DNA of 64,000 nucleotides, from positions 1 through 64,000 of the forward strand of contig CAMDNW010000010.1 of NCBI GenBank assembly GCA_945903275.1, given 5' to 3'. Below are positions 1 through 64,000 of this stretch, in pieces. The first letter of the stretch is position 1. Each line of letters begins with the position of its first letter. The notes under the pieces are model-generated. The model searched no databases. It was not told where the DNA came from and saw only the letters and a list, made by a program, of their open reading frames with translations. The position numbers were made by a program, and so were the translations under genes. The DNA comes from Thermoflexus hugenholtzii JAD2. GTDB taxonomy: Bacteria; Chloroflexota; Dehalococcoidia; UBA2979.

Positions 1-31
1 CAGACGCCCGCGCTCACTGCACGGGCGTCTG
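1..31. terminator. Hairpin at window edge, likely terminator
   Basis: A perfect 10-bp inverted repeat (1-10 with 22-31) around an 11-nt loop. There is no clear T-tract on either side. It probably terminates a gene lying left of the window, but that gene is not visible. Confidence 0.4.
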
Positions 32-66
32 AGTGTCGCCGCGCAGCAAGCCGCTCCCTCCCTCCT

Positions 67-114
67 ATTCCCCTCCCTTCTCCCTCAGAGCGAGAGGGGT
101 TGGGGGTACGGTTG
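67..114. repeat. GC-rich palindromic element, copy A
   Basis: CTCCCTC / GAGAGGGG arms followed by a GTTGGGGG tract resemble the hairpin elements seen at about a dozen other places in this window. It sits upstream of the DUF3105 gene. No coding role is apparent. Confidence 0.45.
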
Positions 115-227
115 CCCCTCCCACACACCACCCGGGATAATCAAACCCACTCCCACCGCACCACACACACATCGAGGCGCCCCGACGCAACCGCCGCCCC
201 CACCGCCAGCCAGAAACGGAACCCCCC

Positions 228-869
228 ATGTCCCGCCAGCGCATGCGCCCCACCCGCCGCCGCAACTCCCCCTCCAACCCCGAAACACGCGCCGCCCGCG
301 TCACCCCCACCCGCCCCCAATGGCGCGAAACCCTGGACGCCTGGGGCGGCTTCTGGACCCTCGGCATCGTCCTCGGCTCCGTCCTCCTCGTCGGCGGACT
401 CATCTTCACTAACGCCCGCAGCCAATCCTCCAACGCCGTCTCCACCGCCCCCCTCATGGGCGAAGAAATGACCTCCACCGGCGCGGGCAAACACGTCACC
501 ACCGAAGCCGAACTCGTCATCTCCGCCGGCAAACCACCCGTCTCCGGGCCCCACTTCGCCACCCCCCAGGCCCCCGCCGCCTACGCCGCCCCCATCCCCG
601 ACGGCCAGGCCATCCACTCCCTCGAACACGGCATCATCTGGTTCACCTACAACCCCGAAAAACTCGACACCGCTGGCATCCAAAAACTCCGCGACCTCCA
701 ATCCAAATACAGCCGCGACGTCATCCTCTCCCCCCGCCCCCAGAACGCCGCCGCCGCAGCCTCCGCCTCATGGGGCCGCCTCCTCCAGCAAGACGCCATA
801 GACACCGGCGCCCTCGAAGCCTTCATCAAAACCAACCGCAACCGCTCCCCCGAACCCGGCGTCCGCTAA
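228..869 (+). CDS. DUF3105 membrane-anchored protein
   Basis: 213 residues: an Arg/Pro-rich cytoplasmic N-terminus (1-40), one transmembrane helix at about 43-63, then an external domain with the DUF3105 hallmarks PPVSGPH (about 104-110) and SLEHG...W.TYNP (about 131-145). The conserved His residues of PPxSGPH and EHG suggest metal or ligand binding, but no biochemical role is established for the family. It stands alone: no same-strand neighbour lies close by. The start is supported by the TM position; no strong Shine-Dalgarno sequence is seen. Confidence 0.75.
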   Translation: MSRQRMRPTRRRNSPSNPETRAARVTPTRPQWRETLDAWGGFWTLGIVLGSVLLVGGLIFTNARSQSSNAVSTAPLMGEEMTSTGAGKHVTTEAELVISAGKPPVSGPHFATPQAPAAYAAPIPDGQAIHSLEHGIIWFTYNPEKLDTAGIQKLRDLQSKYSRDVILSPRPQNAAAAASASWGRLLQQDAIDTGALEAFIKTNRNRSPEPGVR

Positions 870-1239
870 CCCGCACCAGCACTCACAGTGTTCCCAGGCA
901 CGCACGCCGCTGCGTACCCGAACGGGAAGCGTTGCAGCGCACCCTGTGCAGGCTGCAGCGCGTGCCGCTTTACTTACCTACAAAGAGTCGTTATCCAAAT
1001 GCGCTATTCTGTGACTGCACAGAACCACGACGAACGTGCCATTGATATGTCCGAAACGTGACCAAATACTTGCCTAGAGACACCAACAACCGCCTGTTCA
1101 AGCGGCATTTGGTGAGCGTGCTGCGGTGGGGTCTACCCGAGGCATCGCCAGTGGCACGGCGATAGAAGATCTCGGGCAGGAATTCGTACTTGCAATGCCT
1201 GATTGCGGTACGCAATCCATCGATACAGGGGCCGCTGTG
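870..1239. other. Intergenic, no gene recognised
   Basis: About 370 bp between the DUF3105 gene and the decayed DUF4065 gene. It contains small imperfect inverted repeats around 930-970 but no ORF with protein-like composition. GC is lower than in the neighbours from about 980 on. Confidence 0.5.
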
Positions 1240-1693
1240 ATGACCACTGCCCTAGATGTCGCTCGCTACTTCGTGGAACACGCAGACGTTGAAGATGATC
1301 TCTCCAACCTGAAACTTCAAAAGCTTTGCCATTACGCCCAAGGCTTCTCACTCGCTGTATAGGGCCGTCCGCTATTCGCTGATCGCTGATCGCTGATCGC
1401 TGATCGCTGATCGCTGATCGCTGATCGCGTTGAAGCATGGCCCAGTAGTACCGATTGTCTACCATGCCTACAAGCATTGGGATAATCAGCGAATCACAGA
1501 ACCATCTGATGGCGAGGCGCTAGGCGATAAGAGTGCCCGAGAACTCATTGATGCAGTCAATCTACACTACGCACAGTTCTCTGCATGGGCACTTCGGGAG
1601 CGCACTCACCGCGAACGCCTCTGGAAAGAGGCTCGCGATTCTGGAGCAACCTATCTTGACCCTGAGGAGACACGCGCGTTCTTCAGAACGTAA
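1240..1693 (+). pseudogene. Panacea/DUF4065 (SocA-like) antitoxin, decayed
   Basis: The N-terminal half (ATG 1240; LSNLKLQKLCHYAQGF) and the C-terminal half (KHGPVVPIVYHAYKHW, to the TAA at 1691-1693) together match the Panacea domain of antitoxins that neutralise many unrelated toxins. Three lesions separate them. A TAG stands at 1360 where a Tyr codon is expected before GRPLF. GCTGATC is expanded to seven copies (1378-1426), bringing TGA stops into frame. Between 1432 and 1440 one of two AAGCATGG copies appears lost: VEAWKHGP is expected, but only one AAGCATGG remains, shifting the frame. The calls of lost and gained bases are inferred from the family consensus; the fragments are seen directly. 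Confidence 0.8.
1378..1426. repeat. Heptanucleotide tandem repeat (GCTGATC)x7
   Basis: Seven perfect tandem copies of GCTGATC, preceded by a degenerate copy (GCTATTC, 1371-1377). They lie inside the DUF4065 pseudogene at the codons for ADR of the expected GRPLFADR stretch. Six extra units are 42 bp and keep the phase but introduce TGA codons. Confidence 0.97.
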
Positions 1694-1849
1694 TTGTTGC
1701 TCATCTCTGATCCGGTCGACTCGAATCCACCGCCCACCGACCGTGAGGCGATGCAATCTAGGCTATCTGGTGACCAAGAGTTATCAAAGAGCACTCATCG
1801 TAACAGGCAGGATTTTGCCGCAGGACGCTTCACTCCATTGGGAATGTAA
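1694..1849 (+). pseudogene. Possible antitoxin C-terminal remnant
   Basis: An open frame directly after the DUF4065 stop (TTG at 1694, TAA at 1847) ends in QDFAAGRFTPLGM, reminiscent of the C-termini of RelB/Phd-type antitoxins. It sits just before a decayed RelE-like frame, which is the usual antitoxin-toxin order. The N-terminal DNA-binding part is not recognisable. It could be chance coding; the assignment leans on context. Confidence 0.3.
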
Positions 1850-1857
1850 GGCACTTG

Positions 1858-2142
1858 GGCGGATATACCGTTTACATCGCGCTCGAGGTACTAGCGGTCG
1901 CTGAGGGTTAACGCTTCGGCGGCGCCTGCACTACGACTATGCGTTGATGTCCTTAGAGGATTGATCCGCGCCCCGCGAACCCGAAGGTAGGGTGCATTCA
2001 ATTTAACGACGACCCTGCGGTCTATTCGATTCAGTGGCTCACTATTTACCTGACCTACGACCTAATGGAAGAAGAAAGAGAAGTCCGGGTTCTCGGTATC
2101 CGTATCCTGCCACCAGAACCTGAAGATGCCATCTGGTTCTAG
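1858..2142 (+). pseudogene. RelE/ParE-like toxin, decayed
   Basis: Reading frame 1 gives GGYTVYIALEVLAVAEG, then a shifted segment (LRRRLHYDYALMSLED in frame 3, about 1913-1957), then DPRPANPK and EEEREVRVLGIR to the TAG at 2140. This order (beta-strand YTVYI, helix, DPRPAN loop, final EVRVLGIR strand) is that of RelE/ParE ribonuclease toxins of about 90 residues. Stops at 1909, 1945 and 1954 and two phase changes disable it. It lies beside the broken DUF4065 antitoxin, so the two may be relics of one toxin-antitoxin island. Confidence 0.5.
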
Positions 2143-2165
2143 TCGCCACTACCCCGCATAAATCC

Positions 2166-3923
2166 CTACTCCCCCGCCCTCACATCCACCGAGGCCGCAG
2201 CCGCCACCGAGGTCGACGTACTCGTCCGCGCAAACACCGACCCGCCCGCCCCGTCATAAATCAACAGATACCCTGGACTCCGCCGCAAACTCTCCACCAG
2301 CGTCGTACAACACTGCCCCCCGCTCGACCGCGGCACATACACATGCGTGAACACCCGCCCGTAAACCACCCCCCACCGGCCCAGACACTCCGCCGTCTCG
2401 TACCCGCACCCCCACCCCGCATCATGCGCCCGCACCGCCGCCTCAAACCCACCCGTCCACTCCGACCCCTGCACCGTCCCCACACTCGGCCGCCCCGCCA
2501 GCACCGGGAACCACTCCGCCTCCCGATCCGTCTGCCACGGCCCCCGAGGCGTCACCAGCACCCGCGACCACGACGGCGTACTCATCCCGATCCACCGCAT
2601 CGCCTCCCGTTGCTCCGCACTCACCGATGCCAGGTAGTGTGTCTCCCCGCCGAACCCCTCGCTCTGCGCCACCGCCCCCACCCCCACATACGCCAGCAAC
2701 AACCCGCCCACCAACACCGCCCCGCGCGACACCCCCGCGACCGAGGCGATCCGCCACTCCCACCGGCCCCATCGCAGCGACCCCACGTGCACCCCCCTCA
2801 ACAGCGGTGTATCCCACGCCTGCCGCGCCAGCGGCAACACCACTTGCCCCACCGCCACCCCCGCCAGCATCGCCACCGGTATCGAGGTGAACGTCGGGTA
2901 CGCGCGCAGGTCCAGCGCAATGATCACCGTCCACCACACAGGCAACACCCACAACCGCGACCGCATACACGCCAGCGCGCCCAGCACTCCTAGCGCACCG
3001 ATCAACGGGAACCACGGCTCGCTCGTCGCCGTCAGCCGCAACAGTAACAGCACCGCCTGCCACGTCGATGCCCCGCCCGAAAACACATTCCCGCCCGTCG
3101 CGTTCGCCGCCACAAACGGCGCAGTCCCATGCTGCACCACCACCCACGCCCACCACGGCGCGGTCAGCACTACCGTCAGCCCCGCCATTGCCGCCGACCA
3201 CAAAAACGACATGCGACTGCGCCCGTACCCTGCCCACAACAACACCATGCTGAACGCGAGAAACCATCCCGTCTCCGGATGCGCCAGCACCGTGCACGCC
3301 GACAACGCCCCCGCTGTCAACACATACCGAGGCGCACGCGCCGCGCCATCCGTATACAGCCGGTGCGCCTCATGCAGCGCCAGCAGCGCACACAACAACC
3401 CGAGGCCCCGCGCCACCCCGCCCCCCATCAGCAACCAGATGAATGAGCGAGGCGTCAGCGCGAACGCCAGCGTCGCCAACACGATCGCCACCGCACCAAA
3501 CCGCGACAACAACCGTCGCGCCAGCAAACCGAACGCCGCCACCGTCAGCAACGAATATGCGAACGGCAACACCCGGAACACATCCACCAGCGACAACGGC
3601 GTCACCGCATCCAGCACCGCCGCCAGGTAAAACCCCAGCGGCGGGTACGCGAACGGAATCTCAATACCGTTGTACGAGGTCGCCGCCGGCAACCCATAGC
3701 CATTCGCCTGCAAATCCTGCGCCATCGCGAAGAACAACCCGCCGTCGTTCAGCGGAAAGTCCACACCCAGCACATACCACCCGCGCACCACCGCACCCAG
3801 CGCCACCACCGCCGCCAGCGCCCACCCCGCCGCACGAGGCGCACCCCCGCCATCGAGGCGCGCGTCATCACCTACCACCTCGATCGCGACAGCCTCACTC
3901 CGTGTGGGCATCTCGATACTCAT
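2166..3923 (-). CDS. Polytopic GT-C type glycosyltransferase-like membrane protein
   Basis: 585 residues with about 11 hydrophobic segments after a roughly 30-residue cytoplasmic N-terminus. The first external loop carries an acidic patch, FPLNDGGLFF (about 55-64), comparable to the catalytic loop acids of GT-C enzymes (PMT/ArnT/PglB type), which use polyprenyl-phosphate sugars. The last 150 residues form a soluble external domain. The donor and acceptor cannot be deduced. It is isolated, with a short same-strand gene about 200 bp upstream. Start at ATG 3923; a second Met four residues on is possible. Confidence 0.6.
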   Translation of the reverse strand: MSIEMPTRSEAVAIEVVGDDARLDGGGAPRAAGWALAAVVALGAVVRGWYVLGVDFPLNDGGLFFAMAQDLQANGYGLPAATSYNGIEIPFAYPPLGFYLAAVLDAVTPLSLVDVFRVLPFAYSLLTVAAFGLLARRLLSRFGAVAIVLATLAFALTPRSFIWLLMGGGVARGLGLLCALLALHEAHRLYTDGAARAPRYVLTAGALSACTVLAHPETGWFLAFSMVLLWAGYGRSRMSFLWSAAMAGLTVVLTAPWWAWVVVQHGTAPFVAANATGGNVFSGGASTWQAVLLLLRLTATSEPWFPLIGALGVLGALACMRSRLWVLPVWWTVIIALDLRAYPTFTSIPVAMLAGVAVGQVVLPLARQAWDTPLLRGVHVGSLRWGRWEWRIASVAGVSRGAVLVGGLLLAYVGVGAVAQSEGFGGETHYLASVSAEQREAMRWIGMSTPSWSRVLVTPRGPWQTDREAEWFPVLAGRPSVGTVQGSEWTGGFEAAVRAHDAGWGCGYETAECLGRWGVVYGRVFTHVYVPRSSGGQCCTTLVESLRRSPGYLLIYDGAGGSVFARTSTSTSVAAAASVDVRAGE

Positions 3924-4121
3924 GCCGGATATCTACTCCAACTGCACCACCGCGCACCACACAGATCGGCGCGCGCACTCGTGTGCGTGAATCATCGCTA
4001 CTTAGTGAATACGCATCACGCCACTCGCGCAGACGCACACCGCGCCCTCGCCACTCTGACAAATCCCGCGCCCGCTGCTGCCGGTAACGCCATCCGCCGC
4101 ATCGCTCACAACGCCACCCGG

Positions 4122-4439
4122 CTACGTTTCCTCGTCACCTTCATCATCATCGTCGTACGAGATCGAGGGATCGTGCACATACGCCATGTAGCGGCTCTTC
4201 CGCTCCACCAGCACCACCAGTCGACCCTCTGCCTCGTGCTCCCGCACAAACGGCGGCAAAGCCGACCCGTGCCCCTTCACCGGAAACGTGATCGAGGAAT
4301 ATGCGAACCTCCGCCCCGCAATATCCACGTAGTACGGCGGATTCTCCTCGTACGCCTCCAGATCCAGTACAAACACCTCGACCTCAGGCGTCGTCAGCAC
4401 CGTCAAATCACCAAACCCCGCCGCCAGCTCAGTCGTCAT
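4122..4439 (-). CDS. Small hypothetical protein with acidic tail
   Basis: 105 residues starting at ATG 4439, chosen because GGAGG lies just upstream on the minus strand; a longer frame to 4472 has no such site. It has no signal peptide or TM segment, a mixed beta-rich composition and a very acidic C-terminus (DDDDEGDEE). No family is recognised. Confidence 0.55.
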   Translation of the reverse strand: MTTELAAGFGDLTVLTTPEVEVFVLDLEAYEENPPYYVDIAGRRFAYSSITFPVKGHGSALPPFVREHEAEGRLVVLVERKSRYMAYVHDPSISYDDDDEGDEET

Positions 4440-4539
4440 ACATCCTCCACCGCCCGCGATGATAAAGCCCACCCCCTACCTCAATCCACCGCCCCCACCC
4501 TCCGAGGCGCGCCGCTCTCCCCATTCCCCCCTCTGCCTT

Positions 4540-5093
4540 CTAATCCGGCCCCGCCACCACTCCCGTAGTGAGCGAGAGAGTCTTACGCATGTAAACGTGC
4601 GGTTCCTCGTCCCGAATGGCTCGCCCATGCTCATCCCAATACGTGTAACCGGAGATGAACTCGCCAAGCCCCGCATCCTCATAGCCCAAACGTGCATAGA
4701 GGGTGCGGGCAGGGATTTGGAGAGGATTCCGGGACGTTACTTCGAATCCAACTACCGGAATGCCCCGAGCACGAACGGCAGCCTCGGCCGCCTCCACCAG
4801 CATTCGGCCGATACCGTGACCGCGATCCGGTTCAGCCACAAAGAGGTCGCCCAACTCGGCACATCCAAGCGCCTCGGCCTGACGAGTACGCTCAACTCCA
4901 GCCACCCCCGGTCACCGGATGAATATCCAGCCCACCGGACGGTCATCGTTCCATGCCATCAGATTCGTAACATCCCCCCTGAACTCTGCCACCGGAACCG
5001 CTGAGTGTGCCGATGCTCAGGACTTCTAGGCTCAGGAAAAGCGGCGAGCAACGTGGAGAGATCCGCTTCCTCCAAGAGGCCTACGGTCGTCAT
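4540..5093 (-). pseudogene. GNAT N-acetyltransferase, frameshifted
   Basis: The C-terminal half has the acetyl-CoA site (LFVAEPDRGHGIGRMLVEAA) and the final GNAT strands (ARTLYARLGYEDAG). The N-terminal half (LLEEADLSTLLAAFPEPR) reads in another frame. The frames join if the G6 run at about 4975-4980 (minus strand) loses two G or gains one, giving QSSGDVTNLMAWNDDRPVGW. A TGA also follows WIFIR at about 4918. Two independent lesions argue for a dead gene and against a single sequencing error. The true N-terminus may extend a little beyond 5093. Confidence 0.7.
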
Positions 5094-5326
5094 GGCACCG
5101 AGTCTAACGATGCGCCGCCCGAACAGGACTATGGCATTCCGCTCCCACCTCGCCCACCACTCAACCCACATCCCGCCGTACTCCTCCGACAGCACGGCAC
5201 CCACACCCGCTCCCGCCATTATCGAGGCACGCCGCGCATCCCAAAGGAAGAACGAAGCACCGCCAAGACCGACTGGAAGCGGCTACAGTTGCGGCTGTTC
5301 TAAAGGGGCAACAAAGGAGAGCCCGT

Positions 5327-5452
5327 ATGGTCGCGAATCCTTCCTGCTGGCTTTGCAGGGACCATTCGACGTCCGAGCTTGCCATCGTGTTCACGCGCCA
5401 CTTCAAGATGGGGCTGAACGAGAGGACCATCCGGACTAAGCCACAGAAATAG
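5327..5452 (+). CDS. Small CxxC protein, 41 residues
   Basis: ATG 5327 is preceded by AAAGGAGAG at ideal spacing. The product has one CWLC motif near the N-terminus (residues 7-10) followed by an amphipathic, basic C-terminus. It is not recognised. The strong ribosome-binding site and balanced composition favour a real gene. Confidence 0.5.
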   Translation: MVANPSCWLCRDHSTSELAIVFTRHFKMGLNERTIRTKPQK

Positions 5453-5517
5453 GCCGAGTGAAACACGTGAGGGAGGCAATTCCCGCTTCCTCACTCCCCT
5501 CGTACAATGTCCCACAA

Positions 5518-5592
5518 GCCGGTGTAGCTCAGCGGTAGAGCAGCTGTTTCGTAAACAGCAGGTCGAGGGTTCAATTCCCCCCGCCGGCTCCA
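5518..5592 (+). tRNA. tRNA-Thr (anticodon CGU)
   Basis: Cloverleaf: acceptor GCCGGTG (5518-5524) pairs with CGCCGGC (5582-5588), discriminator T, encoded CCA at 5590-5592. The anticodon arm GCTGT-TTCGTAA-ACAGC gives anticodon CGT (CGU), and the T-arm has GGTTCAATTCC. Confidence 0.95.
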
Positions 5593-5667
5593 GGCCCAAC
5601 ACGCGCCCAGGCACCCAGATCCCCCGCGATCCGGGCCAACTGCGCCGCATCATGAGTTCCGTTTCCG

Positions 5668-5712
5668 GCTCCCTCCTCTCCTGACCTCAGGAGAGGGGCC
5701 GGTGGGTGAGGT
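5668..5712. repeat. GC-rich palindromic element, copy B
   Basis: CCTCTCCTGA / CCTCAGGAGAGG arms followed by GGTGGGTGAGG, just upstream of the next gene's ATG (5723). Same design as the other copies: hairpin plus a GGTGAG-like tail. Confidence 0.6.
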
Positions 5713-5722
5713 GTGTGAGACC

Positions 5723-6472
5723 ATGAGCAAACTCCGCGACCGCATGAGAGACGTCTCCCGCCGCCGCCCCGCCACCTTCGGCTTCGCACCTACACGCGCC
5801 GCCGCGGACGCCAAACCCCGCCAACTCCTCGTACTCGCCGAGGCCGCCACACCCGCCGAAGTCACCGCTGCCCATACCGCTGGCGCCGACGCCATCGTCT
5901 ACACCGGCCCCCTCACCGCACTCACCGAGGCGAAAGCCGCCGCCGCCACCACCATCCTCGGCGTCCGCATCCACGCCGCCACCCCCGAAGACACCAAAAC
6001 CATCACCGAAGCCGGCGCCGACTTCCTCGTCTACGCCGACGACCAAACCCACGCCGCCGCCCTACTCGAACAAAAACTCGGCTACCTCACCATCGCCCCC
6101 ACCCCACACGACGACGCCACCCTCCGCCTCTTCCGCGCACTCGATGTCGACGCTGTCCTTATTAATAGAGACACCCCAACAGCAGCCATGACCGTCCGCG
6201 ATCAACTCCAACTCGCCCGCATCGCCGGCCTCGCCCGCAAACCCCTCTTCGTCACCGTCCAGACCGCCCCCACCCCCCAAACCCTCGAACTCTGGCGAGA
6301 CACAGGCATCGCCGCCATCATCGGCCCCGCCGCCCTCGCCCCCGCCCTCATCGAAGCCGCAAACGCCGTCCCTGCTCCCCGCCAACCCCGCGACCACTCA
6401 GAAGCCCTCGCCCCCGCCCCCCCACGCTCCACCCAACTCGACGACGACGACGACGACGACGACGAGCACTAG
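5723..6472 (+). CDS. TIM-barrel-like protein with poly-Asp tail
   Basis: 249 residues. Successive hydrophobic strands end in Asp or Gly (LLVLAE, GADAIVYTG, TILGVRI, GADFLVY, VDAVLI, PLFVTVQ, GIAAIIG), consistent with a (beta/alpha)8 barrel of the dihydroorotate dehydrogenase/indole-glycerol-phosphate-synthase superfamily, but no diagnostic active-site motif is recognised. The C-terminus is a run of eight Asp from a (GAC)n tract. Start ATG 5723 is preferred over the upstream 5702 frame because its region is less repeat-like. A 19-bp hairpin follows the stop. Confidence 0.5.
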   Translation: MSKLRDRMRDVSRRRPATFGFAPTRAAADAKPRQLLVLAEAATPAEVTAAHTAGADAIVYTGPLTALTEAKAAAATTILGVRIHAATPEDTKTITEAGADFLVYADDQTHAAALLEQKLGYLTIAPTPHDDATLRLFRALDVDAVLINRDTPTAAMTVRDQLQLARIAGLARKPLFVTVQTAPTPQTLELWRDTGIAAIIGPAALAPALIEAANAVPAPRQPRDHSEALAPAPPRSTQLDDDDDDDDEH

Positions 6473-6479
6473 TCCCTCG

Positions 6480-6520
6480 CCTCTCACTCCCCCCTCTCCC
6501 CGAGAGGGGGGAGTGAGAGG
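6480..6520. terminator. Perfect 19-bp hairpin (element copy C)
   Basis: Arms 6480-6498 and 6502-6520 are perfectly complementary with a CCC loop, 8 bp after the stop of the TIM-barrel gene. The arm sequence matches the palindromic element family (CTCACTCCCCCCTCTC). It lacks a U-tract, so termination is plausible but not certain. Confidence 0.6.
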
Positions 6521-6629
6521 CTCACTTCACATAAAAACTCCTCGCTTGACCACCTCTCCTCCCCATACCTATCATTTAGATGCTTCGAAGCGACCATCCG
6601 CCCCCTCAAAGGACGGAAAGGCCACGCTC

Positions 6630-7139
6630 ATGACCCCAGCCACCCCCGGCAACCTCGACGCCCTCGAAGCGCGTTACCAGATCGGCGAAGTCGCCGAACG
6701 CACCGGCGTCACCCAGCGCACCCTCCGCTTCTACGAAGAAAAAGGCCTCCTCACCCCCGCTGACCGCATGGAAGGCGGCTTCCGCCTCTACTCCGAAGCA
6801 GACATCGCCCACATCGAACTCATCCGCAAACTCCAGCAACTCCTGGGCTTCTCCCTTGCCGAAATCAAAGAAATGGTCGAAGCCGAAGAAACCCGCGCCG
6901 AACTCCGCGCCCAGCGCGAACGCGCCCAACTCACCGGCGAACCCGAAGACCACGCCACCATCCTCCCCCGCGCCCACAAAACCCTCCGCGCCCTCAAAAC
7001 CCAACTCGCCGTCGTCGAACCCAAACTCCAACAACTCAACGAACTCAAAACCGACCTCCGCGAACGTATCGGCCGCGTCGAAACCCGCATCGCCGAACTC
7101 GACAAAGAACTCGCCGCCCGCCCCGTCCCCGCCCGCTAA
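6630..7139 (+). CDS. MerR-family transcriptional regulator
   Basis: 169 residues from ATG 6630, with GGACGGAAAGG upstream. The winged-helix MerR domain occupies about 12-80: YQIGEVAERTGVTQRTLRFY, then GLLTP, then GGFRLYSEADI and LRKLQQ-type helices. A long coiled coil (about 85-160) mediates dimerisation. No C-terminal Cys cluster is present, so it is not a mercury or metal sensor of the classical type; the ligand is unknown. It is close to the HspR/BltR-like MerR group in length. No target operon is adjacent on the same strand. Confidence 0.85.
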   Translation: MTPATPGNLDALEARYQIGEVAERTGVTQRTLRFYEEKGLLTPADRMEGGFRLYSEADIAHIELIRKLQQLLGFSLAEIKEMVEAEETRAELRAQRERAQLTGEPEDHATILPRAHKTLRALKTQLAVVEPKLQQLNELKTDLRERIGRVETRIAELDKELAARPVPAR

Positions 7140-7268
7140 CACCCACCGAGGCACACCGCACACACCAACAAGACGCACCCGCGCCCCGTCTTGCTGCACA
7201 CCACTGCATCTCGTAACGCAGTGGGCGTAACCCAGACGCGCGCACGTCCTGTAGCCGCCGTGCAGCCG

Positions 7269-7410
7269 ATGAGTGAGAAGCACCTTGAGGCCTACCTCGC
7301 AGAATTCGAAGACGGTTCAACAACCGCGACTCGAAGACCAGACCCTGTTCACGGACACCATGCGGGCACTCCTTTCCACTGAGACGCTTGAATACAAGGG
7401 GCTCACAGGC
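7269..7410 (+). pseudogene. IS1595-type transposase C-terminal remnant
   Basis: Three frames give MSEKHLEAYLAEFE, RRFNNRDSKT and LFTDTMRALLSTETLEYKGL in order. This matches the end of IS1595-family DDE transposases (HLxxYLxEFxxRxNRR...LFxxTLRALL). Two phase changes occur within about 60 bp. The catalytic region is absent and no inverted repeats could be paired. Confidence 0.5.
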
Positions 7411-7488
7411 AGAGAAAGGTCACCTCAGACGTTCCCAATTCACCGTAACCATGACGTCTTCAGCGACCGAAATCAGGGCGCGTCGTCC

Positions 7489-7791
7489 CTACAGGTGCAT
7501 TCCATCGGCTGTGACACGAAACTCAAGAGTGACGGGCGTCATGTCTACGTGATGAATTGTCATCGGGCCGTGATCGCTGGGGATCGATACCTGAATGTCA
7601 TCTGGCCCCACGTCTGTTACATCATTGAACTGAACGTGAAACATCTCCATCAACAAGAAACCACCGGGATTCATCGCTTGCACACCATGCCAACCGGAGT
7701 AGACCGCGAACGGTAGGAGGGGTGCACTCGGCGTTGAGGGGGGCGACGGATTCACGGTACGTAAAAAGGCTTCGACATCCTCAGCGGTCAC
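7489..7791 (-). CDS. Hypothetical protein starting inside a palindrome
   Basis: 100 residues from a GTG at 7791. The middle has a plausible globular composition (GFLLMEMFHVQFNDVTDVGP). No signal peptide, TM segment or known motif. Its start lies in the left arm of the 37-bp palindrome. Could be spurious; no homologue is recognised. Confidence 0.35.
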   Translation of the reverse strand: MTAEDVEAFLRTVNPSPPSTPSAPLLPFAVYSGWHGVQAMNPGGFLLMEMFHVQFNDVTDVGPDDIQVSIPSDHGPMTIHHVDMTPVTLEFRVTADGMHL

Positions 7792-7817
7792 CCCCCCCGG
7801 GGGGGGGTGACCGCTGA
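7781..7817. repeat. 37-bp palindrome with C8/G9 core
   Basis: TCAGCGGTCA, C8, G9, TGACCGCTGA: arms are fully complementary with essentially no loop. It could be a hairpin, a cruciform-forming site, or a join artefact. Both arms present GTGACCGCTGA, so an ORF start can be read in each direction. Confidence 0.95.
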
Positions 7818-7821
7818 CGGT

Positions 7822-8109
7822 CTAGCGAACTGCCGCCCGCAAGCGCCTTACTCGCTTCACAGGCAACATCCGAAAGGCCGCGCCGTTCTTGATGCGCGCC
7901 TCCAACAGAACGCCCCGATCACAACGATGCCACGCGTGAGCATTGAATTCCCAAACAGGGACGAGCAACCAGACCGGAACTGGCGCGGAAAGGGCGAAGG
8001 TCAACCCTGACGTGGCAATCGCAGTCAGCTCACTGCCATTCGAAGACGCTTCCGGAATCCTCACTGGCGAATTAAGCACGCGGGGCACCCGAGCCTGAAC
8101 CCAATCCAA
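7822..8109 (-). CDS. Doubtful hypothetical ORF
   Basis: 95 residues, the C-terminal half basic (RRLRAAVR) and the central part aromatic (VWLLVPVWEFNAHAWHR). It lies upstream of the 7489-7791 ORF on the same strand, across the palindrome. Nothing is recognised. Composition is unlike confident genes here; it may be a remnant. Confidence 0.2.
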   Translation of the reverse strand: MDWVQARVPRVLNSPVRIPEASSNGSELTAIATSGLTFALSAPVPVWLLVPVWEFNAHAWHRCDRGVLLEARIKNGAAFRMLPVKRVRRLRAAVR

Positions 8110-8206
8110 CCACGATGGCGATCACCACAAGTAACGAAGCAAACACCTCACCGCAAGATTCCCGAAACGCACCTACCAGCAAACGGGAAACGGCCTACGG
8201 CCGCAG

Positions 8207-8458
8207 TCAATGGTGCTCCGCTGGCGCATCCGCATCCTGGAAGCGCCAGTGCAACTGGCGCTTCTGCTGATACAACCACCCCAGCGCACTCACCAAAAAC
8301 AACAACCCCACCGCACCCAGCGTCGCCAAGATCACCATCCCGCTCCCCGCCGGCTGCTCCAACGCCCGCCCAGCCTCCTCCGCCGCCAACATCCATGTGG
8401 GCGCAAGCGCACCAACCGCACCAACTGCCACCGCAACAACTCGCCGCAACAGCTTCAT
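8207..8458 (-). CDS. Small secreted or membrane protein, two hydrophobic segments
   Basis: 83 residues from ATG 8458, with TAGGAGGG directly upstream. Residues 1-25 form a basic-hydrophobic signal or TM segment (MKLLRRVVAVAV..., possible cleavage after ALAPTWMLA). A second TM segment at about 40-60 (MVILATLGAVGLLFLVSALG) is followed by a basic/acidic His-tailed end. Type I/III membrane topology is likely. No function is recognised. Confidence 0.6.
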   Translation of the reverse strand: MKLLRRVVAVAVGAVGALAPTWMLAAEEAGRALEQPAGSGMVILATLGAVGLLFLVSALGWLYQQKRQLHWRFQDADAPAEHH

Positions 8459-8589
8459 CGAAGCCCTCCTACACACTGCGCCGCCGAGTCTATCACCAGC
8501 CCACACCTCGATCAGCGCCCACTACACTCACCCCACCCTCGCCGCCACAGTCCGAGGCACTCCGGCACCCACACACACCGGAGACCGCC

Positions 8590-8829
8590 ATGCTCAACCT
8601 CACCGGCATCACCCAACAACCCGTCGCACCGCTCACAGACGAACAAGTCGCCCGCCTCCAAACCATCCAAACCACCCCCGGCAAACCCGGCCTCTTCGTC
8701 ATCACCGGCATCGACGGCCAGACCACCGGCGACCACACCGGCAGCAACGCACAATTCATGGCCGCCGCCGCCGCCCTCCACCATTCCCCCTCACGCCCTC
8801 CTTCGCCCCCTTGGCGAAGGAGGGCGTGA
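8590..8829 (+). CDS. Small hypothetical protein, C-terminus made of repeat element
   Basis: 79 residues from ATG 8590. Residues 1-66 look like a normal small protein (TDEQVARLQTIQ helix, GLFVITGIDGQ strand). The last 13 residues and the stop come from the palindromic element copy D (8789-8831), so the original C-terminus was probably replaced by insertion. Function unknown. Confidence 0.5.
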   Translation: MLNLTGITQQPVAPLTDEQVARLQTIQTTPGKPGLFVITGIDGQTTGDHTGSNAQFMAAAAALHHSPSRPPSPPWRRRA

Positions 8830-8831
8830 GG
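8789..8831. repeat. GC-rich palindromic element, copy D
   Basis: A perfect 19-bp stem (8789-8807 with 8813-8831) and a 5-nt loop, ending in GCGTGAGG. It overlaps the 3' end of the preceding small ORF and lies about 60 bp before rpmH, so it might also terminate that ORF's transcript. Confidence 0.85.
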
Positions 8832-8889
8832 CCTTCCCCCACCCCCTCCTTCGCCCGTATACTTACAAGGCACGAAACGGAGCGGCTAC

Positions 8890-9024
8890 GTGAAGCGAAC
8901 CTGGCAACCCAAGCGCATCCCGCGCCTGCGCAAGCACGGTTTCCGAGCACGCATGGCCACCAGCAATGGACGCGACATCATCAAGCGCCGCCGGGCGCGC
9001 GGGCGCGCCCGGCTCACCATCTAA
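8890..9024 (+). CDS. rpmH: 50S ribosomal protein L34
   Basis: 44 residues from a GTG at 8890 with GGAG upstream. It has the full L34 signature: [20 protein letters not shown], then M-T-NGR-I-RRRARGR. It begins the conserved rpmH-rnpA-yidD-yidC-jag block. A TATAC-like -10 (GTATACTTAC) stands about 30 bp upstream. dnaA is not on the left as it is in many bacteria. Confidence 0.95.
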
Positions 9025-9037
9025 CTACCACACGGCA

Positions 9038-9433
9038 TTGACTCTCACAGCCCGGGCCAGCACAACGGCCCGAGCAGCACACCTCCGCCGCCGGCAGGAC
9101 TTTGTCGCAGTACTCCAGGATGGGCGTCGTATGCGGCACCGGCTGCTCAGCCTCGGCCTCCGGCCTAACGGCCTCGGCCACAACCGCCTCGGCTACGCCG
9201 TAGGCCGCCGCATCGGCCCCGCCGTCGTCCGCAACCGTGTCCGCCGACGACTCCGCGAGATACTCCGCGCCCTCACCCTCACCCCCGGCTTCGACCTCGT
9301 CCTCACCCCCGGCCCCCAGACCGTCCTCGCCACCTTCGACGACCTCCGCGAGGCCGTCCACTACTGCGCCGCCCGCGCCAACCTCCTCTTCCCCTCGCCC
9401 ACCAAAACACAAAACCTCACCAAAACTACATAA
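9038..9433 (+). CDS. rnpA: Ribonuclease P protein component
   Basis: The protein cofactor of RNase P, which trims tRNA 5' ends. About 131 residues if it starts at TTG 9038, chosen because the conserved part begins soon after ([16 protein letters not shown]). The hallmark RNR motif is clear ([17 protein letters not shown]), as is [10 protein letters not shown]. An in-frame ATG at 8966 would overlap rpmH by 59 nt, an arrangement known from Thermus, so the start is open. A 5-nt gap separates it from yidD. Confidence 0.9.
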
Positions 9434-9438
9434 AACTT

Positions 9439-9816
9439 ATGAAATCTATCTCCATCGCCCTCATCCGCCTCTACCAACAAGCCATCTCCCCCCACCTCGG
9501 GCCTGTCTGCCGCTACCAGCCTTCCTGCTCCAACTACGCCATCGAGGCCATCAACCGCTTCGGTGCCCTGCGCGGCGGCTGGTTCGCCGCCAAACGGCTC
9601 TCCCGCTGTCACCCCTGGCACGCCGGCGGCTACGATCCGGTGCCCGAGGCCACTGAACACCCTTCCCCAGATCTAATCTCAACTAGCATCCGCATATACA
9701 ATTTGTTTCACGTGAAACAAATTGCTAAGGCTGACAGCAGTTACGAGGCCCAAAGGCGCCTCACGATCGCCGATTCCGCCCCGCAGACCTCCTCCCACCA
9801 CCCGATCGCCCGATGA
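9439..9816 (+). CDS. yidD: YidD membrane protein insertion efficiency factor, extended
   Basis: The core (residues 1-70) is typical of Yid[36 protein letters not shown] and GGYDPVP. It assists YidC-dependent insertion at the inner membrane. Family members usually end near here, but this frame runs 55 residues further, straight through the parS1 site (peptide [12 protein letters not shown]), and stops at TGA 9814-9816 overlapping the next ATG. The tail is probably functionless or affected by the parS duplication. Confidence 0.9.
9688..9743. repeat. Direct repeat 1 containing parS
   Basis: A 56-bp block matching 9888-9943 at about 51 positions, offset exactly 200 bp. It carries the 16-bp parS plus the downstream CAAATTGCTAAGGCTGA sequence. 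Confidence 0.9.
9704..9719. promoter_or_regulatory. parS site 1 (perfect)
   Basis: TGTTTCACGTGAAACA, identical to the conserved bacterial chromosomal parS palindrome bound by ParB. It lies inside the extended yidD frame, 4.2 kb from parB. Confidence 0.97.
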
Positions 9817-11108
9817 TCGAGACGAAAGGCGCCCCCCAACTGCCCTCCACATTCCCAAACCACCTGAACCAGCCCGTTTCAGATATCATTCGCTTATACA
9901 GATTGTTTCACGTGAAACAAATTGCTAAGGCTGAGAGCAGTTGTGCGCCGCGCCGAACCCACAGAGCCACCATCCTTCCGCTTGTACTGGGCGCATTCCT
10001 CCTCCTTGGTACCGCCTGCGCACCCGTCGAGGCTGCTGCGGGCTGGGGTGCCCCCATCGCCACCGGCGATCTCATACTCACCAGCAACAGTCAGGGCAAA
10101 GTCACCGCCCTCCGCACCGCTAACGACGCCCTGCCCGCCGTCGCCTGGACCTACCCACCTCCCAGCGAGTCCGAAAAGCCCTGGTACCAGCGCCTCTTCT
10201 CTGGCCGCAGTGACGAGGCCGCCCTCCAGACCATCTACGCCGCCCCGATCGTCGGGCGCGCCGGCCAACAGCAGCGCATCTATCTCGCGGGCTACTCCGG
10301 CGTCGTCTTGGCCATCGATCCCACCACCGGCCGCCGCATCGACGGCTGGCCCAGCGTGAACGCCGGGAGCCGCATCATCGCCACCCCCGCCTTCGCCGAT
10401 GGCCGCCTCTACATCGCCACCCAGGAAGGCACCGTCCGCAGCATCGATGCGGCCACTGGAGCACTCTCCCAGCCGTTCCTCAGCCTCGGCACCCGCATCT
10501 GGTCCGCCCCGGTCATCGACCGAGGCACTCTCTACATCGCCGCCTTCGATCACCACGTCCGCGCCCTCGATCCCCTCACCGGCGCGGTTCGCTGGCAGCA
10601 GGACATCGGCGGCGCGGTCGCCGGTGACCTCGCCTTTACAGGCGATCTGATGCTCGTGCCCACCCTCCAGAGCCGCCTCGTCGCCCTCGACACCACCGCC
10701 CGCGGCGCCGAACGCTGGGCCTTCACTGGCGACAACTGGTTCTGGGCGCGCCCACTCGTCTCCGGTGACACCGTCTTCGCCGTCTCCTCCGTCGGCACCG
10801 TCTACGCGCTCGATGTTGCCACCGGCCGCGAGCGCTGGAACACCCCTGTCAAAGCGGGCGAGGTACACGCAGCCCCGGTCATCGTCGGCGGTACGCTTGT
10901 CGTCGCCACCCGCAACGGCGTCCTTGCCGGACTCGACCCCACCACCGGCGCCGAACGCTGGCGCAAGACGGTCGAAGATGCCCGCTTCCTCGCCAACCCG
11001 CTGGTGGTAGAATCAGCCATCCTATACGTCGCTGAGAATGGTGACGTGCATCGTGTTCGCCCTCAGGATAAGGGCACTACAGAACGTATGTTCTCACCTG
11101 ACAACTAA
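9813..11108 (+). CDS. PQQ-like beta-propeller lipoprotein (BamB-like)
   Basis: A secreted propeller: repeated blade motifs with GxxxALDxxTGxxRW ([37 protein letters not shown]) through about residues 100-420. A lipoprotein signal with lipobox LGTAC is at about residues 67-71. ATG 9813 overlaps the yidD stop (ATGA) but leaves a long segment before the signal. GTG 9912, inside parS2, would give a normal signal peptide beginning MKQIAKAE. The place between yidD and yidC suggests a helper in envelope protein insertion, by analogy with BamB; this is inference. Confidence 0.8.
9888..9943. repeat. Direct repeat 2 containing parS
   Basis: Second copy of the 56-bp block (five mismatches to 9688-9743), lying in the 5' region of the propeller gene. 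Confidence 0.9.
9904..9919. promoter_or_regulatory. parS site 2 (perfect)
   Basis: A second exact TGTTTCACGTGAAACA, 200 bp after the first. A GTG candidate start of the propeller gene (9912) lies at its centre, so ParB binding may affect its translation or transcription start region. Confidence 0.97.
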
Positions 11109-11157
11109 CCCACCTACTAGCCCACATACGACCTAACAGGAAGACCAACCCCAACCC

Positions 11158-12117
11158 ATGCCCATCGGCGCGCTCTGGCAGGCACTCTTCGAAGATCCGC
11201 TGATCAACTCGTTGATCGCGCTCTCCCGCCTGTCCTTTGGCTCCTACGGCATCGCCATCCTGCTGTTCACGGTCATCACCAAGGTCGTGACCTTCCCGCT
11301 CACCCTCAAGACGCTCCGCTCCGCCCGCAAGATGCAGGAACTCAGCCCCGCCTTACAGGACATAAACAAAAAGTACACCGACCCCAAGCGCCGCTCCGAG
11401 GAGACCATGCGCCTCTATCGCGAGGCGGGCGTGAACCCTATCGGCTGTCTCGGCCCCATGGTCGTGCAGATGCCGATCTTCATCGCCCTCTACGCGACGA
11501 TCCGCGTGACCCTCGCCAGCACCCCCGACTCCATGCTCGTTCTGTCATCGAGGCTCTACGACATCCCCTTCGTCCGCCACGCGCTCCCGCTGAGCACGGA
11601 CTTCTTCGGCATGGATCTCGGCGAGAACGGCAGCACGCCGCTCGGTGTCATCGTGTTCGCCTCCATGTGGCTACAGCAGCGCATCTCCACCAACCGCGCG
11701 GCGGCGGCAGCCAACCCGCAGCAGGCGCAGATGAACTCCATGATGCAGTGGATGATCCCGTTGATGTTCGGCTATATCTTCGTCTTGCAGGTGCCCGCCG
11801 CTCTCGGCGTCTACTGGGGCGTCAGCACGATCATCGGCATCATCCTGCAATGGGTGTTCGTGGGATCCGGCGACTTCACATGGCGGTCGCTCCTCCCCTC
11901 CAACTTCGGGTTCTTGCCTCCGGCGCGTGCCGCCGCGGGCGCCAATCGCTCACCGGGCGCCGCAACAGCCGGCGCTGCTAATGATTCTGGAGACGACAAT
12001 GCGCATGCGAGTGGTGGAAGTGAGCGGAAAGACGGTGGAGGAGGCAGTGGCTCGAGCACTCGAGCAACTGGACCTCACCCCCGATCAGGTCGACGTCGAC
12101 GTAATCCGCGCCGGTAG
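11158..12117 (+). CDS. yidC: Membrane protein insertase YidC/Oxa1
   Basis: 319 residues, short Gram-positive/Oxa1-type without the large periplasmic domain. TM1 at about 27-50 (SYGIAILLFTVITKVVTFP) is followed by the cytoplasmic hairpin (RSARKMQELSPALQ...KYTDPKRR), then YREAGVNPIGCLGPMVVQMP, characteristic of YidC, and three more TM segments to about 240. The C-terminus is Gly/Ser-rich and strongly basic (SGRRRRNPRR), fitting ribosome contact. Its last 119 nt overlap jag in another frame. Confidence 0.95.
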   Translation: MPIGALWQALFEDPLINSLIALSRLSFGSYGIAILLFTVITKVVTFPLTLKTLRSARKMQELSPALQDINKKYTDPKRRSEETMRLYREAGVNPIGCLGPMVVQMPIFIALYATIRVTLASTPDSMLVLSSRLYDIPFVRHALPLSTDFFGMDLGENGSTPLGVIVFASMWLQQRISTNRAAAAANPQQAQMNSMMQWMIPLMFGYIFVLQVPAALGVYWGVSTIIGIILQWVFVGSGDFTWRSLLPSNFGFLPPARAAAGANRSPGAATAGAANDSGDDNAHASGGSERKDGGGGSGSSTRATGPHPRSGRRRRNPRR

Positions 12118-13078
12118 CAAAGGCTTCCTCGGCATCGGCGGCGAGGACGCCATCGTCCGCGTCTCCGCACGCCAGGCGCCGCCCGCCGAGGCGCCCCGCG
12201 AGTCGCGCCCGCTGCGTGAACCCCGCGCCCCGCGTGAACCGAGGCGTGACGATGTGCCGCGCGGCGACGCAGCACCCCCTCGTGACGCAACATCGGATCG
12301 CGATGATGGCCCGCGCCGCGACTCCACCGATCGCGCCCCGGCCGGTGGCCGTCCGCGCGGCGGCTACTCCAACCAGGGCCGCCCCGGCAGCAATGGCGGC
12401 GGACGCCCAGTGGGTGGCGGCGACCGCGACCGAGGTGATCGCAATGATCGTGGTGATCGAGGCGATCGCGGGTTCCGTGAAGGCCCGCCGCGCGGCACGC
12501 CGGTATCGGGAGACGATGTCACTCGCGTCCCCGGCGCACCCAACCCGCCGCCCTTCGCTCCGCCCGCTGATGCCGAGGATCAGGTTGATTACGCCGGCCG
12601 CACGCTGCGCGATGTCCTCAACCTGCTTGGCATGACCGACACCGAGATCGCTGCCCGCGAACCGGAGACCGCCGGCGATGGCTTCGGCCTTGTCGAGCAG
12701 GTGCTCGAAGTGTACGGCGCGAACGAGGAAGTCTCCGACGAACTCGGCCTGCTCATCGGCCGCCGTGGGGAGACTCTCGCCGCATTGCAGTACATCATCA
12801 ACGTGCTCGTCGCCACCAAGTACGGCAACGACCACGTCGTAGGCCTCGACATCGAGCAGTACCGCAAGCGCCGCGAGCAGACCCTCATCGAAATGGCCCG
12901 CCGCATCGCCGCCGAGGTTCGCGAGACCGGCGATGTGATCACCCTGGAACCCATGCCGCCCGCCGAGCGCCGCATCATTCACCTCACCATGGAGACCGAG
13001 GCCGGTGTCCGCACCGAATCCGTCGGTCAGGGCGAGAACCGTCAGGTCGAAGTGCTGCCAGCGGACGGCGGAGACTGA
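11999..13078 (+). CDS. jag: RNA-binding protein Jag/KhpB
   Basis: 359 residues from ATG 11999 with GGAG at good spacing. Jag_N domain at about 1-55 (VVEVSGKTVEEAVARAL, GSKGFLGIGG). A long Arg/Gly/Asp-rich disordered linker (about 60-215, DRGDRGDRG repeats) is followed by a KH domain (LLIGRRGETLAALQYIIN) and R3H (MPPAERRIIHLTM). It is co-transcribed with yidC, whose gene it overlaps out of frame. Jag/KhpB binds RNA and influences cell elongation or division in Firmicutes. The linker is unusually long. Confidence 0.92.
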   Translation: MRMRVVEVSGKTVEEAVARALEQLDLTPDQVDVDVIRAGSKGFLGIGGEDAIVRVSARQAPPAEAPRESRPLREPRAPREPRRDDVPRGDAAPPRDATSDRDDGPRRDSTDRAPAGGRPRGGYSNQGRPGSNGGGRPVGGGDRDRGDRNDRGDRGDRGFREGPPRGTPVSGDDVTRVPGAPNPPPFAPPADAEDQVDYAGRTLRDVLNLLGMTDTEIAAREPETAGDGFGLVEQVLEVYGANEEVSDELGLLIGRRGETLAALQYIINVLVATKYGNDHVVGLDIEQYRKRREQTLIEMARRIAAEVRETGDVITLEPMPPAERRIIHLTMETEAGVRTESVGQGENRQVEVLPADGGD

Positions 13079-13177
13079 ACCCGCTGTGCCACGAGTGACT
13101 GGCCGCCGCCTGCATCGTTGGTGTTCTGTGCATGCGCGGCCAATCGTGGCCCGTATACTCGGCGCGGAGACAGCGCA

Positions 13178-13960
13178 ATGAGCCTGATATTCGCCGTCGT
13201 GAACCAGAAGGGCGGCGTCGGGAAGACCACCACAACGGTCTCCCTCGGCGCGGCCCTCGCAGCGCGCGGCCAGCGCACCTTGCTTATCGACGCCGACCCG
13301 CAGGCCAACGCCACCACCGCCCTCGGCCAGAAGCAGGGCGAGAGCGGTGGACTCTACGAGGCGCTCGTCGACGAACGCCCCATCGAGAACGCCATCGTCG
13401 GCACCGGCGTCATCGGTCTCTGGCTCGTCCCCACCACCCCCAACCTCGCCGGCGCCGAGGTCGAACTGGTCTCGTCCATGGCGCGCGAGTTCCGCATGAA
13501 GCGCATCCTCGACCCGCTCCGCGAACGCTTCGACATCATCCTCATCGACTGCCCGCCCTCACTCGGTCTGCTCACCGTCAACGCGCTCTCCGCCGCCGAC
13601 GAGGTGATCATCCCCGTGCAGTGCGAGTACCTCGCGCTCGAAGGCCTCGGCCATCTCTCGCAGACCCTTCGACTCGTACAGGCCAACCTCAACCCGCGCC
13701 TGAAAATCCGTGGCATCGTGCTCACCATGTTCGACGGCCGTACCAACCTCGCGAAGCAGGTGGAGGACGAGGTGCGCAAGCACTTCACCAACACCTTCCA
13801 CTCCGTCATCCCGCGCTCCGTCCGCCTCTCCGAGGCGCCCAGCCACGGCACCCCCATCCAGCTCTACGACCCGCGCTCACCCGGCGCGATCGCCTACGAG
13901 GAACTCGCCGACGAACTGCTCGCGCAACTGCGCGCGCCCGCACGCGCAGCAGGCACCTGA
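13178..13960 (+). CDS. parA: Chromosome partitioning ATPase ParA/Soj
   Basis: 260 residues from ATG 13178 (GGAGACAG upstream; the longer frame from 13118 lacks a site). Deviant Walker A KGGVGKTT (about 11-18), Walker A' LLIDADPQAN, Walker B IILIDCPPSLG and the C-terminal RSVRLSEAPSHG are all intact. ParA forms ATP-dependent DNA-bound dimers that move ParB-parS complexes. It overlaps parB by one base (TGATG). Confidence 0.97.
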   Translation: MSLIFAVVNQKGGVGKTTTTVSLGAALAARGQRTLLIDADPQANATTALGQKQGESGGLYEALVDERPIENAIVGTGVIGLWLVPTTPNLAGAEVELVSSMAREFRMKRILDPLRERFDIILIDCPPSLGLLTVNALSAADEVIIPVQCEYLALEGLGHLSQTLRLVQANLNPRLKIRGIVLTMFDGRTNLAKQVEDEVRKHFTNTFHSVIPRSVRLSEAPSHGTPIQLYDPRSPGAIAYEELADELLAQLRAPARAAGT

Positions 13961-14859
13961 TGGCCTCGCGGGGACTCGGTCGTGGACTCGGCGCGCTCAT
14001 CCCGGAGGGCACCCCTTCCGACGCGCGCATTCCGCAGACTGACGTACCCATCGACCGCATCGTCCCCAACCCGTACCAGCCGCGCACCTACATGAACGAG
14101 GATGCCCTGCTGGAACTCGCCGAGTCGATCAAGATCCACGGCATCATCCAGCCCATCCTCGTCACACAGGAGCGCGGCGACGACGGCCAGCCGATCTATC
14201 AGATCATCGCCGGTGAGCGCCGCTTCCGCGCCGCCCGCACCGCCGGCCTCACCCGCGTCCCCGTCACCATCCGCCAGTCCACCCCGCAGGAACTGCTCGA
14301 GATCGCGATCATCGAGAACGTGCAGCGCGCCGACCTCAGCCCGCTCGAAGAAGCTTCCGCCTACCTCCGCCTGCTTGATGAGTTCCACCTCACGCAGGCC
14401 GAGGTCTCGGTGCGCGTCGGCAAGTCACGTACCGCCATCGGCAACATCGTTCGCCTCGCCACGCTCTCCCCCGAGATTCAGGCCGCCCTCGCCTCCGGCG
14501 AGATCACGGAGGGCCACGCGCGCGCCCTCCTCGGCGTCACCAACATCCCCATCCGTCAGCAACTCTTCCTCCGCGCCATCGATGACCACTTGAACGTCCG
14601 CCAGACCGAGCGCATCGTGCGCGAGGCGCTGACCAAGCAGCCGCCCTCACCCGAGCCAATCGACGGCGGCCGCATGCCGCCGTCGCCCACCTTCTCCGAA
14701 TGGGAGCGCCAGTCTCTTGAGACGAACATCCAGCGCGCCCTCGGCACCAAAGTCGCCGTGAAGCGCAACGCGAAGGGCGCAGGCTCGCTGACAATCCACT
14801 TCTACAGCGATGAAGAACTCGAAGGCGTCCTCGAACGCCTCGGCGTCCGGGAGGTCTGA
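13960..14859 (+). CDS. parB: Chromosome partitioning protein ParB/Spo0J
   Basis: 299 residues. N-terminal ParA-stimulating patch (SRGLGRGLGALIP), ParB/Srx CTPase domain with ENVQRADLSPLEEA and GERRFRAAR (C- and P-motifs), helix-turn-helix (TQAEVSVRVGKSRTAIGN) and a C-terminal dimerisation domain. It should bind the two parS sites at 9704 and 9904. ATG 13960 overlaps the parA stop; a longer frame running back through parA is a shadow. Its TGA overlaps the next ATG. Confidence 0.97.
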   Translation: MASRGLGRGLGALIPEGTPSDARIPQTDVPIDRIVPNPYQPRTYMNEDALLELAESIKIHGIIQPILVTQERGDDGQPIYQIIAGERRFRAARTAGLTRVPVTIRQSTPQELLEIAIIENVQRADLSPLEEASAYLRLLDEFHLTQAEVSVRVGKSRTAIGNIVRLATLSPEIQAALASGEITEGHARALLGVTNIPIRQQLFLRAIDDHLNVRQTERIVREALTKQPPSPEPIDGGRMPPSPTFSEWERQSLETNIQRALGTKVAVKRNAKGAGSLTIHFYSDEELEGVLERLGVREV

Positions 14860-15332
14860 TGGCGATCGCGGGACGGCTCATTGAACTCGGCGTGACCCTC
14901 CCGCCCGCCGCGGCGACGCTCGGCATCTACAAGCCCGCGATACGCGTCGGCCGCTTCATCTACGTCTCGGGACAACTCCCCACCCGCGACGGCGCGGTCA
15001 TCCACCCCGGCCTGCTCGGCGCTAGCGTGTCCATCGAGCAAGGACAGGAAGCCGCGCGCACTGCCGCCATCAACGTGCTTGCCGCGGTCCACAACCTGCT
15101 CGGCACCCTCGAAGGCATCCGAGTCGTCCGCACCGTCGGCTACGTCGCCTGCATCCCGGACTTTGACCAGCACGCCGCCGTCGTCAACGGCGCGAGCGCC
15201 CTCCTCCGCGACCTGTTCGGCGAGGACGCCGGCATCGGCGTCAGACTCGCGCTTGGGGTAGCATCACTCCCGGCCCGCGCGCCGGTCGAGATCGAAGTCA
15301 CCTTCGAACTGGACAACGAGGAGCACCACTGA
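14859..15332 (+). CDS. RidA/YjgF-family protein
   Basis: 157 residues of the YjgF/YER057c/UK114 fold, chorismate-mutase-like long subgroup: ELGVTLPPAAATLGIYKPA, VGRFIYVSGQLP, GRxxG-equivalent LLGASVSIEQGQEAAR, and ALGVASLPARAPVEIE. RidA proper deaminates reactive enamines; this subgroup often lacks the key Arg, so the activity is uncertain. It is translationally coupled to parB (TGATG) and to the DinB-like gene (TGATG), forming a tight four-gene operon. Confidence 0.85.
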   Translation: MAIAGRLIELGVTLPPAAATLGIYKPAIRVGRFIYVSGQLPTRDGAVIHPGLLGASVSIEQGQEAARTAAINVLAAVHNLLGTLEGIRVVRTVGYVACIPDFDQHAAVVNGASALLRDLFGEDAGIGVRLALGVASLPARAPVEIEVTFELDNEEHH

Positions 15333-15829
15333 TGCCCCAGCCAACCTTCCGCATCAACTTCGTCACCGGCGCATCCCGCCGCCACATGCCCGAGATCGAG
15401 GCGCTCTCCGGACTTCCGGATCGCGTCGCCGCCCTCTTCGCCGGCCAGCCCGCCGCCTGGGCGCGCCAGGCCCCCGAGGGCGAATGGAACCCCGTCCGCG
15501 TCCTCGGCCACCTCGTCGCCTACGCGCAGGTCTCCCGCGAGAATCTCGACCGCATGTCCCACATGACCGACCCCATCATCAAGCGCGTCGACGACGAAGG
15601 CGAGAACGAGCGCCACCACTGGGAATCCCAGTCCGCCGACCGCCTCCTCGACGGACTCGCCGAGGCCATCGGCAAGTCCGTCGCCCTCCTCACCGAACTC
15701 CCCGACGCCTCATGGGGCCGCCCCGGCCAGCACCCCGAAGACGGCCGCCGCTCCATCCGCCAGCAAGCCTTCGCCATGGCCGCCCACTTCCGCGAGCACA
15801 TCGCCCAGATCGAGGCACTTCGGGCTTAG
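15332..15829 (+). CDS. DinB-like four-helix-bundle protein
   Basis: 165 residues with the DinB_2/YfiT architecture: EWNPVRVLGHLVAYAQVSRENL in helix 2 and AAHFREHIAQIEALR in the last helix supply the His residues of the usual metal triad. Members include thiol-dependent S-transferases and damage-inducible proteins; the substrate is unknown. It is the last gene of the parA-parB-ridA cluster, sharing one base with the previous stop. Confidence 0.85.
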   Translation: MPQPTFRINFVTGASRRHMPEIEALSGLPDRVAALFAGQPAAWARQAPEGEWNPVRVLGHLVAYAQVSRENLDRMSHMTDPIIKRVDDEGENERHHWESQSADRLLDGLAEAIGKSVALLTELPDASWGRPGQHPEDGRRSIRQQAFAMAAHFREHIAQIEALRA

Positions 15830-15877
15830 GTAGCGCCCGATTGCCCCCCTTGTTCTGGCGCATGTACGGTTAATGTC

Positions 15878-16185
15878 ATGGCAAGCACCTACGACCGCGG
15901 CATCCGCAGGCGCCAGCGCAGCAGCGACGAGGTCATCCGCACACTTGAGGACTACGTGCGCCTCCTGGAGTGCCAGGTATGAGCGCACCTCGGACAGCAT
16001 GCAAGCAGCAGTCGCGTGCGGAAGCATCGCAGAGACCGTAGAGACCAGCTTGTGGCTAACGAGATACCAGGCGCTGGACCGCCTCCGCGACCAAAGTGGC
16101 AGCGCATCTGGCAAGAGTACACCGACTATCTCGACGTCCATCTGAGCCACATACGCACCCTCGAACGCGAGGGGTCATCGTCCAT
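15878..16185 (+). pseudogene. TumA-like antitoxin of a TumE module, frameshifted
   Basis: Three consecutive frames give RRQRSSDEVIRTLEDYVRLL (from ATG 15878), RYERTSDSMQAAVACGSIAE with WLTRYQALDRLRDQ, and KWQRIWQEYTDYLDVHLSHI. Read together they make one helical protein of about 105 residues directly upstream of a TumE/DUF6516 relic, the position of its antitoxin. Frame changes fall at about 15975 and 16095. The name rests on context rather than on a recognised antitoxin motif. Confidence 0.55.
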
Positions 16186-16535
16186 GACAGCATCTCGTTT
16201 CTCGATATCGTCGACCGCTCCGGCACGCTGATCGAAGTCCACGTCTCCGGCGTGATCGAGTGCGCGCATGACCTACGGCTACGCGGCGAAAATGGCTAGA
16301 AGTGCTCAATAGCGTGGTCAAAGGCCGTGACTACGCCTACCACGCATGGCTGCCGCCCGATCGCCCGCTCATCCGCTACGACAACGCCGAAAGGCACGGC
16401 GGCTTCCACCGTCATGTATTCAACGTGTTGACAGGTGAAGAACTCGTCAGCGAACCGCTCACACACGACGACCTGCCGACACTCGATCAGATCGTCCGTG
16501 AAGCGGTCGCCCTCGGAATGCTCGCGGCCTTCTAA
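16171..16535 (+). pseudogene. TumE/DUF6516-family toxin, frameshifted
   Basis: SISFLDIVDRSGTLIEVHVS, ending with a TAG at about 16298, continues one frame over as RKWLEVLNSVVKGRDYAYHA, then RYDNAERHGGFHRHVF and LPTLDQIVREAVALG. This is the order of the DUF6516 (TumE) fold with its YAYH...RYDN...H.H core. The phase change lies near CGCGGCGAAAATGG at 16285-16296. Toxin and antitoxin are both broken. Confidence 0.65.
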
Positions 16536-16543
16536 GAACCGGC

Positions 16544-16770
16544 TCGCGACCCCCGCACCCGTCTTCACCGACACCCTCGATGAAATCCAGCAGCACACCG
16601 GCCAGACCATCGACGCCCTATTCGATATCACCGGCGCCGCGACCGCCTACCTCCAGACCAGCAAAATACTGCTGTTCCTGCTCGGCTAGGCCACCGCCCG
16701 CCGTGCCGCCCTCCGGCGCGGCGGATACAACGACGCAAGCGAAGGCCTGTTCAACGCGGTCGGCAACTGA
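16544..16770 (+). pseudogene. Short unidentified remnant with nonsense codon
   Basis: One frame reads EIQQHTGQTIDALFDITGAA and SKILLFLLG, then a TAG (16687), then TARRAALRRGGYNDASEGLF to a TGA. A hydrophobic segment followed by a basic stretch suggests a small membrane protein. No family is recognised; may be noise. Confidence 0.25.
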
Positions 16771-17136
16771 GTACCGTCCATATCGACAAACACATCGCGC
16801 CGATCGAGGCGCGACGGCCTAGGCGACCTACTAGTGCGGTGATTCCGGCCGGACCAATAGACGAGATAGAGATAGGTCGTAAGTTTCTGTCCGCTACGCC
16901 AAGAAAGGACTTAGCCGCTTCAGACGTGACCTGATTCCCCAGACGTTCGACCGAAGTGTCGAGCCATCGCCAAGTCTGCAGAGTTCACCACGAGCCGCTC
17001 CGCAAAACGAACAAGATTGTCCAACAGTGCCGCCAAATCGGAGAGTTGTCTGGGAGACGGCAACCAAAGACTCAGTATTCGCATCGAATCCGAGAGAGTC
17101 TAAGGGAAGCGACCCAACACCACACCGCCGCTCGCC
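16771..17136. other. Gap with possible reverse-strand remnant
   Basis: No intact gene. On the minus strand at about 17090-16940 a frame reads PRQLSDLAALLDNLVRFAER and VNSADLAMARHFGR, then in another frame AAKSFLGVADRNLRPIS to about 16850. This composition is protein-like and may be one more decayed gene. Family unknown. Confidence 0.3.
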
Positions 17137-17991
17137 CTACCCCACCTCGACCGGCAACTCCGTGCGATGCGCCCACTCCGCCCACGACCCGTCGTAGTTC
17201 GCCACCAATTCATAGCCCAGCAACTCGTGCAGCGCGAACCAGCCCACCGCCGCCCGGATGCCGCCGCCGCAATACGGGTACACCGCCCGCGTGCCGTCGA
17301 TCCCCGCCGCCGCGTACAGCGCCCGCAACTGCTCCCGAGGCAACAAGTGGCCCTGCGCGTCCACGATCAGTTCCCAGTTCACATGCTGCGCGCGGGGGAT
17401 GCGCCCCAGCCGTGCCGCCGGCCGGTGCCCGTGCTCTCGCCCCGCAAACTCGTCATCATTCCGGCAGTCGAGGACGACCGGTGCGCCTCTCGACTCCGCG
17501 TCCTGCACCGCCGCTAGCACCTGATCCGCCGTCGCGAGGATCGCCACGTCCGGCTCCGGCAGTCGCACCGCACCCACTGATCGAGACGCAGGCACATCAC
17601 TCGTCAGCGGCACGCCCGCCGCCCGCAGGTCGTCGATGCCGCCGTCGAGCATGTGTACGCGCTCGAAGCGGAAGTACCGCAGCACCCAGTACACCCGTCC
17701 CGGCCACATCGACCGTTGCGGCGCGTAACACACGATCTCGTCCTCCGGCGTGATACCGAGGCGTTCAAGTATCCGTTCCATCGAATCGCGCAGCGGCACG
17801 AGCGCGCGCACCTCACGGTCTTCGCACATGTCTGTATAGCCGTCGATGTAAATCGCGGCGCGTACATGCTCCGCATCGTATTGTGCCCGCGTCGCCTGAT
17901 CCGATCCGCAGTGTAGTACACGCACCCGCGGGTCATCGAGGTGAGCGGCCACCCACCGCGCATCCACCAGTGCATCCAGCCGCACGGCCAT
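17137..17991 (-). CDS. sseA: Thiosulfate/3-mercaptopyruvate sulfurtransferase
   Basis: 284 residues, two tandem rhodanese domains. The N-terminal domain (about 1-135) starts WVAAHLDDPRVRVLHCGSD and holds CYAPQRSMWPGRVYW. The C-terminal catalytic domain (about 150-284) has VLDCRNDDEFAGRE and the active-site loop PYCGGGIRAA with the persulfide-forming Cys. It moves sulfur to cyanide or protein thiols. It is the last gene of the lysA-holB-ricT-sseA minus-strand cluster, 2 bp after ricT. Confidence 0.92.
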   Translation of the reverse strand: MAVRLDALVDARWVAAHLDDPRVRVLHCGSDQATRAQYDAEHVRAAIYIDGYTDMCEDREVRALVPLRDSMERILERLGITPEDEIVCYAPQRSMWPGRVYWVLRYFRFERVHMLDGGIDDLRAAGVPLTSDVPASRSVGAVRLPEPDVAILATADQVLAAVQDAESRGAPVVLDCRNDDEFAGREHGHRPAARLGRIPRAQHVNWELIVDAQGHLLPREQLRALYAAAGIDGTRAVYPYCGGGIRAAVGWFALHELLGYELVANYDGSWAEWAHRTELPVEVG

Positions 17992-17993
17992 GA

Positions 17994-19148
17994 CTACGCT
18001 CCGCCCTCGGGGCTGACCCCAGACGCGCCGCCCTCACCACCCGCAGCGCCGCCCTCGGCGCGATTCCGCCCGCGTCCGCCGCGACGGCCGCGCCGCCGCC
18101 TGCGCCGAGGCTCATCATCGCCCGACTCGCCAGCGCCCTCGGCCGCCTCTGCGTCACTCGCAACCGCTTCCGTGAAGCCAATCTCAATGTCGCGCTGCAC
18201 GCGCACCGGCATCGCCTGCGGCACGTACTCAGTGCGCTCCACCGGCGCCATCACCGCGACCAGGTTGTCTTGGAGCATGCGGTCGCGGCGGCGTAGCGGC
18301 TCTTCGATCTGCGCCTCAAGTTCCTCGGGGCGCACGGCGCTGCCGTACTGTGCGCGCAGCGTGTCGGCATCGATCTCCACGATCTCGCCGGTCTCGTCAA
18401 ACCGCAGTCGCACCAGTTGCTTGAGCGAGTTCACGGACAGCACCTTCGCGCGGCCCACTGGCGTCGTCACACGCTTGCCGACCTTCGGCAGGTCGCCGCG
18501 CAACTCGCGGTATGCCTCCACCTCGAACGAAAGGCAGCACAGCAGCCGCCCGCACACCCCCGATATTTTCGAGGGGTTCGGCGGCAGATCTTGGTCTTTC
18601 GCCATCTTGATCGAGATCGCCGGGAACTCGGTCATCCATGATGAGCAGCACAACGCACGCCCACACACGTCTTGCCCGCCGGCCGCTGCCGCGCGGTCGC
18701 GGTCGCCGACCTGCGTGACGTGGATGTTCGCCCTGAACTGTTCACCCAACTGCTGTTCCATCCAGCGGTGCTCGATGCGCTCCGGTGCACTGAACGTCAC
18801 TTCCGCGTTGCGGCCCGCGAGGTCATAGGTCACCGACGCGACGCGCACGCGCGGGTCGTTGCGCGCCGCGAGCGCCTGTGCGCTGCCACGGTCCTCCGCC
18901 GCGCGCTCACGGTTATGCTCCCACGCCGCCACATCCTCAGCGGTCGCGATGCGGTCGACAACGCGCACCGGCCCCTGCGGCAGGTTGCCCGCGATGATCT
19001 GGTCGGCGGCCAGCACCACCCACCCCAGCTGTTCGCCGCGGTCGAAGCGCACCACCACATAGTCGCCCGTGCCGAGCGCATAGTCGCCCGGCGTGCAGTA
19101 CGAGATCGGGCCCGCCTCGATGAAGCGGATACCTACAACGTTGTCCAT
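17994..19148 (-). CDS. ricT: PSP1-domain protein RicT (YaaT)
   Basis: 384 residues from ATG 19148 (MDNVVGIRF is the normal N-terminus; the longer frame to 19229 lacks support). PSP1 domain with GDYVVVRFDRGEQLGWVV, and the Cys clusters CGRALCCSSW and GVCGRLLCCLSFE that hold Fe-S clusters in the Ric (YaaT-YlbF-YmcA) complex, which acts with RNase Y in mRNA maturation in Bacillus. The C-terminal 80 residues are a disordered Arg/Gly/Glu extension (RRRRRRGRRGGRGR), likely RNA-binding. It is next to holB, as in Firmicutes. Confidence 0.92.
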   Translation of the reverse strand: MDNVVGIRFIEAGPISYCTPGDYALGTGDYVVVRFDRGEQLGWVVLAADQIIAGNLPQGPVRVVDRIATAEDVAAWEHNRERAAEDRGSAQALAARNDPRVRVASVTYDLAGRNAEVTFSAPERIEHRWMEQQLGEQFRANIHVTQVGDRDRAAAAGGQDVCGRALCCSSWMTEFPAISIKMAKDQDLPPNPSKISGVCGRLLCCLSFEVEAYRELRGDLPKVGKRVTTPVGRAKVLSVNSLKQLVRLRFDETGEIVEIDADTLRAQYGSAVRPEELEAQIEEPLRRRDRMLQDNLVAVMAPVERTEYVPQAMPVRVQRDIEIGFTEAVASDAEAAEGAGESGDDEPRRRRRRGRRGGRGRNRAEGGAAGGEGGASGVSPEGGA

Positions 19149-19167
19149 CTCGGCCCCGCGCACGCGC

Positions 19168-20256
19168 TCATACCATGAGCGGCGAACGGGCCTCCTCTCC
19201 GGCTCGTGCGGCCAGCACCGGAAGGTCAAGCATCATGACCTCCAGCGCCAGTTGCGGGTACGTGTTCGCGAGCAGGTGCTCGCGCGTCCGGGCCACCGCG
19301 CGCAGCGCCCGCACTGCTTCCGGTGCAGAGCAGCGCGTCGCGCCCGGGGTGTGTGCTGCCTCGTGCAGCCGGTCGCGCCACCACCAGCGCCAGCAGTCGA
19401 GGGTTTCGAGGACGCTGCCCCGCTCCTTCGACCACCGGCCGGCCAGCGTAGCGGCATAATCGAAGCGATCATTCCGCCCCGCCGCCGCGAGGCGTTCCGC
19501 ATCCGCCGCGGCGGTCTCGCGCAACATGCTCAGCGATGGGTCGGTGTGCAGCCGCACACCTAGGCCGAAACAGCCGTGCGCCTCACGCGCCAGCCGCGCC
19601 GCCGTCAGTTCGTCCACCCCAAGGCGGCTCTTCAGCGCCGTAGCCAGCGCGGCATGCTGCATCGGCCGCAACGCAATCTCCTGACAGCGCGACCGCACCG
19701 TCGGCAGCAGCGAGTCGACATCGGTGGCGAGCATGATCAGCAGTACGGAGGACGGCGGTTCTTCGAGGGTCTTCAGCAGTGCGTGCGCCGCCTCACGTTG
19801 CAGGTCGTCCGCTGCATCGATGACGAAGATGCGCCTCGGCGCGGCGTACGGCGCAAGGCTGGCGACGCGCTCCAGCCGCCGCACCTGGCAGATGCGAATG
19901 CGCGTCGATCCGTCGGCGGCATGATCTTTATGCGCTGGCCCGCCTTCGTCGCACACCCCGCCGATCGCGATGCGCTCGATGTCCGGCGCGTCGCCCGTTT
20001 CGATGTGCTTGCACGACCGGCATTCGAGGCATGGCCGCGCTTCCGGCTCTTTCTCACAGACCAGCGCCTGTATCAGCCGCTTTGCGAGCTTGCCCTTGCC
20101 GACACCGGCCGGCCCGGTGAACAGGTACGCGTGCGACAGGTGCCCAGTGGTGATGGCGTGTTTGAGCGAGGCAACCGCGTGCTCGTTGCCATGGAAGTCC
20201 CAGTTATCGGCGCTCGTCGGCGGCCCTTCCATCTCCGGGAAGTTCATGGCGGTCAT
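19168..20256 (-). CDS. holB: DNA polymerase III delta-prime subunit
   Basis: 362 residues of the clamp-loader subunit. AAA+ Walker A-like loop FTGPAGVGKGKLAKRL (about 46-61), zinc-binding CLECRSCKHIETGD (Cys4 with an upstream Cys), FVIDAADDLQREAAHALLKT and LEEPPSSVLLIML, and SRC sensor (TVRSRCQEIALRP). ATG 20256 overlaps the lysA stop (ATGA), so the genes are translationally coupled. Confidence 0.95.
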   Translation of the reverse strand: MTAMNFPEMEGPPTSADNWDFHGNEHAVASLKHAITTGHLSHAYLFTGPAGVGKGKLAKRLIQALVCEKEPEARPCLECRSCKHIETGDAPDIERIAIGGVCDEGGPAHKDHAADGSTRIRICQVRRLERVASLAPYAAPRRIFVIDAADDLQREAAHALLKTLEEPPSSVLLIMLATDVDSLLPTVRSRCQEIALRPMQHAALATALKSRLGVDELTAARLAREAHGCFGLGVRLHTDPSLSMLRETAAADAERLAAAGRNDRFDYAATLAGRWSKERGSVLETLDCWRWWWRDRLHEAAHTPGATRCSAPEAVRALRAVARTREHLLANTYPQLALEVMMLDLPVLAARAGEEARSPLMV

Positions 20257-21587
20257 CCGATGTCCAGCGCCATCAAGTCGTCGGCCGTCTCACGCCGCCG
20301 GATCAGTCGCGCGCTCCCGTTATCGACCAGAACCACCGCCGGCTTGTACGCGAGGTTGTAGTTGGACGACATCGCTAACTGGTAGGCCCCCGCCGCCGGG
20401 ATCGCGAGCAACTCGCCCGCCTGCAATCGAGGCAGCCGGATGTCACGGATTAATACGTCGCCGGACTCGCAATACTTGCCCGCGACGCTGACCAGTTCTT
20501 CCGCAGCCGCGAATGGCCGCTCGGCGGTGATCGCCTCGTACTTCGATCCGTACATCGCGGGCCGGATGTTGTCCGCCATCCCGCCATCCACCGAGACGAA
20601 CGTGCGGATCCCTGGCACTTCCTTGCGCGCGCCGACTGTATATATAGCGACACCCGCGCGCCCCACGATGCTGCGCCCCGGCTCGATAGTCACATGCGGC
20701 AACGCGAACCCGCGCGCGTCCGCCTCGCGCTTCAGCGTGCCGCAGATCGCCTGCGCGTACGCGCTCCACGCTGGCGGCTCCTGCTCACCGAGGTATGCGA
20801 CGGCGAACCCGCCGCCCGGCGAGAACTCGTGTACCTCAACGCCCAGCCGGTCGCGCATGTCGGCGATGAACTCCGCCATCACCTCGACGCCCGCGACATA
20901 CGGCTCCAGTTCGAAGATGGGACTGCCGAGGTGCATGTGCAGCCCGCGGAATTCGAGGTGCGGCGCGTCTACGATCGCCTTGATCGCCGCCTCCGCCGCT
21001 CCGGTTACGATCGGCAACCCGAACTTGGTATCCAAGATGCCGGTGGTGGTCTTCTCATGCGTGTGCCCGTCGACGCCCGGCGAGACGCGAATCAGCACGC
21101 CCTGTGTAACGCCCGCCTCGCGCGCGGCGGCCTCCACCAGCGCAACCTCCAGCAGGTTGTCGATGACGATGCGGCCCACGCCTGAGGCCACCGCGAGTGC
21201 CAGTTCATCCAGCCCCTTGTTGTTGCCGTGGAAATAGACCGTGCCCATGTCCACGCCCGCCGCGCCTAACACCGCGATCTCGCCGCCCGACACCGCGTCG
21301 AACCCAAGTCCGAGATCGGCGACAATCCGCGCGAATGGCCGGTTGAGGAACGCCTTCGATGCATACAGCACGTCGGTGTCCGCGTGCTCCGCCCGGAACG
21401 ATCCGAGCGCTAGTGCGCACTGCTGCCGGATTGTCTCCATGTCGTAGACGTACAGCGGCGTCCCGTATTCGCGCACGAGGTCGAGCGTGTCGCACCCGCC
21501 GATCGCGAGCCGCCCGGACGGCGAGAGTCCCGCGGTCATTGGTAGGAGGTGGGACAGCGGAAACGTCGCCGCCTGCGTCTGGGTCAC
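20253..21587 (-). CDS. lysA: Diaminopimelate decarboxylase
   Basis: 444 residues from GTG 21587; a frame extending to 22118 is not coding-like. A PLP enzyme making L-lysine from meso-DAP. PLP Lys in VLYASKAFLNRP, HMHLGSPI, the Gly loop FSPGGGFAVAYLG, EPGRSIVG, the CESGDVLI active-site Cys, and AGAYQLAMSSNYN. First gene of the cluster with holB, ricT and sseA. Internal Met (MTAGLSPSG) at 21539 is a less likely start. Confidence 0.95.
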   Translation of the reverse strand: MTQTQAATFPLSHLLPMTAGLSPSGRLAIGGCDTLDLVREYGTPLYVYDMETIRQQCALALGSFRAEHADTDVLYASKAFLNRPFARIVADLGLGFDAVSGGEIAVLGAAGVDMGTVYFHGNNKGLDELALAVASGVGRIVIDNLLEVALVEAAAREAGVTQGVLIRVSPGVDGHTHEKTTTGILDTKFGLPIVTGAAEAAIKAIVDAPHLEFRGLHMHLGSPIFELEPYVAGVEVMAEFIADMRDRLGVEVHEFSPGGGFAVAYLGEQEPPAWSAYAQAICGTLKREADARGFALPHVTIEPGRSIVGRAGVAIYTVGARKEVPGIRTFVSVDGGMADNIRPAMYGSKYEAITAERPFAAAEELVSVAGKYCESGDVLIRDIRLPRLQAGELLAIPAAGAYQLAMSSNYNLAYKPAVVLVDNGSARLIRRRETADDLMALDIG

Positions 21588-22019
21588 GGCCGGATACCTG
21601 TCTCGCGGAGCCGCCTCATAGGCGCTCCGGCGCTCTCGCTGGTGGATGACGCGAGCTGCGCCTCCACGGAGAGTGCGAGGGCAGCGGCGCGTGTCGAATC
21701 TAGGGTGATTATGGCACGCGCGGTAGAGGCCTGTCGCGCGACGGGTTATAAGGGCGGAATCGGCATCTCCGGCTGGTGCACCACCAGCAGGACTACGACG
21801 AGGTCGAATGCCGTCATCTGCCCGAGTTCGCGCTTGCCGACACACGTAGCCCAACAAAGACCACCGCGTAGATAAGCAGCGTGCGGGCGGTAACCTCCCA
21901 GATGGCGATCTCGGGCTGAAACATGGGGAACTCCTCACCCGGCGCAACCGTCGCGCCAACTCCGCCCCGGCCACGCCAGCATATGGCGGCGAACGCACAC
22001 CGCCGGTACGGTGTCGCGC
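21588..22019. other. Gap between divergent lysA and mutY-like genes
   Basis: Contains promoters for both directions by position and a DUF421 remnant (listed separately). No other coding signal is seen. Confidence 0.4.
21746..21924 (-). pseudogene. DUF421 (YetF-like) membrane protein, truncated
   Basis: ATG 21924 with GTGAGGAG upstream begins MFQPEIAIWEVTARTLLIYA and VVFVGLRV; then one frame over comes GKRELGQMTAFDLVVVLLV, the DUF421 signature, ending at TAA 21746. The rest of the roughly 200-residue protein is missing. The ribosome-binding site is still excellent, so the loss may be recent. Confidence 0.7.
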
Positions 22020-22952
22020 ATGACCAGCGTCACACTCGCGCCGTCCCGTGTCGCCGCGATCCGCCGCGCTCTGCTCGGCTGGTACGAGGCGCACGGCGAG
22101 GCCTTCCCGTGGCGGCACGCCCGCAGTCCGTACTGGGCGCTCGTCGCCGGCGTCTGCTCACAGCAGACCCAGATGTCGCGCGTGCTCCCGCTCTGGCAGC
22201 GTTGGGTCGAGGCCTTCCCGGACATCGAGGCGCTCGCACGCGCCGATACCGCCACCGTACTGCGTGTCTGGGAGCGCGCGGGCTACCCGCGCCGTGCCCT
22301 CGCGCTCCGCGAGGCAGCGCGCATCTGCGTCGCCCTGCACGGCGGCGCACTGCCGCGCGATCCACAGGCGCTCCTCGCGCTGCCCGGCGTCGGCCCGTTC
22401 ACCACGGCGATCGTGCAGTGCTTCGGCTTCGAGGATAGTGCGTCCGCCGTCGACACCAACGTCATCCGCGTGCTCGGCCGCCTCGTGTACGGCGATGTGC
22501 AGCCCGCCGCCGAGACACCGCACGCAGACATCGATGCGACTGCCGCCCGCCTGCTCCCGCACGGCAACGCCGGGCCGTGGAACGCGACGCTGATGGAGTA
22601 CGGCGCGAAGGTCTGCACGCCCCGCCCGCACTGCCAGGCCTGCGTCGTCCACCGCCTCTGCGCCGCCCGCCCGCGCTTCGAAGCTGGCGCGGTCGCCGCG
22701 CCCATCCGCGCGCAGGGTCGCTTTGCCGGCTCCGATCGCCAGTGGCGCGGCCGCATCATGCGGGCCCTCCGCGACGCCGACGGCCCGCTGCGCACCCCGG
22801 CCTTCGTGCGCGCGCTCGCGAGTGACGAGGCCGAGCGCGCCACCGTCCGCCGCCTGCTCGCCGCGCTCTGCGCCGAGGGCTTCGCCTGGTCCCGAAGCGG
22901 CCGGTGCGGCCTCGGCGACCCGCCCTCGGCTATCATCTCGTGCGACGCATGA
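22020..22952 (+). CDS. mutY: MutY-like adenine glycosylase lacking catalytic Glu and Nudix domain
   Basis: 310 residues from ATG 22020. HhH-GPD fold: PWRHARSPYWALVAG, SQQTQMSRVLPLWQRW, hairpin LPGVGPFTTAIVQCFGF and catalytic Asp in AVDTNVIRVLGR. An Fe-S loop CTPRPHCQACVVHRLC has one residue fewer in the first interval than the usual CX6CX2CX5C. By alignment to E. coli MutY (SEVMLQQTQ), the catalytic Glu37 position is Gly44 (GGC, 22149-22151). The C-terminus is a winged-helix-like segment in place of the Nudix-like 8-oxoG-recognition domain. It may be a different glycosylase or a non-catalytic binder. Confidence 0.8.
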   Translation: MTSVTLAPSRVAAIRRALLGWYEAHGEAFPWRHARSPYWALVAGVCSQQTQMSRVLPLWQRWVEAFPDIEALARADTATVLRVWERAGYPRRALALREAARICVALHGGALPRDPQALLALPGVGPFTTAIVQCFGFEDSASAVDTNVIRVLGRLVYGDVQPAAETPHADIDATAARLLPHGNAGPWNATLMEYGAKVCTPRPHCQACVVHRLCAARPRFEAGAVAAPIRAQGRFAGSDRQWRGRIMRALRDADGPLRTPAFVRALASDEAERATVRRLLAALCAEGFAWSRSGRCGLGDPPSAIISCDA

Positions 22953-22971
22953 AGTACGAGAGGGTATCGCA

Positions 22972-23793
22972 ATGGCGTTCGAACTGACGGGCCTCGAAGG
23001 CAAGGTGGCGGTCGTGACCGGCGCGGGTCGCATGCGCAGCATCGGCCGCGAGATTTCCATCGCGCTCGCCCGCGCGGGCTGCGATGTCGTAGTCACCGGC
23101 ACCGGCCGCTCGCCCAACCGTTACCCCGACGACGAGAAGGCCGCCGGCTGGCGTGACATCGACTCCGTCGCCGATGAGATCCGCGCGCTCGGCCGCCGCG
23201 CGCTCCCCATCGTGATGGATGTCGCCGACGAGCAGCAGGCGCAGGACTGCATCGACCGCACCGTGCAGGAACTCGGCCGCATTGACTTCCTCGTGAACAA
23301 CGCCGCTGCCGCGCGCGGCGAAGACCGCGTGCCGATCGTCGACATGGATGTCGCGCAGTTCGACCTCGTGCTGCGCGTCAAACTGCGCGGCGGCTTCCTG
23401 ATGTCACGCGCCTATGCGCGCGAGATGCTGAAGCACGAGCGCCCCGGCGCGATCGTGAACATCTCCTCCGTCGCCGGGAAGCGCATGGGGCCGAACACGA
23501 CGGCCTACAGCGCCTCCAACGCCGGTATTCAGGCGATCTCCTCCGGTATGTCGGGTGAACTAGGTCCGCACGGCATCCGCGTGAACACCATCTGCCCCGG
23601 TGCGATCGATACCGCCCGCATGATGGACATCCCTCGCGACCGATGGGACCAGATCGCCGCCAACAACCCCATGCGCCGCGTCAGCGACGGCACGGATATC
23701 GCCAACATGGCCGTCTTCCTGTGCAGCGACCAGGGCAACTGGATCAACGGCCAGGCCATCAACGTCGATGGCGGCTCAATGACGGCGCACTGA
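22972..23793 (+). CDS. SDR-family oxidoreductase with YxxxN
   Basis: 273 residues from ATG 22972. Rossmann motif VTGAGRMRSIGREI (a one-residue longer variant of TGxxxGIG), NNAA (FLVNNAAAARG), catalytic Ser (IVNISSVAGK) and PG motif (VNTICPGAIDT). The catalytic tetrad position reads Y179-S-A-S-N183: the Lys that lowers the Tyr pKa is Asn. The substrate is unknown. It follows the MutY-like gene by 20 bp and may share its transcript; an MBL-fold gene follows 43 bp on. Confidence 0.88.
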   Translation: MAFELTGLEGKVAVVTGAGRMRSIGREISIALARAGCDVVVTGTGRSPNRYPDDEKAAGWRDIDSVADEIRALGRRALPIVMDVADEQQAQDCIDRTVQELGRIDFLVNNAAAARGEDRVPIVDMDVAQFDLVLRVKLRGGFLMSRAYAREMLKHERPGAIVNISSVAGKRMGPNTTAYSASNAGIQAISSGMSGELGPHGIRVNTICPGAIDTARMMDIPRDRWDQIAANNPMRRVSDGTDIANMAVFLCSDQGNWINGQAINVDGGSMTAH

Positions 23794-23836
23794 TAGCACT
23801 CACGCATCCACTCCCACACATACGAGGTGGGAGCGG

Positions 23837-24526
23837 ATGCGACCGAACGGATCGCACATGCCCGAGGTCTACGCCGACACCCGCCTGACCATCGAACTCA
23901 TCGGGCCGCTCGGCTCGCTAGTCAACAACGCCTACATCGTCCGCCCGCGCGACGGCGGCCCCGCCGTGCTCATCGACGCCCCCGAGGGCAGCGAGGCGCT
24001 CCTCGGCATCCTCGATGCAACGGACACTGAGGTCTGCGCGATCGTGATCACGCACTCCCACCGCGACCACTGGGCGGGCCTTGACATCCTGCGCACGGAT
24101 ACCGACGTTCCTGTCTACCTCCACGTGGACGAGGCAAACCTCGACCGCCTCGGCGTGACCGGCGGCGTGGAGCCGCTCGCGCACGGCGGCCTGATCGCGG
24201 GCGGGTTGCTGCGCGTACTGCACACGCCGGGCCACACGCCCGGCTCGATCTGTCTCGTCGCGGACGGTGACAGCGGCGCGGGCGCGGTGCTCACCGGCGA
24301 CACACTTTTCCCCGGCGGGCCCGGCTACACGCGGACGCCCGAGACGCTCGCCGAGGAGATCGCCTCGATCACACGAGAGCTACATACGTTACCGGACGCG
24401 ACACTCGTGCTGCCGGGACACGGCGTAAGGACGACCATCGGTGCAGCTAGGGCGGAGTACGCGGTGTTTTCCACGAAGGCGCACGCAGATGACTTGCACG
24501 GCGATGTGCTCTGGGCTACGTCGTAG
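23837..24526 (+). CDS. MBL-fold metallohydrolase
   Basis: 229 residues; ATG 23837 has GGGAG close by, while Met8 (23858) is an alternative. Zinc ligands: THSHRDHWAG (HxHxDH), HTPGHTPGS and LTGDTLFPG, plus VLPGHGVRT, as in glyoxalase II-like hydrolases. The substrate is unknown. Its end overlaps by 11 bp the end of the convergent MFS gene. Confidence 0.88.
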   Translation: MRPNGSHMPEVYADTRLTIELIGPLGSLVNNAYIVRPRDGGPAVLIDAPEGSEALLGILDATDTEVCAIVITHSHRDHWAGLDILRTDTDVPVYLHVDEANLDRLGVTGGVEPLAHGGLIAGGLLRVLHTPGHTPGSICLVADGDSGAGAVLTGDTLFPGGPGYTRTPETLAEEIASITRELHTLPDATLVLPGHGVRTTIGAARAEYAVFSTKAHADDLHGDVLWATS

Positions 24527-25811
24527 TACGCGAGGCGGACTGAGCGCCGGCCGCGGCGGCGTCCGCCTCGGACTCCATATTTATGTTACCGAGCGCAGGG
24601 TCGTGCAACTCCTTGCGCGTGAGGCCAATGCCCGCGACCGCCGCCGCACACACGACAGCGCCCACCACCAGTGCGAAGGGCGCGCCGATCGCAGCAGCCA
24701 ACGCACCACTGAGCATGAATCCGAGCGGTGGGCCGCCACCCGCCAACATGCTGCGGAACGCCTCCACCCGCCCGCGCATCGCGTCCGGCGAGATCGCGAG
24801 GATCGCGGAGTTGCGCGGGATCATCTGGATCGAGTTCGTCGCGCCCAGCAGCGCCGAGGCGACCAGCGCGAGCCAATACCACGGCGCAAGCGCCAGCATG
24901 ATCAGCGCCACGCAGTACGCGAGCACGCCGAAGACGGTATAGAGGCCTTTGTAGCGCATGTCCCCCAGCGACAGGATGAACGCCGCCCCCAGCAGACTGC
25001 CCACCCCCGGCGCCGCGCTGAGGAACCCGAAGCCCGTCGCACCCACCCCCAGCGCCGTCGCGAAGATCGGCAAGAGCGCGCGGTACGACCCGAAGATCGT
25101 CTCCGCCATGTCAAGCGCAAGCAGCGAGACGATGACCTGCCTGCTGCGCACGAAGGTCAGCCCGTCGAGGAACGACCGCCACGGCGAGTCGTCCGTCGCC
25201 TCCGGCGTCGACGGCGTGCGGATGCCCGCGATGATCAGCATCGACCCCAGGTACAACACGCCGTTGATCAGGTAGCCTGGGCCGAGGTCAACCGTCGCGA
25301 TCGCGATACCCGCCAGCGCCGGCCCGACGATCTGCGAGACCTGCCCGATCGTCGCGTTCAGCGCCACCGCGTTCACCAGATTCTGCCGCGGGATCAGGCT
25401 CGGGATCATCGCCGTACGCGCCGGGTTCGTAACCGCCGTGAACGCCGAGTTCAGCAGCGTCACCAGGTACAGGTGCCACAGCGCCACCTGCCCGGTCGTG
25501 GTGAGCGCGACCAGCGCGAACACCAGCAGCGCGTTCACCAGTTGCCCCGTCTGGATCAGCCGCACGCGGTTCACGCGGTCGGCCATCACGCCGCCTACGA
25601 GCGAGAGGATCATGTGCGGCACCGCCCGCGCGAGGCCGGTGAGGCCGAGCGCCAGCGCGCTGCCGGTCAATACGTAGACCTGCCAGAGGATCGCCGTCTG
25701 CAGCAGTTGCGCGCCGAGTGAGTTGAACAGCAGTGAGATCGCGAACCACCGGAAGTCGCCGTACGTCATCGCGCTCAGCGCTTGACGCAGGCCCGGCTTA
25801 CTGTCAGGCAT
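24516..25811 (-). CDS. MFS exporter (EntS/MFS_3-like)
   Basis: 431 residues from ATG 25811, preceded by GAGAGGG; a frame running on to 26669 is a shadow over the M16 gene. Twelve predicted TM helices with the A-motif GGVMADRVNRVRLIQ between TM2 and TM3 and the EntS-like features AVTNPARTAMIPSLIPRQNL and RGRVEAF. Likely proton-driven efflux of a small molecule. It is divergent from the M16 peptidase, 141 bp away. Confidence 0.85.
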   Translation of the reverse strand: MPDSKPGLRQALSAMTYGDFRWFAISLLFNSLGAQLLQTAILWQVYVLTGSALALGLTGLARAVPHMILSLVGGVMADRVNRVRLIQTGQLVNALLVFALVALTTTGQVALWHLYLVTLLNSAFTAVTNPARTAMIPSLIPRQNLVNAVALNATIGQVSQIVGPALAGIAIATVDLGPGYLINGVLYLGSMLIIAGIRTPSTPEATDDSPWRSFLDGLTFVRSRQVIVSLLALDMAETIFGSYRALLPIFATALGVGATGFGFLSAAPGVGSLLGAAFILSLGDMRYKGLYTVFGVLAYCVALIMLALAPWYWLALVASALLGATNSIQMIPRNSAILAISPDAMRGRVEAFRSMLAGGGPPLGFMLSGALAAAIGAPFALVVGAVVCAAAVAGIGLTRKELHDPALGNINMESEADAAAAGAQSASRTTT

Positions 25812-25952
25812 GCAGCCCTCTCTCGATATAGCAGCGTCGCCAGTGTACGTGAGGTATCGCTCGCGGGGGCGGCGTATCGTGGTTTGACCCCCCGGAGCGC
25901 CTTCCTTAGGATCGGGCGGTCTCCCACCTGTGGGCCGCGTTGAAGGAGTCCT

Positions 25953-27215
25953 ATGCCTGAGCCGATCACGCTCGAAAACGGCCTGCGCGTCGTCGTCGTC
26001 CCGATGCCGCATGCCCGTTCCGTCGCGCTGTCGGCCTACGTCGCCGCCGGGTCGCGCTTCGAGGCTGACCCCGAGGCTGGCCTCTCCCACTTCGTGGAGC
26101 ACCTCGCCTTCAAAGGCACCGAGCGCCGCCCCCGCCCACAGGACATTTCTATCGAGATCGATAACATCGGCGGCTCCATCAACGCCGCCACCGAGCGCGA
26201 GTACACCGTCTACTACGCGAAGGTCACACCGCAGTACACCGACCGCGCGCTCGACATCCTCGGCGACATGCTGCGCGCCTCGCTCTTCGTCCCCGACGAG
26301 ATCGAGCGCGAGCGCGGCGTGATCCTCGAAGAACTCGCCGCCGTCGAGGACTCCCCCGACGAGCAGGTCGGCATCCTGCTCGACGCGCTGCTCTGGCCCG
26401 GCCAGCCCCACGGCCGCGATATCGCCGGCTCCCCGGCCACCGTCGGCACGATCGGCCAAGAGCGCCTGAAGCGATACTACCGCGACCAGTACGTCGCGAA
26501 CGCCACCGTCGTCACGATCGCTGGCGCCGTCACGCACGAACAAGGCATCACACTCGCCCGCTCGATCTTCGGCGACTGGCAGCCGGGCACACCCGCCACC
26601 TGGAAGCCGAACGTAACCGAACCTGGCGAACGCGTGCGCGTGCTCGCCAAGGAGACCGAACAGGCGCACCTCTCGATCGGCATGGTCTCTGCCGGTGCAC
26701 TCGACCCGCAGCGCTATCCGCTCAGCGTGCTCTCCGTGATCGTCGGCGAAGGCATGTCGTCGAGGTTGTTCCTGCGCCTCCGCGAGGAACTCGGGCTCTG
26801 CTACGACATCCGCTCGTCGGCCTCGCAGCTCTACGACACCGGCTCGTTCAACGTCTACGCGGGCGTCGACCCCACCAACGCCGCCGCCGCGCTGCGCGAG
26901 ATCTCCTTGGAACTCCGCCGCGCCCGCCAGCCCGTGACCTCGGAGGAACTCCAGCGTGCCAAGGGCCTCTTGACCTCACGCATCCAGCTCTACACCGAGG
27001 ACACCCAGGCCGTCGCCAGTTGGTACGGCGCGCGCGCCGTACGTGGTCTGCCCATGCTCACGCCCGACGAGACGATCGCGCAGTACGAGCGAGTGATGCT
27101 AGATGACGTAACCGCCGCCGCCAACGACGTGCTCACCGAAGACCGCCTGCGCATCGCCGTCGTCGGCCCGTTCGAGGGCGCAGACGCGCTGCTCGACGGC
27201 GTACACCTCCGATGA
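25953..27215 (+). CDS. M16 zinc peptidase (processing-protease-like)
   Basis: 420 residues from ATG 25953 (GAAGGAG upstream). Inverzincin motif HFVEHLAFKG (residues about 47-56) with the distal Glu in EREYTVYYAKV. The C-terminal inactive half carries the R/Y pair region (FLRLREELGLCYDIRS). A single-length M16B subunit of the type found near pnp/dapA in many bacteria. No signal peptide is seen, so it is probably cytoplasmic. Its stop overlaps the next gene's ATG by 4 bp. Confidence 0.93.
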   Translation: MPEPITLENGLRVVVVPMPHARSVALSAYVAAGSRFEADPEAGLSHFVEHLAFKGTERRPRPQDISIEIDNIGGSINAATEREYTVYYAKVTPQYTDRALDILGDMLRASLFVPDEIERERGVILEELAAVEDSPDEQVGILLDALLWPGQPHGRDIAGSPATVGTIGQERLKRYYRDQYVANATVVTIAGAVTHEQGITLARSIFGDWQPGTPATWKPNVTEPGERVRVLAKETEQAHLSIGMVSAGALDPQRYPLSVLSVIVGEGMSSRLFLRLREELGLCYDIRSSASQLYDTGSFNVYAGVDPTNAAAALREISLELRRARQPVTSEELQRAKGLLTSRIQLYTEDTQAVASWYGARAVRGLPMLTPDETIAQYERVMLDDVTAAANDVLTEDRLRIAVVGPFEGADALLDGVHLR

Positions 27216-27709
27216 CCACCGAGAACGAGCGCGTGACCGCGGGACACCACGCAGAGCTTGCCGCCTCGGACATCGAGACCGCCGACCCCGAGCGACTCTC
27301 GCTCGTGCCGGTGCTGCTCGATGAGACAGGCGAGACAGACGCCGAGCCGCGCTTCGTGCTCGTGCGCTGGCCCAACTGGCCACCACCCGCAATGCTCTCG
27401 ATGGTGCCGCCCGGCGCTCACGACACGCTCGCAGACGCCGCCGCCTCACTGCTCGACGGCCGCCTGCGCCTCACCGTCGCCGGCGAACCACGCATCGCCG
27501 CACGCCGCATCCCTGTCCGCATGCCTGCTCCTCGCATGGGCCTCAACGGCACCGGCTGGCTCCGCGCCGTCCTTGTCCCCGTCAGCGGCACGCCCGAACC
27601 CGACTCGCTCCTCGACGGCTTCGTACTGCTCACCCGCAGCGAAGCGCTTGCTACCCTCTCGACCGAGGTCGAGCGCATGTTGCTACAGGACGCGGCCGAC
27701 TTGCTGTGA
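27212..27709 (+). CDS. Hypothetical protein coupled to M16 peptidase
   Basis: 165 residues with the start overlapping the peptidase stop (ATGA). Beta-rich central part (RFVLVRWPNWPPPAMLSMVP, LRLTVAGEPR, WLRAVLVPVSG), no TM or signal segment. Layout loosely recalls a Nudix-like fold but no Nudix box is present. Translational coupling suggests it works with the peptidase. Confidence 0.6.
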   Translation: MTTENERVTAGHHAELAASDIETADPERLSLVPVLLDETGETDAEPRFVLVRWPNWPPPAMLSMVPPGAHDTLADAAASLLDGRLRLTVAGEPRIAARRIPVRMPAPRMGLNGTGWLRAVLVPVSGTPEPDSLLDGFVLLTRSEALATLSTEVERMLLQDAADLL

Positions 27710-27737
27710 TAACGCGGAGTAGCGCGCAGCAGCCATA

Positions 27738-27771
27738 CGCATAGGGCCGCCCATGTGGGCGGCCCTATGCG
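27738..27771. terminator. Perfect 15-bp bidirectional terminator hairpin
   Basis: CGCATAGGGCCGCCC / GGGCGGCCCTATGCG around an ATGT loop. It lies between the convergent 27212-27709 gene and groEL and should terminate both. No U-tract. Confidence 0.8.
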
Positions 27772-27795
27772 TTGCACGTTCGCAGCGGGAACCCG

Positions 27796-29421
<1,626 letters not shown>

Positions 29422-29754
29422 CTACTTCTTCCTGGCGCGCGAGCGCGAGCCGGAGGCCTCCTCTTCGAGGCGCGCGAGCACGTCCTGGAAGCGGATGACG
29501 ATGTATTCCTGCTTGTCGACGGTGATCTCCTGGCCCGTGTACTTCTGGTAGAGGACGCGGTCACCCTCATTCAGTTCGATCGTCTCCATCACGCCGGAAT
29601 CGCTCAGCTTGCCGGGGCCGACCGACACCACGTGACCGTGCTGCGGCTGCTCCTTGGCGGAGTCCGGAATGACAAGACCGGACGAGGTGATCTCTTCCTG
29701 CTCCACCGGCTTCAAGACGATGTGATCGGTCAGCGGCACGACCTTGGTCGGCAA
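29422..29754 (-). CDS. groS: Co-chaperonin GroES
   Basis: 110 residues from TTG 29754, chosen for AGGGGGA upstream and because the family begins here (PTKVVPLTDHIVLKPVE). Mobile loop EEITSSGLVIPDSAKEQPQ and GDRVLYQKYTGQEI are typical. The last 12 residues form a basic extension (SGSRSRARKK) beyond the usual end. Upstream ORF extension to 29817 overlaps the promoter region and is rejected. Confidence 0.96.
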   Translation of the reverse strand: MPTKVVPLTDHIVLKPVEQEEITSSGLVIPDSAKEQPQHGHVVSVGPGKLSDSGVMETIELNEGDRVLYQKYTGQEITVDKQEYIVIRFQDVLARLEEEASGSRSRARKK

Positions 29755-29839
29755 CGTGGTCCCCCTTCGCACTGCACTACCCCAACACCACGGCGGAACG
29801 CCGCCGCGGCGGGACATACTTCGTTCGCGAGGCGGGATG

Positions 29840-29866
29840 TTAGCACTCTGACCATGCGAGTGCTAG
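29840..29866. promoter_or_regulatory. CIRCE operator (HrcA site)
   Basis: TTAGCACTC, 9-nt spacer, GAGTGCTAG: the CIRCE palindrome with one deviation at the last base (consensus A). It stands about 86 bp upstream of groES, so the operon is expected to be repressed by HrcA and induced by heat. hrcA is not in the window. Confidence 0.95.
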
Positions 29867-29902
29867 TAGCCGAGCCACGGTGCGCCGCTTGCCAGCACCC
29901 TA

Positions 29903-29930
29903 GGAGGGTACACGAAATCGTGTACCCTCC
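29903..29930. promoter_or_regulatory. Perfect 28-bp palindrome, probable XRE operator
   Basis: GGAGGGTACACGA AA TCGTGTACCCTCC: 13-bp arms around AA. It ends 4 bp before the GTG of the XRE regulator, a position that would let a dimeric repressor block its own transcription or translation. It also lies within 40 bp of the CIRCE on the divergent side. Confidence 0.8.
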
Positions 29931-29934
29931 GCCC

Positions 29935-30180
29935 GTGAGCGAGTCTTCACCCCGCTACCTGACCGGCGACTGGGATTCCGAGGCTGTCCGTGCGCTGCGC
30001 GAGCGGCGCGGCGAGACGCAGGACGCCTTCGCAGAGCGCCTCGGCACGCGGCAACAGACCGTCTCCGAATGGGAGCGCGGCGCGAGCCACCCCCGCCGCA
30101 TGGCCCAACGCCTGCTCACCATGCTGGCTGAAGAAGCCGCGACCTGCGAGGTCCCACCCGGCCCCGAGGCTCCCCAATGA
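29935..30180 (+). CDS. Small XRE-family HTH regulator
   Basis: 81 residues from GTG 29935. Helix-turn-helix: VRALRERRGETQDAFAERLG, then TRQQTVSEWERGASHPRRMA. The rest is a short C-terminal helix (LLTMLAEEAA) and a Pro-rich end. A frame running in from 28828 across groEL is a shadow. No Shine-Dalgarno separates the palindrome and the GTG, so translation may be leaderless. Divergent from groES; it may also influence the chaperonin promoter. Confidence 0.85.
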   Translation: MSESSPRYLTGDWDSEAVRALRERRGETQDAFAERLGTRQQTVSEWERGASHPRRMAQRLLTMLAEEAATCEVPPGPEAPQ

Positions 30181-30247
30181 CTAACCAACTGACCGCCCAC
30201 CCGCTCGCACCACCCCCCACTCCTCCGTAAGTGCAGCGGAACACTGC

Positions 30248-31264
30248 CTAACGTGTAATCCCCACTCGCATCCTCGGCGCGAGCGTCGGATACACATCCA
30301 GCGCGTCGGTCGCGGCCACAGCGCTGCCGAGGTGCCGGAACGCCGCCGCCGCGATCATCGCCGCGTTGTCCGTGCACAACTCCGGCGGCGGGATGAACAC
30401 GGGAATACCGAGGACACCACAACGCTCCCGCAAGCGAGAGCGCACGCGTGCGTTCGCGGCGACCCCGCCCGCCAGTAACACGCACCGCACGTCCTCGCGC
30501 TCCGCCGCCCGCGCTGTCTTCGTCGCGAGCACGTCGGCCACCGACTCCTCGAAGGCGTCCGCGATCAGCGCCTGCGGCGGCGCGCCCGGCTCCGCGACCA
30601 TCCGCTGCACCGCCGACTTCAGCCCCGAGAACGACCAGTCGTCCGTCCCCCGCAGCCACGCCCGAGGCAGCCGCACGCGATGCTTGCCCGCACTCGCCGC
30701 CAGCCGCGACACGGGCGGCCCGCCCGGATAGCCGAGGCCGAGCAGCCGAGCCACCTTGTCGAACGCCTCGCCCGCCGCGTCGTCGCGCGTGCCGCCGAGG
30801 CGTGTGAAGCGCCCGTCCTCGTGCATCAGCAGCAACTCCGTGTGCCCCCCGGACACCACCAGCGCCAGCGCGGGCAGTGGTGGCTCATCGCCGTCTCCCA
30901 GCCAGTTCGCGCAGACGTGTCCCTCGATATGATCCGTGGGGATGAACGGCAACCCTCGCGCAAACGCGAGGCCGCGCGCCGCGTTCAGCCCCACTACCAG
31001 CGCGCCGGACAGCCCCGGCCCCGCCGTCGCCGCGATCGCATCGATGCCGTCCCATGTCATCGAGGCGTCCGTGAGCGCCTGCCGCACCACCGGCACCACC
31101 GCGCGCAGATGCTGCCGCGCCGCGACCTCCGGCACGATGCCGCCCGTCACCGCATGCAGCTCGATCTGCGACGCCACCACGTTCGACACCATCCGCCGCC
31201 CATCGACGACCACCGCCGCCGCGGTCTCGTCGCACGAAGATTCGATGGCAAGGATGGTAGTCAT
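30248..31264 (-). CDS. tsaD: tRNA N6-adenosine threonylcarbamoyltransferase
   Basis: 338 residues from ATG 31264 (MTTILAIESSCDETAAAVV). It transfers threonylcarbamoyl to A37 of ANN-decoding tRNAs with TsaB/TsaE. Metal ligands in HIEGHV, nucleotide site VVSGGHTELLL, GEAFDKVARLLGLGYPGGP, LAGGVAANARVR and CTDNAAMIA are all present. The upstream frame (to 31339) is not supported. A GNAT gene lies 17 bp upstream on the same strand, possibly an operon. Confidence 0.96.
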   Translation of the reverse strand: MTTILAIESSCDETAAAVVVDGRRMVSNVVASQIELHAVTGGIVPEVAARQHLRAVVPVVRQALTDASMTWDGIDAIAATAGPGLSGALVVGLNAARGLAFARGLPFIPTDHIEGHVCANWLGDGDEPPLPALALVVSGGHTELLLMHEDGRFTRLGGTRDDAAGEAFDKVARLLGLGYPGGPPVSRLAASAGKHRVRLPRAWLRGTDDWSFSGLKSAVQRMVAEPGAPPQALIADAFEESVADVLATKTARAAEREDVRCVLLAGGVAANARVRSRLRERCGVLGIPVFIPPPELCTDNAAMIAAAAFRHLGSAVAATDALDVYPTLAPRMRVGITR

Positions 31265-31280
31265 GCGCTCAGGATACGCG

Positions 31281-31745
31281 TCACTGCAACGTGCCTCGCT
31301 GCATCCGGTAGTGCGTCGCCGTCTCCTCCACCACCACAAACCCGAGGCGCTCGTACAGCGTCCGCGCCGGGTTCACGCGCAACACCTGCAACTGCACCGG
31401 CACACCGTCCGCCACCGCGAGCACGATCACCCCAACCACCAGTGCGGTGCCGATCCCCTGCCCCTGCCACCGAGGCGCGACACGGATGTTGTTCAGGTGG
31501 AGGCCGTCGGCCTGGAGCTCGCAGTCCAAATAGCCGGCGATCTCGCCGTCTACCAACACGACATCGAGCGTTCGTTCCGGCGTCGCCACGATGTCGTTCC
31601 AGCGATCCCAGTACGCCTTGCGCTGAAACGCCTCGTCCCATGGGCCGTAGGTCTGCTCCACGTACTCGCGCATCGTCTCGCGATGCAGCGCATACAGCGT
31701 CTCGATGGCGTCCGTAGTCGCTGGACGCAGCGTGTACATCGTCAT
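31281..31745 (-). CDS. GNAT N-acetyltransferase
   Basis: 154 residues. Acetyl-CoA motif A: LNNIRVAPRWQGQGIGTALV (about 83-102), then VLRVNPARTLYERLGFVVVE. N-terminal YALHRETMREYVEQTYG resembles the uncharacterised YjaB/RimI-like group with W..R..W. It lies directly upstream of tsaD; RimI is often linked to the tsaB-tsaD genes, but the N-terminus here is not RimI-like enough for that name. Confidence 0.85.
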   Translation of the reverse strand: MTMYTLRPATTDAIETLYALHRETMREYVEQTYGPWDEAFQRKAYWDRWNDIVATPERTLDVVLVDGEIAGYLDCELQADGLHLNNIRVAPRWQGQGIGTALVVGVIVLAVADGVPVQLQVLRVNPARTLYERLGFVVVEETATHYRMQRGTLQ

Positions 31746-31773
31746 GACGCGAGCATAGCCGCTCTGGTTCCGT

Positions 31774-31816
31774 CTCCTACTCCCCGCTCCCTCTGGGGAG
31801 AGGGGCCGGGAGTGAG
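31774..31816. repeat. GC-rich palindromic element, copy E
   Basis: CTCCTACTCCCCGCTCCC / GGGAGAGGGGCCGGGAGTGAG, an imperfect hairpin filling the gap between the stop of the PP2C-fusion gene and the start of the GNAT gene. It may terminate the former. Confidence 0.7.
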
Positions 31817-31817
31817 T

Positions 31818-33902
31818 TCACGGAGTCGGCTGAAACGAGAACACGCCATCGCCCGTCAGGATGTACGCCGTCGAGGCGTCCGCCGACAGCGCCACCCCGC
31901 GCAGGTCGAAGAACTGCGTGTGCCGGTACTGACGGCGATAGACGCCCTCGCGGTCAGAGACGACCACGCGACGGTTGCCCCGGTCGCCCACGTAGAACAA
32001 CTGCCGCTGCGTGTCGGCCGCCAGCCCGATCGCCGAGACCGGCGCGCGGTCGATGCCCTGGAACAGCGGCGACAGTTCCCGGTTCTGCGCCTGCGGCCGG
32101 AAGTGCCGCACCCCCGACGCGCCCAGGACATAGAAGTCACCGTCTACCGCCAGTCCCCGCGCATCTAGCAGTTCGATACCGCCGAGCAGTGCTGAGCGCT
32201 CCGAGTCGAACCCATCGCCGCCGGGCAGGTAGCGCCATATCTCACCGCCCTGCGGGTCGAGCGCGTACAGGTTCGCGTTGTAGACGGCGATCCCTGCGAC
32301 CGACTTGATGTCGCGCGCCCCGCGCATCGCCACGGGCACAGGCGGCTTGCCGGTCGTGATCGCGAACAGCGTCGACCCCGAATCCAGCAGCAGCAGCCGC
32401 TGCCCCGCCGCGTCCCATGCCAGCGCGCGCGGATCGCGTGCCGTTGCACCGCCATAGGTGCCACCGCTGCGGTAAACCTCCTGCGGTTCCGCCTTCCCCA
32501 GCGGGTTGACCCGGAACAGCCGCCCGCGCTGCGAGTCGAGCACCCACAGCGCGTTGTCGCCGAACACCATCCCAGCCGCATTGAACGGCGCGGTGATCAC
32601 GCCCTCGAACGCCGCGACGCGCTTCAATCCGTCGCCGAGTTCGGTGACGGCGTCCAGCGATTTCGCGTGCGTATCCAGTTGCGCCTGCAACGCGATCACG
32701 CGCTGATCATCCGGGCCAAGACCGCGCGCGCGCGCGACCTCGGTACGCGCGGCATCGAGTTCACTACGGCTCTTCGCGAGGTCGATCGCCTGCGTCGAGG
32801 CAGTCAGGTGACCCTGTGCGGTGCTGAGCGCGGCTTCTATCTGCGCGCTCTGATCCTCGCGGATGAACGAGGGCAGCGTGCACCACCCCAGCACGATCAC
32901 CGCAAACAGCGCGAGCCCCGCCACCGCAATCGCGCGCCACTGCCGCCGCAACTCCCCCGGCTGCGCCGCGCGCCGCACGCCGATGCGGCTGAGCGCACCT
33001 GGCGGCGAGGTCGTCGTACCATACGGCCCTCGGTCGCGCCGCAACGCGGGCAGCCTTGTCTCGCTGGATTGAGGCGCGACGTACTCCGATCCGGAGTCGA
33101 CCGTGCGCGCGACCATTTGGATCGCCGCCCACGGGTCACGCCACGCCCGCCTCGCGACGCCGACCACTCCCGCACCTTCCGCGCCGATCTCGGCGTCTTC
33201 GCCAGCCACGGCCTTCGCGCCATCGGGCGACGCGCCGGGTTCGAGCAACTCCTCGGGCAGGTCGATATTCGCGACGAGCACCGCGTTCATGTCAGGGATC
33301 TGCCGCGTGCGCACGAACAACTCCGCGAGCGCGCGATCCGGCCCCGCCGCCAGCGCGCTACCGATCGCCTGCGTACCCACCGCCTGCTCCACGCTGCTCG
33401 TCACAAGCAATACGAGGTGGCCGTCGACCGTCGTCTGGAAGAATTGCGGCTCCACGGAGTCCGCACCGCCGACCGGCCGTGCCGCCTCGGAACCCTCCGC
33501 CGGCTCCAGCCGTTGCACACCCTCTGGCCCGCTCAAGTACGCGAGGCCCGGGCCGGCCTGCGCGATCGTCACATCCAGGTCGCGAATCGCCACTGCCGTG
33601 ATCCCCACGGATACACGGTGTTCGCGCAACGACCGCGCGTTCCATTCCGCGAGGTTGGCGTGAGCCTGCCGGATCGCGCGCAGCAGCCCGCCAGTGACGG
33701 ACAGCGACTCGCGCGCGAACAGCTCCGCTACGGCATCGGCGACCTGCGCGCAGAAGTCCGCCGAGCGCTCATCGGCCGGCTCGGCCAGCACCAGCAGGCG
33801 AACTGTCTCGTCTTCACGCGTGCGGGTACGTTCGATGAACCAGGGGCCGTGCTCTCGCACCGTACCCTCGACGATCGCATAGCGGCCGACCCAGATCGTC
33901 AT
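31818..33902 (-). CDS. PP2C-like domain + TM + beta-propeller fusion
   Basis: 694 residues. N-terminal about 1-240 resembles a degenerate PPM/PP2C phosphatase fold (DFCAQVADAVAELFARESLS, SVGITAVAIRDLDVTIAQAG, HLVLLVTSSVEQAV) but the metal-binding DGxG and GD motifs are not recognisable. One TM helix at about 345-365 (AIAVAGLALFAVIVLGWCTL), then a coiled coil (about 375-440), then a C-terminal propeller of NHL/SMP-30-like repeats (ALWVLDSQRGRLFRVNP, LYALDPQGGEIWRY, QLFYVGDRGNRRVVV). It looks like a transmembrane sensor with an internal pseudophosphatase. No kinase partner is adjacent. Confidence 0.65.
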   Translation of the reverse strand: MTIWVGRYAIVEGTVREHGPWFIERTRTREDETVRLLVLAEPADERSADFCAQVADAVAELFARESLSVTGGLLRAIRQAHANLAEWNARSLREHRVSVGITAVAIRDLDVTIAQAGPGLAYLSGPEGVQRLEPAEGSEAARPVGGADSVEPQFFQTTVDGHLVLLVTSSVEQAVGTQAIGSALAAGPDRALAELFVRTRQIPDMNAVLVANIDLPEELLEPGASPDGAKAVAGEDAEIGAEGAGVVGVARRAWRDPWAAIQMVARTVDSGSEYVAPQSSETRLPALRRDRGPYGTTTSPPGALSRIGVRRAAQPGELRRQWRAIAVAGLALFAVIVLGWCTLPSFIREDQSAQIEAALSTAQGHLTASTQAIDLAKSRSELDAARTEVARARGLGPDDQRVIALQAQLDTHAKSLDAVTELGDGLKRVAAFEGVITAPFNAAGMVFGDNALWVLDSQRGRLFRVNPLGKAEPQEVYRSGGTYGGATARDPRALAWDAAGQRLLLLDSGSTLFAITTGKPPVPVAMRGARDIKSVAGIAVYNANLYALDPQGGEIWRYLPGGDGFDSERSALLGGIELLDARGLAVDGDFYVLGASGVRHFRPQAQNRELSPLFQGIDRAPVSAIGLAADTQRQLFYVGDRGNRRVVVSDREGVYRRQYRHTQFFDLRGVALSADASTAYILTGDGVFSFQPTP

Positions 33903-34092
33903 ACGCCGTCCGTCGTCGCGTCACGTCTCAGTCAGGGAGCGTTTCGAGAATGATAGGCGCGGTCTGTGAGGCCGTCGACCTCACACGCATAAAGATCGGC
34001 GGCAGCTGGGCGCCCCGGGGCGCGCGGCTATCACGTATGGTGCATCCGAGGCGAGGGCCACCGGCCTGCGCCACGACCGCAGGGGAACTGCC

Positions 34093-34383
34093 ATGCCGAA
34101 CCGCCGGGTGCCACGACCGTTCATGCTGCTCTGGGGCAGCGGCCGCGTGATCGAGGAAGCCGCCATTGAGGGTGGCCTGCACGCCCCCGCCTTCCAGCTC
34201 CTGCAATACGAGCAGGGCGAAAAGGCCGGTCAACTCGCCATCCGCTTCGCCGCCTACGACCCCGATGGCGAACTGGAGCGCCGCCCCCTCATCATCAACG
34301 AGCGCGAGATTCCCGCCCTCAAGCGCGAACTCGAACGCTCCCCCCGCATGAAAGCCTTGCTCCAGAAGTTGGTCGCCGACTAG
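34093..34383 (+). CDS. Conserved hypothetical protein, 96 residues
   Basis: ATG 34093. Compact alpha/beta composition: PFMLLWGSGRVIEEAAIEGG, FQLLQYEQGEKAGQLAIRFA, then two helices with a Leu-rich end (LKRELERSPRMKALLQKLV). No TM or signal segment. It ends 2 bp before the HD-domain gene and may be co-transcribed. No function known. Confidence 0.65.
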   Translation: MPNRRVPRPFMLLWGSGRVIEEAAIEGGLHAPAFQLLQYEQGEKAGQLAIRFAAYDPDGELERRPLIINEREIPALKRELERSPRMKALLQKLVAD

Positions 34384-34385
34384 TC

Positions 34386-35015
34386 ATGGCATCGTTCCTA
34401 GGGGATCGCTTCAACGACGCTTTCGTCTACTCGTCCAACCTCCACAGAGAACAGCTTTGGAAGGGCACCAGCGTTCCCTACGTCTCGCATCTGATGAGCG
34501 TATGCGCGCTCGTACTCGAGCACGGTGGTAATGAAGATGAAGCAATCGCCGCGCTGCTGCCCGACGCCGTCGAAGACCAAGGCGGATCGGCACGACTCGT
34601 CGAAATCCGCGAACGATTCGGTGACGTCGTAGCAGACATCATGAGTGGGTGCAGCGACACTGACGAGATACCGAAGCCGCCGTGGCGAACACGGAAGGAG
34701 CGGTACATCGGCGAACTGGCAGGGCATCCGCTGAACGTGATGCTCGTCTCGCTTGCCGACAAACTGCACAACACACGCGCAACGCTCGCAGACTACCGCG
34801 CGATCGGGCCGGAAGTCTGGATGCGGTTCAATGCCGACGCTGCCGATCAGCTCTGGTATTGCGAGGCACTTGCAGTAGTCTTCCGAGAGCATCTCCCCGG
34901 CACCCTTGCGGAGGAGTTCGAACGGGTATGCGCGAACTGCTGGCGTGCAACCACGCCGGTGGTCTGTAGGATAGAACTAGACCATCTGAGACCTGCCAGA
35001 ACGCGCACACCATAA
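34386..35015 (+). CDS. HD-domain (SpoT/YfbR-like) phosphohydrolase with HD His replaced
   Basis: 209 residues. HD-domain layout: first metal His in PYVSHLMSV (His35), the HD pair position AALLPDAVEDQ and the last Asp in SLADKLHNTRATL. The usual sequence is LLHDAVED, but residue 59 is Pro (CCC, 34560-34562; one base from CAC), so the central metal ligand is missing while Asp60 stays. Relatives hydrolyse (p)ppGpp or act as small alarmone hydrolases. It may be inactive or a recent mutant. Confidence 0.85.
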   Translation: MASFLGDRFNDAFVYSSNLHREQLWKGTSVPYVSHLMSVCALVLEHGGNEDEAIAALLPDAVEDQGGSARLVEIRERFGDVVADIMSGCSDTDEIPKPPWRTRKERYIGELAGHPLNVMLVSLADKLHNTRATLADYRAIGPEVWMRFNADAADQLWYCEALAVVFREHLPGTLAEEFERVCANCWRATTPVVCRIELDHLRPARTRTP

Positions 35016-35041
35016 CTCACCCTGACGCGGAGCCTGCACCG

Positions 35042-35347
35042 ATGACCATGTCTACCTCACTCCCCACCGCCTACGCTGCCTTCTTCGAACAGGCCTTCGA
35101 CCGCGCCCGCAAAGGCCGCGACCAGACCTCCTTCGTCTTCTTCGCCGCCGACCTCGTCGAGGCCATCGACGAATGCCGCGTCTGCGAGAAACCCGTCATC
35201 AACCTCACCGCCTTCGTCGAAGGCGTCGGCGAGCACTATCTCCTCACCGACCCTCAGCGCGAACGCCTCGAATCCGAACTCGAAGACTCAGGCCTCGACG
35301 TCTCCGACGACGACGCCTGCAATGAGCACGCGGAGGAAGAAGACTAA
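35042..35347 (+). CDS. Small acidic hypothetical protein
   Basis: 101 residues; ATG 35042 or 35048. Helical N-terminus (AYAAFFEQAFDRARKGRDQT), a lone CRVC motif (about 48-51), then an acidic tail (LEDSGLDVSDDDACNEHAEE). Cytoplasmic. No family recognised. It follows the HD gene in the same direction, 26 bp on. Confidence 0.55.
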   Translation: MTMSTSLPTAYAAFFEQAFDRARKGRDQTSFVFFAADLVEAIDECRVCEKPVINLTAFVEGVGEHYLLTDPQRERLESELEDSGLDVSDDDACNEHAEEED

Positions 35348-35348
35348 G

Positions 35349-35587
35349 TCACGTAGGCTGCGGCTGTGGCGCCGAGCGCAACAGCACCGCGATCTCGTCC
35401 ACACGCGGAATGCCTTCGAGGCTGTAGCCATGGCTCACACCAAGCAACTCCACGCCGACGATGTTTCCCTGCCCATCGATATCCACGTACCGGCCGTCGC
35501 CAAAGTCGCGTGTGTGTAGCTGGCCAGATGCTTCCCGTCCAAGTCAACGCAGATCGCGTCCGCACTAGGATCGTAAGACAGCATCAT
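35349..35587 (-). pseudogene. DUF2283 protein, frameshifted in a CA repeat
   Basis: From ATG 35587 the frame reads MMLSYDPSADAICVDLDGKH, then shifts at TACACACACGCGAC (minus strand, about 35505-35518) into TRDFGDGRYVDIDGQGNIVG and VELLGVSHGY, ending at TGA 35349. This is the DUF2283 pattern (YDxxADAxYI...VDxDxxGxxVGIExL). The lesion sits in an ACACACAC tract, a typical slippage site. Confidence 0.75.
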
Positions 35588-35614
35588 CGCGCTACTTCCA
35601 CATCCCTATCTCTC

Positions 35615-38600
35615 TCACGCCTTCCGCACCGCCAGCGTCACCGCGTGCCCCTCGATGTCCGCATCCGTGGAGGCGCCACCGGGCGCGCCGCCATCGCCGT
35701 CGCCCGCATCGAGCGACAGCGCTAACACCTCCTCCGCAATCGCCGGGCCGTGCTCCGCGAACACCTTGCCCAGCACCTCGTCGCCGCGCCACGTCACGCG
35801 GATGCGGTCGGTGACTTCGAGGCCTGCCTCGCGCCGCAGGTCTTGCAGCCGCCGCACCAGTTCGCGCGCCATGCCCTCACTCTCGAGTTCCGGCGTGATG
35901 CACGTGTCCACGAGGACGACATAGCCCGACTCCTCCGCCGCCGACCAGCCCTCAACCGCCTCGACCCCCACCAGCAGGTCGCCCGCCGTGAGTTCGAAGC
36001 CCTCGATGTCGAGCGCCTCCCCAGCCCGCATCCGCGCCGCGACCGTGCGTGCGTCGGCCCCCGCGATCGCGTTGCGCACCGCGCCCAAGTCGCGCCCAAA
36101 GCGCGGCCCGAGCACCGGCAGATTCGGCCGCAGTGAATACTGGAGGCGGTTGTCGGTCATCACCACCGCGACGTGCTTCACATTCAGTTCGTCCGCGACC
36201 TGTTCCGCGAGCCGCTCAAGCGCGCCACGTTCGGCGTCGCTGCGTGGCACCAGCACCGCCTCCGTCAGCGGCTGTCGCACGCGCGCGTTCGCCTGCTGCC
36301 GCGCGGCACGGCCGAGCGACACCATCCGCTGCACCAGCGCAACGTCCGAGGACAACTGCTCATCAGTCGCCGCCACATCTACCTCAGGCCACATATCAAG
36401 GTGTACCGAGTCCAGTGCGCCCGTCACCTTGCCCGCGACGAGGTTCGCGTAGAGTGCTTCCGCCACGAACGGCGTGAACGGTGCGATCAGCCTCGCGACC
36501 GTCGTGAGGCACTCATACAGCGTGTGCAGCGCCGCCTGCGTGTCGGTCGATTCGTCCGACTTCCAGAAGCGCCGCCGCGACCGCCGCACGTACCAGTTCG
36601 ACAACTGCTCCACGAATTCGCCGATCGGGCGCGCCGCGTCCGCCGGCTCGTACGCGTCGAGGCCCTCGGTCACGCGCTGCACCGTGCGGTGCAATTCGCT
36701 CCGCACCCAGCGGTCGAGTTCGGTGCGGGCCGCCGGGTCGGGCCGCGCGTTCGGATCGAACTCCGCGATGTTCGCGTACGTCACGAAAAACGAGTATGTG
36801 TTCCACAGTGTCGAGATGAACCGGCGCGACACCTCGCCCACCAGTTCCGTCGAGAACCGCCGTGAGTTGCCAGGGGGCGAAGCCGTGTACAGGTACCAGC
36901 GCAGCGCGTCCGCGCCGTGCGCGTCGAGCACGCTCCACGGGTCGACCACGTTGCCGCGTGACTTCGACATTTTCTGCCCGTTGCCATCGAGGATGAGCCC
37001 GAGGCAGATCACATTGCGGTACGCGATCGAGTCCGGCACGTCCTCGGTGCGATGCAGCAGCGTCGCCAGCGCATGCAGCGTGTAGAACCATCCGCGTGTC
37101 TGATCCACCGCCTCGCAGATGAAGTCGGCGGGAAAGTGGTGCGGGAAGTCGTCCGCGCCCTCGAACGGGTAGTGCGACTGCGCATACGGCATCGCGCCTG
37201 AGTCGAACCACGCGTCGGCGACCTCGGGCACGCGGTGCATCACGCCGCCACACTGCGTGCAGGTCAGCGTCACGTCGTCGACGTATGGCCGGTGCGGGTC
37301 GTCGATCTCGCTGGCCGCCCCCGACCGCTCCCGCAACTCCTCGTAGGAGCCGATACAGTCCACGCGCCCGCAGTCGTCGCACGTCCACAGCGGCAGCGGC
37401 GTCCCCCAGTACCGCTCGCGCGAGACCGCCCAGTCGATGTTGCCCGCGAGCCACTCGCCGAACCGCCCGTCCTGGATGTGGTCCGGCACCCAGTGGATAC
37501 GCTGGTTCCCCGCCACCAGGCCCGCGTCGCCGTCCTTCACCGCCGTCGTGCGGATGTACCAGCTCGGCTTCGCGTAGTAGAGGACGGGCGTGTCGCACCG
37601 CCAGCAGAACGGATACGTGTGCTGGATCTGCTCGTCCTTGAGCAGCACGCCGCGGTCGCGCAGGTCGCGCCGGATGCCGCGGTCGGCCTCCTTGACGAAC
37701 TCTCCCGCCCACGGTCCGCCCACGAATGTGCCATCGAGGCCCACCGGCTGCAGGAACAGCAGTCCCTCAGCGCGGCCTAGCGCATAGTCGTCCTCGCCGA
37801 ACGCGGGGGCGATGTGCACAATACCCGTGCCGTCATCCGTCGCCACGAAGTCGCCCGCGACGACGTGGCGCACCGGCGCGCTGGCTTCGTCGGTGATCTC
37901 TTGCGTACGTCCGTTGACGAATGCGCGCGCCTCGACGCCATCCCAACTGCGCGACTCGTACAGCGGCTCGTACCGCAGCCCCACCAGCTCGCTGCCGCGC
38001 ACGCGCGCGCGTTGCACGTTGACGGTGCCCCATACCTCCGCCGACGGCACCGTGTTCGCATCGACCGCCTGCACCGGCAGTACGTCCTTCACGCGATCGG
38101 CCGCGAGGATGTACCGCACGCTCCCCGCGCTCGGATGCTCCGAGCCTTGCTCGATCATCACGTACTCAGCGTCCGCCTTCACCGCCAGAGCGACGTTCCC
38201 CGGCAGTGTCCACGGCGTAGTCGTCCACGCCACAATGAACGTGGGCACGCCGTCGTCCAGACGAAGAGACGCACGCAGCTCGCTCGGCGCACCGGCGCCA
38301 TCGAGTGCGCGGAACAGCACGGTCACGCTCGGATCAGGCGTGTCTTCCTTGTACCCCAGCGCGATCTCGTGCGAGGACAGCGAGGTGCCGCAGCGCGGGC
38401 AGTGCGGCGTCACGCGGTAGTCTCGGAACATCAACCCGTTGTCCCACAGCCGCTTGAATATCCACCAGCACGTCTCCACGTACTCGCGCGAGTACGTGAC
38501 GTACGCGTGCTCCGTGTCCACCCAGAAGCCGATGCGGTTGGTCATCCGCTCCCACTCGGCAACGTAGCGGAACACCGACTCGCGGCACTCCCGGTTGAAC

Positions 38601-38950
38601 GCCTCCACGCCGTACGCCTCGATGTCGCGCTTCGACTGCAAATTCAACCGCCGCTCGACCTCCAGTTCCACTGGCAGCCCGTGCGTGTCCCACCCGCCCT
38701 TGCGAGGCACCCGGTCACCACGCATCGTGCGATAGCGTGGGATCAGGTCCTTGAACACGCGAGCGAGCACATGATGGATGCCAGGATTCCCGTTCGCCGT
38801 CGGCGGCCCCTCGTGGAAGTTGAACACCCGATCCGCCGGCCGCTCGTCTACGCTCCGCCGGAACACATCCTTGTCTCGCCAGAACGCGAGAATGTCCTGC
38901 TCCAGCTCCGGAAACGAGACCCGCGACCCAACCGGCTCAAATGGTGGCAT
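35615..38950 (-). CDS. ileS: Isoleucyl-tRNA synthetase (IleRS2-like)
   Basis: 1111 residues, full length. Class I catalytic core: the HIGH signature is replaced by G-I-H-H (57-60, within NGNPGIHHVLAR), a GxHH swap reported for some IleRS2 enzymes; KMSKS is standard (GQKMSKSRGNVVDPW). Editing domain (CP1) region has TTTPWTLPGNVALAV and DDGTGIVHIAPAFGEDD. C-terminal zinc-like Cys pairs occur in CDDCGRVDC and CTQCGG. IleRS2 is often mupirocin-tolerant; that is family knowledge. It is controlled by an upstream T-box. Confidence 0.97.
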   Translation of the reverse strand: MPPFEPVGSRVSFPELEQDILAFWRDKDVFRRSVDERPADRVFNFHEGPPTANGNPGIHHVLARVFKDLIPRYRTMRGDRVPRKGGWDTHGLPVELEVERRLNLQSKRDIEAYGVEAFNRECRESVFRYVAEWERMTNRIGFWVDTEHAYVTYSREYVETCWWIFKRLWDNGLMFRDYRVTPHCPRCGTSLSSHEIALGYKEDTPDPSVTVLFRALDGAGAPSELRASLRLDDGVPTFIVAWTTTPWTLPGNVALAVKADAEYVMIEQGSEHPSAGSVRYILAADRVKDVLPVQAVDANTVPSAEVWGTVNVQRARVRGSELVGLRYEPLYESRSWDGVEARAFVNGRTQEITDEASAPVRHVVAGDFVATDDGTGIVHIAPAFGEDDYALGRAEGLLFLQPVGLDGTFVGGPWAGEFVKEADRGIRRDLRDRGVLLKDEQIQHTYPFCWRCDTPVLYYAKPSWYIRTTAVKDGDAGLVAGNQRIHWVPDHIQDGRFGEWLAGNIDWAVSRERYWGTPLPLWTCDDCGRVDCIGSYEELRERSGAASEIDDPHRPYVDDVTLTCTQCGGVMHRVPEVADAWFDSGAMPYAQSHYPFEGADDFPHHFPADFICEAVDQTRGWFYTLHALATLLHRTEDVPDSIAYRNVICLGLILDGNGQKMSKSRGNVVDPWSVLDAHGADALRWYLYTASPPGNSRRFSTELVGEVSRRFISTLWNTYSFFVTYANIAEFDPNARPDPAARTELDRWVRSELHRTVQRVTEGLDAYEPADAARPIGEFVEQLSNWYVRRSRRRFWKSDESTDTQAALHTLYECLTTVARLIAPFTPFVAEALYANLVAGKVTGALDSVHLDMWPEVDVAATDEQLSSDVALVQRMVSLGRAARQQANARVRQPLTEAVLVPRSDAERGALERLAEQVADELNVKHVAVVMTDNRLQYSLRPNLPVLGPRFGRDLGAVRNAIAGADARTVAARMRAGEALDIEGFELTAGDLLVGVEAVEGWSAAEESGYVVLVDTCITPELESEGMARELVRRLQDLRREAGLEVTDRIRVTWRGDEVLGKVFAEHGPAIAEEVLALSLDAGDGDGGAPGGASTDADIEGHAVTLAVRKA

Positions 38951-38974
38951 AACGCCCTCCCACTACATCGAGGG

Positions 38975-39303
38975 GGCATGAAAACGCCCGCCTCACTGCT
39001 CCTCTACGGAAACAGCGGGACGGGCAGACGACCGAAGCCGGAACACCCGCGGTACCACCCGCGTTGCGCGCCCCTCGATCGTCGAGGCAAACACGCCACT
39101 CAATGCGCCTCCATCAAGGCACTACCCCGCTAACGGTGGGCCATCCGGCCGCTCCTACTGCCACCTCGATGCATCGAGGCGAGTTCGGGCGGCGGCTCGG
39201 GAGTGATCTTCCCACGGCTGAGGTGCGTCCGGCTCCCACCGCCCCGGACTCGCTGTGCGCCTCGTAACGCCGTGGCTACTGTCTCCGTCTTCGCCTATGG
39301 AGC
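38975..39303 (-). promoter_or_regulatory. T-box riboswitch, Ile specifier ATC
   Basis: Minus-strand leader of ileS with the T-box sequence GGGTGGTACCGCG (plus-strand 39048-39061). Stem I shows GGAGACAGTAGCC, the AGCGAG...GGGGCGGTGGGAGCC distal elements, and a specifier loop GGGAAGATCACTCCC with ATC = Ile (39205-39207). A 13-bp hairpin (arms GCCCGTCCCGCTG / CAGTGAGGCGGGC) followed by TTTT at about 38981-39026 is the terminator; uncharged tRNA-Ile should favour the antiterminator and read-through. Confidence 0.95.
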
Positions 39304-39353
39304 CAGTTTAGATCATCATCAGATTGCAGGGCAATGAACGGCCTCGCCGCGAC

Positions 39354-39816
39354 TCAGCGCTCGATCACGACCGGCGCCGCAGGAACTTCACCCGCCAGCA
39401 GCGGTTCAAGCCACTCCACGATCCCGGGCGGCGTGAACTCAGCCTCATCTGCCGCACCGGCGATCTCCGCACGCGTCCACCACCGATACGCCAATAGATC
39501 GGCGAGGGCACCGGGCACCGGGCACCGGGCACCGGCTCCAGTATCACCGAGTGTGTGGTTGTCACGCGCGCGAAGAAGTACGACTCCCGCACGTCACGCT
39601 CGAAGTAGTGCGTGTCGCGCACCCACACCGGCGCTAATGGCCTGTCGAGGACGACGACGTCTCCTCGCGCACTTCACGCACCGCAGCGTCCTCGTTACTC
39701 TCGCCCGGCTCCGCGCCGCCGCCCGGCGGAGTCCAGACATACAGCCCATCTCACAGTTGGAAATGCAGCAGCAGCACGCGATCCAGCGGATCCACGATCA
39801 TCACGCGACTCACTCG
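39354..39816 (-). pseudogene. Nudix hydrolase, multiply frameshifted
   Basis: Pieces in order: RVMIVDPLDRVLLLHFQL, a TGA, then the Nudix box PPGGGAEPGESNEDAAVREV-REET. A frame change follows, to VVVLDRPLAPVWVRDTHYFE and YFFARVTTTHSVILEP. The (GGGCACC)x4 repeat comes next, then AYRWWTRAEIAGAADEAEF and GIVEWLEPLLAGE to TGA 39354. It has at least one nonsense codon and two frame changes, one at the heptanucleotide repeat. Confidence 0.8.
39506..39533. repeat. Heptanucleotide tandem repeat (GGGCACC)x4
   Basis: Four perfect tandem GGGCACC units inside the Nudix pseudogene. Unit length is 7 bp, as in the DUF4065 pseudogene repeat at 1378-1426. Confidence 0.97.
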
Positions 39817-40030
39817 CCGCGGTTCGCGCGCCGCGCGCCCCTCGCCAGTACTCAAATCCGCGTCGCGTCTTCGCGCCGCTTCCGCTTCACCGCAATGCTG
39901 CGCTGCCGCTGCCGGTGCGCGAGCAGTCTAATCGAGAGCAAGTACGCGACCGCCTCCTCTATTGAACACGCGCGATCCTTAGCGACATCTTCGACGTTCG
40001 GCTACAACACGCCCAACTCGTACGGCATCG

Positions 40031-40720
40031 CTATTCCCCCATCCGCCAGATCCTCGTCCGCTTCACCTCGGTGTCCTCTAACTCCCGGGGCACCGGCACG
40101 TCGTACTCCGCGACCGCCTCGAACCCCTCGCTCGCGAAGTACGGCCGCCCCGGATCCGCGCACAGCACCGTGATACCAAGGCCGTGTAGCCGCGCCGCGA
40201 ACGCGAGGATCGCTTCCGCCAGCGGCTGCTCGTAGAACGCATCGCCCACTAGCAGCACACTCGGGATCACATCGTCACGCCCGAGCAGATCCTCGCACGA
40301 CACATCGAGGCGCACTCCGTTCGCCTCCGCGTTCACGCGCATCGAGGCCGCCGCGAATGGGTCGATGTCATTCGCCGTCGCCCGAGCCGCTCCCGCCAGC
40401 ATCGCCGCGATCGCCACCAGCCCCGACCCCGAAGCGACATCGAGCACCTCGCGTCCCCGCACGAACTCCGGCCGGTCGAGCACGAACCGCGCCAGCGCCT
40501 GCCCGCCCGCCCACGCGAACGCCCAGTACGGCAACGGCAACCCCAACTCGCCGCCCCGTGCCACCTTCGTCTCCGACCAGATATCGAACGGCCGGTCGTG
40601 CAAGTACAGCGACACCTCCGGCACCAACGGCACAGCCCGCAACGACGTATGCGCACGAATAAACGCCTCCGGCGCAGCCTCCAGATCGGCGCCTACATCC
40701 GCATCAGCACCCTCAGCCAC
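40031..40720 (-). CDS. Class I SAM methyltransferase (ETFB-Lys/PrmA-like)
   Basis: 229 residues from GTG 40720; upstream frame to 40855 has an unlikely Cys-rich composition. SAM motif I VLDVASGSGLVAIAAML, post-I ATANDIDPFAAASMRVNAEA, NGV, motif II LLVGDAFYEQPLAE. N-terminal LPYWAFAWAGGQALARF is characteristic of the METTL20/ETF-beta lysine methyltransferase group, also called nicotinamide N-methyltransferase-like. Substrate uncertain. Unlinked to other genes. Confidence 0.85.
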   Translation of the reverse strand: MAEGADADVGADLEAAPEAFIRAHTSLRAVPLVPEVSLYLHDRPFDIWSETKVARGGELGLPLPYWAFAWAGGQALARFVLDRPEFVRGREVLDVASGSGLVAIAAMLAGAARATANDIDPFAAASMRVNAEANGVRLDVSCEDLLGRDDVIPSVLLVGDAFYEQPLAEAILAFAARLHGLGITVLCADPGRPYFASEGFEAVAEYDVPVPRELEDTEVKRTRIWRMGE

Positions 40721-40854
40721 GAGGCACACCGAGGCCTGCAGAGCGCAGCACACGTGACAAAGAGGAGCGCCTGAGAAGAGACTCGAGACGCCGTGTACGA
40801 GCGTGGTGCATACACCACGCCCACAACGAACTCCGAAGAAAAAGGGGTAAGCCA

Positions 40855-40925
40855 CTGAGGGGGGTTACCCCCTCAAGGGGCAGCCCCCCTTCCCTCGTAG
40901 GGACGGAGGGCTGGGGGGTTAGGGC
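40855..40925. repeat. GC-rich palindromic element, copy F (double)
   Basis: Two adjacent hairpins: GAGGGGGTTACCCCCTC-type and CAGCCCCCCTTCCCTC / GGGACGGAGGGCTGGGG. They fill the gap between the methyltransferase upstream region and the zinc-ribbon gene. Confidence 0.7.
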
Positions 40926-40995
40926 GGTACTGTGCCCCGCCTCCCACCGAACAACCAAAACAAGCACCTCCACCACGCGACGCGCCTCCGGCGTC

Positions 40996-41451
40996 CTACT
41001 CGCGCGCTGGCACAACCGTATTGGCCTCGCGCTCCGCAGGCTCCTCCGCCATCGGCGCAGCCGCCGCACCGCTCACCAGCGCCGCTAACCGCTGCTGCGC
41101 CGCCAGCTCCGCCGCCTCCTGGCGCTCGCGCACCGCGTTGTAGCAGTTGGAGCAGAACACCGGGCGGTCACCGCGCGCCATGAACGGAATCTCCGTCGTT
41201 TGCCCGCACTCGTGGCACTGCGCCGCATGCAACTGCCGAGGCGTCCTGCCGCCCCACGACACAAACACGCCGTACGACGGCGCATCCTCGCGCTCGTCCG
41301 GGCGCAGCGTCCGCCGGTTCGCGCGGCACGAAGGGCACCGCACCGGATCGTGCTGCAACCCCTTCGTCGCGTAGAACTCCTGCTCGCCCGCGGTAAAGAC
41401 GAACGACGAGCCGCAGTCGCGGCAGGCCAGTTCGCGGTCGGAGAATGCCAT
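40996..41451 (-). CDS. Zinc-ribbon protein (zf-trcl-like, two Cys4 modules)
   Basis: 151 residues. First module: LACRDCGSSFVFTAGEQEFY, then CPSCR (zf-trcl type, CxxC...CxxC). Second: CHECGQTTEIPF followed by VFCSNCY. The C-terminus is an Ala/Glu-rich helix. Probably a small cytoplasmic nucleic-acid or protein-binding protein; function not established. Its product family is common in Chloroflexota and Firmicutes. Confidence 0.8.
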   Translation of the reverse strand: MAFSDRELACRDCGSSFVFTAGEQEFYATKGLQHDPVRCPSCRANRRTLRPDEREDAPSYGVFVSWGGRTPRQLHAAQCHECGQTTEIPFMARGDRPVFCSNCYNAVRERQEAAELAAQQRLAALVSGAAAAPMAEEPAEREANTVVPARE

Positions 41452-41604
41452 CGGTCAGTCCTTTCTCTGCCCCCACCGATCGAATCGCCACAATGCACGC
41501 GTTCAAACCGCGCGCGGAAACCGCGCGTTACGTCGAAGGTGCCCTTGTGTCGGGGGGCGAACTCAGTATAGCGGGCACCGCGCCAGGATTGTCGAGGCGC
41601 TCCG

Positions 41605-43221
41605 CTAACTCCGCACGCCCTCCAGCCGCCCCAGCACCTCCGCCACCTCTTCGCTCCGCAGCCACGCCGCCGTCACCGCGAAGACACCGAGGCCCACCAC
41701 GCCGCCGAGGATCGTCAGCAGCCACGCGCTGAACCCGCCGCCATCGATGCCCGCGACGCCTGCCAGCAGCAACAGTAACCCCATCATCTCGGCCATTACC
41801 GCCGTCGCTGCCGCCGTGTGCAGCAGTGATGTGCCGATGCCCCGCCCACGCATCGAACCGAGACGTCGCACCAGCGCGATGAACAGCAGCACGAACTCGA
41901 TCAACGCCGCCGCGCTGGTCGCCGCCGCCAGTCCACGCAGCCCAAACGGCCCGACGAGCGCGGCGGCCAGCGCGGCGTTCACGATCACCGCCATCACCGC
42001 GAAGAACACCGGCGTGCGCGTATCCGCGATGGCATAGAACCCACGGCTGAGAATCTCGATGCCTGCGTGGGCGAACACCGCTACGGCGTACCAGACCAGC
42101 GCGGCAGCTACCAGATCGCTTGACTGCGCATTGAACGCCCCGCGCTCGAACAGCATCCGCACCATCGGCGTCGCCAGCAGCGCCATCCCCGCCGACGCCG
42201 GGATCGCGAGGAATAGGATCAGCCGCAGGCTCCGCGCCACCGAGTCGCGCAGCGTCTCCATCTGCTGCGCCGCCGCCTGTTGCGCCATCGTGGGGAACAC
42301 CGCCGTCGAGATCGCCATGCCGATCACACCCACCGGCAGCATCGCGATCAGGAACGCATAGGTGAGCGCGCTGATCGCCTCGTCCGACACGAACGACGCG
42401 AAGAACACCACCACCACAAAGTTGAGTTGCGCCGCCGCCAGCCCGATCACTCGAGGCCCCACGAGGCGCGCGACCTCACGCACTCCCGGCGACCCGAGGT
42501 CGATCGAGGCCGTCCACTTCATCCCCACCGCACGCAGCGCGGGCAACTGCACCAGCAAGTGTCCTGCGCTCCCGATCACCACCGCGACCGCGAGGCCGTT
42601 CACACCCATCGGCTGCGCGAGAAACAGCGCGCCCACGATGATCGAGAGGTTGTAGATCAGCGGGGCAAGCGCGGGCGCGAGGAAATGCTGCCGCGCGTTC
42701 AGGATGCCGGTGAGCATACCCGAGACGCCAAACATGATCGGCGAGAGCAGCATCCCGCGTGTCAGGTGTACCGCCAGCGTGCGCAACTCGCTCTCGCGCC
42801 CCGTCTCAGCGCCGAGGCCCGGCGCGAGCAGTGGCACGATCACTGGTGCGAGCACGAACGCCACTGCCGCCATCACTGCCGTCGCGATGCTCACGAGGTT
42901 CAAGACGCTCGATGCCAGCGCCCACCCGGCCTGCTCACCGCCGCGCATCCGCACCCGGCTGAACGTCGGGATGAACGCCGCTGACAGCGTCGCCCCCGCC
43001 AACACCTGGAACACGAGATCGGGGAGGCGGAACGCCACCCAGTAAGCACTCAACTGCGGGTCGGTGCCGAAGGCGTGCGCGATCGCCACCGACCGCAGCA
43101 GTCCCAGCAACCGTGACGCCACGAACCCGAGCGCCACCACGCCTGCCGCCGCCGCGACGGTCTGCGAGGCGACGCCGCGCTGGAGAAAGCGCCCACGTCC
43201 GGATAGCGGCTGGCGTTGCAT
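41605..43221 (-). CDS. murJ: Lipid II flippase MurJ
   Basis: 538 residues from ATG 43221 (MQRQPLSGRGRFLQRG); an extension to 43359 is Pro-rich and rejected. About 14 TM helices of the MOP superfamily; signature region LGFVASRLLGLLRSVAIAHA, PDLVFQVLAGATLSAAFIPT, and RGFYAIADTRTPV. It exports lipid-linked peptidoglycan precursor, so the organism probably makes peptidoglycan. Divergent from rpsT, 120 bp away. Confidence 0.95.
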   Translation of the reverse strand: MQRQPLSGRGRFLQRGVASQTVAAAAGVVALGFVASRLLGLLRSVAIAHAFGTDPQLSAYWVAFRLPDLVFQVLAGATLSAAFIPTFSRVRMRGGEQAGWALASSVLNLVSIATAVMAAVAFVLAPVIVPLLAPGLGAETGRESELRTLAVHLTRGMLLSPIMFGVSGMLTGILNARQHFLAPALAPLIYNLSIIVGALFLAQPMGVNGLAVAVVIGSAGHLLVQLPALRAVGMKWTASIDLGSPGVREVARLVGPRVIGLAAAQLNFVVVVFFASFVSDEAISALTYAFLIAMLPVGVIGMAISTAVFPTMAQQAAAQQMETLRDSVARSLRLILFLAIPASAGMALLATPMVRMLFERGAFNAQSSDLVAAALVWYAVAVFAHAGIEILSRGFYAIADTRTPVFFAVMAVIVNAALAAALVGPFGLRGLAAATSAAALIEFVLLFIALVRRLGSMRGRGIGTSLLHTAAATAVMAEMMGLLLLLAGVAGIDGGGFSAWLLTILGGVVGLGVFAVTAAWLRSEEVAEVLGRLEGVRS

Positions 43222-43341
43222 AGCGGGATCATCGGGGGGCGGGGGAGCGGAGGCAAACCGGGGGGCTGCGGCCCGCCCCCCGGATAGACGCACCGCCCCG
43301 CCATCGGTATCCTCACAGTCCGTCCGCGGAGGGACGTATAT

Positions 43342-43608
43342 ATGGCTCATTCCAAGCAAGCAAAGAAGCGCATCCTGCAGACCGCACGGTCAGAGGCGCA
43401 GAACCGCCCCACCAAGACCTACACGGTCAACCGCGTCCGCGATGCCCGCGCCCTCGCCCTCGCCGGCAATCCCGAGGCGAACGAGGCCGTCCGTGCCGCC
43501 CAGTCAGCGTTGGGCAAGGCCGCCAAGGCCGGGGTTATCCACCCCAACGCCGCCGCCCGCCGCACATCGCGGCTCGCGAAGGCCCTCAAGGTCGGCGCTG
43601 CCGCCTAG
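43342..43608 (+). CDS. rpsT: 30S ribosomal protein S20
   Basis: 88 residues: MAHSKQAKKRILQTARSEAQ, helices with Ala/Lys/Arg composition, and the C-terminal GVIHPNAAARRTSRLAKAL typical of S20. Binds 16S rRNA at the base of the body. GGAGGG lies 8 bp before the ATG. A hairpin terminator follows. Confidence 0.97.
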   Translation: MAHSKQAKKRILQTARSEAQNRPTKTYTVNRVRDARALALAGNPEANEAVRAAQSALGKAAKAGVIHPNAAARRTSRLAKALKVGAAA

Positions 43609-43667
43609 GCGGAGCACTTTGACACGCACTGCCGCTTGGTTCGGCCGCGACCCCAGCACTCCCGCAC

Positions 43668-43690
43668 CGACCCGCCAGAGAGGCGGGTCG
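43668..43690. terminator. Terminator-like hairpin after rpsT
   Basis: CGACCCGCC, AGAGA loop, GGCGGGTCG: a perfect 9-bp stem 60 bp after the rpsT stop, with a pyrimidine-rich tail. Confidence 0.7.
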
Positions 43691-43858
43691 TCTGCTGCCA
43701 TTCCTCGCAATCGCCCGATGTAAACGTCTCGCACAAGGTTCCCAGCACCGCCTTCGGTATACTGCGGGCAGCACTGCGCGGCCGAGGCCGTCCGGCACCC
43801 CCACTCCGCCACATCCGCGCCCTCGGCGCAGAGTGATTCGACCGAAAGGCAGGCAGCC

Positions 43859-44899
43859 ATGCGCGCAACGATCTTCGAGGGCCCCGGTCAGGTATCCGTC
43901 GTCGAGAAGCCAAAGCCGGCCCCCGGCCACGGCGAACTCCGCGTCCGCATGGCCGCCGCCTCCCTCTGCGCCTCCGATGTCCGCGTCTACCGAGGCGAGA
44001 AGTACGCCAAGCCCGGCGTCACCCCCGGCCACGAGATCGCCGGCATCGTCGACGCAATTGGCGAGGGCGTTGATGGCATCACCGAGGGCCAGCGCGTCGT
44101 CATCTGCCCGATGGTCGTCTGCGGCAAGTGCCGCTTCTGCATCGTCGGCCGCCAGAATCGCTGCGAGAAGCGCAAGACCATGGGATACGACCTCGACGGC
44201 GGCTTCGCCGAGTACCTGCTAGTGCCCGCCGAGATCGTCCGCACCGGCCACGTGCTCACCGTGCCGAACACCCTCCCGCTCGACATCGCCGCGCTCACCG
44301 AGCCGGCCGCCTGCACACTCTCCTCGCTCGACCTCATGGGCATCGCCGCCGGCTCTTCGCTCATGGTCATAGGCGCTGGCCCGATGGGCCTGCTGCATCT
44401 GCTCATGGGCCGCGCCGCTGGCGCCAGCCCGATCATCATCAGCGAGCCGGTCGCCGAGCGCCGCGAGATCGCCAAGCGCTGGGGCGCTGACCTCGTCCTC
44501 GACCCCACGACCACCGACCTTGTCGCGGCCGTGAAGGACGCCACCGGCGGCTACGGCGCTGACGCCGTCGCCCTCACCGTCGGCGTGCACGACGCGGTCG
44601 TCCCCGCCATCGGGCTCGTCCGCAACCAGGGCACCATCAACATGTTCGCCGGCTTCCCACCCAAGCAGACCGTGCCCTTCGACCCGAACGTCATCCATTA
44701 CGGCGAGATCAACCTCACCGGCTCGCAGAACGCCACCACGGACCAGTACCGCCGCACCCTCGGCATGCTGGAGCATGTCCCGCACATCGACGAGGTCGTC
44801 ACCAACCGCTACGACATCGAGCACGGCCCTGAGGCTTACTCCAGCCGCGTATCTATGTCCGGCCTCAAATCCCTCGTCGCCTTCGCTGGCGTCGAGTAG
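43859..44899 (+). CDS. Zinc-dependent alcohol dehydrogenase family protein
   Basis: 346 residues from ATG 43859. Catalytic zinc: SLCASDVRVYRG and TPGHEIAGIV. Structural zinc lobe: CGKCRFCIVGRQNRC. Rossmann: MVIGAGPMGLLHLLMGRAAG, then SEPVAERREIAKRWGAD. Belongs to the sorbitol/threonine dehydrogenase-like medium-chain group; substrate unknown. AAAGGCAGG stands upstream as the ribosome-binding site. Alone in its transcription unit. Confidence 0.9.
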   Translation: MRATIFEGPGQVSVVEKPKPAPGHGELRVRMAAASLCASDVRVYRGEKYAKPGVTPGHEIAGIVDAIGEGVDGITEGQRVVICPMVVCGKCRFCIVGRQNRCEKRKTMGYDLDGGFAEYLLVPAEIVRTGHVLTVPNTLPLDIAALTEPAACTLSSLDLMGIAAGSSLMVIGAGPMGLLHLLMGRAAGASPIIISEPVAERREIAKRWGADLVLDPTTTDLVAAVKDATGGYGADAVALTVGVHDAVVPAIGLVRNQGTINMFAGFPPKQTVPFDPNVIHYGEINLTGSQNATTDQYRRTLGMLEHVPHIDEVVTNRYDIEHGPEAYSSRVSMSGLKSLVAFAGVE

Positions 44900-44956
44900 C
44901 CCGAGGCGTAGCGGGAGTGCACACGATCGGCGTCGTCATGGGACACTACGAGGCAC

Positions 44957-45859
44957 ATGCCACCCCATGACGACGCCGACACTGCCGATAGCTCCGATAC
45001 AGCCGCCGCGCCCCTAGGCCGCCCACTTCGCCTCGGCGAGTGGCTGCGCGCCGAACGCCTCCGCCGCGGCTTCACCTACGAGGAGATCGCGCGCGACACT
45101 CGCATCAACCGCGCATACCTCGAGGCCCTCGAGACCGAACACTTCGACGTGATCCCCGCCCCCGTCTACACCCGGGGCTTCCTCCGCTCCTACGCCCGCG
45201 CCCTCGGTCTCGACCCCGAGGCCGCCATCGCCATGCTCCCCACCGACCTCCCGAGGCCGCCCGGCCTGGAACCCTCCCCCTCGCTCCGCCGCCACACCTC
45301 GGAGCCGCCCGCCGTCTCGCTCCCCGTGCTGCCCTCCATCCGCCTGCCCTCAATGCGCCTACCCTCCATGGCCCGCCTCACCGGCGCCCGCGATGCCCAG
45401 CAGGCACGAGGCGCACAACACAATCGAGGCCTCTCCGGCCTCTATCTCCTCGCCCTTCGCCCCTGGCGGCTCGCCGCTGGTGGCATCGCGCTGCTCGTCC
45501 TCGCAGCCCTCTACATCCCACCCCTCTTCAGCGGCGGCGCTACCTCGGCGCCCACTACGCCCGCCGGAACCGCCTCCACCCCTGCCCCGGGCGGCGCACC
45601 GGGCGCCGCGCAACCCAGCGCAACATCAACTCCCGCCGGTCAGCCCGGCAGCGCCGGCCGCATGCCTAACCTCGTCGGCATGCAACAACCAGCCGCCCAG
45701 CAAACCCTCCAGGCCCAGGGCCTCACCTGGGTCACCGTCGAAATCGCCTCCACCACCTCCCCCGCCGGCACCGTCGTCGGCCAATCCCCCACCGACGCCG
45801 CCGCCGTCAACCGCGGCGACAACGTGACACTGATCGTGTCGCGGGGTGCGCCGCGGTAA
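44957..45859 (+). CDS. RodZ-like HTH + TM + PASTA protein
   Basis: 300 residues. Cytoplasmic HTH_25 (about 25-90: LGEWLRAERLRRGFTYEEIA, YLEALETEHFDVIPAPVYTR, GFLRSYARALGLD) as in RodZ. A TM helix at about 172-192 (GGIALLVLAALYIPPLF), an external Thr/Pro/Gly linker, then a single PASTA domain (about 236-300: MPNLVGMQQPAAQQTLQAQG...VGQSPTDAAAVNRGD). RodZ links MreB to the elongation machinery and PASTA binds peptidoglycan fragments, so this fusion may connect cell wall to cytoskeleton; inference. Confidence 0.85.
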   Translation: MPPHDDADTADSSDTAAAPLGRPLRLGEWLRAERLRRGFTYEEIARDTRINRAYLEALETEHFDVIPAPVYTRGFLRSYARALGLDPEAAIAMLPTDLPRPPGLEPSPSLRRHTSEPPAVSLPVLPSIRLPSMRLPSMARLTGARDAQQARGAQHNRGLSGLYLLALRPWRLAAGGIALLVLAALYIPPLFSGGATSAPTTPAGTASTPAPGGAPGAAQPSATSTPAGQPGSAGRMPNLVGMQQPAAQQTLQAQGLTWVTVEIASTTSPAGTVVGQSPTDAAAVNRGDNVTLIVSRGAPR

Positions 45860-46428
45860 GACCTGCGTGCTCCATTCAGTGGCGTAACACCGGCACGTAC
45901 CGTCGACACCAGACCGATCGAAGATCCTGATGGGAGCGGCCCCTTTTCCGTACTGATCCCTGCAGGGCCGGCCTTTGTCCGTGGGGCCCTTGTACGCGTC
46001 TTCCCACAAGGGTTTGCGCCGCTGAGCGCCATGGTGCTCGTCCGCAGGAACCGCTAGCTCACGCAGCGCCCAGCCACGTAGTGATCGTCGGCGACCAGGC
46101 GCTCGACAACGCGATGTTGCGGGAGCTCTCCCGCGGGCATGGGCATATTTGGGAATTCAGTCGTGGAACGTGTGACGCAGCAACTTGAGGCCCAAGCGAC
46201 ACTGCCACTCTGCCCGAATCTGCACTCGCCTATGCCGCCTACCTCCACCTTGCCCCTTACCAGCAGCGCACCGGCCGCATCATTCGGGCTTTCCACGTAA
46301 CATCGCGCGAAATAAGGTAGGTTCCGCTCGTACACTTCCGAGCGAAGACCATGAGCGGGGCAGCCTGTCGAAGGACGTGCCAGAGGCGCGCGGAACATTC
46401 CCCGTTCTTATGATGTGAGAGAGCTGTA
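45860..46428. other. Intergenic, no gene recognised
   Basis: 570 bp. Opposing ORFs exist but none has a convincing start or composition. A frame at about 46081-46190 on the plus strand (GDQALDNAMLRELSRGHGH) ends at a TGA and may be a remnant. A CCTGTCGAA motif at about 46365 resembles the 47857 repeat. Confidence 0.35.
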
Positions 46429-46827
46429 GTGGCCAACACTAACACCCGCCTCATCTACTCCACCGACGGCACCACCGCCGGCCGCCTCGTTGCAAAAGGC
46501 GGGCCCATGCCCGCCGCCCGTTCGACATCACCCTCTCCCGCCCCCGGGAGAGCGGGCCTCGGGGTGAGTTCCGCGCCCCCTTTCAACGACGGCATAGTGA
46601 GAATCCAGCGCACCAGCAAGGGCCGCAGGGGTAAAACCGTCACCACCATCACCGGCCTCCCCGGCTCGGCGACCGACCTCGGCAACCTGCTCAAAGTACT
46701 CAAGCAACACTGCGGCGCCGGCGGCACCCGCGACACATCCGCCCTCGAAATTCAAGGTGACCACCGTGACCGCATTGTCGCGTGGCTCGAAGCAAACGGG
46801 CATAACGTAAAGATCGTGGGCGGTTAG
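46429..46827 (+). CDS. SUI1/eIF1-like translation factor (YciH) with inserted element
   Basis: 132 residues from GTG 46429. The C-terminal 80 residues are a full SUI1 domain: RTSKGRRGKTVTTITGLPGS, LGNLLKVLKQHCGAGG, LEIQGDHRDRIVAWLEANGH. The N-terminal STDGTTAGRL is typical of YciH. Between them residues about 32-50 (STSPSPAPGRAGLGVSS) are encoded by palindromic element copy G, in frame, and replace or extend the usual short linker. Bacterial SUI1 proteins are thought to act on initiation fidelity. Confidence 0.9.
   Translation: MANTNTRLIYSTDGTTAGRLVAKGGPMPAARSTSPSPAPGRAGLGVSSAPPFNDGIVRIQRTSKGRRGKTVTTITGLPGSATDLGNLLKVLKQHCGAGGTRDTSALEIQGDHRDRIVAWLEANGHNVKIVGG
46528..46567. repeat. GC-rich palindromic element, copy G, inside SUI1 gene
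   Basis: TCACCCTCTCCCG ... CGGGAGAG ... GGGTGA, with an 8-bp inner and 6-bp outer stem, lies in frame in the SUI1 gene linker. It encodes SPSPAPGRAGLGVS. Confidence 0.8.
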
Positions 46828-46833
46828 TTCCGC

Positions 46834-46886
46834 TCGCCCCTCCCGCTCGCCCCAGACACTGGGTCGAGCAGAAGGGGGGAGGGCTT
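46834..46886. repeat. GC-rich element-like sequence, copy H
   Basis: TTCCGCTCGCCCCTCCCGCTC ... GAGCAGAAGGGGGGAGGGCTTCCGCTCGC; a degenerate member with repeated TTCCGCTCGC ends, between the SUI1 gene and the H1-like gene. Confidence 0.4.
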
Positions 46887-46897
46887 CCGCTCGCTCG

Positions 46898-47158
46898 CTA
46901 CGCCAGAGACTGGTGCAATCGGGTCGCCGCATCCGCATTGGCGGGCCAGGCGCGCGCGAGTTGAGCGGCTAGCGCCTCCACCAGCACCGGCGCAGCCGCA
47001 CGTGCCGAGACTCGCGACGCCAACTTCTTCGTTGCGGCCTTCTTCGTTGCAGCCTTCTTCGTTGCGGGTTTCGCGGCAGCAGTGCGCCGGACTGCCAACT
47101 TCTTCGTTGCAGCCTTCTTCGTTGCGGGTTTCGCGGCAGCAGTACGCGTTGTCGCCAT
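46898..47158 (-). CDS. Histone H1-like AAKK-repeat protein
   Basis: 86 residues. The N-terminal 48 are two near-identical blocks of TAAAKPATKKAATKK, strongly basic and like eukaryotic H1 C-termini and bacterial AlgP/HctB/Lsr2-tail proteins. The C-terminal 35 form an Ala-rich amphipathic helix (APVLVEALAAQLARAW). Likely a nucleoid or RNA-binding protein; inference from composition. The DNA itself is a tandem repeat, and length may vary between strains. ATG 47158 has GTGAGGATCC upstream. Confidence 0.75.
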   Translation of the reverse strand: MATTRTAAAKPATKKAATKKLAVRRTAAAKPATKKAATKKAATKKLASRVSARAAAPVLVEALAAQLARAWPANADAATRLHQSLA

Positions 47159-47400
47159 GGATCCTCACTCTCTTTGTTTATCGTGTCACCCGACATGCAC
47201 ACATTGTGTACTGATGGGGTGCTCAGAGCGTTTTCAACATACTCCCTCGGTACTCCATTATCACGCAGCCGCCACAAATCAAGCCTATTGTCTATCGTCT
47301 GTATGTAGCATGTACTCGCACATCGCCATCGCGCATCACAGCGCACGGCGCTCTTGGTAGGCTGATAGAAGTATCAGGCTTAAGACACCTAAACTCGCTG
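47159..47400. other. Intergenic, AT-richer
   Basis: Promoter region of the H1-like gene (minus strand) with visibly lower GC; no ORF of interest. Confidence 0.4.
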
Positions 47401-47826
47401 TTATTCCTCCCGCCGCACAAACATCGTCACCCGCCCCGTCGCCACCAGTGTCTCCGCCGCGTCGCGCACATCCACCTGCAAGAACACCAGCGACCGCCCC
47501 GCCCGCAGCACTCGCGCCTCGGCCACCAGGTCTGTCCGCGCCGCTTCGAGGTACGACACGTTCAGGTCCGCCGTCGCCGTCACCACCCACGGCGGCTCGC
47601 CCGCCGCCTGCAACGACAGCACCGCCACCCCCGCCGTCTCATCAATCAGCGAGGCCACTGCCCCGCCATGAATGATCCCCTCACGCCGGAACGTCTCCAC
47701 GATATCCGCGTGCGACATCGATACCCGCGCGCGTCCCTCGCCCGCCTCGATCACACGAATCCCAAGCGCGCTGCGATACAGCGAAGCGGAGGCGTCGCCC
47801 GGTGTCACACGTGTCCCATCAGTCAT
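47401..47826 (-). CDS. PaaI-type hotdog thioesterase
   Basis: 141 residues of the hotdog fold. Active-site segment EGIIHGGAVASLIDETAGVA (HGG...D/E), then TADLNVSYLEAARTDLVAEA and LVFLQVDVRDAAETLVATGR. It hydrolyses acyl- or aryl-CoA. A paralogue is encoded at 49432-49854, sharing GGAVASLID and the DLNVSYL segment. The pair brackets yajQ and a broken HDOD gene. Confidence 0.92.
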   Translation of the reverse strand: MTDGTRVTPGDASASLYRSALGIRVIEAGEGRARVSMSHADIVETFRREGIIHGGAVASLIDETAGVAVLSLQAAGEPPWVVTATADLNVSYLEAARTDLVAEARVLRAGRSLVFLQVDVRDAAETLVATGRVTMFVRREE

Positions 47827-47856
47827 CGATCATCCAGTTCACGAAAGAACATCTTT

Positions 47857-47891
47857 CCCGTTCGTGGCGAGCCTGTCGAACCACGAACGGG
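47857..47891. repeat. Inverted repeat CCCGTTCGTGG...CCACGAACGGG
   Basis: Perfect 11-bp arms (47857-47867, 47881-47891) around CGAGCCTGTCGAA. This resembles the CGTTCGTGG/CCTGTCGAA element widespread in bacterial genomes. It lies between the thioesterase and yajQ. Confidence 0.9.
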
Positions 47892-47934
47892 CCGCCGGAC
47901 ATCGCACACTAGGACAATCCCGCTCTTGTGCGCT

Positions 47935-47984
47935 CCTAGGGAGAGGGGCACTCCGGGCGAAGGCCCCCTGAAATAAGGAGGTGA
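47935..47984. repeat. GC-rich element, copy I
   Basis: CTCCTAGGGAGAGG, then GCACTCCGGGCGAAGGCC and GGAGGTGAGG. Same layout as copy L before rimO (CCTAGGGAGAGGTGCCTTCCGGCCGCAGGCC). It lies 3' of yajQ. Confidence 0.65.
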
Positions 47985-47986
47985 GG

Positions 47987-48487
47987 TCAGCGGTAGTTCC
48001 CGAAGTTCAACTCAATCCCAAAATCCTGCTCACGCAGGGCCTGCATCGCCGTCTGCAGATCGTCGCGATTCGGCCCCGACACGCGCACCGCATCCCCCTG
48101 GATCTGCGACTGCACCTTCTTGTACTTCTGGTCGCGAATGAACTGCGTGATCTTCTTTCCCATGTCAGAGTCGATCCCCTGCACCAGCGTGATCTCCTGC
48201 CGCACCGTGTCATTCCCCGCCGGCGCCAGCGCCGCGCGCTTCATGTTCACCACCGGCACCTTCCGCGCCACAAAGCGGCTCACCAGCGCATCCCAAATCG
48301 CATTCAGGTGAAACTCATCCGCCGTGTGGATCGAGATCTTGCCCTTCGCGCGGTCGTACTCGATCTCCGCCAGCACGCTCTTGAAGTCGTAGCGCCCCGT
48401 GATCTCGCGCACTGCCTGGTTCACCGCATTGTCGACCTCCTGCAGGTCGGCCCCCGTCGTGATATCGAATGATTCGTCTTTCGGCAT
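47987..48487 (-). CDS. yajQ: YajQ-family nucleotide-binding protein
   Basis: 166 residues: MPKDESFDITTGADLQEVDN, AVREITGRYDFKS, FHLNAIWDALVSRFVARKVP, KKITQFIRDQKYKKVQSQIQ and VRVSGPNRDDLQ. Two ferredoxin-like domains; a Xanthomonas homologue binds cyclic di-GMP and acts with a transcription factor. Here the partner is unknown. Start ATG 48487. Confidence 0.95.
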   Translation of the reverse strand: MPKDESFDITTGADLQEVDNAVNQAVREITGRYDFKSVLAEIEYDRAKGKISIHTADEFHLNAIWDALVSRFVARKVPVVNMKRAALAPAGNDTVRQEITLVQGIDSDMGKKITQFIRDQKYKKVQSQIQGDAVRVSGPNRDDLQTAMQALREQDFGIELNFGNYR

Positions 48488-48549
48488 ACGGTAGCGTGAC
48501 TCCGATCATTCATCGTGTACGGAGCACAGGGTACAACGACCCACCCGCG

Positions 48550-49312
48550 CTATGTCGCCCACAGCGCCTCCTGCAGCAACCGCGCTTCGTGCAGCAGCAC
48601 GTCCGCCCCGCCGATCTCCACCAGCATCGAGGCGTCGTCGGTATCAAACACGTCGCCCTCACACCCGCCACAATGCCATCACCGAGGCCCATCGAGGCTG
48701 CGATCCGCCGTGCCGTGACCAGCGCCCATGCGAGGCCGATCGACGTCCCTTCGTGGTGGTCGCCGATCGCCGCCGTCAGGTCATCCGGAAACCCCCACTC
48801 GCGCGCGATCATCGCACTCCACGTCGCGGGGTCGATGCCGAATGTCGCGCGCTCCGTATCGTCCCCGTCGCGCTGTACCGCGACGGGTCTTGCTAGGCCA
48901 TCGCCAGCCGCCCGATGTCGTGCAGGATGCCCGCCGTGAACGCCTCGCCTTGCTGCGCCTGCGAGAACGTCAGCCGATCCGCCACCAAGGCGACCGTGCA
49001 TAAGTGCAGCCACAGCGCATCCGTGTCGATCCCGCTCCGCCCGAGGTCGACAAACGCGCGGCTCACCGCCATGTCCAGCACCATCCGCCGCGCATGTCGC
49101 GCGACGATACGCATCACCGCCACCTTCGGCGGCCGCACCTCGTTCATCGAGGCCGATGCCGCCGAGTTCGCCACACGCAACACCGCAGCCGTGAACGCCG
49201 AGGCATGCTCGACGATCGGCAGCACGTCCTCCAACGTCGGGGCGGGGATGCGAAACAGCCCGGCGGCGCATACAGCCGAGAGCGGAAATGCGGGGAGCAT
49301 GATCTCAGGCAT
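48550..49312 (-). pseudogene. HDOD-domain signalling protein, frameshifted
   Basis: From Met 49312 (MPEIMLPAFPLSAVCAAGLF; an in-frame start at 49363 also exists) through VLRVANSAASASM and FTAGILHDIGRLAMA, it stops at TAG 48895-48893. A shifted frame continues TFGIDPATWSAMIAREWGFP with IGDHHEG and AWALVTARRIAASMGLG, and a second shift near 48660 gives DTDDASMLVEIGGADVLLHE to TAG 48550. Together they make a complete HDOD domain of about 250 residues. Two phase changes indicate a dead gene. Confidence 0.75.
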
Positions 49313-49431
49313 AGCAGCCTCCGCGAGGCGCGACTCGCGAGCGTCTCTCATGAGTATCCGCAAGATCGCGGCTGACTGAAGTCGTCTTCGACGCCCCTCC
49401 AGGCGAAGGCCCTATCAAACGTTGAGTGAGA

Positions 49432-49854
49432 TCACTCCCGCCGGATAAACATCGTCACGCGCCCCACCGCCACCAGCTTCTCCGAGGCGTCCCGCACATC
49501 CACCTGGAAGAACGCCAGCGACCGCCCGCCTCGCAGCAGCCGCGCCTCCGCCGTCAGATCCGACATCGCGGCATCGAGGTACGAGACGTTCAGGTCGGAG
49601 GTCGCCGTCCCCCGCCACGGCGGCTCCTCCGGCCTCTTCAGCGTCCGCAACGCCATCCCCGCCGCCGCGTCGATCAACGATGCGACGGCCCCGCCGTGCA
49701 TCACCCCGTTCACACGGAACGTTTCGAGGTGCCCCGCCATCGGCAGCGACAACTTCGCCCGTCCCACCTCGGCCTCCAGCACCATCATCCCCAGCGAGCG
49801 GAGATACGGCGCACCTTCCGCCTCGCTGGTCTCCTGCGGAAAGTCGTTCGGCAT
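49432..49854 (-). CDS. PaaI-type hotdog thioesterase, second copy
   Basis: 140 residues from ATG 49854; the longer frame to 50160 is not supported. NGVMHGGAVASLIDAAAGMA active-site helix, TSDLNVSYLDAAMSDLTAEA, LAFFQVDVRDASEKLVAVGR. Clearly paralogous to 47401-47826. Placed divergently from the DUF35 gene at 50066, consistent with an acyl-CoA catabolic neighbourhood. Confidence 0.9.
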   Translation of the reverse strand: MPNDFPQETSEAEGAPYLRSLGMMVLEAEVGRAKLSLPMAGHLETFRVNGVMHGGAVASLIDAAAGMALRTLKRPEEPPWRGTATSDLNVSYLDAAMSDLTAEARLLRGGRSLAFFQVDVRDASEKLVAVGRVTMFIRRE

Positions 49855-50065
49855 CGCGCGGCCTTTCTCGTGGGCGACGATCTCACCATCCCCCAGTGGC
49901 GGAGCGCTACCGAGGCTGCCGCCAGACTTGATAACGTTCGCAGGTAACGGGTACGCTGCGCCCGTCCGCAACAGGCACGCCCGAGGCCCACCCTCGCAAC
50001 CCGCCTGTGCGCGCCGACAGCGGCCGGGAAAGCACCGGCCCGTGGCGACGCAGCGGCGGGAAGGT

Positions 50066-50488
50066 ATGCCGATGCCCAAGACAATCCCGCAGCCAGACGA
50101 AGTATCGAAACCGTTCTGGGATTTCGTCGACCAGCAGAAGTTGACGTTGCAGTACTGCACCGCCTGCTCGCGGTACCAGTACCCCGTCCGCGCGCAGTGC
50201 TACGACTGCGGCAAGGCCGACAACCTCACATGGAAAGAGGTGCAAGGCAAGGGCCACATACTCGAGACCATGGTCGTCCACGACACCCGCGTCGTGCGCC
50301 GCAAGATCGATGTCCCCTTCAACGTCGCCCTCGTCTCGCTTGACGAGGCGCCCTACATCAACTTTCTCTCCAACCTGCCCGGCACAACCGCACACGAGGC
50401 GCCCCAGGGCGCGCCCGTCGAACTGATCTTCGAGCCGCTCGAAGGCGCACCCGGCCGCTTCATCCACGAATGGCGCGTCACCAAGTAG
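50066..50488 (+). CDS. DUF35 OB-fold acyl-CoA-associated protein (pair 1)
   Basis: 140 residues from ATG 50066 with GGGAAGG upstream. N-terminal zinc ribbon (YCTACSRYQYPVRAQCYDCG), then the OB fold (ELIFEPL... end). DUF35 proteins such as ChsH2 bind thiolase-like partners (Ltp2) and acyl-CoA; in actinobacterial steroid degradation the complex is a retro-aldolase. It lies 55 bp before a thiolase-like gene, the same order as in pair 2 at 60743-58907. The substrate here is unknown. Confidence 0.88.
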   Translation: MPMPKTIPQPDEVSKPFWDFVDQQKLTLQYCTACSRYQYPVRAQCYDCGKADNLTWKEVQGKGHILETMVVHDTRVVRRKIDVPFNVALVSLDEAPYINFLSNLPGTTAHEAPQGAPVELIFEPLEGAPGRFIHEWRVTK

Positions 50489-50543
50489 CAACACCACTCG
50501 CACGGGCGCGTGATCGACGAGAAAACGAAGAGAAGAGGACACA

Positions 50544-51863
50544 ATGACCACAGACTTTGATCGAGGTTGGCAGCGCAACAAGACCGGGCTCGGCGTCTGG
50601 GAGCACCGCGCCAAGGTCGCCATCGCCGGCTACGGCTACTCGGAACTCGACCGCCGCTGGGACGGCGTCAGCCTGGATCGCACCATCGGCGCGTTCCAGG
50701 TAGACGCCATGGAGAAGGCAATCGCCGACGCTGGCCTTACCGCCGCTGACATCGATGGCCTCATGGTCTGCCCCGAGGCCGCCGGTGACTCGTGGGCGCA
50801 GGCCGACCGCGGCATGAACCGCCCGTACTTCGACCCGCCCTACGACACCGAGGACGGTCTCTCGTACACCACCGCCGAATGGTTGATCGCGGAGTTCGCG
50901 CGGCGCGGCACGCCGCTCTCCAACCTCAAGTACATAGACGGCAAAGCGCCGTATATCGGCCCGGAGATGGGCAAGGCCGCGCAGGCCGTCGGCGACGGTT
51001 TAGCCAAGAACCTAATCATGACCTACAACATGGGCAACGTGGAAGGCCGCTATCACCTCGAAGAGGGCATCTACTCGCCGTCCGGCCGCCAGTGGTCCGC
51101 CCCGTGGGGCTGGATGACTTCCGCGATGATGCAGCACGCCTTCGTCTTCTTGCAGTACTGCACCAAGTACGGCGGCAGCCGCGACAACCTCGCCCCCTTC
51201 GTGATCAATCAGCGGCGCAACGGACTCATGACGCCGTGGAGCTTCTACACCCAGCACGAGCCCTACCAGATCACCGTAGAGGACTACCTCGACGCGCGTC
51301 CGGTCGCGTGGCCCGTCACCATCCTCGACTCCGACCGGCCGGTGCAGCACGCCGCGGCGTTCCTGTTCACCACCGCCGACCGCGCCAAGGACATGAAGCA
51401 GAAGCCGATCTACGTCCTCTCGCACGCCCAGATGACCCGCCCCAGCCGGAGCACTATGGGCACCATTGAGGACCACGAGGCCGCCACCGAAGACCTAGTG
51501 AAGATCCTCTACGACGGCGCAGGCGTCACCGCGAAAGACCTCGACGTCTTCAACCCGTACGACGGCTTCGCCGTCTTCACGCAGACGTATCTCGAGGCGT
51601 TCCAGTGGCACGACGTGAAGCGCGGCGAGGCGTTCGACTTCTATAAAGGCGACATCCGCGTCGAAGGACCGCACCCGTTCAACTCGAGCGGTGGCAACCT
51701 CGGCAACGGTCGCACCCGCACCGCCATGTATACGGACAGCATCGAGCAGTTGCGCGGCATCGCTGGCCCGCGCCAGATCCGCCTCAAGGCAGAGACCGCC
51801 GCCTGCGGTCAGGTAACGCCCACCAGCAACGGCCACATCTACCTGAGCACCGTCGCGGACTAA
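50544..51863 (+). CDS. Thiolase-like Ltp2/SCP-x family protein (pair 1)
   Basis: 439 residues; AGAAGAGGA precedes ATG 50544. Thiolase fold landmarks: VAIAGYGYSELDRRW, IADAGLTAADIDGLMVCPEA, KAAQAVGDGLAKNLIMTYN, FNPYDGFAVFTQTYLEAF, NSSGGNLGNGRTR and QRxG-like end (QIRLKAETAACGQVTPTSNG). The nucleophilic Cys of degradative thiolases is not at its usual place, as in Ltp2 aldolases, which use Tyr/Asp residues. Forms a probable complex with the DUF35 protein upstream. Confidence 0.88.
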   Translation: MTTDFDRGWQRNKTGLGVWEHRAKVAIAGYGYSELDRRWDGVSLDRTIGAFQVDAMEKAIADAGLTAADIDGLMVCPEAAGDSWAQADRGMNRPYFDPPYDTEDGLSYTTAEWLIAEFARRGTPLSNLKYIDGKAPYIGPEMGKAAQAVGDGLAKNLIMTYNMGNVEGRYHLEEGIYSPSGRQWSAPWGWMTSAMMQHAFVFLQYCTKYGGSRDNLAPFVINQRRNGLMTPWSFYTQHEPYQITVEDYLDARPVAWPVTILDSDRPVQHAAAFLFTTADRAKDMKQKPIYVLSHAQMTRPSRSTMGTIEDHEAATEDLVKILYDGAGVTAKDLDVFNPYDGFAVFTQTYLEAFQWHDVKRGEAFDFYKGDIRVEGPHPFNSSGGNLGNGRTRTAMYTDSIEQLRGIAGPRQIRLKAETAACGQVTPTSNGHIYLSTVAD

Positions 51864-51899
51864 CGAGATTCGCGCGGTCACATCAACGGGAGAACTTCA

Positions 51900-51927
51900 G
51901 CGCTCCGGGCCGCGTGGCCCGGAGCGC
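51900..51927. terminator. Terminator-like hairpin after thiolase gene
   Basis: GCGCTCCGGGCC, GCGT loop, GGCCCGGAGCGC: a perfect 12-bp stem 37 bp after the stop. No U-tract; the next gene begins only 20 bp on, so it may attenuate rather than stop transcription. Confidence 0.65.
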
Positions 51928-51946
51928 AGGCGCAAGGAGCGTCATC

Positions 51947-52150
51947 ATGGCAACGATCACCGCATTCCACTCCGCAGATGAAGAAGCCAAGCCCGGCCAG
52001 AAGCGCATGCACCACACCAACGACTCATGCACCGAAGGCCAGAAGATTGCCGCGGCGCAACGGCAGGAAAGCACCGGCGGCTACCGCCGTTGCGTAGACT
52101 GCTCTCGCATGGATGAGATCGAGGCGCTCCGCGCCGCCGCCGCTCGCTAA
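51947..52150 (+). CDS. Small Cys-containing protein, 67 residues
   Basis: ATG 51947 with AAGGAGCG upstream. Cys at KRMHHTNDSCTEGQK and a CVDC pair (YRRCVDCSRMDEIEAL). The four His/Cys clusters suggest zinc binding. Unknown family. Downstream are tandem HAD genes, 29 bp away. Confidence 0.6.
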   Translation: MATITAFHSADEEAKPGQKRMHHTNDSCTEGQKIAAAQRQESTGGYRRCVDCSRMDEIEALRAAAAR

Positions 52151-52179
52151 CCACCGGGAACCACGAGGAGAACCACGCG

Positions 52180-52629
52180 ATGCCGCACCTGATCAGCTTC
52201 GACATCGATGGCACGCTGGTGACCGGCAACGGCCCCGGCCCGATCACGCTGGAGATGGTGCGCCGTGCTGCGGAGCACGGCCACATTATCGGCTCCTGCT
52301 CCGACCGTCCCGTGCAGGATCAGAAGAACATGTGGGCCGCCGCCGGCATCGAGGTCTCATTCACCGTCCTCAAGCACAAGCTCGACGACGTCAGAGCCCG
52401 GTTCACCGAGTGCGAGGTCTACTACCACATCGGCGACACCGACATGGACAAGCACTACGCACTGCTGTCCGGCTTCGAGTTCGTCCAAGTGCAGACCACC
52501 GATCCGCACCCCTGGATGCTCGGCACCGACGGCCAGCCGGACTGGGGTCCGCAGGGCCGGGGCATGGCGCAGCAGGCCGCCCCTCCCGCGACGCAAACCT
52601 CCGTGCCTCAACCGGACGCGTGGGGATGA
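52180..52629 (+). CDS. HAD-like protein, copy 1
   Basis: 149 residues. HAD motif I SFDIDGTLVTG (Asp nucleophile), motif II region IIGSCSDRP, motif III Lys LKHKLDDVR and motif IV HIGDTDMDK. No cap domain, minimal HAD core. C-terminal 35 residues are Gln/Pro-rich. Its stop overlaps the ATG of a close paralogue (ATGA). The substrate is unknown. Confidence 0.8.
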   Translation: MPHLISFDIDGTLVTGNGPGPITLEMVRRAAEHGHIIGSCSDRPVQDQKNMWAAAGIEVSFTVLKHKLDDVRARFTECEVYYHIGDTDMDKHYALLSGFEFVQVQTTDPHPWMLGTDGQPDWGPQGRGMAQQAAPPATQTSVPQPDAWG

Positions 52630-53045
52630 CCCAACGCGTGCTCTCATTCGATATCGACGGCACCCTGGAGATAGGCGAACCGCCCGGCCCGATCACGATC
52701 GCGATGGTGAAGCGCGCACAGGAACTCGGCTACATCGTCGGCTCCTGCTCCGACCGCCCCGCCGGTCTCCAGCGCGCCATGTGGGAACGCCTCGGCATCG
52801 CCGTCGGCTTCACCGTGCTGAAGCACAAGATGGTCGACGCCAGAGCGCAATGTGAGGCTGACGAATACTTCCACGTCGGCGCCGCCGACCGCGACAACTT
52901 CTACACGACCCAGTCCGGCTTCACCTTCCTCCCCGCCTACTCCACCACTGATCAGCCGTGGATGCAGGACTCCGACGGCCACCCGCTGGCGCGCTACACC
53001 GAACGCCTCTCGCAGGCAGAACGAGCACGCATCAACGAGGCGTGA
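52626..53045 (+). CDS. HAD-like protein, copy 2 (tandem paralogue)
   Basis: 139 residues from ATG 52626, overlapping copy 1 by 4 bp. Motif I SFDIDGTLEIG, motif II YIVGSCSDRP, Lys in LKHKMVDA. Motif IV reads HVGAADRDN where copy 1 has HIGDTDMDK, so the first metal Asp is Ala. Probably arose by tandem duplication, with one copy diverging; the two may form a heterodimer. Function unknown. Confidence 0.8.
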   Translation: MTQRVLSFDIDGTLEIGEPPGPITIAMVKRAQELGYIVGSCSDRPAGLQRAMWERLGIAVGFTVLKHKMVDARAQCEADEYFHVGAADRDNFYTTQSGFTFLPAYSTTDQPWMQDSDGHPLARYTERLSQAERARINEA

Positions 53046-53088
53046 CTCGGCTCGTGACCATGCGCGCTCGGTCGCGTACCTTTTTCGC

Positions 53089-53352
53089 ATGCACCTCATC
53101 CGACCGTCCCTGATCATCGCCGCCCTCGGCCTCTACATCGCTCTCGGCGTCTTCCCGTTCCTCTTCTCAGGCTTGCTTGCCCCCGCCTCCGGCGTCGCGA
53201 TCCTGCTCGCCGGCTGGGCCGCCGGCTTCATCGCCACCGTCGTCCTCGTGCGCCGAGGCTCTCTCTGGGCCATCGCCTTGCCGCCCGCCGCCCTCGCCTA
53301 CTGGTTCGCCATCATCACGCTCGGCGAGCAACTCCTCGGCTGGACGGCGTAA
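53089..53352 (+). CDS. Small three-TM membrane protein
   Basis: 87 residues from ATG 53089. Hydrophobic segments at about 8-30 (LIIAALGLYIALGVFPFLF), 33-52 (ASGVAILLAGWAAGFIATVV) and 60-80 (WAIALPPAALAYWFAIITLG). No motif. It is 31 bp before the DHA2 transporter gene and may belong with it. Confidence 0.55.
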   Translation: MHLIRPSLIIAALGLYIALGVFPFLFSGLLAPASGVAILLAGWAAGFIATVVLVRRGSLWAIALPPAALAYWFAIITLGEQLLGWTA

Positions 53353-53383
53353 CCTAGTCGCCTCACAGCAGCCGGGAGTTTCG

Positions 53384-54952
53384 ATGGCCATCGCCCCCCA
53401 CCAGCACGACGACATGAGCCGCCGCTCCTTCCTCTTCCTCGTCGCCGCCCTCTGGCTCGGCAACATCGTCCCCGCGCTCGACGCAACCCTCGTCGGAACC
53501 GCCCTACCAACCGTCATCGGGAGCCTCGATGGCATCGCGCTCTACTCATGGGTCTTCGCCGCGTACCTGCTCGCACTTACCATCTCCATCCCCATCTTCG
53601 GCAAACTCATCGATGCCTTGGGCCGCAAGCCGATCTACTTCTTCGGCATGGGCCTGTTCACGGTCGGCGCGATCGCATCGAGCCTCGTACAGAACGTCGA
53701 GCAACTGATCGCCTGTCGCGTGCTCATCGGCGTCGCCACCGCATCCATCGTCCCCTCTGCCATGACGATCATGGGAGACGCCATCCCCATCGAGCGCCGA
53801 GCCAAGATTCAGTGGGTCTTCGCCAGCGCATGGTTCCTCTCCAGTGTCACCGGCCCCGCCATCGCCGCCGCGATCACCGCTTGGCTCTCTTGGCGCTTCG
53901 TCTTCCTCACCACCGTCCCGCTCTGCCTAGTTGCCTCCTACCTCATGGCCACCGAGTACCACGAGTACGTCGAGCGCCAACCACACCGCATCGACTTCGC
54001 GGGCATCGCGCTCCTCGGCGGCGGCGTGCTCGCGCTGCTCTTCGCGCTCTCACCCACCAACCGCAGCGCAGGCATCGACTTCGCATCCAGCGGCGGCCTG
54101 CTCGCCCTCGCCGCCGTCCTGCTCGCTGCCTTTCTCTGGAACGAGACGAGCGCCGCCGAACCCGTCCTGCCGCCACGGCTGTTCCTCGCGCCCGTCCTCG
54201 GCATCGCGGCCCTCGGCAGTGCCATGTCCGGCATCGCACAATCCGGCGCGCAGTCGTTCATCCCCATGTTCGTGCAGGGCGGCCAGGGCGGCACCGTCGC
54301 CGATGTCGGTTTCGTGCTCCCGTGGCTCACCATCGGCTGGCCGATCGGCGCGGGCCTCGGCGGGCGGCTGCTGCTCCGCTTCGGCTTCCGCAACACCGTG
54401 ATCGCCGGCATGATGCTGATCGTAGTGGCACAGGCTGGCTTCCTGCTGCTCGACCGTGACAGCAGCCGCTGGCTCGCCGCCGCCAGCATGGCGCTGATGG
54501 GCCTCGGCTTCGGCTTCTCCAGCGTCTCGTTCACCATCTCTGTACAGAGTTCCGTCGGGTGGAGCGATCGCGGCGTCGCGACAGCCTCGCTCCAATTCTT
54601 CCGCAGCATCGGCGGCAGCATCGGCGTCGCCATCATGGGCACCATCGTCAGCCTACGCATGCAGCCGCTTTCCGATGCCGCCGCCCAGTCCGGCGCGGGC
54701 GTATCAGCCAACGCCCTGCTCGACCCCGCCGCCCGAGGCGCAATGGCGCCCGCGGTGCTCACCGCCCTCCAGTCCGGCATGACCGAGGCGATCCACGCCT
54801 CCTTCTGGGTCATGTTGATCGCCACCCTCGCCGGCCTCGTCGCTGTTCTCTGGTTCCCGTACACGATCGGCTCACCCGAAGACGCCGCACCCGCGTCCGA
54901 TCCCGAACCGCAGCCCGTTCTCGCCGAGAGCCGCCCCGGAGATCCCGCCTAG
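53384..54952 (+). CDS. MFS DHA2 (14-TM) multidrug exporter
   Basis: 522 residues from ATG 53384; the frame running in from 53177 is a shadow of the previous gene. TM1 motif ALDATLVGTALPTVIGSL (D1), motif A GKLIDALGRKPIYFFG, motif C-like TGPAIAAAITAWLSWRFVF. Proton-driven export of drugs or lipophilic compounds. The C-terminal 25 residues are acidic/Pro-rich. Its stop lies at the start of a bidirectional terminator. Confidence 0.92.
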   Translation: MAIAPHQHDDMSRRSFLFLVAALWLGNIVPALDATLVGTALPTVIGSLDGIALYSWVFAAYLLALTISIPIFGKLIDALGRKPIYFFGMGLFTVGAIASSLVQNVEQLIACRVLIGVATASIVPSAMTIMGDAIPIERRAKIQWVFASAWFLSSVTGPAIAAAITAWLSWRFVFLTTVPLCLVASYLMATEYHEYVERQPHRIDFAGIALLGGGVLALLFALSPTNRSAGIDFASSGGLLALAAVLLAAFLWNETSAAEPVLPPRLFLAPVLGIAALGSAMSGIAQSGAQSFIPMFVQGGQGGTVADVGFVLPWLTIGWPIGAGLGGRLLLRFGFRNTVIAGMMLIVVAQAGFLLLDRDSSRWLAAASMALMGLGFGFSSVSFTISVQSSVGWSDRGVATASLQFFRSIGGSIGVAIMGTIVSLRMQPLSDAAAQSGAGVSANALLDPAARGAMAPAVLTALQSGMTEAIHASFWVMLIATLAGLVAVLWFPYTIGSPEDAAPASDPEPQPVLAESRPGDPA

Positions 54953-54985
54953 GCAGCGCCCGAGGCTTACGCCTCGGGCGCTGCC
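54952..54985. terminator. Perfect 15-bp bidirectional terminator
   Basis: GGCAGCGCCCGAGGC, TTAC loop, GCCTCGGGCGCTGCC. The MFS stop codon ends at its first base. On the minus strand the loop supplies the TAA (54967-54969) of the opposite gene, whose last codons are in the stem. Confidence 0.9.
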
Positions 54986-55224
54986 TCCACCGCCGCAGCG
55001 TCCGCAGCGTCCGCAGCGTCCGCAGCGTCCGCAGCAAGCGCGGTAGCCGAAGCAGTCTCTGCTGGATAGCGCGGATAGCACTGGTGCGTGGTCGTCCAGT
55101 TGATCACGGTCCAATAACCGGCCTCAAAGACCGCACCGCACGAGCAGCGGTCGCCCTGCGCGGGGACACGCTGCATCAGTACGCGGAACTCCGCCACGGT
55201 CAGCGTGTCTTTTGATGATGTCAT
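54967..55224 (-). CDS. Small protein with (ADA) repeats
   Basis: 85 residues from ATG 55224. The N-terminal 52 have a CSC pair and a further Cys (GDRCSCGAVFEAGYWTVINW) reminiscent of a half zinc ribbon. The C-terminal 30 are Ala/Asp repeats from a 9-bp tandem repeat (CGCAGCGTC)x4 at 54994-55029, and the last residues are encoded by the terminator stem. Function unknown. Confidence 0.55.
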   Translation of the reverse strand: MTSSKDTLTVAEFRVLMQRVPAQGDRCSCGAVFEAGYWTVINWTTTHQCYPRYPAETASATALAADAADAADAADAAAVEAAPEA

Positions 55225-55299
55225 GGGATTGCCCTTTCATCCGTCCGGTCAGTGCGCTGCACGCCCAACCTGACAGTAATACTTCTACGCTCGCCCCGT

Positions 55300-55539
55300 T
55301 CAGCCGCCCGCAACATCCATCGAGAATGCACCATCGGCTTCCGCCGTCTCGCGTATCTGCAGATCGTCCAGACAAGCGCTCACGACCTTGATCACCTCGT
55401 CGGCGGCGGTGAAAGCCACCATACTCTCAAAACCAGCGGCGACGTTCGTACTGCGGCGGACGTTGATCCGCAGCGGCTTGGTCGGGTGCAGTTCAGCCCA
55501 TGCGCGAATGATCAGGACAGCGGTTCGGTCAGGTGCCAT
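55300..55539 (-). CDS. Hypothetical protein, 79 residues
   Basis: Compact alpha/beta composition: TAVLIIRAWAELHPTKPLRI, then NVAAGFESMVAFTAADEVIK and a final helix VVSACLDDLQIRE. It may be a small allosteric or effector domain; not recognised. The BTAD relic upstream on the same strand overlaps its start, which may mean both were once part of one regulator. Confidence 0.45.
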   Translation of the reverse strand: MAPDRTAVLIIRAWAELHPTKPLRINVRRSTNVAAGFESMVAFTAADEVIKVVSACLDDLQIRETAEADGAFSMDVAGG

Positions 55540-55958
55540 ACCCCACAGGTTGCCCTGCCATGCATCACCGCGGAGTTACTGCCGCTCCCGTTCGGATAAC
55601 AGTTGCGCAGCCCCGGCGTCGGCTCAATGCCGAGTTCGGCCGCCAGCAGCGTCCGTAACCGCTCAAAGGCGCGCAGCGCCTCCGACTCGTTGCCTCCCGC
55701 AAGATGCACGCGGGTCAGCGCCGCACACGCGGTCTCACGTAACGGCTCCGCGCGCCCGCCACCAATCCATCGAGGCCCACCGTGCAACAGATATTCAGGC
55801 GACAACTCCTCGCCCTCGGCACATTGAGCGGTGACCAGACAATTGCCGAAGTGCAATGCCGTACCTTCATCGACTCCGTTCTTGCCGTCACCATCGACAT
55901 CCGCCCCAGCACCACAGGCGTCAACGCCGTGCTCCAGAGCAGTTCGCGCCCGCGCCAA
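55512..55958 (-). pseudogene. BTAD/SARP regulator remnant
   Basis: The segment RETACAALTRVHLAGGNESE plus ALRAFERLRTLLAAELGIEP and TPGLRNCYPN matches the end of the bacterial transcriptional activation domain (ALRAYERLRRLLAEELGVEPSPELR). The upstream 70 residues have an odd acidic/Gly/Asp composition and no winged helix, so the gene is a truncated or mutated relic. Confidence 0.55.
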
Positions 55959-56090
55959 CGCTATCGCCCGCTTCCTCGCAGCCTTCGAGGCTGCCCTCTA
56001 GCCCCCGGCCCGCTAGCGCTAGGTAGCGCCTCTTGACGCGCACGGAATGACCTACCTGCGCACGCACTCCATCCACAAATTGAGGTCACC

Positions 56091-56267
56091 ATGTCCAACA
56101 AGCGCACCGGCAAGAAGTCCAAGAAGGTCACCGAACCCAAGACAGCAGTAAGATCGACGATGCCACAGCACAGCGTGTGGCCGGCGTTCCGTCTGCCCGA
56201 GTGCCTAGCAAGCCCTCGCAGTAATACACAGCCACACTCGCCGGTCGCGAGCGTCCACGGAGGACTC
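56091..56267 (+). other. Possible N-terminal extension or short Lys-rich peptide
   Basis: ATG 56091 (GAGGTC upstream) reads MSNKRTGKKSKKVTEPKT, in frame with the RRM gene. The middle part (about 56160-56260) is unlike protein. Either the RRM gene starts here or this is a separate short peptide gene that has lost its stop. Confidence 0.3.
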
Positions 56268-56639
56268 ATGGACAACCGATCCACAGCGCCCGCGTACCAG
56301 CGCATCCAGATCGGCAACATCGCTTCTGGCGCAGACGAGGTGCGTCTGCGCGCGCTCTTCCTCGCCTATGGTCGTGTGATCTACTACGAGCGCCCTCTCG
56401 ACCCAGCGACCGGCCGTCCCGGCGCATTCGTCTTCGTCGAAATGCCATCCGCTGAGGCAGCCATCGCCGCCAAAGCCTTGAACGGCCATGACTTCAACGG
56501 CAAGTCCCTAGCCGTGACGCTGCAACCCGTCGCCGGATGGTCGTCCGACGCTGACCGTGACACCCGCGCCAAGCCACCGCGCCGCACCGTCCTCGATTCG
56601 CCACCACCACGACGGCCGCCGGTTCCCCCGGAGCCCTGA
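56268..56639 (+). CDS. RRM RNA-binding protein
   Basis: 123 residues from ATG 56268, with GGAGGACTC immediately upstream. One RRM domain (about 10-90): RNP2 RIQIGNIA, RNP1 GAFVFVEM, LFLAYGRVIYYERPLDPATG, ALNGHDFNGKSLAVTLQP. Pro/Arg-rich tail (PPPRRPPVPPEP). Bacterial RRM proteins are typically cold-inducible mRNA or rRNA binders, known from cyanobacteria and Chloroflexi. A sequence to 56091 is in frame, but the strong internal site favours this start. Confidence 0.88.
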   Translation: MDNRSTAPAYQRIQIGNIASGADEVRLRALFLAYGRVIYYERPLDPATGRPGAFVFVEMPSAEAAIAAKALNGHDFNGKSLAVTLQPVAGWSSDADRDTRAKPPRRTVLDSPPPRRPPVPPEP

Positions 56640-56663
56640 GCAGCCACACATGGGGAGCGCGAC

Positions 56664-57060
56664 ATGCGTGTTCGGGATTTCCGCGATCAGGTGAGTTCAC
56701 CCGCGCGGCTCGCCACCTACGTAGACGAGGACGCATGGAGCGTGCTGGTCTACGCCGATCGCTGGGGTGCCTTCGGTATCTTTATCACCCGCTGAGTCAT
56801 CAGCCCGCTCGGCCCGTGGATCAACATTAGCAGCGGCATCGCCGCCTACTCTGGCCCCACTTCCTGTTCTGTGATGTACTCGGCGATACCATCTGGGTCG
56901 CCCTCTACGTCATGAGCGGCCAGTTCTTCAGCGATCAACTCGCCGATATCGCCGACTTCACCACAAGCATGAGCTGAGTGCGCTCGTCGCCGCCATCACC
57001 GGCTGGCAGATCGTGCAGTACTTCCACCACGCGCAATCCGACACCGCCGACGCCGCCTGA
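56664..57060 (+). pseudogene. DedA-family membrane protein, decayed
   Basis: ATG 56664 (GGGGAGCG upstream) reads VLVYADRWGAFGIFITR then TGA; the same frame goes on VISPLGPWINISSGIAAYS, shifts to PHFLFCDVLGDTIWVALYVM and SGQFFSDQLADIADFTTSMS, then shifts again to ALVAAITGWQIVQYFHHAQS, ending at 57060. This is the DedA/SNARE-associated order (G..I.ITR...PLGP.IN...G). One stop and two phase changes disable it; the N-terminal third is missing. Confidence 0.75.
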
Positions 57061-57070
57061 ACCCCGCCCT

Positions 57071-58300
57071 TCAACCCGAGGCTGCCGCACTCCCCGCCAC
57101 ATATCCGCTCGCCCACGCCCACTGGAAGTTGTAGCCGCCGATCCGCCCGTCCACGTCCAGCATCTCCCCGCACAGGTACAACCCCGGCGTCACACGCGAC
57201 TCCAGCGTATCGAGGCGCATCTCACTCAGAGGTACGCCTCCCGCCGTCGCCTCCGCATTGTTCCACCCCCGCGTCCCCGTCACCGGCAGCGGCATGTCGA
57301 GCACCGCCCGCATCAGCGCCCGCCGCTCGTCGCGCCGCAGCGTGTGGCCGAGGCCGTCCGGTGCGACCCCCGCTGCCTCACACAACGCGCGAGCCAGCCT
57401 CGCTGACAACCGCTGCGATAGATACCGCTGCGGCGTAGTCGCACCCAACTGTTGCAGCGCCGCATCTAGCGACTCAGCCGTCTCGTCCGGTAGCCACGAC
57501 ACAATCAACGTTGCCGCCGGGTCGTCGAGCGCCGCCAGTTGCCAGTGCCTGCTGATATCCATTGGCGCTGGCCCCGACAGCCCAAAGTGCGTGCACAGCG
57601 CCGAGCCACGCATCGACGCCAACCGCCGCCCGCTCCTCGATCGCACATCGAGGCGCACATCCGCCGCGAGGCCGGACAGCCCGCGCACGAAGCAACCGTC
57701 CGCGAGCGTGAGCCCCACCAGCGCGGGCACTAGGTGCTCCGTCACGCTATGCCCCAGCCCCCGCGCAATCTCGATGCCCGCGCCGTCGCTCCCTGACCGC
57801 GGCACACTCTGCCCCCCGGTCGCAAGGATCACGCGCTGCGCCTCGATCTCGCCGCGGTTCGTCACCACCCGACATCCGCCGTCGATCCGCTCCACACCAC
57901 CCACGCGCGCCGGATACCGCAACTCCGCACCTGCATCGTGCGCCCCGCGCAGCAGCGCATCGAGGATCGTGCGTGCGCTGTCCGTCACCGGAAACAACTT
58001 CCCCGTCTCCTCGCGCTTCAACACGACGCCGAGGCTCGCGAAGAACTCCACCGTGCGCGCGACGCCGAAGCGCCGCAGCACGCGCCGGATCGACGGCGCT
58101 GTCGACCCCGCATATGCGTGTTCATCCACCTCGTCGTGCGTGACATTGCACCGCCCGCCACCAGACACCAGCAACTTCGCACCCAGCACCCGCGCGCCAT
58201 CCAACACCAGCGCCCGCCGCCCCGCACGCCCCGCCCAGATCGCCGCCATCAGCCCAGCCGCCCCCGCCCCCACGACCACGAGGTCTGCCTGCTCCGCCAC
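57071..58300 (-). CDS. BaiN/HI0933-type flavoprotein oxidoreductase
   Basis: 409 residues. FAD-binding GxGxxG: LVVVGAGAAGLMAAIWAGRA; second motif LLVSGGGRCNVTHDEVDE; ATGGQSVPRSGSDGAGIEIA; C-terminal AEATAGGVPLSEMRLDTLES and CGEMLDVDGRIGGYNFQWAW. The YhiN/BaiN family; a Clostridium member reduces bile-acid intermediates, most others are uncharacterised. Cytoplasmic. Its stop is 10 bp from the DedA remnant (convergent). Confidence 0.93.
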   Translation of the reverse strand: MAEQADLVVVGAGAAGLMAAIWAGRAGRRALVLDGARVLGAKLLVSGGGRCNVTHDEVDEHAYAGSTAPSIRRVLRRFGVARTVEFFASLGVVLKREETGKLFPVTDSARTILDALLRGAHDAGAELRYPARVGGVERIDGGCRVVTNRGEIEAQRVILATGGQSVPRSGSDGAGIEIARGLGHSVTEHLVPALVGLTLADGCFVRGLSGLAADVRLDVRSRSGRRLASMRGSALCTHFGLSGPAPMDISRHWQLAALDDPAATLIVSWLPDETAESLDAALQQLGATTPQRYLSQRLSARLARALCEAAGVAPDGLGHTLRRDERRALMRAVLDMPLPVTGTRGWNNAEATAGGVPLSEMRLDTLESRVTPGLYLCGEMLDVDGRIGGYNFQWAWASGYVAGSAAASG

Positions 58301-58536
58301 GTCGATTGCTCCAATAGCCCATACCCGAGCGGTTGCATACGCCCACCGGTGATCCAGATCACACGATAGCCGCCGGACACCACGCTACGGTGTGGCAGGA
58401 TCGTGCACATGCAATACGCTGAACGAGGCAGCCGAATCGCCGCGATATGCCGTACAGAATGGTGCAATGACGATACCTGACACCAACTCGCCACCACCAC
58501 CGCGGAAGCCGATGCCGCCCTGTCTCCGCTCGCCCG
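58301..58536. other. Gap with degraded phosphoesterase continuation
   Basis: About 236 bp upstream of the flavoprotein. Its left part gives the promoter of that gene; the right part may hold degraded sequence of the phosphoesterase (GGIGFRGGGGELVSG in another frame), not convincing. Confidence 0.3.
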
Positions 58537-58758
58537 CTACGGCCGCTCCATCACCCGAGGATCTCCGATCACCGGCGCAGGCGGCACCTCCACCGCCACC
58601 ACCGGCGCAATCCGCTCCAACCAGTCGAAGCATGCCGACGAGTAAATGTCTCCCGCATGCAGAATCAACTCGCCCCCCGCAAACGCACGCGCCACCTCCA
58701 CCGGCGGCTCCACCCCCAGCGCTGGCAAATGCGTGTCCGAGATCAGCCCGATCCTCAC
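58537..58758 (-). pseudogene. Truncated MJ0936-type phosphoesterase
   Basis: From GTG 58758 (GGGGAG upstream) the frame reads MRIGLISDTHLPALGVEPPV, ELILHAGDIYSSACFDWLER, IAPVVAVEVPPA and stops after 73 residues. The complete relative at 60964-61524 has 187. Metal motif I (SDTH) and HAGD are kept, but all later histidines are missing, so activity is unlikely. Element copy J lies immediately upstream. Confidence 0.7.
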
Positions 58759-58783
58759 GAGATACTCCCCAACAATGCTTTCC

Positions 58784-58825
58784 TGCCCCTCTCCCGCTCG
58801 CGGGAGAGGGGCAGTGGTGAGGGCT
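58784..58825. repeat. GC-rich palindromic element, copy J
   Basis: Perfect 13-bp stem TGCCCCTCTCCCG / CGGGAGAGGGGCA with CTCG loop, then GTGGTGAGGG. It lies between the thiolase-like pair 2 gene and the truncated phosphoesterase, and probably ends the upstream transcript. Confidence 0.9.
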
Positions 58826-58906
58826 TCCAAAGATCATCGCCAACTACAAAACAGCGGGCCTCCCACCTGCACGGCGGAAGGCCCGCTCACATCACATATG
58901 CCGCCG

Positions 58907-60244
58907 CTAGTCCGGCGATTTACTCCAGATCACAAAGTTACCGCCCGTCGGTGTCGGCCCACCCGACACCGCAATCTCCACCGGCTTCTTGATCTGCCGC
59001 GCACCCGCACGCCCCTGCAACTGCTGGATCGAATCCGAGTGCAGCCAGAACCGCGTGCGCCCGTTACCGATGTTCCCGCCGCTCGGCGACACCGGGTTCG
59101 GCCCCTCAATGCTGATGTCACCTTTGAACAGATCCAGCGCCTCGCCGCGCTTGATTCCCGCGTACCCTAGGCCCTCGATGTGAAAGATGTGGAACAGCCC
59201 GAAGCCGTCGTACATGTTCTCAAAGTCCAGGTCACTCGCCTTGACGCCCGACCCTTCGTACAGCTTCCGTCCCGTCGAGGCGGTCGCCTCCTCCACTTCC
59301 TCCAGCGTCAGCGCCAGCCCACGCGCACGCGTCCGGTCTGATGCCGTCGTCATGAAGTACACCGGCTTCTGCCGCATGTCCTTCGCGCGCTCCGACGTGG
59401 TGAACAAGTAGGCACCCGCCGCCATGATCGGGATGTCGTTGTCGAACAGGTTCGCCGGCTTCGCCACCCATCGCGCGTTGATGTAGTCGTCTGCCGTCAA
59501 CTGCTCTGGCCGGTGCTGCGCCCAGTATCCGTCCGGGTTCAGCAGCCCATTCCGCCGCGAGTTCACCACAAACGGCGCGACCTCATCGTGCGTCTTGCCG
59601 TACTTATACATGTACCGCTGGAACTGCTGCGCCGTCCCGTAGCACGCAGGCCCGCCCCACGGCGCCGAGAACTTCCCCGGCCCCGATACTGTCGGCTCCG
59701 CGTTCGCCCCGCCCTGGTAGTACCGGCCGACGTAGTTGTGCCACCCCTTGAGCACGAGGCACGTGTGCGCGAGCCCATCGCCGATCGCCTGTGCCGCCAC
59801 CACCACTGCGTTCGACATGCACGTTGGCGCGTTGATCGCGACCTTCAGGTTCACCAGCTCCGGCATGTTCTTGATGATCCACTCGGGACTCAGCTTCGCC
59901 ACGCCGTCCAGCGGATCGTCCGTCTGCTGATACATCGCGAGGAAATCCGCCGGCACCTGCTTGCCGGCCGGCCAGTACGCCCCCGTGGTCGTGTCCGGCA
60001 CCACCACCAGCCCATCGACCTGGTCCGGTGTTACCCCCGCATCCGCCATCGCCGCACGCAACGCGAATATGCTCAGACCGCCGACGCTCGTCTCCGGCCG
60101 CTCATCCCACCGCCGCGCCGTCGGCGCGTGACCGATGCCGACCGCCGCTACCTTCCCTCGGTGCGGCCATATCCCCATGCCTTCCTTGTCACGGTACATC
60201 GAAGCCGGCGGAGTCCGAATGATGTTCACGTCTGGCATCGTCAA
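58907..60244 (-). CDS. Thiolase-like Ltp2/SCP-x family protein (pair 2)
   Basis: 445 residues (ATG 60244 or 60238). Same architecture as the pair 1 protein: VAAVGIGHAPTARRWDERPE, MADAGVTPDQVDGLVVVPDT, APTCMSNAVVVAAQAIGDGL, FENMYDGFGLFHIFHIEGLG, VSPSGGNIGNGRTRFW. Here a Cys is present at the helix N-terminus (PTCMSN), at the place of the thiolase nucleophile, unlike in pair 1. The HGxGxN-type motifs are replaced by SGGNIGNGR. Follows DUF35 pair 2 by 91 bp. Confidence 0.88.
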   Translation of the reverse strand: MTMPDVNIIRTPPASMYRDKEGMGIWPHRGKVAAVGIGHAPTARRWDERPETSVGGLSIFALRAAMADAGVTPDQVDGLVVVPDTTTGAYWPAGKQVPADFLAMYQQTDDPLDGVAKLSPEWIIKNMPELVNLKVAINAPTCMSNAVVVAAQAIGDGLAHTCLVLKGWHNYVGRYYQGGANAEPTVSGPGKFSAPWGGPACYGTAQQFQRYMYKYGKTHDEVAPFVVNSRRNGLLNPDGYWAQHRPEQLTADDYINARWVAKPANLFDNDIPIMAAGAYLFTTSERAKDMRQKPVYFMTTASDRTRARGLALTLEEVEEATASTGRKLYEGSGVKASDLDFENMYDGFGLFHIFHIEGLGYAGIKRGEALDLFKGDISIEGPNPVSPSGGNIGNGRTRFWLHSDSIQQLQGRAGARQIKKPVEIAVSGGPTPTGGNFVIWSKSPD

Positions 60245-60265
60245 TTCCCTTCTGCGCCTTTCCTA

Positions 60266-60306
60266 TCCCTCTTTGAGGAGGGAGGGCCCTCCGGGCAGAT
60301 GCCCTA
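60266..60306. repeat. GC-rich palindromic element, copy K
   Basis: CCCTCTTTGAGGAGGGAGGGCCCTCCGGGCAGATGCCCTAA; a hairpin-rich sequence in the gap between DUF35 and thiolase of pair 2. Confidence 0.65.
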
Positions 60307-60335
60307 ATCGGATGTAGGTGGCAGTAATCCGTCCC

Positions 60336-60743
60336 CTACACTAACCGCCACTCCGGCACCTTCTGCCCATTCCCCGTCGTCTCGAACAGCACCTCCACCC
60401 GCCCACCGATCGGCAAGTTGTCGATCGGCGCGCCCGGCAGATGCGAATACATATTGATCCCCGGATCCTCGTCGAGCTGGACCACCGCTAGGTTGTACGG
60501 CTGCTCCGGCTGCATCGCCGCCACCGGCGTGTCATGCACCACCCCGTACGAATAGATCGTCCCTCGCCCGCTCACCGGCTTCCACGACAGGCCCGCCCGC
60601 GACCCGCATTCGAAGCACGCCGCCAGCGGCGGATGCTGTAACCGATCACACGCCGAGCAGTGCTGGATCACCAGCCGCTCCTCATTACACGCCTCCCAGA
60701 ACCCCCTATCGAGGTCATCCGGCACTGGTGACTGCTTCGGCAT
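60336..60743 (-). CDS. DUF35 OB-fold acyl-CoA-associated protein (pair 2)
   Basis: 135 residues. Zinc ribbon: HCSACDRLQHPPLAACFECG, then OB fold with SYGVVHDTPV, VEVLFETTGN and the end VPEWRLV. Divergent from the phosphoesterase at 60964. Paralogous to 50066-50488. Acts presumably with the thiolase-like protein downstream; see pair 1 for the proposed role. Start ATG 60743. Confidence 0.9.
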   Translation of the reverse strand: MPKQSPVPDDLDRGFWEACNEERLVIQHCSACDRLQHPPLAACFECGSRAGLSWKPVSGRGTIYSYGVVHDTPVAAMQPEQPYNLAVVQLDEDPGINMYSHLPGAPIDNLPIGGRVEVLFETTGNGQKVPEWRLV

Positions 60744-60963
60744 CGACTACCTCCCTCATCCGCCGCGAACCCTATAACAAACGCACATTCCGACACAACA
60801 CACCACCCGTTCAGTGAGGCGCACGCGTCTCTTACGGGGCTGGGGTTCTCGTGGGCAGCACCCCTGCGTGGGGTCGAGGGGTGAAACCCCTCACAGGGCT
60901 GGCGCGGCGTCCTCTCCGCCTCCGAGGCCCCCATCGCGCAACCCCACGCGCTACCCTACACCA
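60744..60963. other. Intergenic promoter region with GC-rich hairpins
   Basis: Divergent promoter region. It contains inverted GC-rich stretches (GGGGTCGAGGGGTGAAACCCC around 60880-60890) resembling the element family, but no complete copy. Confidence 0.4.
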
Positions 60964-61524
60964 ATGAAACTCGGCCTCATCTCCGACACCCACATCCCCT
61001 CCATGGGCCCCACACCCCCGCCACAGGTCATCGAGGCCTTCCGGGGCGTCGATCTCATCCTCCACGCTGGCGACATCTACATCCACGACTGCATCGAATG
61101 GCTCGAACGCATCGCACCCGTCGAGGCCACCACCTCGTGGTTCCCCGGCCGCGGCGAAGGCGTCCCTCGCACCAGTGCCCCCATCACCGTCGAGGCCGCC
61201 GGCCGCACCATCGGCCTCGTCCACAAACTCGAACTCACCCCCCTCGGCGATGACGTCTGGCCTGGCGCGATCGCCCACGGCTACCCACCCCACGCATCCA
61301 TCCCCAGCGAACTGTCAGAAATCTTCGGCAAGCCCGTGGACATCGTCGTCTTCGGCTACACCCACGAAGCCATGATCGAGACTCACCAAGGCATCCTCTT
61401 CATCAACCCTGGCAGCCCCACCATGGTCAAGCAGACACGCACTCTCGGCACCGTCGCCACCCTGAACCTCACCGCCCCCACTCCCCAAGCGCGCATCATC
61501 TCTCTGACTGATATCGAGTCCTGA
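60964..61524 (+). CDS. MJ0936-type metallophosphoesterase
   Basis: 186 residues from ATG 60964. Motifs: SDTHIPSMG (I), LILHAGDIY (II), Glu/Asp region TTSWFPGRGEG, HKLE, FGYTHEAMIE (His pair) and LFINPGSPT (last). YfcE/MJ0936 enzymes are Mn-dependent phosphodiesterases with broad in vitro substrates. The HNMD step (usually GNCD) reads WFPGRG here, so one metal ligand may differ. A truncated relative lies at 58537. Confidence 0.9.
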   Translation: MKLGLISDTHIPSMGPTPPPQVIEAFRGVDLILHAGDIYIHDCIEWLERIAPVEATTSWFPGRGEGVPRTSAPITVEAAGRTIGLVHKLELTPLGDDVWPGAIAHGYPPHASIPSELSEIFGKPVDIVVFGYTHEAMIETHQGILFINPGSPTMVKQTRTLGTVATLNLTAPTPQARIISLTDIES

Positions 61525-61689
61525 GCGGCAGTGCCGGAGAGCGATCCGCGCGCTCATCTAGGTAGATATACATATACAATCCGTCCGTGTTGCACCGCGC
61601 GTCACGCGCAATGTGATACGCGTCCTGATCGAGTAGCGCACTGCCTGTCTGGGTGAGGTCACGATGGCGCGCACCTAGATGGCTGTAAC

Positions 61690-61863
61690 GTGCGCAACAC
61701 CATCATCGTTCTCGTCTCCGCCGTAGCGTTTTTCCTCGGCGCGTGGCGGGCGTTGCTCCTAGCCAGCGGCGCCATCGGTCGCGAGCGGCCCATCTGACTC
61801 GCACTCGCACTCGTCGCCGGCGGAGTGGCGCGCGCCGTCGTCGGCGTACGCATCGCCCATTGA
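61690..61863 (+). pseudogene. Small membrane protein with nonsense codon
   Basis: GTG 61690: RNTIIVLVSAVAFFLGAWRA, then SGAIGRERPI, a TGA (61795), then LALALVAGGVARAVVGVRIA to TGA 61861. Both halves are hydrophobic, as expected for a two-TM peptide. Family unknown. Confidence 0.4.
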
Positions 61864-61899
61864 GGCAGATACGGCAGAGATCACAACGATGTCCAGCAC

Positions 61900-61932
61900 A
61901 AGGCGAGGCTCCCACTGAGGCCTCGCCTTTTT
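61900..61932 (+). terminator. Intrinsic terminator with T-tract
   Basis: AGGCGAGGC (61901-61909), 10-nt loop, GCCTCGCCT (61920-61928), then TTTTT to 61932: a standard rho-independent terminator, the clearest in the window. It may end a transcript from the phosphoesterase region. TTTTGGTTCAGA repeats (61929-61940 and 61949-61960) follow. Confidence 0.85.
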
Positions 61933-62135
61933 GGTTCAGAACCAGGACTTTTGGTTCAGATGCCACCCGCTCGCCCCTTTTGGTGCAAAGCCCGCGACCT
62001 CACCTGATTGAGTAAGGGCATATTTGTTCTACTAAAACCGACTGCAAACGGCCTCCCGCTCGCGCGCGGCAAAGCGTGACGCCACGCCCCCCACCGCGTA
62101 GCCTGTGCCCATGCACACGCACGCCGCCGAGGGTT
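61933..62135. other. Intergenic with short direct repeats
   Basis: Two copies of TTTTGGTTCAGA, 20 bp apart, and a weaker third (TTTTGGTGCA at 61978). No gene is seen. Confidence 0.5.
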
Positions 62136-62204
62136 CTATTCACCTCTCCCGTCCTAGGGAGAGGTGCCTTCCGGCCGCAGGCCTAGGAAACGCAGGGTGA
62201 GGTA
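62136..62204. repeat. GC-rich element, copy L, holding rimO start
   Basis: ACCTCTCCCGTCCTAGGGAGAGGT hairpin, GCCTTCCGGCCGCAGGCC hairpin, then GCAGGGTGAGGTAC. Its terminal GGGTGAGG contains GTG 62197, the best rimO start, as the family tail. Confidence 0.8.
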
Positions 62205-63564
62205 CCACCTCACCACCCTCGGCTGCGCCAAAAACACCGTCGACTCCATCCGCTTGGAGCGCACCCTCCGCAACCTCCGCCACACCCCCGTCACCACCCC
62301 AGACCTCGCTGATCTCATCCTCGTCAACACCTGCGGCTTCATAGACGCCGCCAAAGACGAATCCATCCAAACCGTCAAAACCCTCGAAAGCGCCCGCCGC
62401 CCCAACCAACAGCTCTACGTCATCGGCTGCATGACTCAGATCGCCGCAACCGAAGTCCGCACCGCCGTCCCCAACATCACCGCCACCTACGGCGCCGAAG
62501 CCTGGGAGCAAATCGCCGCCGACCTCGGCCCCGCCTCCGACACCTACGACATCCCCCAACCTTCCCCCTCCCCCCTCGAGGGGGAAGGTTGGGGTGAGAG
62601 GTCTTCGAGCGCCTACCTCAAAATCTCAGACGGCTGCGACCGTCCCTGCACCTTCTGCATCATCCCCACCATCAAAGGCCGCATGCACTCCGACACCACA
62701 GAACGCCTCATCAACGAAGCCCGCTGGCTCGCCGCCTCCGGCGTCAAAGAACTCGTCCTCGTCGCCCAAGACTCCACCGCCTACGGCGAAGATGCCGGCC
62801 AACGAGATGGCCTCGCCACCTTCCTCGAACGCCTCTCGGAAGCCGTCCCGCACGTACCTTGGATCCGCCTCATGTACGCCTACCCCGGCCGCGTCACCCC
62901 CCGCCTCGCCCATGCCATGGCCGCCCTCCCCAACATCGTCCCCTACATGGACATGCCCCTCCAGCATGGCTCCGACGCCGTCCTCCACCGCATGAAGCGT
63001 CCCAGCCTCCGCGTCGCCCGCCAGTCCATCCAGCACGTCCGGGACGCCATGCCGGACATCGCCCTCCGCACCACCTTCATCGTCGGCTACCCCGGCGAAA
63101 CCGAACGCGAATTCCAGGAACTCCTGGACTTCGTCCAGGAACAACGCTTCCACCACATCGGCGCCTTCACCTACTCCCCTCAACCCGGCACCCCAGCCGC
63201 CCAACTCCCCCAACTGACCGAAAAAACCAAACAGCGCCGCTACGCCCGCCTCATGGAACTCGCCCAAGCCATCTCCCTCGAACATAACCGCGCACTCGTC
63301 GGCCAAGAACTCGACGTCCTCATCGAATCCGAAACCCCCACTCAGGGCGAACACGGCACCGGCGCCGTCTCCGTCGGCCGCACCCACCGTGACGCCCCCG
63401 AGGTAGACGGCCTCGCCCTCGTCAAGGGCGAATACCCGGCCGGAACCATGATCCGCGTCCGCGTCGACGGCGCCCTCCACTACGACCTCCTCTGCACCCC
63501 CGTCGGTATCTCCTCCGTCCCACAGGCCCTCGCCATCCCCCTCCACCCCATAACACGACCCTAA
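62197..63564 (+). CDS. rimO: Ribosomal protein S12 methylthiotransferase
   Basis: 455 residues from GTG 62197 (MRYHLTTLGCAKNTVDS); GTG 62164 is possible but wholly inside an inserted repeat. N-terminal MTTase domain with Cys in LGCAKN, NTCGFID and IGCMTQ; radical-SAM cluster CDRPCTFC; partner PMDMPLQHGSDAVL; C-terminal TRAM. It methylthiolates Asp88 of S12. Between MTTase and radical-SAM domains, residues about 120-136 (PSPSPLEGEGWGERSS) come from element copy M, in frame. SD-like AGG lies just before the GTG. Confidence 0.96.
   Translation: MRYHLTTLGCAKNTVDSIRLERTLRNLRHTPVTTPDLADLILVNTCGFIDAAKDESIQTVKTLESARRPNQQLYVIGCMTQIAATEVRTAVPNITATYGAEAWEQIAADLGPASDTYDIPQPSPSPLEGEGWGERSSSAYLKISDGCDRPCTFCIIPTIKGRMHSDTTERLINEARWLAASGVKELVLVAQDSTAYGEDAGQRDGLATFLERLSEAVPHVPWIRLMYAYPGRVTPRLAHAMAALPNIVPYMDMPLQHGSDAVLHRMKRPSLRVARQSIQHVRDAMPDIALRTTFIVGYPGETEREFQELLDFVQEQRFHHIGAFTYSPQPGTPAAQLPQLTEKTKQRRYARLMELAQAISLEHNRALVGQELDVLIESETPTQGEHGTGAVSVGRTHRDAPEVDGLALVKGEYPAGTMIRVRVDGALHYDLLCTPVGISSVPQALAIPLHPITRP
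62553..62602. repeat. GC-rich palindromic element, copy M, inside rimO
   Basis: Perfect 17-bp stem (62554-62570 with 62578-62594), 7-nt loop, then TGAGAGG. It is in frame within rimO, in the linker between the MTTase and radical-SAM domains. Confidence 0.95.
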
Positions 63565-63736
63565 ACCCGCCCATATCACGAACCCCACAAGGCCATCTCT
63601 ACCGTGCAAAATCTTTAACACCGATTTCACGTGAAAGTGCGCACAAGCACTTGTGGCATAGGCTGCGCTGCTCATACTTAATATTGAGGAGTGAGCAAAG
63701 GCGAGGCCGGGTTCACCTAAGGAAGGAATCGAGACC
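63565..63736. promoter_or_regulatory. Promoter region with degenerate parS-like site
   Basis: TTTCACGTGAAA at 63625-63636 keeps the central 12 bp of parS but not the outer bases. A possible promoter follows (TTGTGG ... TTAATATT, about 63650-63685) upstream of the small gene at 63737. Confidence 0.4.
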
Positions 63737-63859
63737 ATGACCAACGAGTTGGAGCGGTATTACAGTGGAATCGTCAGCGCCAAGCGCGCCGGCGGCCCCA
63801 CCATGGCTGAGGCGGCGAAGGACTTCGCCCGCGCAAATGCCACGATTTTCACGCGCTAG
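63737..63859 (+). CDS. Small helical protein, 40 residues
   Basis: ATG 63737 with GGAAGGAATC upstream: NELERYYSGIVSAKRAGGPT, then MAEAAKDFARANATIFTR. Helical composition, strong ribosome-binding site and a strong hairpin 42 bp later support a real gene. No family recognised. Confidence 0.5.
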   Translation: MTNELERYYSGIVSAKRAGGPTMAEAAKDFARANATIFTR

Positions 63860-63900
63860 GAGAGTCCCCCCTCTATCAACCTTGAGCGTGATGTCTTCCA

Positions 63901-63933
63901 GCGAGCGGCGCCCACCCCCCGGGCGCCGCTCGC
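63901..63933. terminator. Terminator-like 13-bp hairpin
   Basis: GCGAGCGGCGCCC, ACCCCCC loop, GGGCGCCGCTCGC, then ATTTCCT. It follows the small 63737 gene. Confidence 0.8.
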
Positions 63934-64000
63934 ATTTCCTCTCCTCATCCGGTAACCCCGAAGCAAGAAACAGGCAAGACACAGGCGGAGCCATCGCTAC

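Follow-up and report, generated by a model that had tools for sequence, protein, structure and literature searches.

The G/C-rich intrastrand-triplex motif TM, represented in E. coli by TM_ECO, is a hairpin followed by a purine third strand able to fold back on it as a class II triplex, for which in vitro CD and NMR evidence has been presented (Holder et al. 2015, PMC4666352). The motif is defined by a pyrimidine arm, a purine arm and a purine third strand, with at least 7 triads, no more than one mismatch and loops of 1–6 nt, and an example copy from E. coli reads CCCTCTCCCTGTGGGAGAGGGCCGGGGTGAGGGC. The same work cites Hoyne and Maher for earlier elements of the intrastrand-triplex kind, and its main text does not mention the phylum Chloroflexi. 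A query around the published E. coli copy matched 3820 of 5426 E. coli genomes, a count that is indicative only given the approximate flanks of the query, and no annotated feature lay under the match in the ten records listed. The intragenic REPs of the GTAG and CGTC families are a second point of comparison; they have tRNA synthetases and DNA repair genes among their hosts, and a Y1 transposase (RAYT) is expected with the GTAG REPs, none reportedly accompanying the CGTC REPs (Di Nocera et al. 2013, PMC3733652).

Here we describe a related palindrome inside a SUI1/YciH-type gene of a Dehalococcoidia (Chloroflexota) MAG of 1.75 Mb, 97% complete. The window analysed comprises bases 1–64,000 of its contig C10. 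A foreign origin of this contig was rejected, as the tetranucleotide profiles of the window fall within the spread of the other contigs and the sequences nearest to its RimO are those of the same genus. The host gene (46429–46827, + strand) has a GTG start and encodes 132 aa, with the Pfam SUI1 domain at residues 55–124 (63.4 bits); NCBIfam YciH/Sui1 models hit residues 47–132 with scores below their cut-offs, and the nearest named relatives based on SUI1 are mostly Dehalococcoidia MAGs. As the first-pass annotation had reported, a palindrome is present in frame between the N-terminus and the SUI1 domain, with TCACCCTCTCCCGCCCCCGGGAGAGCGGGCCTCGGGGTGA occupying exactly 46528–46567. It spans about 40 bases and is composed of CTCTCCCG-CCCC-CGGGAGAG followed by GGGGTGAG, with the CCCC loop placed between a pyrimidine-rich left arm (46533–46540) and a purine-rich right arm (46545–46552). 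The tail (46561–46568), which in intact copies is the third-strand segment, is read G GTG AG. The reported sequence gives the peptide SPSPAPGRAGLGV, and the element encodes TSPSPAPGRAGLGVSS, flanked by the conserved N-terminal motif RLIYSTDG and by the SUI1 domain. Relatives align on both sides of the element, so that a mis-called start is ruled out as the reason for its in-gene position. Downstream of the SUI1 gene, a small ORF on the opposite strand carries a Lys/Ala-rich coding repeat (KPATKKAATKK) of 15-nt units (47024–47147).

A literature search with the string CCCCTCTCCC returned unrelated papers only, and the TM paper was reached through GGTGAGGG and the word 'palindromic'. The family plan is CCCTCTCCC-loop-GGGAGAGGG-CCG/TTA-GGGGTGAGGG, typical copies in relatives being ACTCCCCTCTCC-YGC-loop-GCR-GGAGAGGGGCCGGGGGTGAGG. 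Judged from its sequence, the family looks like TM/TM_ECO (PMC4666352), with which it shares the order and letters of the pyrimidine arm, loop, purine arm, CCG/TTA spacer and third strand, as well as the occurrence of many copies, on either strand, without a known mobiliser. The likeness is close for the intact copies of the present genome and its relatives, which reach 8–10 triads without mismatch in a simple triplex-scoring script (10/10 in good ones). In contrast, the SUI1 copy has just 6/8 triads, two mismatches and long loops of 8 and 7 nt by the same script, and lies inside a gene, whereas in E. coli K-12 the copies are always intergenic. It retains similarity to the whole motif, though weakly, and since it is decayed in this way (6/8 against 10/10 triads) it would be better termed a TM derivative than a full member.

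The same gradation is seen with a covariance model (R1) of 42 positions, built from equal-length copies of three other genomes only. Searched over the whole genome, it yielded 14 hits with an E-value of 0.01 or lower, which fall on 13 sites. The window holds strong intergenic copies on the + strand at 5670–5711 (37.8 bits, E 3e-8), 31779–31817 (36.1 bits) and 58782–58822 (33.1 bits, 8/8 triads), with E-values from 3e-8 to 6e-7, and also a partial copy just upstream of rimO (62141–62168, + strand, 16.5 bits), for which no triplex tail was found. The SUI1 copy (46528–46569, + strand; stem, spacer and tail) scored 16.3 bits, with E 0.031 for the window and 0.84 for the genome, and so appears by model score to be a weak member of the family; the match nevertheless spans the entire model. 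This weak score, together with the reduced number of triads relative to intact copies, fits decay of the SUI1 copy. As for chance, the strict form of stem and tail (CTCTCC, up to 16 nt, GGAGAG, 2–15 nt, GGTGAG) was counted three times in the window, the SUI1 copy included, against once in 300 dinucleotide-preserving shuffles. Of 2000 trials with codon-shuffled SUI1 genes, 7 produced an 8-bp stem in the linker.

Across 99 relatives, CCTCTCC..GGAGAGG palindromes number from 0 to 142 per genome, with 8 in the present one, and in copy-rich genomes they far exceed the reversed-pattern control. In stretches sampled around copies in three copy-rich relatives, all 77 of 77 copies lay outside called genes, a count that is approximate because genes were called by a simple codon-usage script; the coding share of the sampled sequence was 79% and 85% in two of the three. 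As these copies are intergenic, like those of E. coli, a copy within a gene is an oddity for a TM-type repeat. The present genome has ten CTCTCC..GGAGAG palindromes, four of them clustered on the 67-kb contig of the window and three on a 36-kb contig, C18. In one relative (G007), many TM-type palindromes are located no more than about 170 nt from a contig end (contigs C6, C8, C11, C17, C23, C27 and C36), and a TM-like copy is found at 72–111 of the window, at the start of its own contig; assembly breaks may be due to the repeat or to its structure. The window also contains near-perfect long hairpins outside the TM consensus, with arms of 18–20 bp (6479–6521, 7781–7817 and 8789–8831), two of which end in CTCAC/GTGAG, and two parS-like sites (TGTTTCACGTGAAACA), carried by 64-nt repeats of 88% identity (9679–9742 and 9879–9942) near ParA/ParB-type and YidC-type ORFs.

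Within the 464 kb of the present genome that were sampled, the SUI1 copy is the only strict-form copy called in-gene, and the model and the window added weaker ones in rimO, pheT and recG. The conserved part of rimO (62191–63564 of ORF 62164–63564, + strand; TIGR01125, 408.7 bits) holds a variant palindrome with 17-bp arms (CCCCAACCTTCCCCCTC) and a 7-nt loop (62554–62594), which with its GGGGTGAG-type tail extends over 62554–62600 on the + strand (19.1 bits, E 0.005 for the window). The pheT insert (contig C12, position 6117; E 0.003) is in the opposite orientation, and its aligned region measures 67 aa compared to 42–57 in relatives. The recG insert (contig C3, position 125005; E 0.33) lies in a region of 74 aa, against mostly 62–66 in relatives, three of which reach 70–74 with unrelated sequence. 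Two further loci, L212 (upstream of pheS) and L217, are intragenic by ORF but precede the likely true start, and were left out of the in-gene count. The divergent neighbour of pheT is pheS (loci L219 and L212, at 6117 and 7710 of C12), and a stronger TM copy is situated between the two.

The first-pass annotation was right that a real repeat family is found in frame in both SUI1 and rimO, in linkers between conserved regions. It had also held that the element is read there in the same phase, which a codon listing of the four in-gene copies contradicts: the tail is read GGG GTG AGT in SUI1, TGG GGT GAG in rimO and GGG GGT GAC in recG, and is reversed in pheT, so that only rimO and recG (2/4) have a phase in common, and the same-phase rule was rejected. 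The argument that two translation-related hosts in the same phase are unlikely by chance thereby loses its premise; moreover, five of the six frames of a typical element are free of stops, which makes two in-frame hosts unsurprising and would give little meaning even to one shared phase. The likeness of the SPSP..G.G peptides results from the C-rich arm being read first and then the G-rich arm.

How did the SUI1 copy arise? We consider it probable that it is an eroded copy of a TM/TM_ECO-type repeat, inserted in frame in a flexible linker and roughly neutral. The repeat would have inserted into the unstructured linker that joins the N-terminal motif to the SUI1 domain, where about 13 added Pro/Ser/Gly-rich residues would do little harm and so could be tolerated, while selection would have purged any copy that was out of frame or lay in a folded region; the SUI1 copy would now drift as coding sequence, most of its predicted triplex-forming ability being lost. 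The family would also spread independently of a resident Y1 transposase. In agreement with this proposal, the linker is predicted to be floppy (AF2 pLDDT about 50 for the first 50 residues, compared to about 90 for the SUI1 domain), and at 39 aa it is the longest among 16 homologues, those of the 15 relatives measuring 24–35 aa. Further support comes from the stem and tail being far above shuffles and having the same plan as the relatives' copies and TM_ECO, from the similar in-frame inserts in pheT and recG, and from the known tolerance of REP palindromes in flexible gene regions. In the comparison of homologues that the first-pass annotation had suggested, the palindrome is absent from the aligned linkers of all 15 relatives, none of which is of the same genus. 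The SUI1 gene was not found in two same-genus genomes (76% and 67% complete), and a true empty site is therefore not available.

The main alternative is that there was no insertion, and that chance or convergence created the palindrome and its tail in place, in a fast-evolving Pro/Ser/Gly-rich linker of a C/G-rich genome. The SUI1 linkers of the relatives are indeed all variable and Pro/Ser/Arg-rich, synonymous recoding of SUI1 yields linker stems of at least 8 bp in 55 of 2000 trials, and further findings count against insertion, namely a linker excess over the longest relative of only 4 aa, the genome-wide E-value of the SUI1 copy, and the rimO linkers of both same-genus genomes, which are equal in length and have no palindrome. 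The latter is one half of what the first-pass annotation had said would speak against its view, and it means that insertion is not evident in rimO, where replacement or in-place change is possible. However, a properly spaced stem with its tail is rare in shuffled windows, the SUI1 linker is the longest of the set, and the match covers the model from end to end; we regard an origin in place as rather unlikely.

We regard it as very improbable that the element is kept because it serves the host genes, for instance as a signal in translation or DNA structure common to translation-related genes. In its favour, three of the four in-gene hosts (SUI1, rimO and pheT) are translational, but the set is small (n = 4), and SUI1 and rimO were hand-picked, having been taken from the first-pass annotation; of the two further hosts, pheT is translational and recG is a DNA repair gene. 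The in-gene copies differ in phase and orientation, the element is absent from homologues, the sampled copies in relatives are intergenic, and the triplex ability predicted for intact copies is lost in SUI1. Folding of the mRNA around the element is unremarkable (z −1.23) and does not point to a regulatory role, and mRNA structure was rejected as its function. Phases, mRNA folding, homologues and copy locations thus yielded no evidence of a translation role.

Equally improbable is a REP/RPE-type element mobilised by a RAYT (Y1) transposase, which would account for a small palindrome with a one-sided tag lying in frame in genes, but is contradicted by the tag, GGTGAG rather than GTAG or CGTC, by the absence of Y1_Tnp (PF01797) from the present genome and from each of the family's ten copy-rich genomes, and by the lack of significant association over 99 genomes (Fisher p 0.20); REP/RAYT membership was rejected on this basis. 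The resemblance of the SUI1 element to intragenic REPs (PMC3733652) and Rickettsia palindromic elements is rather one of habit, since these too are small palindromes located in frame in housekeeping genes, where flexible regions tolerate them. It differs from them in its end tag and third-strand tail, in having no RAYT, and in the very few in-gene copies of its family.

Taken beyond SUI1, the insertion reading would have TM-type repeats, elsewhere strictly intergenic, entering SUI1, rimO, pheT and recG in varied phases and orientations and becoming linker by an RPE-like route without a resident Y1 transposase; this wider proposal is a possibility that we put forward tentatively and with some doubt. 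The translation reading of the SUI1 element finds no support. Should the in-gene copies be true insertions, this repeat, which according to the published description is always intergenic in E. coli, would be able to move into genes and persist there as tolerated protein linker. In addition, copies of the family number anywhere from 0 to over 100 in related genomes without a detected Y1 transposase, and the copy-rich sister species could make its multiplication testable.

Follow-up and report, generated by a model that had tools for sequence, protein, structure and literature searches.

A perfect palindrome read in frame within the rimO gene of a Dehalococcoidia genome is most likely a copy of a triplex-motif (TM) interspersed repeat, a class that is widespread in bacterial genomes, usually between genes, and that we take to be the same as the older PIT and boxC elements. 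On this reading the repeat has become dispersed across the window's own family within the Dehalococcoidia (the window being the whole stretch of 64,000 nucleotides that was analysed), lies mostly between genes, and is near-neutral in the genes that it has entered. The copy in rimO is accompanied by further in-frame copies in recG and pheT of the same genome.

The host gene encodes ribosomal protein S12 methylthiotransferase (rimO, 62197–63564, forward strand). Its GTG start at 62197 is the position used by relatives and gives a reading frame of 455 codons; the program-made open reading frame (ORF) starts at 62164 and continues uninterrupted for 466 codons. The protein scores above the cut-off of the RimO equivalog model TIGR01125 (408.7 bits against 357, covering model positions 3–431 of 432), matches the solved RimO structure of T. 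maritima (4jc0) over its full length, and has the radical-SAM cysteines (C147, C151, and C154); the nearest named records are from the Chloroflexi bins RH-chloro-G1 (75% identity) and ZH-chloro-G3 (74%). A protein other than RimO was rejected on the strength of the equivalog match, and a sequencing frame break because the frame runs uninterrupted through the repeat; the initial annotation, which had placed the element in frame in rimO, was thus correct on this point. The host genome (G000) is 1.75 Mb in size, and RimO searches place it in the Dehalococcoidia (Chloroflexota).

The element comprises a perfect 17-bp inverted repeat with a 7-nt loop (62554–62594, forward strand; arms CCCCAACCTTCCCCCTC and GAGGGGGAAGGTTGGGG) followed by an unpaired 3′ part, TGAGAGG (62595–62601, forward strand), which corresponds to the end of the TM "third strand" GGGTGAGG; the stem-loop plus TGAGAGG of the initial annotation is therefore present as described. 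The repeat codons read PQPSPSPLEGEGWGER (residues 120–135, counted from the GTG at 62197). In 12 Markov-shuffled windows the longest arms measured 9–12 bp and never exceeded 12, whereas arms in the real window reach 20; the hairpin is accordingly non-random, and a chance origin for its 17-bp arms was rejected. The DNA fold has a z-score of −5.7 and the corresponding mRNA hairpin is predicted at about −41 kcal/mol, so that an effect at the RNA level is possible. An AlphaFold prediction of RimO (from a 26-sequence alignment, mean pLDDT 88) falls below a pLDDT of 50 at residues 122–134, a stretch that in this model coincides almost exactly with the residues encoded by the repeat. A search of positions 61500–64000 against Rfam gave no match, and a text search of the literature for the repeat-encoded peptide found no paper.

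The TM of Escherichia coli (TM_ECO; for example, CCCTCTCCCTTGAGGGAGAGGGTTAGGGTGAGGGT) is an intrastrand triplex motif, one that allows a third strand of purines to fold back onto the stem, and it has been described as always intergenic (Holder et al. 2015, PMC4666352); the text of that report does not mention Chloroflexi. The repeats of the window's family pair a pyrimidine arm, CC(C/T)TC-N-CC, with a purine arm, GG-N-GAGG, across a short loop and carry GGGTG(A/G)GG a few bases further on. They thus keep the TM order of parts, including a second loop of 2–4 nt, and they show both second-loop subtypes of the E. coli TM as well as its inverted pairing. One pattern was used to count copies over 44 genomes of the family (the host, its congeners G001 and G002, and 41 further genomes), with the reversed pattern as a control; all genomes compared are metagenome bins. 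Counts ranged from 0 (in genera g5, g8, and g17) to 206 (in G007), against 0–7 for the control; the repeat is therefore multi-copy in the genome, at numbers above chance, and it is abundant in sister genera. Within the genus, 15 matches were counted in the host (about ten look real; the control gave 5), 47 in G002, and 2 in G001, contrasts that suggest recent bursts or losses of TM copies, with the proviso that G001 and G002 are incomplete bins. Positions were mapped in four TM-rich genomes; a MAFFT alignment of the copies gave poor register for stems as short as these. In TM-rich bins (contigs of G021) many contigs start or end less than about 60 bases from a TM copy; the assemblies seem to break at such copies, and the copy numbers may for this reason be underestimates.

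The rimO element keeps this order of parts, with a longer loop than in the family and a tail changed to GGGGTGAGAGG. With up to three mismatches allowed, its right half (27 nt) gave a single match across the genome; against the TM copies of a sister genus (CCCTCGAGGGGGAGGG(C/T)TGGGGTGAG) it shows two differences, with 24 of 26 bases agreeing in order, and the opposite arm carries the stem change that matches these differences. By a simple count of triads (G*GC and A/T*AT), 6 of 9 are retained in rimO, compared with 9 of 9 in the pheT and recG copies and in the E. coli consensus, and on this count the rimO copy appears to be a decayed or altered member of the family.

Because the right half is matched only once in the 1.75-Mb genome, the view of the initial annotation that the sequence recurs through the window is true of the looser family and not of the exact sequence. 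Relatives in the window, all on the forward strand, are two clear ones, an intergenic TM copy at 58783–58822 (CTGCCCCTCTCCCGCTCGCGGGAGAGGGGCAGTGGTGAGG) and a copy upstream of an ORF at 5674–5711 (CCTCTCCTGACCTCAGGAGAGGGGCCGGTGGGTGAGG), and probably a second TM-like element with an extra internal hairpin in the rimO leader (62141–62202). The leader element has a GGGTGAGG that holds the GTG start codon of rimO, and the rimO leaders of relatives do not contain the element. The start codon also lies within a palindrome, GGTGAGGTaccACCTCACC (62195–62215), to which the leader repeat contributes its 3′ end and rimO its first codons, and the leader RNA is predicted to be strongly folded.

Several other repeats were observed in the window. 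Long perfect palindromes at 6479–6521 and 8789–8831 (arms of 20 and 19 bp, respectively) have CCTCAC/GTGAGG ends and are possibly symmetrical relatives of TM; the one at 6479 comes immediately after an ORF's stop codon and might serve as a terminator. At 9679–9942, next to an rpmH/rnpA-like region, repeated TTGTTTCACGTGAAACAA palindromes resemble parS sites in the vicinity of a replication origin. A second dispersed repeat, encoding peptides similar to RQAHHERG and FDRLTTSG, was seen beside TM copies elsewhere in the host genome (L129, at about 7640–7700, and L125, at about 2640); for this repeat a near inverted pair was found at 47858–47890 of the window, with no enrichment above chance in the window.

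Comparison with relatives bears on how the repeat came to occupy the RimO linker. Between the DIP and AYL motifs the window encodes 18 codons (QPSPSPLEGEGWGERSSS); the two congeners likewise have linkers of 18 codons, whose sequences are unrelated (EPSMPSTSIPMLDLGMPS and QPLAASMSPLLMMPGAPS), and most other genera have 10–13 residues there (for example, QPAAAGLLATGPS in L004). The RimO proteins of the two congeners are 80% identical and closer to each other than either is to that of the window. The outer left arm of the hairpin, CCCCAACCT, corresponds to the native DIPQP codons (CCC CAG CCT in L004), and the stem is thus built partly from host codons. The repeat brings no extra length over the congeners, and the initial annotation's description of it as an insertion needs to be modified: a palindrome is indeed translated in frame within a linker that tolerates it, but it is not a clean addition, since both congeners have a linker of equal length with unrelated codons, an outcome that the annotation itself had named as counting against its reading. 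On this evidence the repeat appears either to have overwritten a linker that was already variable or to have been trimmed into it; the most parsimonious account has the repeat landing in or beside the linker, with loss of the old one.

The same features could be explained by a G/C-rich palindrome that evolved locally in a Pro/Gly/Glu-rich linker and resembles the TM family through composition. The linker length shared with the congeners, the partly native stem, the single occurrence of the exact sequence in the genome, and the poor triplex potential (6/9) are all as expected of such a palindrome. A local origin is nevertheless improbable: the agreement with sister-genus TM copies extends in order over 24 of 26 bases, the arms are much longer than in shuffled sequence, and recG and pheT of the same genome bear unmistakable in-frame TMs.

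In 524 kb of the host genome, chosen partly for holding matches, about 14 clear TMs were found, three of them in frame in the conserved genes rimO, recG, and pheT (identities assigned by NCBIfam). The recG copy reads LNSSPSLSAGEGVGGGDSGLRMLPVY and the pheT copy ISGTPPPPPSPLGGEGEESEVFTVRAPWW. The recG site is empty in relatives, with a compact loop in most of the 22 others aligned and a longer loop in G003; the pheT segment is missing from all 15 others aligned, the nearest of which (G004) reads VQVSGEGIEVRPPWW. In another genus, pheT of G061 has a TM of its own in this loop (SVGGSPPPQPSPAGGEGEIFSVRAPWW) that is lacking from pheT of G010, G024, G060, and G062 of the same genus. In RecG of G024, G061, and G062, TM-coded inserts that are tens of residues long lie between the motifs QHRFG and (S/T)ATPIPR; these are absent from RecG of G010 and G033, and G060 has a long non-TM insert there. 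TM-coded segments are also found in the N-terminal linker of RecG in G061 and G005 (two copies). Next to the TM-coded residues of the G062 recG insert (L291) is a short tandem repeat of SVPSA units, a minisatellite in a helicase gene.

Intergenic location, reported for E. coli and not strictly a defining property of TM, does not apply to the rimO, recG, and pheT copies. By the codon scores, such genic copies appear to be a minority and most copies intergenic: none of the 45 copies scored in congener G002 was genic, and just a handful of the 83 from other relatives were, by a scorer that misses some. A strict codon-score threshold missed pheT; the threshold was relaxed and the genes were then checked by alignment, and the in-frame counts are lower bounds. 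Genic copies were confirmed closely in the three genes named. Three others that were genic by score (L101, in the N-terminal extension of an acyl/acetyl-CoA synthetase-like ORF; L146; and L190) were left out of the count, as they either precede a likely start codon or are in a frame that is doubtful.

The best reading of these observations is that colonisation is near-neutral and that the in-frame copies in disordered loops are what purifying selection has left. TM copies would arise through some copying process, and most would land or survive between genes; those that break a reading frame would be removed by purifying selection, and those in disordered linkers or loops would survive. The few genic copies would owe their survival to a frame that is kept, a reading without a stop codon, and a disordered linker or loop as the site; peptides such as SPLxGEG, PTPTLPxGGG, and SPSLSAGEG are read from in-frame TMs without a stop, and the sites of these TMs are in variable loops. 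In RimO, the repeat would have displaced the earlier linker between the MTTase and radical-SAM domains with no lengthening relative to the congeners, and it is probably almost neutral for the protein. The initial annotation had proposed selection for in-frame copies; with most copies intergenic (0/45 genic in G002), removal of the others is the better description.

Retention for a function would take a different form: an mRNA hairpin or DNA triplex could tune translation or replication at rimO, recG, and pheT, or the encoded segment could be useful to the protein. Consistent with this, the same pheT loop is occupied in two genera and three recG sites in three genera, the rimO mRNA hairpin is predicted to be strong (−41 kcal/mol), and repetitive extragenic palindromes (REPs) elsewhere enter the same classes of genes, for DNA repair and tRNA synthetases (PMC3733652). 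However, most relatives lack the inserts, which differ in both sequence and length and occupy loops predicted or expected to be flexible; the RimO copy appears to have decayed from the triplex consensus; and as only three genes were looked at closely, the repeated use of recG and pheT may be due to ascertainment. We therefore regard such a function as unlikely. It is also unlikely that TM in these Chloroflexota is actively moving and repeatedly entering a few protein loops (the B5 loop of pheT in two genera and three sites of recG in three genera). If it is, repeated entry into the same loops would mean either that the copying mechanism prefers certain sites or that selection favours inserts in genes for translation and repair, and a class of repeat held to be intergenic would be a recurrent source of new protein segments.

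Among known systems, the E. coli TM is the closest in form, with a CCCTC(N)CCC arm, a loop, a GGG(N)GAGGG arm, and a 2–4-nt second loop of TT or CC type followed by GGGTGAGG; in both lineages the copies are dispersed, occur as inverted type-A/type-B pairs, and show no tie to known mobile elements. The Chloroflexota repeats differ from the intergenic E. coli TM in that some copies are in frame in conserved genes, and the rimO copy differs further in its longer loop and the loss of part of the triplex complementarity.

REPs tagged with GTAG or CGTC are likewise found in frame in genes for DNA repair and tRNA synthetases, and linkers and loops have been proposed as neutral sites for them (Di Nocera et al. 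2013, PMC3733652); the in-frame copies, whether single, paired, or grouped, are a point of likeness to TM. The sharp contrasts in copy number between congeners and the frequent inverted pairs would suit a REP or MITE moved by an IS200/RAYT-type transposase encoded in these genomes. Yet the listed TM copies have, by inspection, no GTAG or CGTC tag at the hairpin end, and a search for RAYT genes (Y1_Tnp, PF01797) found none in the host or the TM-rich genomes; the domain occurs in 4 of the 44 family genomes, none of them TM-rich, and 5 of 14 control genomes gave a match. TM belongs to another repeat superfamily, and movement by such a transposase is highly unlikely. Nor do the copies match MITEs, which are 70–300 bp long with terminal inverted repeats and a target-site duplication: TMs are single hairpins of about 36–48 bp, and no target-site duplication was seen at rimO by inspection.

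Rickettsia palindromic elements (RPEs), to which the initial annotation had compared the rimO hairpin, are palindromes read in frame in conserved protein genes (summarised in PMC3733652). The comparison is apt in that rimO, recG, and pheT each contain such a palindrome in an unrelated lineage, the last two independently of rimO; it fails in that the element is of the G/C-rich TM class, is shorter than RPEs, and in rimO gives no net gain in length over congeners. Lineage and base composition argue against placing the rimO element in the RPE sequence families. In-frame palindromes in proteins are thus already known for RPEs and for GTAG/CGTC REPs; in-frame TMs have, as far as a limited literature search goes, not been described before. 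Ordinary repeats of this kind add floppy segments to conserved proteins, and the many family genomes in which a given loop is either occupied or empty allow direct counts of how often, in which frame, and with what site bias insertion occurs. The copies in RecG, PheT, and RimO indicate that the TM class, too, can donate protein sequence, and that it does so without a REP transposase and in a phylum only distantly related to Rickettsia.
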